Source: Candidatus Zixiibacteriota bacterium (GTDB lineage Bacteria > Zixibacteria > MSB-5A5 > CAIYYT01). Taken from it: DNA of 37,021 nucleotides. A program made the position numbers and the translations under genes. Numbering within the stretch: the first letter of the stretch is position 1; each line of letters begins with the position of its first letter. The stretch spans positions 1 through 37,021 of the forward strand of contig JADYYF010000140.1 in assembly GCA_020853795.1 (NCBI GenBank), written 5' to 3'. The notes under the pieces are model-generated. The model did not search any database. It saw nothing but the letters and a program-made list of their open reading frames with translations, and was not told the DNA's origin. Below are positions 1 to 37,021 of this stretch, piece by piece.

Positions 1-103
1 CGCAGCGGCAGAGCGCTGGGCGAGATTCGAGGGGCTTTCCAACCCACTTTTCACATTGAATGAGCGGAGGAGTTTGCCTGGATTTGGGCGAGTAGGCGAG
101 CTG

Positions 104-1090
104 CTACGGTAGTTGATCATTGGAGGCGGCAGAAGTGGTCTGCTCTGAATCAGCGTTGATCGCCCTATCGCCTGTGCCTTCCGGCTGTTCCGGGATCAGG
201 AAGGAGACGAGGATTGAGCTGCCGATGGTGACGACGATGACGCCGAGGGAGATGACGGTCGGGATTTTGTACCAGTCGGCGATCAGCATCTTGACGCCGA
301 CATAGGCGAGCACGATCGAGAGTCCGACTTTGAGGTAGCGGAATTTGTAGAACATCCCGGAGAGCGCGAAGTAGAACGAGCGCAGACCGAGGATGGCGAA
401 GACGTTGGACGTATAGACGATGAAGGTGTCCTGGGTGATGGCGAGAATCGCCGGGATCGAGTCGACGGCGAAGACGAGGTCGGTCGATTCGATCATCAGG
501 AGCACGAGAAACATCGGCGTGGCAAATAGACGGTGATTGATGCGGGTGAAGAACTTTCCTTCCACATAGTTGGGTGTCACCGGAAAGATCTTCCGCGCCA
601 GCTTGATGATCGGATTCTTCTCCGGCTCGACGTGCTGGTCGCTGGAGAAAAGCATCTTGATGCCGGTGAAGACCAGGAAGGCGCCGAAGACGTAGATGAT
701 CCAGTGGAATTTGGAGATCAGGGCAATGCCGCCGGCGATCATGATGGCACGCATGATGAGGGCGCCAAGAATGCCCCAGTAGAGCACGCGATGCTGCAAG
801 GTGGGCGAGACCTTGAAGTATGAAAAGATCAGTAGGAAGACGAACAGGTTGTCGAGACTGAGCGACAACTCGATTAAATAGCCGGTAAGAAACTCGAGTC
901 CCTTGTGATGGCTTTTGAAGATGAAGACGCCTGCGCAAAAGAAAAGCGCGAGCGAAATCCAGACGGCGCACCAGATGAGGGCTTCTTTCATCTTGACGGC
1001 ATGGGAACGGCGATGGAAAATGCCGAGGTCGATGATCAGCATCAGCAGGACGAAGGCGATAAATCCGCCCCAGAGGAGAAACTGAGTCAT
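104..1090 (-). CDS. TerC family integral membrane protein
   Basis: This 328-residue, very hydrophobic protein belongs to the TerC/Alx family, whose members are linked to tellurite resistance and to manganese or other metal export at the inner membrane. The family signature is visible: an E-x-SLSLDN segment (about residues 74-81, with D80 and N81) leading into a membrane helix, and a second conserved segment reading ESTDLVFAVDSIPA in the second half. About eight or nine membrane segments can be counted, and the C-terminal tail is short and polar. The open frame extends upstream to 1312, but that extension runs through repeat DNA and reads as low-complexity nonsense. I therefore chose the ATG at 1088-1090, which begins MTQFLLWGG and gives a normal family length. 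No clear ribosome binding site is visible. The substrate cannot be read from sequence; Mn2+ efflux is a family-level guess. Confidence 0.9.
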   Translation of the reverse strand: MTQFLLWGGFIAFVLLMLIIDLGIFHRRSHAVKMKEALIWCAVWISLALFFCAGVFIFKSHHKGLEFLTGYLIELSLSLDNLFVFLLIFSYFKVSPTLQHRVLYWGILGALIMRAIMIAGGIALISKFHWIIYVFGAFLVFTGIKMLFSSDQHVEPEKNPIIKLARKIFPVTPNYVEGKFFTRINHRLFATPMFLVLLMIESTDLVFAVDSIPAILAITQDTFIVYTSNVFAILGLRSFYFALSGMFYKFRYLKVGLSIVLAYVGVKMLIADWYKIPTVISLGVIVVTIGSSILVSFLIPEQPEGTGDRAINADSEQTTSAASNDQLP

Positions 1091-1263
1091 AACGTCCGGC
1101 AAGTATGGTAGATAGCACGGGAAGAAGCAAGGTGAAATCGGGGTGGGAAGTAACCCGACCGCAATCGCTCGTTCCTCGGGAGGCTGCACAGGCGGGGGGG
1201 CAGCGAAGGGCAACACGGGGCAAGTGCCGTCAGGAGGGGATTCCTGACGGCGCTGCTGGAAGG

Positions 1264-1299
1264 CCCTCACCCCTGCCCCTCTCCCAGCGGGGAGAGGGG
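1264..1299. repeat. Hairpin repeat of the CCCTCACCCC...GGGAGAGGGG type
   Basis: A perfect 10-bp inverted repeat is present: CCCCTCTCCC at 1276-1285 and GGGAGAGGGG at 1290-1299, with the 4-base loop AGCG. The CCCTCACCCCTG lead-in starts at 1264. From general knowledge, almost identical units recur many times in the intergenic DNA of diverse bacterial genomes and metagenomic bins. There is no T-tract, so it is not a typical intrinsic terminator. Whether it recurs in this genome cannot be checked from this window, where it occurs once. Confidence 0.6.
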
Positions 1300-1330
1300 A
1301 ATTGAAGTTCATTCGCGCCGGCGGGGCGGC

Positions 1331-1406
1331 GATGAAGCGAAGATTGCTTCGTCGCGGTGGAGGACGGAGCGATTGGAAAGAGCACGGTCGCTCCTCGCAA
1401 TGACAC
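1331..1406. repeat. Second interspersed-repeat-like unit (GATTGCTTCGTCGC...GCTCCTCGCAATGACAC)
   Basis: The segment contains GATTGCTTCGTCGC near 1342-1355 and GCTCCTCGCAATGACAC at 1390-1406. These two blocks, as I recall them, are the ends of a short repeat seen in many environmental bacterial genomes. Local dyads are present, for example GAAGC (1334-1338) with GCTTC (1346-1350). It directly follows the hairpin repeat, so the spacer looks like a repeat landing site. This rests on remembered sequence similarity, not on multiple copies here. Confidence 0.45.
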
Positions 1407-1527
1407 GTCGATGCTTGGTGAAGTCTTCCGGTAACGGGGCCGTGGGGAGCCGGAGGACAATCGATACAACCCCCTGGCCTCCTTTGCTTGTGGGGGAATG
1501 AAGGTGGGGCGAATGCTGAGTGAGGTT

Positions 1528-3330
1528 CTAGTCTCCCTTGTGGACAAAGATGCTGAAAGCCTTGATGACGGTATCCGCAAACACCGGAGTTGCGGGTTGG
1601 TGGTCGAGATCAGCGAGGGCGATGGTTGTGGGAGCTGCAGCAAAGCGCAACTCGCTTCCCGTTGCTTCCGGAAAGGCCGGTACAAGAGATGCCATCGATG
1701 TTGGAGAGCCGGCATTTTCGATTGCTTCCGGTTTTCCGGGAGCGGCCTCATAGAATTTCGCATCTTGAAAGTGCTCGGTTGTTAGTCGGGCCAGCAGCGA
1801 ATGAGAACCGGACATGCCGGCCAGCAGCGAGTCAAGGTCGATACAGGCGATGAAGGCTAGGGATTCGTCGCCCATATAGTATTGCGACTCGCACACCAAG
1901 CCGATACTCGAAGGCAGTGAGTCGACGCTGAGAACGATTGTCGCCCGCAAGAGCAGCAAAGGGTCGCGCTGCTGGAGTTCAGCGGGAATGATATGGGCGC
2001 CGGTAATGCGCAGGTTGAAGAGGCTCCGTTCTTCGCCGATGTCAACATTACTATTATCGAGCAGGCAGCGACTCCGGTAGTAAAGATGCGTTGCCGGATC
2101 CTGCGGATTTTCGTGAATCAATTCAATCAGCTTGGGGGCGAGGCGCGGCCAATCCTGCGCTATCTCCCAGGCAGGTTTGCCGGTCGCGATACTTGTTTCG
2201 AGCGTTTGGACGATTTGTTGGTGATCCGAGGTACTCTTTTGCCTCGACAGAAGCAGGCCGGCGATGGAACTGATTAAGAGGAGCGGAGCGACAATCAGAG
2301 AGATCCCCAGCGCATGGCGGCGCGAGAACTTCAGCGTGCGGCGAACGAAGCCTTCGCGTTTGGCAACGATTGGCCTGCCGGCGAGGACTGAGCGCAGATC
2401 GTTTGCGAGATCGAGAGCGGATTGATAGCGGCGCGAAGGATCCTGGTGCATTGCGGTCATGAGCACCGTCTCCAGATCACGCGGAATCTGCGGGCACCGT
2501 TTGCGCGCCGGCACGGCCTGTCCAGCGAGGAGCTGCGAGACATACGACTCCTGAGAATCGCCGTCGAAAGGCAGCGCGAGAGTCAGCGCTTCGTACATGG
2601 TCACGCCGAGGGAGTAGATGTCGGTTCGCTTATCCACGCGAGCGCGATGGGCCGACAACAATTCGGGGGACATGTACTTGATCGTGCCGATAAAATCCCC
2701 GGCCTGAGTCATCCGGGTCATGTCATCCGCGTGCGCGATACCGAAGTCAGTGAGTTTGAAAGTTCGTTCAACACCGCAGACGAGGATGTTGTGGGGCTTG
2801 ATATCCCGATGAATGAACCCCTTGGAGTGGACGTATTCGAGAGCCTCGGCGATGGTCACGAACCTCTCGACCGTTTGTCGAATGTAGCTGTTACTTTTTG
2901 ATGCGGAGGCGCGGTACTCGGACCTGGTGTCAGATTTCAGATGTTCGATGTCAGCGGCGAGGGCGGCTCCTTCCGCCAGTTCCATCGCGAAGTACTGGTA
3001 TCCGCGTTCTTCGCCGCGGCTGTAGACGCTGATGATATGGGGGTGCTCTAATTGACCGGCGATCCAGGCCTCGCGCGCGAATCGCCTCTGAGCTGAAGCG
3101 GCAGCGCCCCATGATGGCTTGAGAATTTTCAGCGCGACGATGCGCCGCATGTTTTCGTCGTAGGCGCGGCAGACAGTTCCCATGCCACCTGAGCCGATCA
3201 CGCTCTCGATGCGAAAAGAGCCCAGTCTGTCGATCGGCAGGCATTCACCCTGAGGGGAGTTTTCGGATGACGGCGTCGTCTGGGTCTCAGCAAGGTGTTC
3301 GTCGTCACTCATGCGGGTGTTTTCACTCAT
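1528..3330 (-). CDS. Transmembrane Ser/Thr protein kinase (PknB-like)
   Basis: This 600-residue Hanks-type kinase has an N-terminal cytoplasmic catalytic domain at about residues 38-318. The glycine loop GSGGMG is at 46-51, the ATP-binding lysine is K68 in VALK, the catalytic loop is HRDIKPHN (H174, D176, N181), the Mg-binding motif is DFG (195-197), and the APE-like motif is SPE (221-223). All key residues are present, so it should be active. One membrane helix (about 342-361) follows, then about 240 residues I do not recognise and that would lie outside the membrane. There is no PASTA or TPR repeat. An in-frame TTG at 3393 and an ATG at 3312 are alternative starts; none has a good ribosome binding site, and I prefer the ATG at 3330. 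Its substrates are unknown. The nearest upstream gene on this strand is the IIA/CBS gene, 231 bases away, so it may be transcribed separately. Confidence 0.9.
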   Translation of the reverse strand: MSENTRMSDDEHLAETQTTPSSENSPQGECLPIDRLGSFRIESVIGSGGMGTVCRAYDENMRRIVALKILKPSWGAAASAQRRFAREAWIAGQLEHPHIISVYSRGEERGYQYFAMELAEGAALAADIEHLKSDTRSEYRASASKSNSYIRQTVERFVTIAEALEYVHSKGFIHRDIKPHNILVCGVERTFKLTDFGIAHADDMTRMTQAGDFIGTIKYMSPELLSAHRARVDKRTDIYSLGVTMYEALTLALPFDGDSQESYVSQLLAGQAVPARKRCPQIPRDLETVLMTAMHQDPSRRYQSALDLANDLRSVLAGRPIVAKREGFVRRTLKFSRRHALGISLIVAPLLLISSIAGLLLSRQKSTSDHQQIVQTLETSIATGKPAWEIAQDWPRLAPKLIELIHENPQDPATHLYYRSRCLLDNSNVDIGEERSLFNLRITGAHIIPAELQQRDPLLLLRATIVLSVDSLPSSIGLVCESQYYMGDESLAFIACIDLDSLLAGMSGSHSLLARLTTEHFQDAKFYEAAPGKPEAIENAGSPTSMASLVPAFPEATGSELRFAAAPTTIALADLDHQPATPVFADTVIKAFSIFVHKGD

Positions 3331-3561
3331 TATATATTGACAATTTAGTCCATTGATTGCCAGTAACAACTCCTTTTTCAAACAATAGGCCAATTGCCGA
3401 CCGCTCGGAACGCCCGAGAGCTTGCGGCTTGGAACACGAGGAGCCGGAGCTCCGGCAACTTAAAGCGAGTGAGAAGGAAATTGATGTGCGCAGAAGAGGT
3501 AATAATTGCAGACCCAGTAGTCGGGATCGCGGGAATCCTGACCTACAGGGTTCGAGTTGCG

Positions 3562-4467
3562 CTAGCCCCGGATGATTTTGGAGACGATATCGGAGATGAC
3601 GACGACGCCGACGAGTTTGTCGTCGCGGACGACCGGCACCATGCGGAGATTCTTGAAGATCATCAGGGCAGCGAGTTCGACGACGGGAGTGTCTTCGGTG
3701 GTGGTCGCGACCTCCTTGGTCATGATCTGACCGACAGTCTTCTTCTCAGTCGCTTTGAGCAAATCGTCAAACGGCATCTGATTAGGGGCCATCGAGAGAT
3801 TCTGAATCAGCGACTTGTAGTCGGGCAGAGCGGCGTGGATCAGGTCACGATTGGAGACGATACCGATGACGCGCTGCTGTTCGTCGACGACCGGCATCGA
3901 GCCGATGCGATGTTTGTAGAAAAGGTTGGCAACTTCCTTGAGCGTGACATCCGGTTTCACGCAATGCACTTTTTCGACCATGATATCGCGGACGAGCAGG
4001 TCGCGGTCAACTTTCACATCCGATTCCGACACGACGTCAATAACCTCCAGCGGAGTTTGAGTTTCCAGCATCTTCTTCAGGTGTTCGCCATTGCGGGCGA
4101 GCCGGGCAAAGGCGGAGAGAGTCTGCAAATAGAGTTGCGAAATGTTCGAGGGGGTGAGCATGAGACAGACGCAGCGCAGCGCGACGCCGTCGGGAGTCTT
4201 GTCGGACAGGCCGCGTTTGCTGATACCGAGGGCGATATACATGCGTTGGACTTCGTCGGTGCGCGCGTGGGGAAACGCGAAGCCGTGGCCGTAGGCGGTG
4301 TTCTCGATGCGTTCGCGTTCCTCGATGGCGGCATGGATTTTGTCGCGGTCGAGGAGCGGGAAGCGTTCGATGATGCGGTCGAGCAGATACGCGATTGCTT
4401 CCCTTTTAGTCGTGGCCGGCATATCGGCGACGACCAGTTCCTCGGAGAGCAGCTTAGAGAGCTTCAT
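3562..4467 (-). CDS. PTS EIIA (fructose/Ntr-type) domain fused to two CBS domains
   Basis: This 301-residue cytoplasmic protein combines two regulatory modules. Residues 1-150 match the EIIA fold of fructose/nitrogen-type phosphotransferase proteins, with the phospho-accepting histidine in GFAFPHART at H67. Residues 155-300 hold a CBS pair: the first begins RDIMVEKVHCVKPDVTL and the second QIMTKEVATTTEDTP. CBS pairs usually sense adenine nucleotides such as AMP, ATP or SAM, and EIIA-Ntr-type domains usually act as phosphorylation-dependent regulators, often of ion transport. No sugar permease is nearby, so a regulatory role is more likely than sugar uptake. Its start overlaps the stop of the DUF502 gene by 4 bases (ATGA), so the two are translationally coupled. 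The protein may report energy state to the DUF502 membrane protein or to the kinase encoded next, but that is inference. Confidence 0.9.
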   Translation of the reverse strand: MKLSKLLSEELVVADMPATTKREAIAYLLDRIIERFPLLDRDKIHAAIEERERIENTAYGHGFAFPHARTDEVQRMYIALGISKRGLSDKTPDGVALRCVCLMLTPSNISQLYLQTLSAFARLARNGEHLKKMLETQTPLEVIDVVSESDVKVDRDLLVRDIMVEKVHCVKPDVTLKEVANLFYKHRIGSMPVVDEQQRVIGIVSNRDLIHAALPDYKSLIQNLSMAPNQMPFDDLLKATEKKTVGQIMTKEVATTTEDTPVVELAALMIFKNLRMVPVVRDDKLVGVVVISDIVSKIIRG

Positions 4468-5099
4468 ACGTTGGTCACGCCTCCGGAGGAACGAGGTGTG
4501 AGCACCTCGGGACGGACGATGCCGCCGGAGACGATGAACTTGACCGCTTCCTCCACACTCATATTCGTCGGATAGACTTCCTCTTTCTTGACAATGACCG
4601 TGAAGCCGGTAAAGGGCGTCGGCGTCGACGGGACGAACACTGCGACATAAGGATTCTCGCTGAAGTTGTCAAGTTGAACCTCGGAAGTCGCGAAAGCGAA
4701 GACGTACATACCGGGTCGCGGATAGGCGACGATGACGACGCGCTGGAAGAGGTTTTCGCGCGGATCGGTGACGGACTGTAGGAGTTGTTTCGAGGCGACA
4801 TGGACGGTCCGGACGAGCGGGACGCGGCTGAGCAGGTTATCCCAGACGTTGACGAGCTGACGGCCGAGCACGGCCTGGGTCAGAATGCCGGTGACGACGA
4901 TCAGCACCAGGACAATCAGAATGCCGAGACCGGGGATATCGTGACCGAGGTAGCGGACGAGCAGGGGCGAGAGGATACCGTCGACGGAGCTAAGCAAGAA
5001 GCGGAGGACGACGAAAGTGATAATCAGGGGGACGATTACCAGAACGCCGGAGACCAGGTACTGCTTGAATTTGTTTCGAATACTACCGTCGGAGCTCAT
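4464..5099 (-). CDS. DUF502 family inner-membrane protein
   Basis: This 211-residue protein matches the DUF502 family. Two membrane segments are visible, at about 14-36 and 57-77. A conserved soluble part follows, including the stretch SRVPLVRTVHVASKQLL and a beta-rich region with FVPSTPTPFTGFTV. The biochemical function of the family is not established. I chose the ATG at 5097-5099 rather than the in-frame GTG at 5120. A good sigma70-type promoter (-35 at 5149-5154, -10 at 5126-5131) predicts a transcript beginning around 5119, which would cut off the GTG. A short GTGCC/GGCAC dyad at 5106-5120 sits at the predicted transcript start. The gene follows nuoN by 58 bases and overlaps the EIIA/CBS gene by 4 bases. 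Confidence 0.88.
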   Translation of the reverse strand: MSSDGSIRNKFKQYLVSGVLVIVPLIITFVVLRFLLSSVDGILSPLLVRYLGHDIPGLGILIVLVLIVVTGILTQAVLGRQLVNVWDNLLSRVPLVRTVHVASKQLLQSVTDPRENLFQRVVIVAYPRPGMYVFAFATSEVQLDNFSENPYVAVFVPSTPTPFTGFTVIVKKEEVYPTNMSVEEAVKFIVSGGIVRPEVLTPRSSGGVTNV

Positions 5100-5125
5100 G
5101 CAATTGTGCCACTCGGGCACAAACG

Positions 5126-5154
5126 ATACTAAGAAAAAGCGACGATGATGTCAA
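5126..5154 (-). promoter_or_regulatory. Sigma70-type promoter for the DUF502-EIIA/CBS unit
   Basis: Read on the minus strand, TTGACA (5149-5154) is followed by a 17-base spacer and TAGTAT (5126-5131). The -35 is perfect and the -10 matches 4 of 6 positions. It lies in the gap between nuoN and DUF502, so the two-gene unit can be transcribed separately from the nuo operon. Confidence 0.6.
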
Positions 5155-5157
5155 CTG

Positions 5158-6636
5158 CTAAAAGGGGAAGGCTTCAAACGCTTGGCTGGCGAAGCGAATC
5201 ACCGGTTCGGGATAGAGACCGAAGAGGATCGTGCCAACGGTGGTGAGCGCGAGCGTGATCGTCAACGGGCCGTCGAATTGCGCTTTCGCGAACGCGACTT
5301 CCCGTTTGGCGAAGTACATCTGTTTGAGAATGCGCGCGTAGTAGTAGAGCGCGATCACGGAGGTGAGCACTCCAATCATCACCAGCCAGGGGTATTGCTT
5401 CCAGGCGGCGAGGAAAACGTAGTACTTGGCGAAAAAGCCGACCAACGGGGGAATGCCGGCCAGCGACAGCAGGAAGATCATGAACAACAAGGAGAGCGCG
5501 GGGGCATCCTTGGCGAGACCTTCGTAATCTTTGATCTCGTAGGAGCCGTAGTTCTTTTCGAAGGCAATCGCACAAGCGAAGGCACCCATGTTGGCGAAGA
5601 GATAAGCAAGCATGTAGAACATGATCGAGGCCGGGCCGTAAGGGGGATCGTTCTGCGTCAAGGGCAAGGCGACGAAGCCGACGAGCAGATAGCCGGCATG
5701 GGCGATCGAGGAATAAGCCAACATGCGCTTAACGTTCGGCTGCAGGACGGCGGTGATGTTGCCGACGATCATCGCGGCGGCAGCGAGCACGGCGACCATC
5801 ATGCCCCAGTAGAATTCATTGAAGGTCGGCAACGCGCTGTAGAACACGCGCGCAAACGCCGCCACTCCGGCGCCTTTGGAGGCAACGGACAGGAACGAGG
5901 TAATGGCGGTCGGCGCGCCTTCGTAGACATCGGGCGCCCACATGTGGAACGGCACGAGCGCGAGCTTGAAGCCGAAGCCGGCGATCATCATCACCATCGC
6001 GATCAGGAGCGCGAGGTTGAGGTCATTGGTGGCCTGGAGCATGCCGATCGACTGCTCGAGCAGACGATTCAGCGAGATCGACAGGAAGGTCGACCCGGTG
6101 AGGCCATAGATCAGCGAGATACCGTAGAGCAAAATCGCGGAGGAGACGGCGCCGAGGATCAGGTATTTCAGGCCGGCCTCCGAAGAGGTCAGGCGGTCTT
6201 TGCGATAGGCGGCGAGGACGAACAGCGGAATGGTGGTCAACTCGAGAGCGACATAGAGCGTGATCAGCTCGTTGGTCGAAACGAGGACCATCATGCCGAC
6301 CGTCGAGAGCAGGACGAGCGAGAAGAATTCGCCGTGGTCGGCGGTCAGGCGCTTCATCAACTGGCCGGAAGAGGCGGCCGCGAAGAAGGCGGCGCAAAGG
6401 AAGATCATCTTGAAGAAGGCGCCGAAGCGATCGACGAAGAAGGTGCCGCCGAAAGCGACGCCGTAACCCGTCACGGGAATCGCGAACGCAGTGACAACGA
6501 GGCCGAGCATGGTCAGGTAGATCAGGCCAAAGCCGTTGGCCGCAGCGGTCTGCTTGCGGCGGATGCCGACGATCAACATCAGCATCGACCAGCAGAACAG
6601 GATGATTTCCGGCAGCATCAACCGCAAGTCGTCCAT
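5158..6636 (-). CDS. nuoN: NADH-quinone oxidoreductase-type complex I subunit N
   Basis: This 492-residue antiporter-like subunit forms one of the three proton-pumping modules in the membrane arm of complex I. It has about 14 membrane helices. The conserved acidic residue is E132 in YVALELTTIPLFV, and the lysine-bearing broken helix is visible in GFGFKLALVPFHMWAPDVYEG. The length matches NuoN. It is the last gene of the nuo operon, starting 3 bases after the nuoM stop, with a GAGG-like ribosome binding site inside the end of nuoM. Product and order (L-M-N) agree with the standard operon. Confidence 0.97.
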   Translation of the reverse strand: MDDLRLMLPEIILFCWSMLMLIVGIRRKQTAAANGFGLIYLTMLGLVVTAFAIPVTGYGVAFGGTFFVDRFGAFFKMIFLCAAFFAAASSGQLMKRLTADHGEFFSLVLLSTVGMMVLVSTNELITLYVALELTTIPLFVLAAYRKDRLTSSEAGLKYLILGAVSSAILLYGISLIYGLTGSTFLSISLNRLLEQSIGMLQATNDLNLALLIAMVMMIAGFGFKLALVPFHMWAPDVYEGAPTAITSFLSVASKGAGVAAFARVFYSALPTFNEFYWGMMVAVLAAAAMIVGNITAVLQPNVKRMLAYSSIAHAGYLLVGFVALPLTQNDPPYGPASIMFYMLAYLFANMGAFACAIAFEKNYGSYEIKDYEGLAKDAPALSLLFMIFLLSLAGIPPLVGFFAKYYVFLAAWKQYPWLVMIGVLTSVIALYYYARILKQMYFAKREVAFAKAQFDGPLTITLALTTVGTILFGLYPEPVIRFASQAFEAFPF

Positions 6637-6639
6637 TGC

Positions 6640-8127
6640 CTACCTCGACACCATCACGACGATATTCTGCAGCGTGGCGGAGATCATGTTTACCAGCGGC
6701 GCGGGATAGACGCCGAGCGCGATGGTCAGAATGAGCAATGGCGCGACGGCGAGGATTTCGCGGGCATTGATTTCGGTCAGACCGGCCCACTTGACGTTGA
6801 ACTCACCGAGGAACATGCGCTGAACCATGCGGAGAATGTAGCCGGCGGTCAGGACGACGCCGATGACGGCGATGCCGGTGATGACCTGGTACTTCGGGAA
6901 GGCGCCGATGAAGACCATGAATTCGGCGACGAAGCCGGACATGCCGGGGAGGCCGAGCGAGGCCATCGCGAAGACGGTCATCAAGGCCGTGTACACCGGC
7001 AGTTTGGAGCCGAGACCGCCAAAGGCTGCGATCTCGCGGGTATGGGCGCGGTCGTAGAGCACGCCGACGAGCAAGAAGAGGGCGCCGGTGATCAGGCCGT
7101 GGCTGAACATTTGGAAGATGCAGCCGGCGATGCCGGTGATATGGGCGTTGCCGGAGGGATCGATGAAGAAGACCGCCATTCCGAGGATGCAGTAGCCCAT
7201 ATGCGAAACGGACGAATACGCGACCAGCTTCTTGAGATCCTTCTGTGCCATCGAGACGAGCGCGCCGTAGATGATGCCGATCACGCCAAGGATGGCAAAG
7301 GGATAGGCGAAATATTGTGTGCCGTAGGGGAGCATCGGGTAGCTGATGCGCAGGAAACCGTACGTCCCCATTTTCAGCAGCACGCCGGCCAGGATGATCG
7401 AGACGGCGGTGGGCGCTTCGACGTGCGCGTCGGGCAACCAGGTATGGAACGGGAAGATCGGCACCTTGATGGCGAAGGCGAGGAAGAAGAACACCCAGAC
7501 GAGGATTTGCATCGAGTGGGCGTAGTTTGGCGCCTGCGCGATCAGTTCGAGCATATCGAGCGAGCCGGTCGTGAGGTAGAGGATCAGGATTCCGACCAGC
7601 ATGAAGATCGAGCCGAAGAGCGTATAGAGGAAGAACTTGATTGCGGCGTACTCCTTGCGCGGACCGCCCCAGATGCCGATCAGGAAGTACATCGGAACGA
7701 GCATCACTTCCCAGAAGACATAGAATAAGAAGAAGTCGAGGGCGGCGAAGACGCCGATCATGCCGGCTTCCAGCAGCAGGAAGAACGCAAAGTACTCTTT
7801 GACGCGGTTGTGAATATGGAACGAGACGATCAGGGAAATCGTGGACAGCAGAGCCGTCAGGAACAGCATCGGCACTGAGAGGCCGTCGACGCCGAGGAAG
7901 TACTGGATCTTCAATGACGGAATCCAGGAAAACTTCTCGACGAACTGCATGTCGGCGGTCGAGCCGTCATATTCAAAGACGAGAATCAGCGACAGGATCA
8001 GCGGGATGACGCTGATCAAGGTGGAGGTCCACTTGATCAGATCATGCTTCTCCTTGGGAAGCAGCATCACGACCGCCATCCCGATGATGGGGACGAAAAT
8101 CATGAAGCTTAGAATCGGAAAGTCCAT
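6640..8127 (-). CDS. nuoM: Complex I subunit M (antiporter-like)
   Basis: This 495-residue proton-pumping subunit of the complex I membrane arm has the residues needed for proton transfer: E140 in FWEVMLVPMYFLIG, K221 in AIKVPIFPFHTWLPDAHVEAPT, and K252 in LLKMGTYGFLR. They correspond to E144, K234 and K265 of the E. coli protein. A clear ribosome binding site (AGGAG, 7 bases before the ATG) lies in the 24-base gap after nuoL, one of the few real gaps in this operon. It should lie between NuoL and NuoN in the arm. Confidence 0.97.
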   Translation of the reverse strand: MDFPILSFMIFVPIIGMAVVMLLPKEKHDLIKWTSTLISVIPLILSLILVFEYDGSTADMQFVEKFSWIPSLKIQYFLGVDGLSVPMLFLTALLSTISLIVSFHIHNRVKEYFAFFLLLEAGMIGVFAALDFFLFYVFWEVMLVPMYFLIGIWGGPRKEYAAIKFFLYTLFGSIFMLVGILILYLTTGSLDMLELIAQAPNYAHSMQILVWVFFFLAFAIKVPIFPFHTWLPDAHVEAPTAVSIILAGVLLKMGTYGFLRISYPMLPYGTQYFAYPFAILGVIGIIYGALVSMAQKDLKKLVAYSSVSHMGYCILGMAVFFIDPSGNAHITGIAGCIFQMFSHGLITGALFLLVGVLYDRAHTREIAAFGGLGSKLPVYTALMTVFAMASLGLPGMSGFVAEFMVFIGAFPKYQVITGIAVIGVVLTAGYILRMVQRMFLGEFNVKWAGLTEINAREILAVAPLLILTIALGVYPAPLVNMISATLQNIVVMVSR

Positions 8128-8151
8128 ATTACAACTCCTGCCTGAAGCAGA

Positions 8152-10071
8152 CTACACAACTCGAACGATGAGCATCAACACGATCCCGAAGAGGATGAAG
8201 AAGCCGTAGAATTGGACGCGGCCGGTCTGGAACTGGCGGATAAACGCGCCAAAAGCCCAGATGGTGTAGCCGAGTCCGTTAACGGCGCCGTCGACGATGT
8301 GTTGATCGAACCACTGCTTAACATCAGACAACCAAACCGTGAACTTGCCGAAGGCATTGACGATCCAGTCGATTACACCGCCGTCGAAGGTCCAGAGCCA
8401 ATCGGTGAGCTTGAGCACCGGATTGATGATGGCGGCCTGATAGATTTCATCGAAGTACCACTTATTGTAAAGCAACGTATAGACGCCTTTGAATTTCGCG
8501 CCGAGCGCCTGGGGCGAGATCGACCGTTTGATATACATCAGGTATGCCAGGCCGATGCCGCTGAGGGCGACGAGGGTCGAGATCAGCATGACGCTGATGT
8601 GGACCTCGGCATGATGCGGCTCGCCGTGGAAAGCGAAGGACGAGTAGCCGTGCGAAAGCCAGGGGATCGCCACCCAGCCAGCACAAACGGAGAGCACGGC
8701 CAGCACGATCAACGGCCAGGTCATGACGCCGGGAGATTCGTGGGCATGATCGAACGAGTGGTGATCGCGCGGTTTACCGAAGAAGGTGAGAAAGATCAGC
8801 CGGAACATGTAGAAGGCGGTCATGAAGGCGACGAGCAAGGTCAGCACCATGAAGACGGGATGACCGAGCGTGGCGGCGACGATTTCGTCCTTCGACCAGA
8901 AACCGGAGAGCGGGAAGATGCCGGCGATCGAGAGGGTCGCGATCAGCATGGTCCAGTAGGTGCGGGGCATTTTCTGGCGCAGGTTCCCCATCAACTGAAT
9001 GTCCTGGGTGTGAGCGGCATGAATCACCGAGCCGGCACAGAGGAACAAGCAGGCCTTGAAGAAGGCGTGAGTCATCAGGTGCAAGGTGCCGGCGGTGAAG
9101 GAGCCAAGGCCGAGGGCCATGATCATATAGCCAAGCTGGCTGACGGTGGAATAGGCGAGGATGCGCTTGATATCATTCTGAACGAGCGCAATCGACGCCG
9201 CAAGCAGCGAGGTGATAATGCCGATGGTGGCGACCACCATCGCGGCACCGGGACTGTGGACGAACAGCTCGAACGTGCGCGCGACGAGGTAGACACCGGC
9301 AGCAACCATGGTAGCGGCGTGGATCAACGCCGAGACCGGTGTCGGACCTTCCATCGCGTCCGGGAGCCAGACGTGCAACGGGAACTGGGCGGATTTGCCG
9401 ATGGCGCCGCAGAAGATTGCGATGCCGGCGAAAGTCAGGATGGCGGGTGGAATCACACCGCCGGCAACGGACTGGAAAACTTCCTGATAGTTCAGGGTGC
9501 CGCAGTAGGCGGCAAGCAGGATGACGCCGATGAGGAAGCCGAAGTCGCCGATGCGGGTGGTGATGAATGCTTTCTTGCCGGCGTCGGAAGCGGACTTTTT
9601 CTCGAACCAGAAACCGATCAGCAGGTACGAGGTCAGGCCGACCAGTTCCCAGAAGACGAAGATCAGGAAGAAGTTGTTTGCCAGCACGAGGCCGAGCATC
9701 GAGAACGTGAACAATGACAAGTAGGCATAGAAGCGCGAGTAGCGCGGGTCGCCGTGCATGTAGCCGAGCGAATAGATCTGGACGAGCATCGAGACAGTGG
9801 TCACGACGACAAGCATGATGGCGGTGAGCGCGTCGATCCAGATGCCGACTTCCATCTTCAAAGTCGGGAACACCGCCCAGGCGGCCGAGAGCTCGAACGG
9901 GGTATTGTCGCCGATCTGGCGGAACAGAAGCGCCACGGCGTAGAGGAAGCCGATCGCGATGGCGCCGATAGACAATCCGGCCGAGAGCTTGCGGTTGTTA
10001 TGCGTGAAGAAGACGATGAGCGCAAAGGCGGTCAACGGCAGTACGGGGATGATCCAGCTCAGTTCACGCAT
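8152..10071 (-). CDS. nuoL: Complex I subunit L (antiporter-like, distal)
   Basis: This 639-residue protein is the largest antiporter-like subunit, at the far end of the membrane arm. The conserved glutamate is E142 in FWELVGLTSYLLIGFW. The pumping lysine is K226 in IGKSAQFPLHVWLPDAMEGPTPVSALIH, where H251 is also conserved. The C-terminal part contains the extra helices expected for NuoL, including the segment that forms the lateral helix along NuoM and NuoN. The start ATG lies 3 bases after the nuoK stop, so translation is probably coupled. Length and motifs separate it from Mrp-type antiporters. Confidence 0.97.
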   Translation of the reverse strand: MRELSWIIPVLPLTAFALIVFFTHNNRKLSAGLSIGAIAIGFLYAVALLFRQIGDNTPFELSAAWAVFPTLKMEVGIWIDALTAIMLVVVTTVSMLVQIYSLGYMHGDPRYSRFYAYLSLFTFSMLGLVLANNFFLIFVFWELVGLTSYLLIGFWFEKKSASDAGKKAFITTRIGDFGFLIGVILLAAYCGTLNYQEVFQSVAGGVIPPAILTFAGIAIFCGAIGKSAQFPLHVWLPDAMEGPTPVSALIHAATMVAAGVYLVARTFELFVHSPGAAMVVATIGIITSLLAASIALVQNDIKRILAYSTVSQLGYMIMALGLGSFTAGTLHLMTHAFFKACLFLCAGSVIHAAHTQDIQLMGNLRQKMPRTYWTMLIATLSIAGIFPLSGFWSKDEIVAATLGHPVFMVLTLLVAFMTAFYMFRLIFLTFFGKPRDHHSFDHAHESPGVMTWPLIVLAVLSVCAGWVAIPWLSHGYSSFAFHGEPHHAEVHISVMLISTLVALSGIGLAYLMYIKRSISPQALGAKFKGVYTLLYNKWYFDEIYQAAIINPVLKLTDWLWTFDGGVIDWIVNAFGKFTVWLSDVKQWFDQHIVDGAVNGLGYTIWAFGAFIRQFQTGRVQFYGFFILFGIVLMLIVRVV

Positions 10072-10074
10072 GCG

Positions 10075-10386
10075 TCACCACTTCATCAGGTTGATGTTGT
10101 CCACGAACACGTCGCGGAAGTTGCGATAGATCAGGAGCACGATCGCGAGGCCGACGGTGACTTCCGCGGCGGCGATGACGATCGTGAAGACGGCAAAGAC
10201 CTGTCCGGTAAAGTCGCTCGGAGTGATGTAGCGGTTGAAGGCGACGAGGTTGATGTTCACGGAATTGAACATCAGCTCGATCGACATCAGCAGGCCGATG
10301 GCGTTGCGGCGCGTGAGGGCGCCGAAGAAGCCGATGCCGAAAAGGATGGCGGCGAGCGAGAGATAATGACCGAGTCCGATTTCCAT
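10075..10386 (-). CDS. nuoK: Complex I subunit K
   Basis: This small membrane subunit of 103 residues has three helices and the two buried glutamates of the central proton axis: E37 in LLMSIELMFNSVNINLV and E75 in IAAAEVTVGLAIV, equivalent to E36 and E72 of E. coli. An in-frame TTG at 10407 would add seven residues and overlap nuoJ. I chose the ATG at 10386 because it gives the usual length, starts MEIGLGHYL as in the family, and has a GAGG just upstream. It follows the nuoJ stop by 4 bases. Confidence 0.96.
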   Translation of the reverse strand: MEIGLGHYLSLAAILFGIGFFGALTRRNAIGLLMSIELMFNSVNINLVAFNRYITPSDFTGQVFAVFTIVIAAAEVTVGLAIVLLIYRNFRDVFVDNINLMKW

Positions 10387-10390
10387 AACC

Positions 10391-10888
10391 TCAGGTTCTC
10401 CGGGCAATCACAATAGCGCCGATCAGGGCCGCCAGCAGGACGACCGAGACGATTTCAAAGGGTACGACATAGGTCGTCAGCAGCAATTGGCCGAGTGACT
10501 TGACGGTCTGCTCGGGTACTGCGGCGGTTTTCAAATTCCAGATCGACTTGCCGAGGCCGAAGACGGTAATCGCGATGAAGAGTAAGGTGGCGATCAGCGC
10601 CAGCGGTGTTTGTTCATTCTGTTGTTTGATGCCAACGCCGGAAACGCGGGCGGTAAGCATGATCGCAAAGATCATCAGTACCGAGACAGCGCCGACGTAG
10701 ATCAGTACCTGGACGGCGGCGATGAAGTCCGCACCGAGCAAGACGTAGATGCCGGCGACGGAGAACATGCAGATGACCAGCATCAGGGCGCAGTGGAAGA
10801 TGTCGCGCAACGTGACAACAAGAATACCCGAAACCACGATCATAAAGGCAAAGAGGTAGAACAGGTACGGGATGAATCCGGATTCCAT
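10391..10888 (-). CDS. nuoJ: Complex I subunit J
   Basis: This 165-residue protein has five predicted membrane helices. It matches NuoJ, which sits between NuoA/H and NuoK and contains the flexible third helix thought to couple quinone reduction to proton pumping. The N-terminal HCALMLVICMFSVAGIYVLLG and the following AAVQVLIYVGAVSVLMIF are typical, the latter including the glycine-tyrosine region of helix 3. It starts two bases after the nuoI stop and is followed closely by nuoK. Confidence 0.96.
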   Translation of the reverse strand: MESGFIPYLFYLFAFMIVVSGILVVTLRDIFHCALMLVICMFSVAGIYVLLGADFIAAVQVLIYVGAVSVLMIFAIMLTARVSGVGIKQQNEQTPLALIATLLFIAITVFGLGKSIWNLKTAAVPEQTVKSLGQLLLTTYVVPFEIVSVVLLAALIGAIVIARRT

Positions 10889-10890
10889 GA

Positions 10891-11505
10891 TCAGGCACCC
10901 TCTCCCTTCTGGTCGGTGGCGGTATCGGCGGCCGGTGGAGCTTGCGGCGCGGCCGGAGTCACCGCCGGCTTCGGCATCGTGGCGATATCGGCCGGGCTGG
11001 TTGTGGCGATCGCCGGCGTTGCCGGTTTGGGCGCGGCCTTCTTGGCGGTCGGGACGTAGTCGACGTCGCGCCCCAGTTCCTGCAGCCGATGGACGTCGTA
11101 ATCGAGGCTGGCCTTGTCATAGGCGGAGAACTCGTACTTCGGCGTCAGCTTGATCGCGTCGAAATTGCAGGCTTCCTCACAGAGGCCGCAGTAGCAGCAA
11201 ATCGTATTGTCGATGTTAAAGGAATCCAATTTCCAGCGTTTGTCCTCGCCACGGTGGCGCTGGATGCGAATCGCGCCGACGGGACAGGCCTTCGCGCAGA
11301 GGATGCAGGCGGTGCAGTTGAGTTCGCCGGTTTCCTTGTCCGAGAGCAGCACGACGACGCCGCGCGAGCGTTCCGGCATTTCCCACCGCTCGGTTGGATA
11401 CTGCAAGGTAATGGCGCGACTGAACAGGTGGCGCAGAGTTACGCCGAGACCGATCAGAAGATTTTTGATCCCGGAGAAGAAGCCGATATTGTAGGCCGTC
11501 GTCAT
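10891..11505 (-). CDS. nuoI: Complex I subunit I (two [4Fe-4S] clusters) with Pro/Ala-rich tail
   Basis: This 204-residue ferredoxin-like subunit carries clusters N6a and N6b, which pass electrons toward NuoB. Cluster motif 1 is C64-x2-C67-x2-C70-x3-C74-P. Motif 2 is C103-x2-C106-x2-C109-x3-C113, followed by Asn (EACNFDAI) instead of the usual Pro. Residues from about 153 to the end form a low-complexity tail rich in Ala, Pro and Thr that is absent from typical NuoI proteins of about 150-180 residues. The tail could be a flexible linker or a contact for an electron donor. It is encoded in the same reading frame directly before nuoJ, so it is not an obvious frameshift product. The gene lies 9 bases after nuoH. 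Confidence 0.95.
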   Translation of the reverse strand: MTTAYNIGFFSGIKNLLIGLGVTLRHLFSRAITLQYPTERWEMPERSRGVVVLLSDKETGELNCTACILCAKACPVGAIRIQRHRGEDKRWKLDSFNIDNTICCYCGLCEEACNFDAIKLTPKYEFSAYDKASLDYDVHRLQELGRDVDYVPTAKKAAPKPATPAIATTSPADIATMPKPAVTPAAPQAPPAADTATDQKGEGA

Positions 11506-11514
11506 AACTCTTCC

Positions 11515-12555
11515 CTACCCTCGCAGCACGTATTCCAGCAGGCCGGAGATGATCAGATTGAGAAACGCCAGCGGCAACAGGACTTTCCAGCAGAATTCCA
11601 TAAGCTGGTCGACGCGTAGGCGCGGATAGGTCCACTTAAACCAGATGATCAAAAAGATCACAAAGGTCGTCTTGAGGATAAACCAGAGCCAAGACGGCAG
11701 GAACGGTCCCTGCCAACCACCGAGGAAGAGGGTCGTGGCGATCGCCGCGACCAGGAACAGATTCAGGAATTCGGCGAGGAAGAACATGGCGAACTTCATG
11801 CCGGAGTATTCGATGTTGAATCCGGCGACAAGTTCCTGCTCGGCCTCGGGGATGTCAAACGGCGCGCGGTTGGTCTCGGCGGTAGCCGCGATCAGGTAGA
11901 TGAGGAAACCGAGCGGCTGGCGGAAGACAAACCACTGATAGATTTTTTCCTGTGCTTCCACGATGGCGACCATCGAGAGCGACCCAACGATCATGACGAC
12001 GCCGAGGACGGAAAGCGTCAGGGGGACTTCGTAGCTGACGATTTGTGCGGCAGAGCGCATGCCGCCGAGGAGCGCGTACTTGTTGTTCGACGACCAGCCG
12101 GCCATCAGCAACGAAATGACGACAAAGGTTGTGATCGACAGGATATAGAGAATGCCGATGTTGAGATCAGTCGGGATCAGCCCCTCACCCCACGGGATGG
12201 CGGCGAAGGCGGCATAGGAGGAGACAAAGCAGATCACCGGCGCCCAGAAGAAGACCTTGCGGTCGACGGACCGGGGGATGATGTCTTCCTTCTGAATCAG
12301 CTTGATGGCATCGGCGATCGTCTGCAGCCAGCCGTGCCAGCCGGTGCGCATCGGGCCGAAGCGCTGCTGGAAGTGACCGGAGAGCTTGCGTTCCCACCAG
12401 ACCAGGAACAGCACTACCAGCAGACACATGGCAATGACGACAGCGGCCGCGACGAGCATTTCCAGCAGTTGGGCGACCCAAAGCGGCAGGCCGATCCACT
12501 CGACGAGGGCGAGCAGTTGCTTTTCGAGCCAGGCCAGGATAGAAGTCAGTTCCAT
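11515..12555 (-). CDS. nuoH: Complex I subunit H (quinone-chamber membrane subunit)
   Basis: This 346-residue membrane subunit has eight or more helices and forms the membrane side of the quinone-binding cavity together with NuoB and NuoD. Recognisable family stretches are RFGPMRTGWHGWLQTIADAIKL, the amphipathic region near the start, and AETNRAPFDIPEAEQELVAGFN with its conserved acidic cluster, followed by EYSGMKFAMFFLAEF. Length and motifs are normal. It starts 6 bases after the nuoD stop. The retained quinone-chamber residues indicate that this complex uses a quinone, whatever donates the electrons. Confidence 0.97.
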   Translation of the reverse strand: MELTSILAWLEKQLLALVEWIGLPLWVAQLLEMLVAAAVVIAMCLLVVLFLVWWERKLSGHFQQRFGPMRTGWHGWLQTIADAIKLIQKEDIIPRSVDRKVFFWAPVICFVSSYAAFAAIPWGEGLIPTDLNIGILYILSITTFVVISLLMAGWSSNNKYALLGGMRSAAQIVSYEVPLTLSVLGVVMIVGSLSMVAIVEAQEKIYQWFVFRQPLGFLIYLIAATAETNRAPFDIPEAEQELVAGFNIEYSGMKFAMFFLAEFLNLFLVAAIATTLFLGGWQGPFLPSWLWFILKTTFVIFLIIWFKWTYPRLRVDQLMEFCWKVLLPLAFLNLIISGLLEYVLRG

Positions 12556-12561
12556 AGCAGT

Positions 12562-13677
12562 TTACCGGTCAACCTCGGGGAGAATGACATCAAGCGAGGC
12601 GAAGGTCGCGACCAGATCGGCGATCATCATTCCGGGCGCGATCGCGGGAATCATCTGGGTGTGATTGAATGACCCGCCGCGGAGTTTGACTCGATACGGT
12701 TTGGCTGAGCCGTCCGAGACGATATGGCAGCCCATCTCACCGCGGGCGTTTTCGATACGCGCGTAAGCTTCGCCGACCGGCGGCTTGAACACGCCTTTGA
12801 GTTTGGCCTTAATCTCACCTTGCGGCAGTTGGTCGAGCGCCTGGCGGACGATTTCGTTCGATTGGCGCAGTTCCTTGACGCGCACCATGTAGCGATCCCA
12901 AGTGTCGCCAACGGTGCCGGTCGGAATCTCGAACTTAAAGCGGTCGTAAATCGAATACGGATCGTCACGGCGCAAATCCCACTTGATACCAGAGGCGCGA
13001 AGTACCGGGCCGGACGCGGCGTACTTGACGGCGATATCCTCTGAGACGATACCGACGTTCTTGGTGCGGGCCAGGAAGATCGGGTTCTCGGTCAGGATAG
13101 CCTCGTAGTCGTCGACCCGATGCTGGAAGGTGTCGACGAATTTGCGCGCCAGCGGCAAGAAATCCTCAGGGATGTCGGCATTGACGCCGCCGACGCGAAT
13201 GTAATTGTAGGTCAGGCGCTGGCCAGCGGTCATTTCGAAGAGGTCCATGATTTGTTCGCGCTCGCGCAAACAGTAGAGAAACGGCGTGATGGCGCCGAGG
13301 TCGAGCGAGAAGGTGCCGAGAAAGATCAGGTGCGAGGCAATGCGATTGAACTCGAGCATGATGACGCGCAGGTACTCGGCGCGCTCGGGGACTTCGACAC
13401 CGGCGACGCGTTCGGTCGCCAGGCAGAAGACCTCTTCGGCGGCCATCGCGGTGACGTACTCGAAGCGATCGAGCAGCGGGATGCACTGCGCGTAGGTACG
13501 GTTCTCGCAAATCTTCTCGATTGCACGGTGGAGATAACCGATGTAGGGAGTGGCGTGAACGATATTCTCGCCGTTCATTCGCAGCATGAGCCGGAGCACC
13601 CCGTGCGTCGACGGGTGCTGGGGACCCATGTTGACTTCAAACTCTTCGGAGTATTGCGTCGGCGTCGCTTCGTTCAT
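12562..13677 (-). CDS. nuoD: Complex I subunit D (49-kDa quinone-site subunit)
   Basis: This 371-residue soluble subunit is related to the [NiFe]-hydrogenase large subunit and forms the quinone-reduction site with NuoB. The quinone-site histidine is H25 in GPQHPSTHGVLRL, and the neighbouring tyrosine is probably Y75 in LLDRFEYVTAM. The hydrogenase nickel cysteines are absent, as expected for a complex I subunit. It is a separate gene from nuoC, not the fused nuoCD form. The start overlaps the nuoC stop by 4 bases (ATGA). Confidence 0.97.
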   Translation of the reverse strand: MNEATPTQYSEEFEVNMGPQHPSTHGVLRLMLRMNGENIVHATPYIGYLHRAIEKICENRTYAQCIPLLDRFEYVTAMAAEEVFCLATERVAGVEVPERAEYLRVIMLEFNRIASHLIFLGTFSLDLGAITPFLYCLREREQIMDLFEMTAGQRLTYNYIRVGGVNADIPEDFLPLARKFVDTFQHRVDDYEAILTENPIFLARTKNVGIVSEDIAVKYAASGPVLRASGIKWDLRRDDPYSIYDRFKFEIPTGTVGDTWDRYMVRVKELRQSNEIVRQALDQLPQGEIKAKLKGVFKPPVGEAYARIENARGEMGCHIVSDGSAKPYRVKLRGGSFNHTQMIPAIAPGMMIADLVATFASLDVILPEVDR

Positions 13678-14150
13678 TGTACTTCAGGCATCCTGATAAA
13701 GTCCTCACCTTCCCAATCCCGCAGCATCGGGTTGCCCTGATTCCAGTCATCCGGCAGGAGGAAACGGCGCAAATCCGGATGGCCAACGAAGTCGACGCCG
13801 AACAATTCCCAGATTTCGCGTTCGAACCAATTGGCCGCCGGCAGGATGTGCTGAATCGAATTGATCTTGCCGCCGATACGCTCGACTCTGGTTTTGACGG
13901 TCAACTTGTGCTTGTATTCCAGTGAGGAAACAAAATAGACGATTTCAATGTGATCGGTGCGATCAATGCCGGAGATTGCTGAGAGGTAATTCATCTTTAA
14001 GTCCGCATTTTCCGCCAGGAAGGCGAACAATTCGGACACGATCGCGGGATCGACGGTGGCGGCTGTTTGCGGCGGCACCATATCCAGCGCGGTGACTTGT
14101 CCGGGAAAGCGCTGGGTGAGAAGCTGGGTGATGGTCGCGGTGTCAGCCAC
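13674..14150 (-). CDS. nuoC: Complex I subunit C (30-kDa subunit)
   Basis: This 158-residue soluble subunit supports assembly of the connecting module. The family segment [22 protein letters not shown] is visible at about residues 109-130, followed by the typical [16 protein letters not shown] end. It overlaps nuoB by 8 bases at its start and nuoD by 4 bases at its end, indicating coupled translation. No metal ligands are expected or seen. Confidence 0.96.
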
Positions 14151-14664
14151 GGATGTCGGAACTCCATTCTCCCAGTTTCTGCTTTTTGATCTTCTGCTGG
14201 AGTTTCAGACAAGCCTCAAGCAGCGATTCGGGGCGCGGCGGGCAGCCCGGCAGGTAGACATCTACAGGAATGACCTTATCGACGCCCTTGAGGACAGCAT
14301 AAGTATCGTAATGGAAGGGGCCGCCGTTGCAGGCGCAACCGCCCATGGCGATGACATAGCGCGGCTCAGCCATCTGCTCATAGAGCAGCTTGACGCGCGG
14401 AGCCATCTTGTGCGTAATGGTACCGGCGACGAACATCAGATCAGCCTGGCGCGGCGAGGCGCGGAAGAACATGCCGAAGCGATCAAAGTCATAGCGTGAC
14501 GCACCGGTGCACATCATCTCGATCGCGCAACAGGCGGTGCCAAAGAGCAGGTACCAAAGGGACGAAGCGCGACCCTCGTTGAGAACCTTCTCCAAAGAGG
14601 TAGCGACGACCGTTCCCATCGGCATGCGTTCGAGGACGACCGGCAGCTTCGAAATCACGCCCAT
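14143..14664 (-). CDS. nuoB: Complex I subunit B (cluster N2)
   Basis: This 173-residue subunit holds the last iron-sulfur cluster, N2, next to the quinone. Its four ligands are visible: the adjacent pair C45-C46 in [11 protein letters not shown]110 in MGGCACNGG, and C141 in LPGCPPRPE. An upstream in-frame start would add 37 residues read from inside nuoA, so I chose the ATG at 14662-14664. That gives the normal N-terminus and has GGGAG upstream. The start overlaps the end of nuoA by 10 bases. Confidence 0.97.
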
Positions 14665-15014
14665 TTCAGTACTCCCTTCTTCCAGGCCCAGACTAGTCCG
14701 ATCAGGAGGATGCCGATGAATATCAGCATCTCGATCAGCGCAAAGAGACCGAGCGACCGGTAGACGACGGCCCACGGGAAGAGGAAGATAACTTCCACAT
14801 CAAATATCACAAACAGGAGTGCAAAGATATAGAATCGAGGGTTGTATTGAATCCAAGCAGTGCCGATCGGTTTTTCGCCACATTCATAGTTGGAGAGCTT
14901 TGGATCTGACGGGCGGTGAGGACGGACAAGTTTGGCGATCCAGAGTGTAATCAGGACGAAAACTACCCCAAGTATCAAGAATATGCCGACAGGGGCAAAG
15001 CTTCCCAAGTTCAT
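14655..15014 (-). CDS. nuoA: Complex I subunit A
   Basis: This 119-residue subunit has three membrane helices and is the first gene of the operon. The conserved loop is visible: [20 protein letters not shown] with its cysteine, then [19 protein letters not shown] in helix 2 with the D-V-E acidic motif. A good ribosome binding site (GGAGA, 7 bases before the ATG) fixes the start. A promoter candidate lies about 75 bases upstream. All eleven nuo genes from here to nuoN are probably one transcript. Confidence 0.97.
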
Positions 15015-15092
15015 ACCAATCTCTCCAAAAGCACTGGCATTTGTGATTTACTTCACAAGTAAATCAAGACCAAACGCCACTTATTTAGTCGG

Positions 15093-15121
15093 TAATTAAC
15101 TAACCAGCTTTAGTTTGTCAA
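15093..15121 (-). promoter_or_regulatory. Candidate promoter of the nuo operon
   Basis: On the minus strand a perfect TTGACA (15116-15121) is followed after 17 bases by TAATTA (15093-15098). The -10 is a weak match, but the position about 75 bases before nuoA and the AT-rich setting fit. The leader would carry the GGAGA ribosome binding site of nuoA. Confidence 0.4.
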
Positions 15122-15436
15122 GGCATTTTTCGATAATTTGCTCTATTTAAAGAGGAGTAAGTTTAGTATATCTTTGTGAAAACTTGTTAACTAATTGTTG
15201 GATTGTGTCTTATGTTATCAGCGGCTTCCGAGTGCGAGTGAGTGATTACTTACATCAATTTAGGACTTTTCACATCCTAATTATCATCAAGATCCGACGA
15301 TATTATAACAATATAGATTATATAGATAGATATTCATTTACATAATCGCCAGAGCGGTTTATATTGGGGCAAGCAACTGGTTCCAGAATTCCAAACCCAT
15401 TTTATTCCTGAGTTTCCCCACCGGGAGGAGTCGAGT
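15122..15436. other. AT-rich divergent spacer upstream of the secreted S74 protein
   Basis: This stretch between nuoA and the S74-domain gene is far richer in A and T than the rest of the window, and no gene was found in it. It holds runs such as TATTATAACAATATAGATTATATAG near 15300-15325, which include several -10-like hexamers and short TATAGAT repeats. It probably contains the promoter of the plus-strand gene, but I cannot name one -35/-10 pair with confidence. A GGGAGGAG ribosome binding site sits just before the ATG at 15437. Confidence 0.5.
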
Positions 15437-17929
15437 ATGCAGCGTTCGGTTAGCAGTATTGCGGTCGGTCTGCTCGTGATTGGGCTATTGATTTCTTCAG
15501 CGACAGCGACGGTGCCGGTTTTGATTGGACATTCAGGTCGATTGCTCGACAGCGACGACGCGCCAATCAGCGGGACGATTGACATCACCTACGCGATCTT
15601 TGAAACACCGGCGGGCGGTACGGCGTTGTGGACCGAAACGCATCCCAACGTGGCGGTCACCAACGGTTTGTTCAGCGTCACCTTAGGTTCGATTGTGCCA
15701 CTGACGACGGACATTGTTGCCGGCAGCGGCGGTGGCGGCGGCGGAGCAATCGCGCTCGAACGATATCTTGAGGTTCGGATTGGCGGCGATCCGCCGATTT
15801 CGCCGCGGACCCGCCTGGCGGCGGCGCCGTATGCGGTAGCGGCGGGAAGAGTTGACGGCGACATCAAGACGGGACCGGGGATCGTTATAGTTGGCGATAC
15901 AATGAGCAACGCCTATGCGACCTTCGGAGAGAAGGTACAGGCCGGGCTTCATGCTGCCGGCAGCGCGCTTGCTTCGGGCGCAGCATTGATCACGAGCGAG
16001 TGTGAATCCGGCAGTGGGAATGCGCGGCTGGCAATCAAGACCAAGGGGACGAGCGCTCATCGATCAGTCGTCAGCTCGACGAACCAGGACTCGGCCACGA
16101 CGGTCGTGGAGGCCGACCTTGACGGCGACGGCATCGCGGAGAACAGTGTTTCTTCGAGTGTTGATGGCAGTGGCGCGAATCGCCGAGTTGAGAGTCTCAG
16201 CATTGGCTCCAGCGGCGAGGACGGCGTGGAAGTCACTCTGCGCTGCAAGCCCGATTCGGTGATTGAAATGAGTTCCCTGTCCGAAGGATTGACGGTCATG
16301 TCGTCCTATACTGCCAAGCAGGGTTCGACCGGCCGGACCAAGCGTACGGCTGCCTTCGCTCTTGACGGTTCGCGCTCGCAGGACGACGAAGTCGTCAGCA
16401 TCTTTGGTGGCGCACAGCGAAGACTGGAAGTACACAACATTGGATCGAGCGGTCAGGACGGCATTTCCGAGTTGCGCTGCACGCCCGATTCGATTGTGGC
16501 CGAGAACAGCGTTGTGGTTGCCGGCGAAGTCGTAACGCAGTCGTATACGGCCAGACAGGGCAAGACCGGCTCGGCGAGCGGAAAGCGGACCATCAACCCG
16601 GGCGGCGGGAGCAGTGAAACTGAAGAGGTTTGCGACACGGGCGGGGTCTCATTGAAGTTGAAAATTGATTCTACTCCAGCGCGGATCAGTACCAATATTA
16701 CAATTGGCAAGCAGACCCAGAGCGCGAGCTTCGGGCAGAGATATGATAGTGACGGCGACGGGATTCCCGAGGGCGAGATTGCACAGAGTGTGACACCGAC
16801 GACCTGCGGCGTCGCGATCAATCAGAAAGGCACCGGCGCGGACAAGAACCGCGTCGTCATCCAGACGACGTCCTCTGGATTAAGTCCCGGTGCATCGACA
16901 GCGCTTCAGTCGGATTCTGATGGCGACAGCGTGCCGGAAAGCGAGATCGCTCAGTTCGTGACGCCAACGACTTGTGGCGTCGCGATCAATCAAAAGGGAA
17001 CGGGCGCGGCGAAGGGCCGGACAATCGGCAGTTCTTGTGATGACAGCTCCGCGGTTCAGGTGATCGAAGTTGATGACGACGGAGATGGAATTGTCGAAGG
17101 CCGCGGGATTATCAGCGTGAAGGCGGCGACAGGCACGGGTTCAACGTCGGCCTCCAGCCATTTAAGCTGTGATCCCAACGAAGACGGCACGCCCGACAGC
17201 GAGATTTCGCAGATTGTGACGCCGACAACCTGCTCCGTCGCGATCAAATCGAAGGGCACTGGAGCGGACAAGAACCGCACGATTAGTTCGAGCTGTGACG
17301 GCGATGAGGCACTCCACGTTCTGACGGCGGATGACGACAACGATGGGTTGATTGACCGGGGCGTGACGAGTTCAGTTGATACGGCGACGGCCCAGGTGGT
17401 TGCCAGCGGCAGCGATATTGGCGTGGCAATGAAGGTCAAGAACAAAGGCGTGGTCAAAGGCAACGTCACCGTCAATAATGCGAACAAAGTGATGATTGAT
17501 TTCGACTCTGACGGGCTGGGTTATGTCGACAGCTCGCTGGGCGTCGGAGTTGCTCCCAGCCATCGAATCGACGTCGCCGGCGGCGCATACTGCGACGGCA
17601 CCGACTGGGTAAACGCTTCAGATGCCAATGCCAAGGAGAATTTTAAAAAGGTAAACGGCGCGGAGCTGCTGGATCAGATCGCCGACCTCGAAATCACCAA
17701 GTGGAATTACCGAGGTGATGCCGGATCTCAGCACATCGGGCCGACGGCGCAGGATTTTCAGAAAGCGTTCGGTGTGGGGTCGGATGGAAAGTCGATTTCG
17801 ACGATTGATCCATCCGGGATCGCGCTGGCGGCAATCAAGGAACTGTATGCGCAGTTAAAGCAGAAGGATCAGGAAGTAGAAGCGCTGCGCCAGGAATTGG
17901 CGAAGCTGCGGCGCGAACTGAAGAAGTAA
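15437..17929 (+). CDS. Large secreted repeat protein with C-terminal S74 self-cleaving chaperone domain
   Basis: This 830-residue protein starts with a signal peptide (about 1-24) after a strong GGGAGGAG ribosome binding site. Residues 25-140 form a domain I recognise only loosely from secreted proteins of related lineages, with a poly-glycine run near 95-102. The middle is built of Asp-rich loops of the D-x-D-x-D-G kind, probably Ca-binding, plus a 36-residue repeat in three copies (starting at residues 437, 493 and 579). The C-terminus from S728 matches the peptidase S74 intramolecular chaperone of phage tailspikes: SDANAKEN with the Ser-Asp cleavage site, HIGPTAQDF with the conserved His, then a coiled coil (about 800-830). 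By analogy with endosialidase, the chaperone would trimerise the fibre and cut itself off at S728. A cell-surface trimeric fibre or adhesin is likely. No phage genes are nearby. Confidence 0.85.
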   Translation: MQRSVSSIAVGLLVIGLLISSATATVPVLIGHSGRLLDSDDAPISGTIDITYAIFETPAGGTALWTETHPNVAVTNGLFSVTLGSIVPLTTDIVAGSGGGGGGAIALERYLEVRIGGDPPISPRTRLAAAPYAVAAGRVDGDIKTGPGIVIVGDTMSNAYATFGEKVQAGLHAAGSALASGAALITSECESGSGNARLAIKTKGTSAHRSVVSSTNQDSATTVVEADLDGDGIAENSVSSSVDGSGANRRVESLSIGSSGEDGVEVTLRCKPDSVIEMSSLSEGLTVMSSYTAKQGSTGRTKRTAAFALDGSRSQDDEVVSIFGGAQRRLEVHNIGSSGQDGISELRCTPDSIVAENSVVVAGEVVTQSYTARQGKTGSASGKRTINPGGGSSETEEVCDTGGVSLKLKIDSTPARISTNITIGKQTQSASFGQRYDSDGDGIPEGEIAQSVTPTTCGVAINQKGTGADKNRVVIQTTSSGLSPGASTALQSDSDGDSVPESEIAQFVTPTTCGVAINQKGTGAAKGRTIGSSCDDSSAVQVIEVDDDGDGIVEGRGIISVKAATGTGSTSASSHLSCDPNEDGTPDSEISQIVTPTTCSVAIKSKGTGADKNRTISSSCDGDEALHVLTADDDNDGLIDRGVTSSVDTATAQVVASGSDIGVAMKVKNKGVVKGNVTVNNANKVMIDFDSDGLGYVDSSLGVGVAPSHRIDVAGGAYCDGTDWVNASDANAKENFKKVNGAELLDQIADLEITKWNYRGDAGSQHIGPTAQDFQKAFGVGSDGKSISTIDPSGIALAAIKELYAQLKQKDQEVEALRQELAKLRRELKK
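16745..17278 (+). repeat. Three-copy 36-residue repeat inside the S74 protein
   Basis: The 108-base unit occurs at 16745-16852, 16913-17020 and 17171-17278. Each encodes an Asp-rich loop (DSDGDGIPEGE, DSDGDSVPESE, DPNEDGTPDSE), then VTPTTCGVAI (VTPTTCSVAI in copy 3), then KGTGADK or KGTGAAK. Further Asp-rich loops without the rest of the unit occur elsewhere in the protein (DLDGDGIAENS, DDDGDGIVEGR, DDDNDGLIDRG). The single conserved Cys per unit could form disulfides. Confidence 0.8.
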
Positions 17930-17961
17930 GAGCACGCACACAAGCGTCGCTGTAGAGGAAG

Positions 17962-17992
17962 GCCCGGCGTCGAGAGTGACGCCGGGCTTTTT
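17962..17992 (+). terminator. Intrinsic terminator of the S74-protein gene
   Basis: A perfect 10-bp stem, GCCCGGCGTC (17962-17971) with GACGCCGGGC (17978-17987), encloses a 6-base loop and is followed by five T residues. It lies about 30 bases after the stop codon, so the S74 gene is probably a single-gene transcript. Confidence 0.9.
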
Positions 17993-18083
17993 CGTCTTGC
18001 CTGCGGGAGCCTGGAATTGTTCTGCGGTGCTTCTTCCCCTTCGTACTGCATACCCGCCGCACCTCGTGTCACCACCGGCAGGC

Positions 18084-18112
18084 TTGACCGGAGGCGGCCC
18101 GAAACGTATATT
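18084..18112 (+). promoter_or_regulatory. Sigma70-type promoter of mtaB
   Basis: TTGACC (18084-18089), a 17-base spacer and TATATT (18107-18112) form a close match to the consensus. The predicted transcript starts near 18119 and leaves a leader of about 68 bases before the GTG of mtaB. Confidence 0.6.
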
Positions 18113-18186
18113 CGCGAAGTCTACGAAGACGCGTGAGCGGCGGGAATGATGGCGACGCGCAAGCGGACAGACGCGAGGAAACCTGA

Positions 18187-19497
18187 GTGCCAAAAGCATC
18201 ATTACATACTTTGGGCTGCCGACTGAATCAGGCGGAGACGGCGATCATCGCCAACAGCCTGGCCGCACGCGGATACGAGATCGTCGAGTTCGGCGAGACC
18301 GCAGAAGTGACGGTGATCAACACCTGCACGGTGACTGAGCAGGCGGACGCCAAGTGCCGGCAGGCGGTACGGCAGGCGCTGCGGGTAAATCCGGCAGCCT
18401 TCGTGGCCGTCGTCGGGTGTTATGCGCAGCACAGCGTCAGCGCCATCGCGGCAATTCCGGGGGTGGACTTGGTGATCGGGAATGAGCATAAGCTGCGGGT
18501 GGGGGAATTCCTCGGTACGTTGCAGAAGCGACCGGCGGCGGAGATCGTTCATTCGCTGCGTTTGCCGGAGACCGAATTCACGATCGAGACGGCCGGGCTG
18601 TATAGCTTCAACACACGCGCGAACCTGAAGATTCAGGACGGGTGCAATCACTTCTGTTCCTTTTGCATTATCCCAACGGTGCGCGGGCGGGCCCGAAGCC
18701 GGCAATTTGAGGATATCATGCGCGAGGCGCGCAGTCTGGCAGCGGCGGGACATCGCGAATTGGTGCTGACGGGCGTGAACATCGGTACCTACAAAAACGA
18801 CGGCAAGACGCTGCTGAAGATCATCGAGGGGCTGGAGACCGTTGACGGGGTGGAACGAATCCGGATCAGCTCGATCGAGCCGACGACGATCGGCATGGAG
18901 CTGGTGCGGTACATGGCGACTTCGCCGAAGCTGTGCCGCTACCTGCACATCCCGATCCAGAGCGGCGATGACCGGATTTTGCGCGCGATGCGGCGTAAGC
19001 ACACGATCGCGCCGTTTGCGAAGTTCATCGAATGGACGGTCAAGCAAGTGCCCGAGATCGGACTCGGTACGGACGTGATGGTGGGCTTCCCCGGCGAAAC
19101 GGATCAGGAGTTTGCCAACACCCGCGAGATGCTGACCGAGCTGCCGTTTGCCTATTTCCATGTCTTCACTTATTCCGACCGGCCGGGCACGCCGTCGTAC
19201 GCGTTGAAACCGAAGGTTCCCCATCAAGTCAAGAAGGAGCGGACGCGGAACTTGATCGAGTTGAGCGCGCGGAAGCGGCGGGCATTCGGCGCCGCCTATC
19301 TCGGACGAACGGCTGAAGTGTTGTTTGAGACGATCGAAGGCGAGCGTTGGGCGGGCTATACAGACAATTATCTGCGCGTGCATGTTGACAGCGAAACGCC
19401 GCTGGAGAATCAGGTTCTGCCGATACGTTTGACTGCCCTTTCAAGAGACGGCCTGATCGGCGAAGTCGCGACGGGCTCCAAGGCGACGGTAGCATAA
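18187..19497 (+). CDS. mtaB: tRNA (t6A37) C2-methylthiotransferase MtaB
   Basis: This 436-residue radical-SAM enzyme converts t6A to ms2t6A at position 37 of ANN-decoding tRNAs. The N-terminal methylthiotransferase domain carries three cluster cysteines (C11, C47, C78). The radical-SAM motif is C153-x3-C157-x2-C160 in DGCNHFCSFCIIPTVRGR. The C-terminal TRAM-like RNA-binding domain covers about 370-432. The HTLGCRLNQAE opening and the CxxxCxxC context favour MtaB over MiaB or RimO. The GTG start is forced: an in-frame TGA lies immediately before it, and AGGA is suitably spaced upstream. It converges with the next gene, with a gap of 28 bases. Confidence 0.93.
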   Translation: MPKASLHTLGCRLNQAETAIIANSLAARGYEIVEFGETAEVTVINTCTVTEQADAKCRQAVRQALRVNPAAFVAVVGCYAQHSVSAIAAIPGVDLVIGNEHKLRVGEFLGTLQKRPAAEIVHSLRLPETEFTIETAGLYSFNTRANLKIQDGCNHFCSFCIIPTVRGRARSRQFEDIMREARSLAAAGHRELVLTGVNIGTYKNDGKTLLKIIEGLETVDGVERIRISSIEPTTIGMELVRYMATSPKLCRYLHIPIQSGDDRILRAMRRKHTIAPFAKFIEWTVKQVPEIGLGTDVMVGFPGETDQEFANTREMLTELPFAYFHVFTYSDRPGTPSYALKPKVPHQVKKERTRNLIELSARKRRAFGAAYLGRTAEVLFETIEGERWAGYTDNYLRVHVDSETPLENQVLPIRLTALSRDGLIGEVATGSKATVA

Positions 19498-19525
19498 CAG
19501 CTCGACGCTTTTCCCGGCCCGGCTT

Positions 19526-21664
19526 TTACTGCAGCTTACCCAAGATTTCCTCGACCTCGTCAACGCGGTAGTTCGCTTGAAGGCAGCGCTGAAACGCGGC
19601 AATGGCTGCGGCGGCCTCGCCGCGCTGTGCATAGAGCAAGCCGAGCTGGAAGTTGACGGGCGCGTGGTCAGGGACGAGGTCGTGCAGCTCTTCATACAGC
19701 TTAAGTGCCTGCGGGAGATCACGCGCAGTCAAGGCATCGGCAGCGCGCATGGCGGTGATTTGGAAACGGGCCTCGACGTTGGTGGCATCCAGAGTGAGAA
19801 TTTCCTCAAAGGTTTTTCGCGCAGCGGCGCGGTCATCAAGTCGCAAACTGACGTGACCCAATCCCGCCAGAAACTGCAGTCGTTCACTGCGGCGCAGCGA
19901 GGGGTCGTTGACGACCGACTCCAGCAGACGGCGAGCAGCCGGCAATCTGTCGGCAGCCACCAAGGCGGCAGCGAGAGCGCTGACGGTTGATGGTTCGCGC
20001 GTCGCCTGCACCAGCTGAGAGGCCTGAACGACGAGACGGTCGGATTCGGCCGGATCAGTGGAACGCGCCTGATCGGCCAGGGCGAGCAGGTAAACGCAAT
20101 AAAGAGCGGCTTCTTTGGGATCATAGATTGCCGGGGGTGAATTCCACGGAAGGAGCAGCGGCTTCCCGGCGAGAGCAGCGATAAGCGAAGAGTCTTTGAC
20201 GTAGACCAGGTCGAGAGGGGTGAGATCCGTGCGCAGGCGGGGATAGTCATTCTCGTAGTTCATCAATTCGCGCGCCATCACGATGGGAAGCGTGGTCGAG
20301 TCAAGGCCGTAGTCGAGCAGATTACGAAAGTGCGTCCAGTTGCCGGTGTCGCGATAATTGAGCAGACGCTGCAGATGCGAGAGCGTGGGGAGATGGCCGG
20401 CGACAGCGCAGTCCGGGCGATAGTTTTCAACGTAGCGGAGGTAGAGGCACGGAAACATCGAGTTGTCAGAACCGCAGAGGAGCAGTCCGCCGCCGGGCAC
20501 GCGGGCGAACAGATCGCGAGCGTAGAGCTCGGAATTCGTACGGGTCGACAAGTCGCAAGTCTTCCAGTTGCCGACAACAGCGGTGACCGCGATGACGAAG
20601 GCCAGGAGCGGCGCGAGCCAGATCAAGCGGCGCAGGTGCGAAAGCTTGAAGAACAGCTCACCGATCCAGAGGCACGCCACGATGATGGTGGGCAAGAAAT
20701 AAGGCGCAATGTCGGCGATGGTGTAGCTGAAGTTGAGTGCGAGATTCGCAATCACCGTCAGCGCGAGGACTACGGCGAGACGCGCATTGCGACGGAATTG
20801 GACTACGAGTCCGATCACGCCGAGTGTCAGCACGGGCACGACAAGTTCGCCTGCCAGTTGCAGTCCGAGGCGGTGGAAGTAGGGCGGCAAGTCGGCGAAT
20901 TGCGGCGCCGCGAGGAAACGCTGATAGCTTTCGGCGAAGACTTGCTGCTGGAACCCGACCCAAGTCTGCGGATTGTACCAGCTCAGAATCAAGGAAGCAC
21001 CGGGGCGCAGCAGCAGATAGAGATATCCGGAAAGGGCAAGCAAGAGGAACAAACCGGCCGCAACAAAATCGCGCAGGGGGACGGTGCGACGGTGCAACCA
21101 GCTTACGAGGAGGAATGCCGGAACCAGTGCGAAGATTGAGAGATGATTGGCAAGTCCGAGGCCGAGGGTAAAGGCCGAGAGATAGAAGGCAGGGCGGTCA
21201 CCGGCGTGCCACCAGCGCAATAGACTCCAGAGAGCGAGCGCGACGAGGAAGGCCGAGAGCGCGTAAACCTCGAAGTCCGTGGCAACAGACCACAGCGTGC
21301 GCGTGGCGGCGAAGGCGATAGCCACGCTTAGCGCAGTAATCTGGACAGGTGCGGTTCGCTCAGCGGCGAAGGACCGCAGCACGAAGAACAGCATCAGCGC
21401 AGCGCCGGAGGCGCAGACAGCGCTCAGCAGGTTCAGAGCAACAATCGGTCGCAGAAAGAACGCCGCCCCGGCCCAGACGTTGCCGACGAGAGTCAGCAGC
21501 GGGTAACCGGGTGGATGAGCGATCTGCAGGCGCGAGGCAGCCAAGGCCAATTCGGCGCTATCGCCGACAGGGATACCGCGGCAGAGTGTCAACGCGTAGA
21601 GGATCAGGGGAACGAGAAGAGCTGCGCAGGCGCAGGCAGTGCTCAAGGAGAGGCGGGAGTGCAC
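19526..21664 (-). CDS. DUF2723 membrane protein (GT-C glycosyltransferase-like) with C-terminal TPRs
   Basis: This 712-residue protein has about a dozen membrane helices in its first 400 residues. The first external loop has the DUF2723 signature GDSAELALAASRLQIAHPPGYPL, with the putative catalytic acids D35 and E38. The family resembles the GT-C fold of protein O-mannosyltransferases, so transfer of a sugar from a lipid carrier onto a secreted protein or lipid is a reasonable guess, unproven here. Residues from about 540 to 712 form TPR-like helices on the opposite end, probably for protein contacts. The start is GTG; no clear ribosome binding site is seen, so the true start could be a few codons downstream. 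A second family member lies at 34855-36576. Confidence 0.85.
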   Translation of the reverse strand: MHSRLSLSTACACAALLVPLILYALTLCRGIPVGDSAELALAASRLQIAHPPGYPLLTLVGNVWAGAAFFLRPIVALNLLSAVCASGAALMLFFVLRSFAAERTAPVQITALSVAIAFAATRTLWSVATDFEVYALSAFLVALALWSLLRWWHAGDRPAFYLSAFTLGLGLANHLSIFALVPAFLLVSWLHRRTVPLRDFVAAGLFLLLALSGYLYLLLRPGASLILSWYNPQTWVGFQQQVFAESYQRFLAAPQFADLPPYFHRLGLQLAGELVVPVLTLGVIGLVVQFRRNARLAVVLALTVIANLALNFSYTIADIAPYFLPTIIVACLWIGELFFKLSHLRRLIWLAPLLAFVIAVTAVVGNWKTCDLSTRTNSELYARDLFARVPGGGLLLCGSDNSMFPCLYLRYVENYRPDCAVAGHLPTLSHLQRLLNYRDTGNWTHFRNLLDYGLDSTTLPIVMARELMNYENDYPRLRTDLTPLDLVYVKDSSLIAALAGKPLLLPWNSPPAIYDPKEAALYCVYLLALADQARSTDPAESDRLVVQASQLVQATREPSTVSALAAALVAADRLPAARRLLESVVNDPSLRRSERLQFLAGLGHVSLRLDDRAAARKTFEEILTLDATNVEARFQITAMRAADALTARDLPQALKLYEELHDLVPDHAPVNFQLGLLYAQRGEAAAAIAAFQRCLQANYRVDEVEEILGKLQ

Positions 21665-21706
21665 GCGCGCAATATAGGGAAATCGAAGCGGGAGGCAACC
21701 GTGCGA

Positions 21707-22435
21707 TCAGCGAGCAATCGGCGAGTGCGCGGCTTTCTTCTTGGAATCCTTCTCCGTCGGCATGGTCACCGTGGTGATGGTAGAGATGATCGCCCTGGCC
21801 TTCTTGGCGCCAATGCCTTTGATCTTCTGCAGGTCTTTTTCATCGGCCGAACAAACGCCTTTCAGGGAGCCGAAGCGCGACAGCAGCAAGGTGGCATTGT
21901 CGCGGCTAATGCCCGGGATCGAGCTGAGCACCTGAATCTGCACTTCGGCATCCAGCTCCGGCAGAGGCTGATCGAGCTCGTCGCCGGTGTCGGCATCAGC
22001 CGACGCGGATTGATCGGTGGGCGAAGCGGCAAATTCAGCCTGCTTCATCATGAGCGCGATATATTTCGCGCTTTCTTCGGGTGTCGAAGAAAAGATAATC
22101 GGGATGCGATGAACGAAGGTCAAGTAAGTGATCCCGGCACGACCGGGTGTCGTGGCGGAGATCGTCGCCGCCGGTGCCGAGCCCTCGACGATGTAGATCG
22201 GATCGGGGAAGCTGCGTTTGAATTCGGGTGCGGTGCGATAGACCATTTTGTTGGCCAGTTCCGCGAGAAACGATTCGACGGTGCGGCGCACGACCGCGAT
22301 GCGGCCGGCGATCAGATAGTCAATCAGGCGCACCGATGTGTAGCGAACCTGGATGCCTTCCTTTTCGAGAAACGCGGTAACTTCATTACCCTTCTCTTTG
22401 ATGTTCGCGATCAAGATGTCGTTGCTTCCCGACAC
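21707..22435 (-). CDS. ERCC4-type nuclease-like protein with tandem helix-hairpin-helix (XPF/Hef-like)
   Basis: This 242-residue protein has an ERCC4-like domain (about 1-140) and two helix-hairpin-helix DNA-binding motifs (SIPGIS near 172 and IKGIGAKKA near 205), the layout of archaeal XPF/Hef nucleases. The usual metal-binding residues are altered. The first acidic motif reads ANIKEKG instead of D-x-R-E, the GDY motif reads IDY, and the ERK motif reads VRR. The YIVEG strand is kept. Either it is a nuclease with a divergent site, or a non-cutting DNA-binding protein that recognises branched DNA. A good ribosome binding site (GGAGG, five bases before GTG) fixes the start at 22433-22435; an in-frame TTG at 22447 overlaps that site and is rejected. 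The upstream neighbours include rarA, a replication-fork protein, which fits a fork-repair role. Confidence 0.75.
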   Translation of the reverse strand: MSGSNDILIANIKEKGNEVTAFLEKEGIQVRYTSVRLIDYLIAGRIAVVRRTVESFLAELANKMVYRTAPEFKRSFPDPIYIVEGSAPAATISATTPGRAGITYLTFVHRIPIIFSSTPEESAKYIALMMKQAEFAASPTDQSASADADTGDELDQPLPELDAEVQIQVLSSIPGISRDNATLLLSRFGSLKGVCSADEKDLQKIKGIGAKKARAIISTITTVTMPTEKDSKKKAAHSPIAR

Positions 22436-22665
22436 AAAAACCTCCAACGGTGTTGGCCAAGCTGGTCATTCAAAACTTCTTCGAGTCAGGCGTGCTGCAC
22501 CAGCTTACGACGAGAGTTCGCGACGGCTGAGTGGCGACGTACTTAGGCGATGAAGGATAAACTCGTCAGGCCGACTGCAAGAGTCAGCTGATAGGTATCA
22601 GCAATTAATACGACGCCGACGGAAAATCAAGTGAAAAAAATCGCATGAGTCAAGATTGAAGCCGG

Positions 22666-23937
22666 TCAGGTTTTGCGCTCTTTCTTCTTGGCCGCGGGAA
22701 ACAGGATGTTGTTGAGAATCAACCGGTAGCCGGGGGAGTCCTTGTGCAGGTCGAGATCGGTGGGCGGATCGCCGACCATATGCTGATAATCTTCGGGATC
22801 ATGACCGCCGAGAAAAGTGAACGTACCCTTGCCATAGTTGCCGTGGACATAGCGGACTTCATCCTGCCCTTCGACTTCGCCGAGGATGGTAACGAACTTC
22901 TTCAGCAACGACTTGCGGAACGCGGTGGTTTGTCCCATGAAGCCCTTGACGACGCCGACGTGGTTTTGCACGAGCATGGTCGGGACCGGATCGAGTTTGG
23001 CGGAGAAGTCGAACAACTGGAAGTAGTCAAGATCGGGTACCGGAAAGTAAACCTGGCGATCGGGGTAGGTGTCGATGTTGGAATGTTTGTATTCGAGCGG
23101 ATTCACCGACAGGGTGAAATTCTCGAAGGCGAGGCAGCGGTCGAAGTCAAGTTTCGCATTGAAGTCCGGATCGATCGGATCGCCGTCGAATTCACGCGGG
23201 ACGATGTCAGTATTCTCGGCGGCCCGGGCGATGTCGAAGGTTTCGGGCGCGGAGCACATCGAGAACATGAAGCCGCCGCGAGCGACGAAGTCCTCGATGG
23301 TATTGACGACAGCTTTCTTCATATCGGAGACTTTGCGATAGCCGAGTTGGCGCGCCATCTGTTCGTTAGCCGCAACCTCCTGTTGATACCAGAGCGTGTT
23401 GCGGAAGGAATTATAGAACCGGCCGTACTGGCCGGTGAAATCCTCGTGGTGCAGATGAAGCCAGTCGTAGTCTTCGAGGCGGCCGTCGAGCACCTCGGCA
23501 TCCCAGACGGTTTTGTATTCGATCTCGGCGTATTTCAGCGCGAGGGTGACGGCATCGTCCCACGGTTCTTTATTGGCCGGCGAGTAGATGGCCACGGCCG
23601 GCGCTTTCTCGAGCAACACTGACTCCATATTGTTCTCTTCGATCGTCGCGCGGATCAGAGCTTCGTCGGCGGCATTGACCTCGGTGTAGGCGACGCCACG
23701 GAGCGCGCAAATATTGCGGATGCCTTCGACGGCATCAAGCAGGAACGAGCCGCCGCGGTAGTTGAGCAGCCATTCGACGTTGCGGCCCTGGGTCAGCGAC
23801 CAATAGGCGACGCCGTAGGCTTTCAGATGGTTAGTCTGTTCGCGATCCATGTAGATCAGGATCTTGTTGGCGAAGGCAGCGGGTGCCAGCAGACAAACGG
23901 CCAGCACGGCCACGATAACGATGCGCAGGTTTGTCAT
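22666..23937 (-). CDS. Secreted protein of the family often mislabelled asparagine synthetase B
   Basis: This 423-residue protein has an N-terminal signal peptide (about 1-23, ending AAFA). The mature part starts NKILIYMDREQTNHLKAYG and is strongly conserved in Bacteroidetes and relatives, where databases often call it asparagine synthetase B. The sequence does not support that name: it has no N-terminal nucleophile Cys of a glutaminase domain, no ATP-pyrophosphatase motif, and it is exported. Conserved segments include WLLNYRGGSFLLD, HLHHEDFTGQYGRF, GGFMFSMCSAPETFD, FMGQTTAFRKS and FLGGHDPEDYQHMVGDPPTD. The HHEDFTG and GGHDPEDYQH histidine/acid clusters could bind metal. The fold may be glutamine-amidotransferase-like, as suggested by GGFMFSMCSA. 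The role is unknown. The gene follows rarA by 64 bases on the same strand. Confidence 0.8.
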   Translation of the reverse strand: MTNLRIVIVAVLAVCLLAPAAFANKILIYMDREQTNHLKAYGVAYWSLTQGRNVEWLLNYRGGSFLLDAVEGIRNICALRGVAYTEVNAADEALIRATIEENNMESVLLEKAPAVAIYSPANKEPWDDAVTLALKYAEIEYKTVWDAEVLDGRLEDYDWLHLHHEDFTGQYGRFYNSFRNTLWYQQEVAANEQMARQLGYRKVSDMKKAVVNTIEDFVARGGFMFSMCSAPETFDIARAAENTDIVPREFDGDPIDPDFNAKLDFDRCLAFENFTLSVNPLEYKHSNIDTYPDRQVYFPVPDLDYFQLFDFSAKLDPVPTMLVQNHVGVVKGFMGQTTAFRKSLLKKFVTILGEVEGQDEVRYVHGNYGKGTFTFLGGHDPEDYQHMVGDPPTDLDLHKDSPGYRLILNNILFPAAKKKERKT

Positions 23938-24001
23938 CGAAGATGTTATACAAGAATCGGGGTGGAAAGACTACGGGAAATTCGGGGGATGCAAGCTGCT
24001 G

Positions 24002-25342
24002 CTATTGGCGCTTCTTCTGGCGGAGGGTGTCCCATAATTCGAGGCGTTCCTTGATCTTCTTTTCCAGGCCGTGGTCGGTCGGGTAGTAGAAACGGCGCGT
24101 TGAGAGCTGGTCGGGCAAATCGGACTGGCCGGTGATGGCGTCGGGCTCGTCATGGGCATACCGGTAGCCGGCGCCGTAGCCGAAACCTTTCATCAGTCCG
24201 GTGACGGCGTTGCGAATGTGGTATGGGACTTCGTAGGCCGGCTCAGCTTCTACGGTTTTCATGACGCTGCCGAAGGCTTGGTAGGCGCTGTTGGATTTGG
24301 GGGCACACGCCAGGTAGATGACGGCTTCCGCGATGCCGAGTTCGCCCTCCGGAGTGCCAAGAAACTCGTAAACCTCTTTGGCATGCAGGGCGACGGCCAT
24401 GGCGTTAGGATCGGCGAGACCGACATCCTCGACGGCAAAGCGGACAACGCGGCGCGCGATATAGAGCGGATCCTCGCCGGCCGACAACATGCGGGCGAGC
24501 CAGTAAAGGGCGGCATCGGGATCGGAGTCGCGCATCGATTTGTGCAGCGCGGAGATGAGATTGTAATGTTCTTCGCCCGATTTAGAGTAGAGCAAGACCT
24601 TCTTCTGCTGGACCTCAGTGATGCGCGCCAGCGTGATCTCAGCCCTTCCCTGCTCCCAATCGGGGTCGGCTTCGCACGCGAGTTCGAGCAAGGTCAGCGC
24701 CTTGCGGGCATCACCGCCGGATACCTGCAGGATGTATTCGCGGGCATCGACATGGAGCGTGATCTGTTTGCCGCCGAGGCCGCGCTCGGAATCAGCGAGG
24801 GCACGAGTGATGATGTGATCGAGATCGGCCGTATCGAGCGGCTTCAGGAGATAGACCTTAAGTCGCGACAGGAGCGCGCCGACGACTTCGAACGACGGGT
24901 TCTCCGTCGTGGCGCCGAGGAGAACGATCTTGCCTGACTCCACATATGGAAGAAAGGCATCCTGTTGGCCTTTGTTGAAGCGGTGGATTTCGTCGACAAA
25001 AAGGATGGTTCGCTTACCGTAGAGCGATTCTTCCTTCTCAGCTTCGACCATTACGGCCTTGATCTCCTTGATGCCCGAGGTGACCGCTGAAAAGAAGATG
25101 AACTTGAGTTTGAGCAAGCGCGAGATCAAGTAAGCCAGAGTGGTCTTGCCCGAACCCGGCGGGCCCCAGAAAATCGCCGAGTGGATCTTCCCCTTGTCAA
25201 GCAGAGCGCGCAGGGGCTTGCCGGGATCCATGAGATCGTGCTGGCCGACGAACTCGTCCAGTGTTTCGGGGCGCATACGTTCGGCGAGAGGCGCGTTCGT
25301 GATTTTACGCACCGGTGCTTCGTCGCCAAACAGATCGCTCAC
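24002..25342 (-). CDS. rarA: Replication-associated recombination protein A (AAA+ ATPase)
   Basis: This 446-residue clamp-loader-like AAA+ ATPase (RarA/MgsA/WRNIP1 family) acts at stalled replication forks and interacts with SSB. Walker A is GPPGSGKT (60-67, K66). Walker B is LFVDEIHRF (D117, E118) with the family [15 protein letters not shown] extension. Sensor 1 is in [11 protein letters not shown] (about 136-146), and the arginine finger is in ALLSRLK near 155. The C-terminal part carries the family oligomerisation domain. The GTG start has a good ribosome binding site (GGAGGG, 7 bases away). Two promoter candidates lie upstream. Its nearest downstream gene is not functionally related. Confidence 0.95.
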
Positions 25343-25389
25343 GGTAGTCCCTCCTGCCGGCAGCCGCCCGGCCGCCTCGGCGTCGATTC

Positions 25390-25418
25390 AGTATAGGTAA
25401 AGTCCAGCGAAGGAGCAA
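25390..25418 (-). promoter_or_regulatory. Proximal promoter candidate of rarA
   Basis: On the minus strand TTGCTC (25413-25418), a 17-base spacer and TATACT (25390-25395). The -10 matches 5 of 6 positions and the -35 matches 3. It is nearer to rarA than the distal promoter at 25421-25449, and the two could work in tandem. Confidence 0.45.
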
Positions 25419-25420
25419 TC

Positions 25421-25449
25421 ACTGTAACGCCCGCTGATTTCGCGGTCAA
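25421..25449 (-). promoter_or_regulatory. Distal promoter candidate of rarA
   Basis: On the minus strand TTGACC (25444-25449), a 17-base spacer and TACAGT (25421-25426). The -35 matches 5 of 6 and the -10 matches 4 of 6. It lies in the divergent gap shared with the plus-strand acidic-protein gene. Confidence 0.45.
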
Positions 25450-25528
25450 GATGAATCTCAAGCCGGGCTCCGACTGCGCCGATACTTGACACGATAGCGG
25501 CGCAATCGGGCGCGAAGGAGTGGATGAT

Positions 25529-25942
25529 TTGAACCGCCTGAATCAGCTGACGAAGTTTCCGGAGTTGCTGGAAGCGATTCTGTCCGGCACACCGATCGTT
25601 GCAGCGCATCCGCAGGACGAAGCGGAGCCAACGGCTGCGACGGCGAAGTCGGCCGGACGCTTCGCACTGGTGGTAGAAGCTGACGATCCGCGGATCGGGA
25701 TTTTCTCGGCGTGCGCAGTGGCGAATCTCACCAACAACTTCGTAGCCGGCCGTCCGACTGAAGATGACCGGGAGTTGCTCATCGAGGTGGCCGGCTTGCT
25801 CAAGATGTTCCCGGAGACCAAGCCGGAGATTGCCAAACTGGCACAGGCGCTGGGTGAGGCGGTCGAGAATATTTCGTCGGTGATTGCATTCCTGCGCGAA
25901 GATTGCCCGGAACAAGATGAGGATGAAGAGGACGGCGATTGA
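25529..25942 (+). CDS. Small acidic protein of unknown function
   Basis: This 137-residue soluble protein has no domain I recognise. It is mainly helical by composition, and its last residues are a run of Asp and Glu (EQDEDEEDGD). The strand choice is supported by an AAGGAG ribosome binding site at 25515-25520, a normal GC-rich codon pattern, and a strong intrinsic terminator about 40 bases after the stop. The start is uncertain: GTG at 25520 overlaps the ribosome binding site, while TTG at 25529 has an 8-base spacing, so I chose the TTG. No signal peptide or membrane helix is seen. A long open frame on the other strand is a shadow. Confidence 0.7.
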   Translation: MNRLNQLTKFPELLEAILSGTPIVAAHPQDEAEPTAATAKSAGRFALVVEADDPRIGIFSACAVANLTNNFVAGRPTEDDRELLIEVAGLLKMFPETKPEIAKLAQALGEAVENISSVIAFLREDCPEQDEDEEDGD

Positions 25943-25983
25943 GTCTATAATCAACACCAGAAAGCGTTCACGAGCCCAAAGAC

Positions 25984-26017
25984 CAGAAGCCGGATCGTTG
26001 ATCCGGCTTCTGTTTTT
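25984..26017 (+). terminator. Intrinsic terminator of the acidic-protein gene
   Basis: A perfect 13-bp stem, CAGAAGCCGGATC (25984-25996) with GATCCGGCTTCTG (26000-26012), closes a 3-base loop and is followed by five T residues. It also lies downstream of the minus-strand PEP-CTERM remnant, but in that orientation there is no T-tract. Confidence 0.92.
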
Positions 26018-26035
26018 GTGCCCTGTCCTGAAGGA

Positions 26036-26143
26036 CTAAGTCTTGGGGTGTTTGTGACGGCGAGCCAAGCCCATGCCGGCGGCGCCGAGGCCAAAGAGTA
26101 GCAGGGTGGCCGGTTCGGGAATGACGTCGCGCGTGCCAGTCAT
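26036..26143 (-). pseudogene. Orphan PEP-CTERM sorting signal (gene remnant)
   Basis: The minus strand encodes a complete PEP-CTERM-like tail: VIPEPATLLLFGLGAAG followed by MGLARRHKHPKT and a TAG stop at 26036-26038. The three-part layout is clear: a V-P-E-P motif, a membrane helix, then a basic end. Such tails anchor secreted proteins until exosortase removes them. Upstream the frame hits a TGA after seven more codons, and no body of a secreted protein can be found in the 230 bases up to the M16 gene in any frame. The ATG at 26143 gives only 35 residues and lacks a good ribosome binding site. I read it as the surviving end of a deleted or decayed gene. A genuine microprotein is a less likely alternative. 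Confidence 0.6.
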
Positions 26144-26380
26144 GGTCTCAAGCCAAAAACCACCTCAATGGCTGTTGTTATCGTATTGCCGAAAAACAGG
26201 TTATGGCGATGAGGCGGCAGTTGGGTCTCCCTGATTCAGGGCCGCGGCGAGACAGCCGTCGGAAAATCGGAGCTCAAGCCAGCAGGTAGTTGTCATTCTG
26301 TCACGCCCTTTTGGCTTGACCAGGATCGGGGGAGTAGGTAGCTTCGAAAAAATCGAATTCAATCCGAAGCGGAGGTAGAG
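26144..26380. other. Spacer before the M16 peptidase gene
   Basis: Together with the PEP-CTERM remnant, this makes a stretch of about 360 bases without an intact gene. A weak sigma70-like pair on the plus strand, TTGACC (26316-26321) with TAGCTT (26339-26344) at 17 bases, could serve the peptidase operon. A 13-base palindrome, CCCTGATTCAGGG, lies at 26229-26241. Nothing else is recognisable. Confidence 0.4.
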
Positions 26381-27712
26381 ATGCGATCAGGGAGAAAGGC
26401 AATTGGGATTGTTGTCCTGGCGCTGTCGCTGCTGGGCCAAGCGGCGGCGTTTGATCTGAATGTCGATGTGTCACAGCTGGAGAACGGGTTAACGGTATTG
26501 ATTTGTCCCGATACGACTTCGCCAACCGCAAGCGTATTTACATTCGTGAATGCCGGTTCCCGGGATGAAGACCGTGCCGGCATCACGGGGTTGGCACATG
26601 TCTTTGAGCATATGATGTTTCGGGGGACGCCGAAGTATCCGAGTTTCGTCAACGCGGTGACCCCGTTGGGGGCCGAGAACAACGCCTGGACGGAGACCGA
26701 CTACACAGCGTATTTCCTGAACGCTGAAGCGCGCTTTTTGGAACAGATGCTGGAGATTGAGTCGGATCGAATCCAGAATCTGAATTTCACGAATGAGACG
26801 TTTCGCACGGAATTGGGACCGGTGAAGGAAGAACGTCGACGTGGTGTCGCCGACGATGCCGAGGGGTTCCTGAGCGTTGAACACGATCGACTGGCGTATA
26901 CGACGCACACCTATCAGCACCCGGTGATCGGCTGGGAAGAAGACCTTGAGAAGTACATGACCTATGAAGACGGGCTGCAGTTCAAGAACCGTTTTTATGC
27001 TCCGAACAACTGCGTGCTCGTAGTCACTGGAAATGTTGACGTCGGAAAGACCAAGGAGCTGGTTAATCGGTTCTACGCTGGCTGGCCGCGGGGTGAGGCG
27101 TATGTACCGAATATCCTGCCCGAGCCGCGCCAGACGGAAGAGCGGAGCATGGCGTTCACCTGGAAAGATGATGAGACGCCGCCGCTGTTGCGGATCGGAT
27201 ACCACATCGGTTCAGCGCGCGACAATCTTGAAGATCTCGCCGCGATGAATCTGATTAACCAGGTGCTGTTTGGTCAGTCGGGACGTCTGACCAAGCGACT
27301 GCGGGACGAGCTGGCACTGGTGGAGTCAGTGTGGGGCAATGCGGACATGCGCAAGGACCCAAGTCTGACGGCGATCAGCGCACGGCTGCGGCGTGGAGCG
27401 TCGCTGAACGAGGTGCGGGACACGATCTATGGCCAGCTGCAGCGGTTGACGACCGAGTTGATCCCGGCGGCGGAATTGGATCGCGCACGGAACAACCTGC
27501 GTTCGGAGATGATCTATCGCCTCGATCGCCCGTCGCGGATAGCCGGCTCACTGGGAAGCTATCAGCTTCTGGCCGGCAATTTCCGCAAGATGTTCGAGCT
27601 GTACGATCTTTACGGCTCGGTCACGGCCGAAAAGATTCGCAGTGTGGCGCTGACAGTCTTTGCGCCGACGAATCGATCGGTTGTAACGCTGGTCCCCAAG
27701 AGCGGAGTGTGA
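26381..27712 (+). CDS. M16 family zinc peptidase, catalytic partner
   Basis: This 443-residue exported metallopeptidase belongs to the M16 (pitrilysin/insulinase) family. A signal peptide covers about 1-23. The inverted zinc motif HxxEH is H73-V-F-E76-H77 in GLAHVFEHMMFRGT, and the third ligand is probably E151 in VKEERR, 74 residues later. The second M16 domain follows, ending in the C-terminal half with the LTKRLRDELALVESVWG segment. A GGAGG ribosome binding site lies just before the ATG. The next gene encodes a related protein without the zinc ligands, nine bases downstream, so the two probably form a heterodimer in the periplasm. Substrates are likely short unfolded peptides. Confidence 0.92.
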   Translation: MRSGRKAIGIVVLALSLLGQAAAFDLNVDVSQLENGLTVLICPDTTSPTASVFTFVNAGSRDEDRAGITGLAHVFEHMMFRGTPKYPSFVNAVTPLGAENNAWTETDYTAYFLNAEARFLEQMLEIESDRIQNLNFTNETFRTELGPVKEERRRGVADDAEGFLSVEHDRLAYTTHTYQHPVIGWEEDLEKYMTYEDGLQFKNRFYAPNNCVLVVTGNVDVGKTKELVNRFYAGWPRGEAYVPNILPEPRQTEERSMAFTWKDDETPPLLRIGYHIGSARDNLEDLAAMNLINQVLFGQSGRLTKRLRDELALVESVWGNADMRKDPSLTAISARLRRGASLNEVRDTIYGQLQRLTTELIPAAELDRARNNLRSEMIYRLDRPSRIAGSLGSYQLLAGNFRKMFELYDLYGSVTAEKIRSVALTVFAPTNRSVVTLVPKSGV

Positions 27713-27721
27713 GGTGTGAAG

Positions 27722-29215
27722 ATGAAGAAGCTCATAGTAGTAGCGGGAGTGCTGGCGGCGTTGATGCTTTGTGTCAGCCTGGTCTCTTGTGCCGGACCCC
27801 AGCCGGAGCGGTTCGTGGTGATCGGCAAGCCAGGAGTACCGGTGGTGTACTATCGGATGATGGTCTCAGCCGGATCGGCGCTCGATCCGGCAGCGGAGCC
27901 GGGATTAGCGAATTTGACGGCGACGTTGCTCAACAAAGGAACGAAGAACTATACGCGCGAACAACTGGAACAGAAATTGGAGCAGATCGGCGCTAATATC
28001 AACATCTCGGTCGACAAGGAAGTGGTCGTGATTTCGGGGCGAACCTTAAGTGAGAACGCCGGCGAGTTCTATTCGATTTTTCGAGAGATATTCCTGGAGC
28101 CGACTTTTCCCGAGGAGGAATTCCGGCTGGCGGTGACACAACAACTCGATCGCATCGGGCAGACTCGTGAGGATGACGCGCAGTTGTCGCTGGGCGTATT
28201 CGAGAATGCGATCTTTGCCGACCATCGCTACGGCCATCTGGTGCAGGGTACGGAAAAGGGCGTGAATGCGATCACGCGGCAGGATGTCGTCGATTTCTAT
28301 CGCGCGAACTACCTGCAAGGAAATGTGATCGCCGGAATCGCCGGCGCGGTGGAGGATTCATTGGTCGATCGTTTTCGCGCCGACATCGACCAGTTGCCGT
28401 CAGGACGGGTGGTGCGCTCGGATGTGATGCCGAAGTTGTCGAAGACGCCGAAAGTGATCCTGGTGGAGAAAGAGAACCGCGCGCAGTCGAACCTGCGAAT
28501 TGGACATGTCCTCGAGGACAATCGCTTGTCTCCGCAGTTCTATCCGATGACACTGTTGGGCTGCTACCTGGGGCAGCATCGCGAGATGTTCGGACGGTTG
28601 TTCCAGACGGTGCGGTCGCAGCGCGGGCTGGCGTATGGGGCGTACGCCTATGTCGAATACTTCCGGCCGGACGGCTGGTCGAAAATGCAGGGCACGGGGA
28701 TTCCACGACGCGACCAGTATTTCCACATGTGGACGTATCCGAAAGAGGTCAATTTTGAGTTCTGCATCAAGCTGATGCTGAGTGAAATGACCAAGCTGAC
28801 GACGATGCCGCTGGCGGCGGAGGATATTGACCGGACGAAGGACTTTGTCGCCAACAGTTTTGCGTTCCGGATCGAGACGGCGGAGCAGCAACTCGGGATG
28901 AAGATGGATGAGATCTGGTACGGGTTGCCGGGGTTCGTTGATAACTTCCGCAAGAACATCAACGCGGTGCCGCGCAGCGAGCTGCAGACAGTGGCGATCG
29001 ACAATTTGCATCCGCGGCAGGTGTTGATTGTGGCCGTGGTGTCGAACGGCGAGGCGGCCAAGCAGGAATTGCTGTCTTTGGACACCAAGTTAGAGCTACC
29101 GTCGGGTGCGGAGGAGGGCGACCTGAAGGCGATCAACGACGAAATCAAGGCGCTCGATCTGAAGCTGACGGCAGAGGATATTCAGATTGTGAAGGCGGCG
29201 GAGGTGTTTAGGTAG
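27722..29215 (+). CDS. M16 family lipoprotein, inactive partner
   Basis: This 497-residue M16-family protein starts with a lipoprotein signal ending L-V-S-C (C23), so it should be membrane-anchored through lipid. The position of the zinc motif reads GLANLTATLLNKGT: the ligands H, E and H are replaced by N64, A67 and T68, so it cannot bind zinc there. The second domain keeps the substrate-clasp motif RGLAYGAYAYVEY, as in the non-catalytic subunit of two-component M16 enzymes. I chose the ATG at 27722 rather than the GTG at 27716 because GAGG at 27711-27714 is then spaced by seven bases. It follows the active subunit by nine bases and is followed by a strong terminator, so the two genes form an operon. 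Confidence 0.9.
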   Translation: MKKLIVVAGVLAALMLCVSLVSCAGPQPERFVVIGKPGVPVVYYRMMVSAGSALDPAAEPGLANLTATLLNKGTKNYTREQLEQKLEQIGANINISVDKEVVVISGRTLSENAGEFYSIFREIFLEPTFPEEEFRLAVTQQLDRIGQTREDDAQLSLGVFENAIFADHRYGHLVQGTEKGVNAITRQDVVDFYRANYLQGNVIAGIAGAVEDSLVDRFRADIDQLPSGRVVRSDVMPKLSKTPKVILVEKENRAQSNLRIGHVLEDNRLSPQFYPMTLLGCYLGQHREMFGRLFQTVRSQRGLAYGAYAYVEYFRPDGWSKMQGTGIPRRDQYFHMWTYPKEVNFEFCIKLMLSEMTKLTTMPLAAEDIDRTKDFVANSFAFRIETAEQQLGMKMDEIWYGLPGFVDNFRKNINAVPRSELQTVAIDNLHPRQVLIVAVVSNGEAAKQELLSLDTKLELPSGAEEGDLKAINDEIKALDLKLTAEDIQIVKAAEVFR

Positions 29216-29278
29216 AGCGAGTCGACAAAAGAAGGTAGATCGTCCAGAATCATCAAGAGCATTTGAAACCGAGAGTCT

Positions 29279-29315
29279 CACCAGGGCACAGCTTACTGTG
29301 CCCTGGTGTGTTTTT
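29279..29315 (+). terminator. Intrinsic terminator of the M16 operon
   Basis: A perfect 13-bp stem, CACCAGGGCACAG (29279-29291) with CTGTGCCCTGGTG (29296-29308), with loop CTTA, is followed by TGTTTTT. It lies between the convergent M16 operon and norB. The T-tract is on the plus strand, although the stem could also slow transcription from norB. Confidence 0.9.
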
Positions 29316-29325
29316 GGTTGGACGC

Positions 29326-31587
29326 CTACCCGACCCGCTCGGGTTTGTGGGCGGGATCGGCAGTGGCTTTGCGGCTGCGCAGCGAGTGGCCGGTGGCGAG
29401 GCCAAAGATGAACAGCACCAAAACCAGGATCCCGATGGCGAAGATCGTGTCGCCGGGAGCGCGCAGCCATTTGAAGACGGTGATGGCCGGCGAGTAAAGA
29501 AATTCGGCCGAGCGCGCGAACCAGTAGCCGTGACGCACCGACGCCCAGGTCTGCATGAAGCCGATCGGCAACAGACTGAGCAGCACCATCGTCATCAGGC
29601 CGATATTAATCGTCCAGAAGGAGAACTTGATGATGTTGTCCTTCCATTCCTGGCGGACGTAGAGCACGCGCAGGCAGAAGAGCATGAGGCCGAGTCCGAG
29701 CATACCGTACACGCCGAAGAGGGCGGTATGGCCGTGCACCGGCGTGGTGTTGAGACCCTGCATGTAGTAGAGAGCGATCGGGGGATTAATCATGAAGCCG
29801 AACAGTCCGGCGCCCACCATATTCCAGAACGCGACGGCGACGAAGAAATAGATCGGCCATTTGTATTTGGCGACCCACGGCGTCGCGCGCGCGAGGCGGA
29901 TATTGTCCCAGGCTTCAAAGCCGATGATCGTGAGCGGCACGACCTCGAGTGCGGAGAAGACGGCCCCGAGCGCCATGACGGCGGTCGGCGTGCCGGCGAA
30001 ATAGAGGTGATGCAACGTGCCGATGATGCCGCCAAAGAGGAAGATCGTGGTTGAGAAGATCACGGACGAGTTGGCGGTTTTGAGCCGGATGAGTTGCAGC
30101 CGCGCGAAGAGGAAGGCGATCACGGCGGTGGCAAAGACTTCAAAGAAGCCCTCGACCCAGAGGTGAATCACCCACCAGCGCCAGTATTCGGCCATCGATA
30201 AATGTGTGCTCTTGCCCCACATCAGACCGGCGGCATAGAAGGCGCCGATCGCGATCGAGGCGAGGAGGAACATCGTCATCAGCGGTTTCTGGTCGCCGCC
30301 CTTCCTGATGGCGATCAGAACATTGCGGCTGACAAGGTAGAGCCAGAGCGCCAGGCCGGCAAGCAGGGCGATCTGCCACACACGGCCGAGATCGAGGTAC
30401 TCATAGCCTTGATGGCCGAAGTAGAACCAGCTTGAGCCCGGCATCATGCCCTTCACCGAGAGCAATTCACCGGTCAGTGAGCCAACCACTACCAATACAA
30501 GCGCGCCGAAGAGAATGTTGACACCGAGGCGCTGGCCTTTTAGTTCAACGCCGGAGACAGCGGGGCCGATGTAGAGTCCGGCGGCAAGCCAGGCAGTGGC
30601 GATCCAGAAGATGCCGAGCTGCGTGTGCCAGGTGCGGGTGACGGCGTACGGCAGCCACTCCGCGAGCGGGATGCCGTAAAAGGCGTGGCCTTCGACCCCG
30701 TAGTGTGCCGAAATCACGCCCATGATCATTTGCACAAGGAACAGACCCGAAACGACCCAGAAGTATTTGATAACGGCCTTCTGCGACGGCGTCGGTTGGA
30801 AGCCGAACATCGGATCCTGCTCGGGGAGCTTTTCGGCGACGGCTTCTTTCTTCTGAGCGGCATGATACCAAACCAGCATGCCGATACCGGCCAGCAGCAT
30901 GATGATCGACATACCGGTATAGATCACAGCATCACTGGTTGGGACGTTATCGACAAGTTCCTCGTGCGGCCAGTTCGAGGTGTAGCTCATCTCTTCGCCG
31001 GGACGATTGGTTGATGCCGCCCAACTGGTCCAGAAGAAGAACGAAGCCATCTGCCGCAATTTGACCGGATCAGAGACCGCGCCCTTGGGGATGGCGTACT
31101 GCTCGTGGCCGTTGGCGAAGATGTCGGCGTAGTCCGCGAGATTCGACTCAAAGGCGCGGACGCGCACCGGATCAACGGTGATCGTTTTCGTTGCCGGATT
31201 GTACGAGTTGGTACGAATCAGGCTCTTGAGACGCGCCTGCAAGGCGGCCTGCTTCTCAAGATCGAGCTTGTCGTAGGCAACGGCAAAATCCGTGTTGGCC
31301 CAGTCGTTGAGAATGAACATGCACTCGCGATGGAGCCAGTCGGCGGTCCAATCGGGAGCGACATAGCTGCCGTGGCCCCAAATCGAGCCGACCTGCATAC
31401 CGCCCATCGCCTGCCAGACATTTTGCCCGGCAGTGATCTGACCGTGATCGATCATCACGGCTCCATCGGTAGCGACGACCTGATCGGGGATCGGCGGTTT
31501 TTCCTGATAAATCCGCAGTCCGGCCCAGCCGAGTACGGCAAAGGAGAGCAGGACGACAGCGGTAAACGCGATCCAAAGTTTCTTCAT
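29326..31587 (-). CDS. norB: Quinol-dependent nitric oxide reductase (single-subunit qNOR)
   Basis: This 753-residue heme-copper-superfamily enzyme reduces 2 NO to N2O with electrons from quinol. The N-terminal part (about 1-260) carries a membrane helix and a cytochrome-c-like fold without heme ligands, typical of qNOR. The catalytic half has about 12 helices. A low-spin heme ligand is H321 in TRTWHTQLG. The non-heme iron site is H475 and E479 in IHLWVEGFFEVFAT plus H526-H527 in GTLHHLYF. Heme ligands H618 and H620 are in PVHGHTALFG. All catalytic residues are intact, so it should be an active NO reductase. An ATG with GGAGG upstream follows the hemerythrin gene by 20 bases, so the two are probably one operon. 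Confidence 0.95.
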   Translation of the reverse strand: MKKLWIAFTAVVLLSFAVLGWAGLRIYQEKPPIPDQVVATDGAVMIDHGQITAGQNVWQAMGGMQVGSIWGHGSYVAPDWTADWLHRECMFILNDWANTDFAVAYDKLDLEKQAALQARLKSLIRTNSYNPATKTITVDPVRVRAFESNLADYADIFANGHEQYAIPKGAVSDPVKLRQMASFFFWTSWAASTNRPGEEMSYTSNWPHEELVDNVPTSDAVIYTGMSIIMLLAGIGMLVWYHAAQKKEAVAEKLPEQDPMFGFQPTPSQKAVIKYFWVVSGLFLVQMIMGVISAHYGVEGHAFYGIPLAEWLPYAVTRTWHTQLGIFWIATAWLAAGLYIGPAVSGVELKGQRLGVNILFGALVLVVVGSLTGELLSVKGMMPGSSWFYFGHQGYEYLDLGRVWQIALLAGLALWLYLVSRNVLIAIRKGGDQKPLMTMFLLASIAIGAFYAAGLMWGKSTHLSMAEYWRWWVIHLWVEGFFEVFATAVIAFLFARLQLIRLKTANSSVIFSTTIFLFGGIIGTLHHLYFAGTPTAVMALGAVFSALEVVPLTIIGFEAWDNIRLARATPWVAKYKWPIYFFVAVAFWNMVGAGLFGFMINPPIALYYMQGLNTTPVHGHTALFGVYGMLGLGLMLFCLRVLYVRQEWKDNIIKFSFWTINIGLMTMVLLSLLPIGFMQTWASVRHGYWFARSAEFLYSPAITVFKWLRAPGDTIFAIGILVLVLFIFGLATGHSLRSRKATADPAHKPERVG

Positions 31588-31607
31588 GACTCCCTCCTAC
31601 TTTCCCC

Positions 31608-32246
31608 TCAATGCGCAGTCTGAGACTGGGATTTGTGGCCGTGCGCACAGGTGCAGCCGCCGGCAAGGATCTGGCGCTTGATCGGTTCGGCGGGGACGTT
31701 AAATTTGTTAGCCAGGCCAAGCGCCATTTCGAGGTAGCGCGTGTGCGTTCCCTCGCCCATGTCGTGCGCTTCAACATGTGTAAATGAAGCCTGCAGTCGC
31801 GACTGGTCTTCTTCCGTCAGCATGCGATCAGCCAGCGGAAAGAGAATCTGGTCCTCTTTCATAATGTGAGCGCGCAGCAGGCCGATGTAGTTTTGTGCGT
31901 TCTCACAGAAAGTTGTCACGGCGGCGGCATCACCGGCCGCGGCTTGCGGCAGGCTCTCTGCCATACCGCGGAGGAAAGAACGGCCGAGGTCGTGCTCGTG
32001 CAGCATCACGCCGACGGGGCCGTGCTCGCGCGGAGCGCCTTTCTCTTCGAGCATGACAAATAAGTGGTTCTCTTCCTTGCCGTGATGGCAGCCATCGGCA
32101 AAAGTGCGAATGAAGTCGATGAATTGCTCGGCCGTGTCGCGATCAACCTTGACGGCAGCGCGACTCTGCGTGACAAAGTGCTGCAAGCTGTCGAGAATCA
32201 CCTCAATAATGCGGTGCTCGTCACTGAGGATTTGGGTCGGCTTCAT
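31608..32246 (-). CDS. Hemerythrin-like (HHE) iron protein with Cys/His tail
   Basis: This 212-residue cytoplasmic protein has the four-helix hemerythrin HHE pattern: H11 in DEHRIIE, H54-H55 with E58-E59 and H61 in GCHHGKEENHLF, H83 and H85 in LHEHDLGR, and H127 with E131 in RAHIMKEDQILFP. These would bind a di-iron centre that senses or handles NO or oxygen. The C-terminal tail adds GGCTCAHGH (C198, C200, H202, H204), a possible second metal site not usual in the family. AGGAG lies six bases before the ATG. The promoter candidate at 32297-32325 overlaps a proposed Rrf2 operator. norB follows, which supports a role in NO detoxification, similar in context to YtfE/Ric-type iron-centre repair proteins. 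Confidence 0.9.
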   Translation of the reverse strand: MKPTQILSDEHRIIEVILDSLQHFVTQSRAAVKVDRDTAEQFIDFIRTFADGCHHGKEENHLFVMLEEKGAPREHGPVGVMLHEHDLGRSFLRGMAESLPQAAAGDAAAVTTFCENAQNYIGLLRAHIMKEDQILFPLADRMLTEEDQSRLQASFTHVEAHDMGEGTHTRYLEMALGLANKFNVPAEPIKRQILAGGCTCAHGHKSQSQTAH

Positions 32247-32294
32247 AGAATACTCCTAAGCAATAATGTTGAAGTTGAAATAAACAAACAATAG

Positions 32295-32318
32295 AAATCA
32301 CATCTACTTATCTCATTA
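32295..32318 (-). promoter_or_regulatory. Proposed Rrf2 operator at the hemerythrin-norB promoter
   Basis: AAATCACAT-N6-ATCTCATTA matches the perfect operator at the Rrf2 gene (TAATCGCAT-N6-ATGCGATTA) in 13 of 18 arm positions, with the same 6-base spacer. It covers the -10 and part of the spacer of the promoter at 32297-32325, where a bound repressor would block transcription. It is inferred only from similarity inside this window. Confidence 0.4.
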
Positions 32319-32325
32319 TGGTCAA
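32297..32325 (-). promoter_or_regulatory. Promoter candidate for the hemerythrin-norB operon
   Basis: On the minus strand TTGACC (32320-32325), a 17-base spacer and TGTGAT (32297-32302). The -35 matches 5 of 6 and the -10 matches 4 of 6. It lies in the gap between the Rrf2 and hemerythrin genes and leaves a leader of about 45 bases. Confidence 0.5.
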
Positions 32326-32334
32326 TGTATCGGG

Positions 32335-32760
32335 TCAAAGCTGCACCTTCTTCTCAATGAGATCGAGGAGTGAGGTTTCGTGCAGGAAGCCAAGATACTG
32401 CTCGCGGATCGACTTCCATTGGTGGTGCACGGCACAGGGTTCCGCTTCGTTGCAGAAGCCGCGGCCCATAAAGCAATTGCCCCAGCGTGAGATGTTATCA
32501 ATCGGGTCGACGACTTCGAAAAGCGATATCTCGTCCGCGGAGCGGGCAAGTCGGAAGCCACCGCCGAAGCCCTTCTGGGAGACAACCAGCCCTTCACCGG
32601 CGAGTGACTTCAGCAGCTTCCCCAAGTAGTTTTGTGGGGCACCGACCGTCCTGGCGATTTCAGCAGCGCCGGCGTACTTACCGGGGGCAAGTTTTGCCAT
32701 CTCCGCAAGGGCCATAACAGCGTGTATGCTTGATTTCGACAACATATAATCTAATCGCAT
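32335..32760 (-). CDS. Rrf2 family iron-sulfur transcription regulator (NsrR/IscR-like)
   Basis: This 141-residue regulator has an N-terminal winged helix (about 1-75), with the wing in QKGFGGGFRLAR, and a C-terminal cluster motif C96-x6-C103-x5-C109 with H112 three residues later. Such cysteines hold an Fe-S cluster that reports NO, iron or redox state. Spacing resembles IscR and NsrR but is not identical. The gene precedes a hemerythrin-like gene and an NO reductase, so NO sensing (NsrR-like) is the most likely role. A perfect inverted repeat covers its start codon and -10 element, which suggests autoregulation. The predicted transcript starts almost at the ATG, so the mRNA may be leaderless. 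An ATG five codons downstream (32743-32745) is an alternative start. Confidence 0.9.
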   Translation of the reverse strand: MRLDYMLSKSSIHAVMALAEMAKLAPGKYAGAAEIARTVGAPQNYLGKLLKSLAGEGLVVSQKGFGGGFRLARSADEISLFEVVDPIDNISRWGNCFMGRGFCNEAEPCAVHHQWKSIREQYLGFLHETSLLDLIEKKVQL

Positions 32761-32775
32761 GCCAATATGCGATTA
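32752..32775. promoter_or_regulatory. Perfect inverted repeat over the Rrf2 gene start (proposed operator)
   Basis: TAATCGCAT (32752-32760) and ATGCGATTA (32767-32775) are exact reverse complements separated by GCCAAT. The repeat includes the start codon of the Rrf2 gene (32758-32760) and its predicted -10 element (32764-32769). An operator for the Rrf2 protein itself is the simplest reading. A related repeat occurs at 32295-32318. Confidence 0.65.
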
Positions 32776-32792
32776 TACTATCGGCTTGTCAA
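32764..32792 (-). promoter_or_regulatory. Promoter candidate of the Rrf2 gene
   Basis: On the minus strand a perfect TTGACA (32787-32792), a 17-base spacer and CATATT (32764-32769, 4 of 6). A TATAAT sequence also occurs at 32772-32777 but is only 9 bases from the -35. The transcript would begin near 32757, at the start codon itself. Confidence 0.5.
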
Positions 32793-32817
32793 GGGAGTTT
32801 GTACATTATTTTCGAGA

Positions 32818-33522
32818 TTATTCTGCTTCCCGATCAAGTCCCCTTACAAGTCCTTGCACAACAACAACTAACTCTCCCTTGAGAATCTTTGCAGCGAGTT
32901 TTGAGCGCGCCATTTCGAGGTCAGACCGGATGATCTCCTCGAATTTCTTGGTCAATTCGCGGCAGATTACTACCTGTCGCTTCCCCAGTAGAGCATACAG
33001 CAGGTCGAGTAACTTATGGATCTTGAATGGCGACTCATAGAACACCAGAGTTTCACGGCGGTCTGCCAGTGACTCGATGACGGCTTTGCGCTTTCCTGCC
33101 GTCTGCGGGAGAAAGCCGTAGAATATGAAAGCATCGGTAGGCAAACCGCTGATTGACAGCGCGGTAATTGCGGCACAAGGGCCGGGAATAGCGATGACCT
33201 CGATCGAGTGCCTGATCGCCTCGCGGACGATGATGAAGCCGGGATCAGAGATCGAGGGGGTTCCGGCGTCGGAAATCAACGCCACGCTTTCACCGGCAAG
33301 AATGCGCGCGAGAATCTTATCTGAAACAGCGCGCTCGTTGAAGTTGTGATAAGCGATCAGTGGTTTGTGAACGTCGAAGTGATCGAGCAGGACGCGCGAA
33401 GTGCGAGTGTCCTCGCAGGCGATGAAATCGACGTTTCGGAGAGTCTCGACGGCGCGAAACGTGAAATCACCGAGATTACCGATTGGTGTGGCAACAAGAT
33501 AAAGGCTTCCGGCTGAAGTCAT
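32818..33522 (-). CDS. rsmI: 16S rRNA (cytidine1402-2'-O)-methyltransferase
   Basis: This 234-residue SAM-dependent enzyme methylates the ribose of C1402 in the decoding centre of 16S rRNA. The tetrapyrrole-methylase fold is recognisable from LYLVATPIGNLGDFTFRA at the start, CEDTRTSRVLLDHF, LISDAGTPSISDPG and VIAIPGPCAAITAL. It is shorter than the E. coli protein (286) because it lacks the C-terminal extension, as in many other bacteria. The ATG at 33522 is the first good start, but no clear ribosome binding site is seen. It ends 57 bases before the Rrf2 start codon and is probably a separate transcript. Confidence 0.94.
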   Translation of the reverse strand: MTSAGSLYLVATPIGNLGDFTFRAVETLRNVDFIACEDTRTSRVLLDHFDVHKPLIAYHNFNERAVSDKILARILAGESVALISDAGTPSISDPGFIIVREAIRHSIEVIAIPGPCAAITALSISGLPTDAFIFYGFLPQTAGKRKAVIESLADRRETLVFYESPFKIHKLLDLLYALLGKRQVVICRELTKKFEEIIRSDLEMARSKLAAKILKGELVVVVQGLVRGLDREAE

Positions 33523-33722
33523 AGGTGTAACTAATCACTCTCAATTCTGGCAGCAAGCGCGATCGAAGACGCACAAATACTGTGCACTCTTCCGTGACCA
33601 GCGATGTCTGTGGCAGCCCATTCGCTGACAAGTCAACCAGTTAAGGGTGTCGGCACGAAGTTTGCCAATTCACTGCGTGGGGCGATGATGCCCGTGTCCG
33701 GGCAATGGAAACGGAGGAGAAG

Positions 33723-34355
33723 ATGAGAACAGCTTTGACGGTATTGATGGCGCTTCTGCTGGCAACCAATGCATTCGGCGTAAGCAAGAACAAGAAGGGC
33801 ACGACGCAAGTCAAGCGAGTGGTGGTGCAGCAGTCCGAGCCGGAGTCGGTGCGACTCGGGTGGTATTTGTCGCCGGCACTGAAGTTCGGCAAGATTGACG
33901 GAGAGACAGAGACCATGCTGGGTATCCGGGGCGGATTGGAATTCAATCAGTCAATCTATCTGGGGCTGGCGGCGTACGGACTGCCGGAAGACAAGTATGA
34001 TGACCCATTTCATGATCGCTACTTTGACGACGATGAATGGGCAATGGGTTACGGCGGACTCGAAGTGGGATTGATCAGCGGTCGGCCGCGTAACGGTCAG
34101 ATCTCGTTGGGGGTGTTGATCGGCGGTGGTTCGGTGAATATCGACGAGAACTACTTTGAGTCGCATTTCGGCGATTATGACGGTTTCTTTGTGCTGGAAC
34201 CGCAGATGGACATGACGCTGAGTTTTTCGCGAAATGTGCGTTTGAGCCTCGGCGCCAGTTATCGATTCATTGATGATCTTGAGAGCGTGCGTTATTCCGT
34301 GGACGATTTGGAGGGGCCGAGTTTCAATCTGACCCTGGGACTTGGGCGGTTTTAG
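33723..34355 (+). CDS. Secreted protein, predicted outer-membrane beta-barrel
   Basis: This 210-residue protein has a signal peptide (about 1-19, ending NAFG) and then many short amphipathic strands with alternating hydrophobic residues. It ends in FNLTLGLGRF, a final Phe typical of outer-membrane barrels. I chose the ATG at 33723 instead of the upstream ATG at 33705, because GGAGG lies just before 33723 and the signal peptide then begins MRTALTVLMALLL. No specific family is recognised. The Asp-rich segment around FDDDEWAMGYGG is a likely loop. It is followed by the ssb promoter and is probably transcribed alone. Confidence 0.7.
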   Translation: MRTALTVLMALLLATNAFGVSKNKKGTTQVKRVVVQQSEPESVRLGWYLSPALKFGKIDGETETMLGIRGGLEFNQSIYLGLAAYGLPEDKYDDPFHDRYFDDDEWAMGYGGLEVGLISGRPRNGQISLGVLIGGGSVNIDENYFESHFGDYDGFFVLEPQMDMTLSFSRNVRLSLGASYRFIDDLESVRYSVDDLEGPSFNLTLGLGRF

Positions 34356-34389
34356 TTCGACCGGGACCGGAGCGACGCCATATATCTGA

Positions 34390-34419
34390 TTGACAGCGGG
34401 AGTCGGGAGTGTCTATAAT
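34390..34419 (+). promoter_or_regulatory. Strong sigma70-type promoter of ssb
   Basis: TTGACA (34390-34395) and TATAAT (34414-34419) are both perfect consensus hexamers, separated by 18 bases. The expected transcript starts near 34426, leaving a short leader with AAGGAG before the ssb ATG. This is the best promoter match in the window. Confidence 0.85.
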
Positions 34420-34451
34420 GGGGCACTCTCTAAAAAGGAGAAGTTGAGAAT

Positions 34452-34874
34452 ATGGCGTCGGTTAACAAAGCGATTTTGATTGGCAATCTGGGCAAGGACC
34501 CAGATCTGCGGTATACGCCCTCCGGTGTGGCGGTGTGCACTTTTTCCATCGCGACGACGGAAAAGTGGAAGGACAAGAACACCAACGAAATGAAAGAGAC
34601 GACCACCTGGCACAATATTGTGTTATGGCGGCGGCAGGCGGAGATCGCCAAAGAGTATCTTCAGAAAGGCTCCCCGGTTTACATCGAGGGGCGGATTCAG
34701 ACCCGGAGCTACGACGACAAGGAAGGCAACAAAAAGTGGATCACAGAAATCGTCGGTGACCGACTGCAGTTGCTGGGACGCCGCGGTGAGGCGCCCGAGC
34801 CGAGTAGCGCGCCGGGACCGGAGGCTCAAGAAGCACCGCCGCTGACGGAAGAGGATGACGACCTCCCGTTCTAA
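34452..34874 (+). CDS. ssb: Single-stranded DNA-binding protein
   Basis: This 140-residue protein has one OB-fold domain (about 1-108), starting MASVNKAILIGNLGKDPDLRYTP, with TTTWHNIVLWRRQAEIAKEYLQKG and the GRIQTRSYDDKEGNKKW segment. A short disordered linker leads to the acidic tail EEDDDLPF, the partner-binding end of SSB. It coats single-stranded DNA at forks and recruits repair proteins, probably including the RarA encoded at 24002-25342. The AAGGAG ribosome binding site is a little far from the ATG. The next gene overlaps its last 20 bases. Confidence 0.97.
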   Translation: MASVNKAILIGNLGKDPDLRYTPSGVAVCTFSIATTEKWKDKNTNEMKETTTWHNIVLWRRQAEIAKEYLQKGSPVYIEGRIQTRSYDDKEGNKKWITEIVGDRLQLLGRRGEAPEPSSAPGPEAQEAPPLTEEDDDLPF

Positions 34875-36576
34875 ATTCAACCGCATGATCAGGAATCTGA
34901 CCGGGGTGGGGATTTTTGTCCTCACCCTGTTTCTTTACCTGCTGACACGATATCCGAGTGTGGCGTATATCGACTCCGGGGAGTTGGCTGTCGTCAACGG
35001 GACGCTCGGAATTGCGCACCCGACGGGCTATCCGCTGTACACGATTCTGGGGCGACTATTCGCCTTGCTGCCGCTGGAGTTGATGACGACGCAGGTGATG
35101 TTTGGGGCTCTGTGCACGGCGGTCACCGCTGCGGTCTTGTTCTTTACTTTCGTTCGCTACTTCGACCGTCACGAGCCCGCACCAATCTCAGTGTTGGCGA
35201 TGCTGACGCTGCTGTTTGCCAGTGCGCCGCTAATCTGGGGGCAAGGTACGACAAATGAAGTATATTCCTTACATCTGCTGTTCATCAGCTTGATCCTGGC
35301 GTTGCTGCTGTCGCCGTTGGATACGCGGCGGCGGGTTATGGGGCCGTTCGTGGTGGCGCTGGCTTTCGGCAATCACATGTCGACGATCCTGCTGCTGCCG
35401 GCGATCGCTGTCCACTTGTACAGCCAGCGCGCGCTGATCGCGAGAACGAAGCGAATCATCCCATTGAGTCTGAGTGCGGTTGTGGTAGGGGCGTCGCTCT
35501 ATTTGTACCTGCCTGTGCGTGCAGCGCTGGATCCGATCTTCAACTGGGGGCAGCCGCACACCTGGGAGAATTTCGTGCGGCATGTAACCGGCTGGCAGTA
35601 TCAGGTATGGATGTTCTCCAAGAGTCCCGGCGAGCTGGCGGGGAATCTTTGGGATTTCGCCCAGATTTTCTACGAGCAGTTCCCAGCATTGTTCTGGCTG
35701 CCGGTTGCTCTGGGAATAATCACTGCCTGGCGACGGCACCGACATCTGGCGATGCTCTTGAGTTGTTTTCTCGTGTTCAACTGTCTCTATGCCCTGAACT
35801 TTTCGATTCCCGACATCGACAACTATCTGCTGCCGTCGGTGGTAGCGCTGTTTGGTTTTGGGTGCCTGGGGGTGTGGTGGCTGATCGAGCGGCTGCGAGT
35901 GTCGGCAGGGATAGCGGCCGGAGCCGTGGCGGCCTTGGTGGTCTGGGGACTAATGCTAAACTGGCAGGAATACGATCAGTCACGAAATCACGCGCCGCTG
36001 GATGGTGTTCACAATCTCTATGCATCCGCGGAAACAGACGCGCTGATTTTCTGCGCCGACTGGGATATCGTCAGTCCCTGGCTGTACTCTCACTTTGCCT
36101 TAGGCGAGCGGTCGGACGTGATTCTGATCGACAACGAGTTAGCGCGGCGGTCGTGGTATTTCGACTGGATCCGGCATGTTGATGCGCGGCTGTACGAGCA
36201 CGCCCAACCGGAAATTGAGGCGTTCCTGCCGCAGGTGCGCAAGTTCGAACGCAATGAGCCTTACGATCCACAGCAGATTGAGACGGCATACCAACGGATG
36301 TTGATGAAGTTTCTGCAATATCGCGCGCGGCCGCTGTATATCGATCAATCGGCGAACCTGTCGTTTCCACCACCGGGGGAGATTCTGGTCAGCGGGCAAC
36401 TCTTGCGCATCGTTCGCGACGGTGAGGCTGCGGCAGAGCGAAAGATCGTGTTGCGGGAGCCACGTTTCGGCAAGCCAGGCGACGCGCTCAACGTGCGCGA
36501 ACGCTTCAACCTTGAGAAGTATGAGCGGATGGTGCGCGCGGCTTCCGACGTGCCCGACTCAAATTCGGCACGCTGA
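34855..36576 (+). CDS. DUF2723 membrane protein (GT-C glycosyltransferase-like), second copy
   Basis: This 573-residue protein has about ten or more membrane helices and the DUF2723 motif in its first external loop: IDSGELAVVNGTLGIAHPTGYPLY (D40, E43). It shares this core with the gene at 19526-21664 but lacks that protein's C-terminal TPR region. A glycosyl-transfer role is inferred from family resemblance to GT-C enzymes, without proof. The ATG at 34855 overlaps the end of ssb by 20 bases; an ATG at 34885, just after the ssb stop, is an alternative. Either way it is probably co-transcribed with ssb from the strong promoter at 34390. It converges on the dockerin gene with a 2-base gap. Confidence 0.88.
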   Translation: MTTSRSKFNRMIRNLTGVGIFVLTLFLYLLTRYPSVAYIDSGELAVVNGTLGIAHPTGYPLYTILGRLFALLPLELMTTQVMFGALCTAVTAAVLFFTFVRYFDRHEPAPISVLAMLTLLFASAPLIWGQGTTNEVYSLHLLFISLILALLLSPLDTRRRVMGPFVVALAFGNHMSTILLLPAIAVHLYSQRALIARTKRIIPLSLSAVVVGASLYLYLPVRAALDPIFNWGQPHTWENFVRHVTGWQYQVWMFSKSPGELAGNLWDFAQIFYEQFPALFWLPVALGIITAWRRHRHLAMLLSCFLVFNCLYALNFSIPDIDNYLLPSVVALFGFGCLGVWWLIERLRVSAGIAAGAVAALVVWGLMLNWQEYDQSRNHAPLDGVHNLYASAETDALIFCADWDIVSPWLYSHFALGERSDVILIDNELARRSWYFDWIRHVDARLYEHAQPEIEAFLPQVRKFERNEPYDPQQIETAYQRMLMKFLQYRARPLYIDQSANLSFPPPGEILVSGQLLRIVRDGEAAAERKIVLREPRFGKPGDALNVRERFNLEKYERMVRAASDVPDSNSAR

Positions 36577-36578
36577 GT

Positions 36579-37021
36579 CTACGGACAGGCAGCGCAGGGC
36601 GCCGGTCCGCCGGCGAAGATGTAGTTGATCAAATAGACCGCGTCGGATATCGAAACACTGCTGGAGCAATCGGCATCGGCGGCAGTGGTGTTCGGGGCCG
36701 GTCCGCCGGCGAAGATATAATTGATCAAATAAACCGCATCCGAGATCGATACGACGCCGGAGTTGTCGGCATCACCACAGACAGTTGCGGGCGGTCCGAC
36801 GGTGAGCGCATACGACTGCAGCAATGACTTTGGGGGCACACTCGAATCGTATAACTGCATTGTGAAGTAGAAGGTGGCCTCGTAGCCAGGAGTCCCCGAC
36901 AGCACGCCGACGGTGTCGCCGTCAAACTGCATGCCGTAGGGCAGATCGCCGCCCCAGAGATTCCAGTGATACGGCTCGACGCCGCCGACCGCCTCGAATT
37001 TGAGATAGTACGGCACGCCGA
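36579..37021 (-). CDS. Secreted dockerin-repeat protein, C-terminal part (incomplete)
   Basis: This minus-strand gene enters from beyond the window's right end, so only its last 146 or so residues are seen. The visible part starts with a putative Ig-like (He_PIG-type) segment, with YLKFEAVGGVEPYHWNL and GVLSGTPG. It ends in two dockerin-type Ca-binding repeats: CGDADNSGVVSISDAVYLI and ADADCSSSVSISDAVYLI, each followed by NYIFAGGPAP. This paired tail is common on secreted proteins of Zixibacteria-like genomes. In other bacteria dockerins bind cohesins, but here the partner is unknown. The protein is exported. The gene is cut by the window edge, not broken. Confidence 0.88.
   Translation of the reverse strand, partial: GVPYYLKFEAVGGVEPYHWNLWGGDLPYGMQFDGDTVGVLSGTPGYEATFYFTMQLYDSSVPPKSLLQSYALTVGPPATVCGDADNSGVVSISDAVYLINYIFAGGPAPNTTAADADCSSSVSISDAVYLINYIFAGGPAPCAACP
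36601..36752 (-). repeat. Direct DNA repeat encoding the two dockerin loops
   Basis: Two 56-base copies at 36601-36656 and 36697-36752 (96 bases apart) are nearly identical; most differences are third-codon changes. Each encodes the SISDAVYLINYIFAGGPAP core. Preservation of the protein sequence with silent DNA changes indicates selection on the protein. Confidence 0.75.

Follow-up and report, generated by a model that had tools for sequence, protein, structure and literature searches.

The window, i.e., the whole 37,021-nt stretch of a Candidatus Zixiibacteriota contig that was analysed, encodes on its minus strand a 136-aa Rrf2-family regulator (32335..32745; PF02082, E=1.7e-27), a 212-aa hemerythrin-domain protein (31608..32246; PF01814, E=3.4e-22), and a 753-aa quinol-type nitric oxide reductase (qNOR/NorB; 29326..31587; PF22085 and PF00115, with orthologs behind the same genes). 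The regulator carries Cys91, Cys98, Cys104, and His107, as seen in an alignment of Rrf2 orthologs (A1) and a ligand survey. The qNOR gene starts 20 nt after the hemerythrin gene, whose product scored far below the RIC/YtfE cut-offs. The gene upstream of the Rrf2 gene is the 16S rRNA methyltransferase gene rsmI, which runs in the same direction, so that some read-through into the Rrf2 gene is possible. The mechanically called Rrf2 ORF starts at 32760; the MISKTG of the orthologs aligns to MLSKSS at 32745 (codon 32745-32743).

Dyads and promoters at the Rrf2 and hemerythrin-norB genes

Two inverted repeats, referred to below as operators 1 and 2, lie 5' of the Rrf2 gene and of the hemerythrin-norB genes, respectively. 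Operator 1 (TAATCGCAT-GCCAAT-ATGCGATTA; 32752..32775, minus strand) consists of two 9-nt arms that pair without mismatch across a 6-base spacer, as the preliminary description had claimed. The second repeat that it had proposed, operator 2 (AAATCACAT-CTACTT-ATCTCATTA; 32295..32318), was likewise present, with the same spacer length; on the minus strand it reads TAATGAGAT-N6-ATGTGATTT, and its arms equal those of operator 1 at 13 of 18 positions.

The Rrf2 gene is preceded by a sigma-70-like promoter on the minus strand (32764..32792), consisting of TTGACA (32792-32787), a 17-nt spacer, and CATATT (32769-32764). Operator 1 spans this -10 element and the leader, stopping 6 nt short of the start codon at 32745. 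The preliminary description had placed it over both the -10 and the start codon; the former holds, whereas the latter does not, because the orthologs begin at the equivalent of 32745. The probable hemerythrin promoter (32297..32325, minus strand) was read by inference as TTGACC (32325-32320), a 17-nt spacer, and a weak TGTGAT (32302-32297), and was not picked up by the consensus promoter scan. Operator 2 begins right after the -35-like TTGACC and spans the spacer and the weak -10-like hexamer, in agreement with its earlier assignment to the -10 of the hemerythrin-norB promoter.

Dyads of this kind are unremarkable. By chance, 0.16 perfect 9-N6-9 dyads are expected in the window and approximately 16 genome-wide, and a scan over spacers of 0-12 turns up 23 perfect 9-bp inverted repeats in the window. 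The dyads alone are thus weak evidence; their frequency and the match of operator 2 at only 13 of 18 arm positions would speak for two unrelated inverted repeats near promoters, and the case therefore rests on conservation.

Conservation of the sites within and beyond the class

Among 147 related genomes, 17 clear Rrf2 orthologs, the window's included, were identified by protein search, with identities of 44-69%. All 17 have a site directly before the Rrf2 start codon, with the consensus TAATnnnATATTGACATGYGATTA, in which the spacer is also conserved in most. Where a hemerythrin gene lies next door, nearly every class member has a second site before it, with the consensus TAATnGGATAAnnACATGCGATTA, and qNOR is next in line in most; G018 is the exception, no site being visible before its hemerythrin gene. 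The genus mate carries TAATACGATATGTAGATGTGATTT at the place of operator 2. With a matrix of orthologous hemerythrin-promoter sites (genus mate included, window left out), operator 2 scored 23.3 bits, compared with 8.8 bits for the highest-scoring unrelated position in the window. With the Rrf2-site matrix built without the window it scored only 9.5 bits, a level reached by chance at about 7 places per genome. At two loci with a more distant Rrf2 protein and a divergent hemerythrin gene (L025 and L026, from G039 and G021, respectively), the core CAT-ATTGAC-ATG is kept and the outer arms differ, as if the operator had drifted along with its regulator.

Scanning 84,980 species genomes yielded 71 relatives, nearly all from metagenome-assembled genomes, in Zixibacteria, Planctomycetota, Hydrogenedentota, Sumerlaeota, Omnitrophota, Spirochaetota, Myxococcota, Bdellovibrionota, Gemmatimonadota, and Riflebacteria (labels as in the records; single contigs may be misbinned). 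Outside Zixibacteria, 57 loci had upstream DNA long enough to be scored with a matrix built from the class sites only, and 40 of them exceeded 10 bits within 130 nt of the Rrf2 start, where chance would give 0.014 per region. The Rrf2 gene lacks a preceding site in several clade members; among four Bdellovibrionales of this type, two (L149 and L155) have one before an upstream hemerythrin gene instead. Operator positions 7-12 often become TATAAT in the distant phyla, so that operator and -10 are merged there, and across 57 Rrf2 sites, hexamers resembling TTGACA are over-represented 16-17 nt upstream of these positions. This geometry of operator, -35, and -10 suits a repressor that would block RNA polymerase.

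The specificity of the site was assessed using the degenerate pattern WAATNRNATANNNNCATGYGATTH with one mismatch allowed, which gave 36 matches in the 147 genomes, 26 of them at these loci, and 5 for a reversed control; matches at other places in the class fall mainly within genes and resemble chance. The 3.56-Mb genome of the window contains two matches, operators 1 and 2 only, so no further regulon member was found there at up to one mismatch, and none of its five Rrf2 paralogs carries a site of this kind. A looser search of the same genome gave a 3-mismatch match at C136. The strict dyad at 3 mismatches was too loose across the 147 genomes, most matches away from this locus resembling chance. 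The preliminary description had named conservation upstream of orthologs as one test of its proposal; the site recurs before the Rrf2 gene throughout the class set, before nearly all neighbouring hemerythrin genes, and in most clade members of other phyla. Given the conservation across phyla together with the matrix and pattern tests, chance dyads are refuted for operator 1 and, via its orthologs, for operator 2, and the probability left to this explanation is vanishingly small.

The same alignments bear on whether the dyad acts as an RNA hairpin or terminator, as might be suspected from a scan that labels 32775-32752 terminator-like. No covariation was detected, arm positions 5-7 are unpaired in 9-10 of 25 sites, and pairing does not rise above that of shuffled sequences. 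The spacer is conserved as well, and the start point predicted from the -10 falls inside the dyad. A hairpin was rejected for the lack of covariation, and we regard it as extremely unlikely.

The Rrf2 protein in relation to NsrR, IscR, and NsrR-Th

The regulator is a member of the Rrf2 superfamily according to PF02082 (96.6 bits; cut-off 30) and TIGR00738 (101.5 bits; cut-off 73.3). Most DNA-contacting residues of NsrR differ among Rrf2 proteins, which have the wing motif Lx3Gx6Gx2GGx2L in common (PMC9338935); the corresponding L48, G52, G59, G62, G63, and L66 are invariant in alignment A1, and the recognition helix, NYLGK, is the protein's own. Cys91, Cys98, Cys104, and His107 are also invariant in this alignment, and among the site-bearing members only two, both from Gemmataceae, lack the full Cys3-His set. 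In these two (L159 and L164), a single one of the three Cys remains and the His is gone, yet operator-like sequences are kept, followed by NnrS and by a broken-looking similar frame, respectively. Another Rrf2 protein of the window's genome (L207; G000:C160:17757-18155, plus strand) has the same Cys3-His pattern and is followed by cytochrome c and nitrous-oxide reductase (nosZ) genes; its promoter is without this operator and has ATCGGACT-N17-AGTCCGAT.

In a tree based on a short alignment with few reference proteins, all 53 site-bearing regulators fell into one clade of 63 (100/96); NsrR, IscR, the paralogs, and a Phycisphaerales group that has no site all lie outside it. The sites track this clade across phyla and through varied neighbourhoods, including loci without hemerythrin, making it very improbable that another transcription factor binds them and that the Rrf2 gene is a mere neighbour.

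Compared with NsrR (E. coli YjeB and S. coelicolor NsrR), the regulator shares the Rrf2 fold and three Cys, as well as a small NO-defence regulon with targets of the hemerythrin type (ytfE/dnrN), norB, nnrS, and hcp (PMC1274295). S. coelicolor NsrR also binds the promoter of its own gene (PMC9338935). Unlike NsrR, the window's Rrf2 protein belongs to a separate, supported clade (judged against two NsrR references in a short alignment). E. coli NsrR has C91, C96, C102, and Asp8, with no equivalent of His107; Asp8, a published cluster ligand of S. coelicolor NsrR (PMC5411485), is absent here, a hydrophobic residue or His occupying the aligned place, and His107 is found instead. The operator differs as well, in that TAATCGCAT-N6-ATGCGATTA shares only the inner part of its arms with the published NsrR consensus gATGyAT-N5-ATrCATc (PMC1274295). 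This consensus found no match at the locus with three mismatches allowed, which led to its rejection for the site and bears out the earlier remark that its arms are unlike NsrR sites, the spacer being different too. The NsrR model NF008240 gave 48.6 bits against a cut-off of 182, a failure that is weak evidence by itself because equivalog cut-offs are strict. The system thus appears to work like NsrR but is not established as NsrR, several of whose features it lacks.

The ligand spacing resembles that of E. coli IscR (C92-x5-C98-x5-C104-x2-H107), the first two Cys of the window's protein (C91-x6-C98-x5-C104-x2-H107) being one residue further apart. The Cys positions are cluster ligands in both IscR and NsrR, and His107 is one in IscR. 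In contrast to IscR, the gene does not lie beside Fe-S assembly genes, the recognition helix is NYLGK rather than SYLEQ, and the IscR model TIGR02010 gave 67 bits, below its cut-off of 207.55. Outside Proteobacteria, Thermus thermophilus NsrR-Th is likewise an Rrf2-type regulator of NO genes, acting on nitrite and NO reductase promoters (PMC5748679); its palindrome CTTGACCNNGGTCATGG is unrelated to the window's operator.

Genes behind further sites and the probable signal

The genes directly behind further sites at related loci encode hemerythrins, qNOR, NnrS (often with DUF1858), Hcp (hybrid-cluster protein), and a protoglobin, and are mainly NO-related, as expected of an NsrR-type NO-defence regulon. 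Respiratory operons were also found, namely cytochrome c-NarG nitrate reductase (L160, 4458-8391, in a Planctomycetota genome), COX2-COX1 (L137), and a cytochrome-c respiratory operon (L145). No Fe-S assembly (isc/suf) or iron-uptake genes were among those behind the sites examined. At target genes (L113, L114, L117, L121, L127-L129, L134, L143, L153, L158, and others), most operators are preceded, at a distance of several bases, by a T run that in many cases ends in TTG and is perhaps the -35; it is absent in the window.

NO is named here as the signal chiefly because the linked genes are for the most part those under NsrR in other bacteria (PMC1274295). The same regulator and operators could instead respond to iron, oxygen/redox, or Fe-S status, in the manner of IscR, RirA, and RsrR, with the NO genes controlled solely within a wider respiratory switch. 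The Cys3-His set (C-x6-C-x5-C-x2-H) resembles that of IscR, whose model outscored that of NsrR (67 vs 49 bits, both far under the cut-offs), the three respiratory operons are not detoxifying, and the two Gemmataceae members retain site-like sequences without the ligands. However, most linked genes are NO genes, and the sites examined lack Fe-S assembly and iron-uptake genes; we therefore consider such a signal unlikely.

The reading that we favour, and hold to be probable, is that of a cluster-dependent autorepressor acting on both operators, released by NO, and controlling hemerythrin and NO reductase. The 24-bp dyad TAATcgSAT-N6-ATGYGATTA would be the operator of the adjacent Rrf2 protein, probably a dimer with an Fe-S cluster on Cys91, Cys98, Cys104, and His107. 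The protein would sit on operator 1, over its own -10, and on operator 2, inside the hemerythrin-norB promoter, keeping RNA polymerase off both. NO would attack the cluster and cause the protein to let go of the DNA, and hemerythrin, NO reductase, and more repressor would be made until the NO is gone. The earlier proposal of one repressor for itself and the NO operon is supported by the conserved sites and the mostly NO-related linked genes, from which we infer Rrf2 binding, the cluster, repression, and NO as the signal. A switch common to the regulator and the NO-defence operon is very likely on these grounds.

Literature searches (subscription journals and regulon databases were outside their scope) found no description of the operator, and the half-site ATGCGATTA led to unrelated papers only. 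With somewhat less assurance, we favour the broader view that a separate Rrf2 clade from some ten mostly uncultured phyla constitutes a repressor that responds to NO, has Cys3-His ligands like those of IscR, and uses a 24-bp operator of its own. NO sensing would then have arisen a second time within Rrf2, or else the clade would have branched off early and had its cluster site re-tooled. Many uncultured lineages, including Zixibacteria, Planctomycetota, Hydrogenedentota, and Spirochaetota, would thereby gain an NO-response regulon open to direct testing. The operator would allow NO-linked genes to be annotated from the DNA sequence by itself, and the Cys3-His ligands are relevant to the way in which Rrf2 proteins select their signals.
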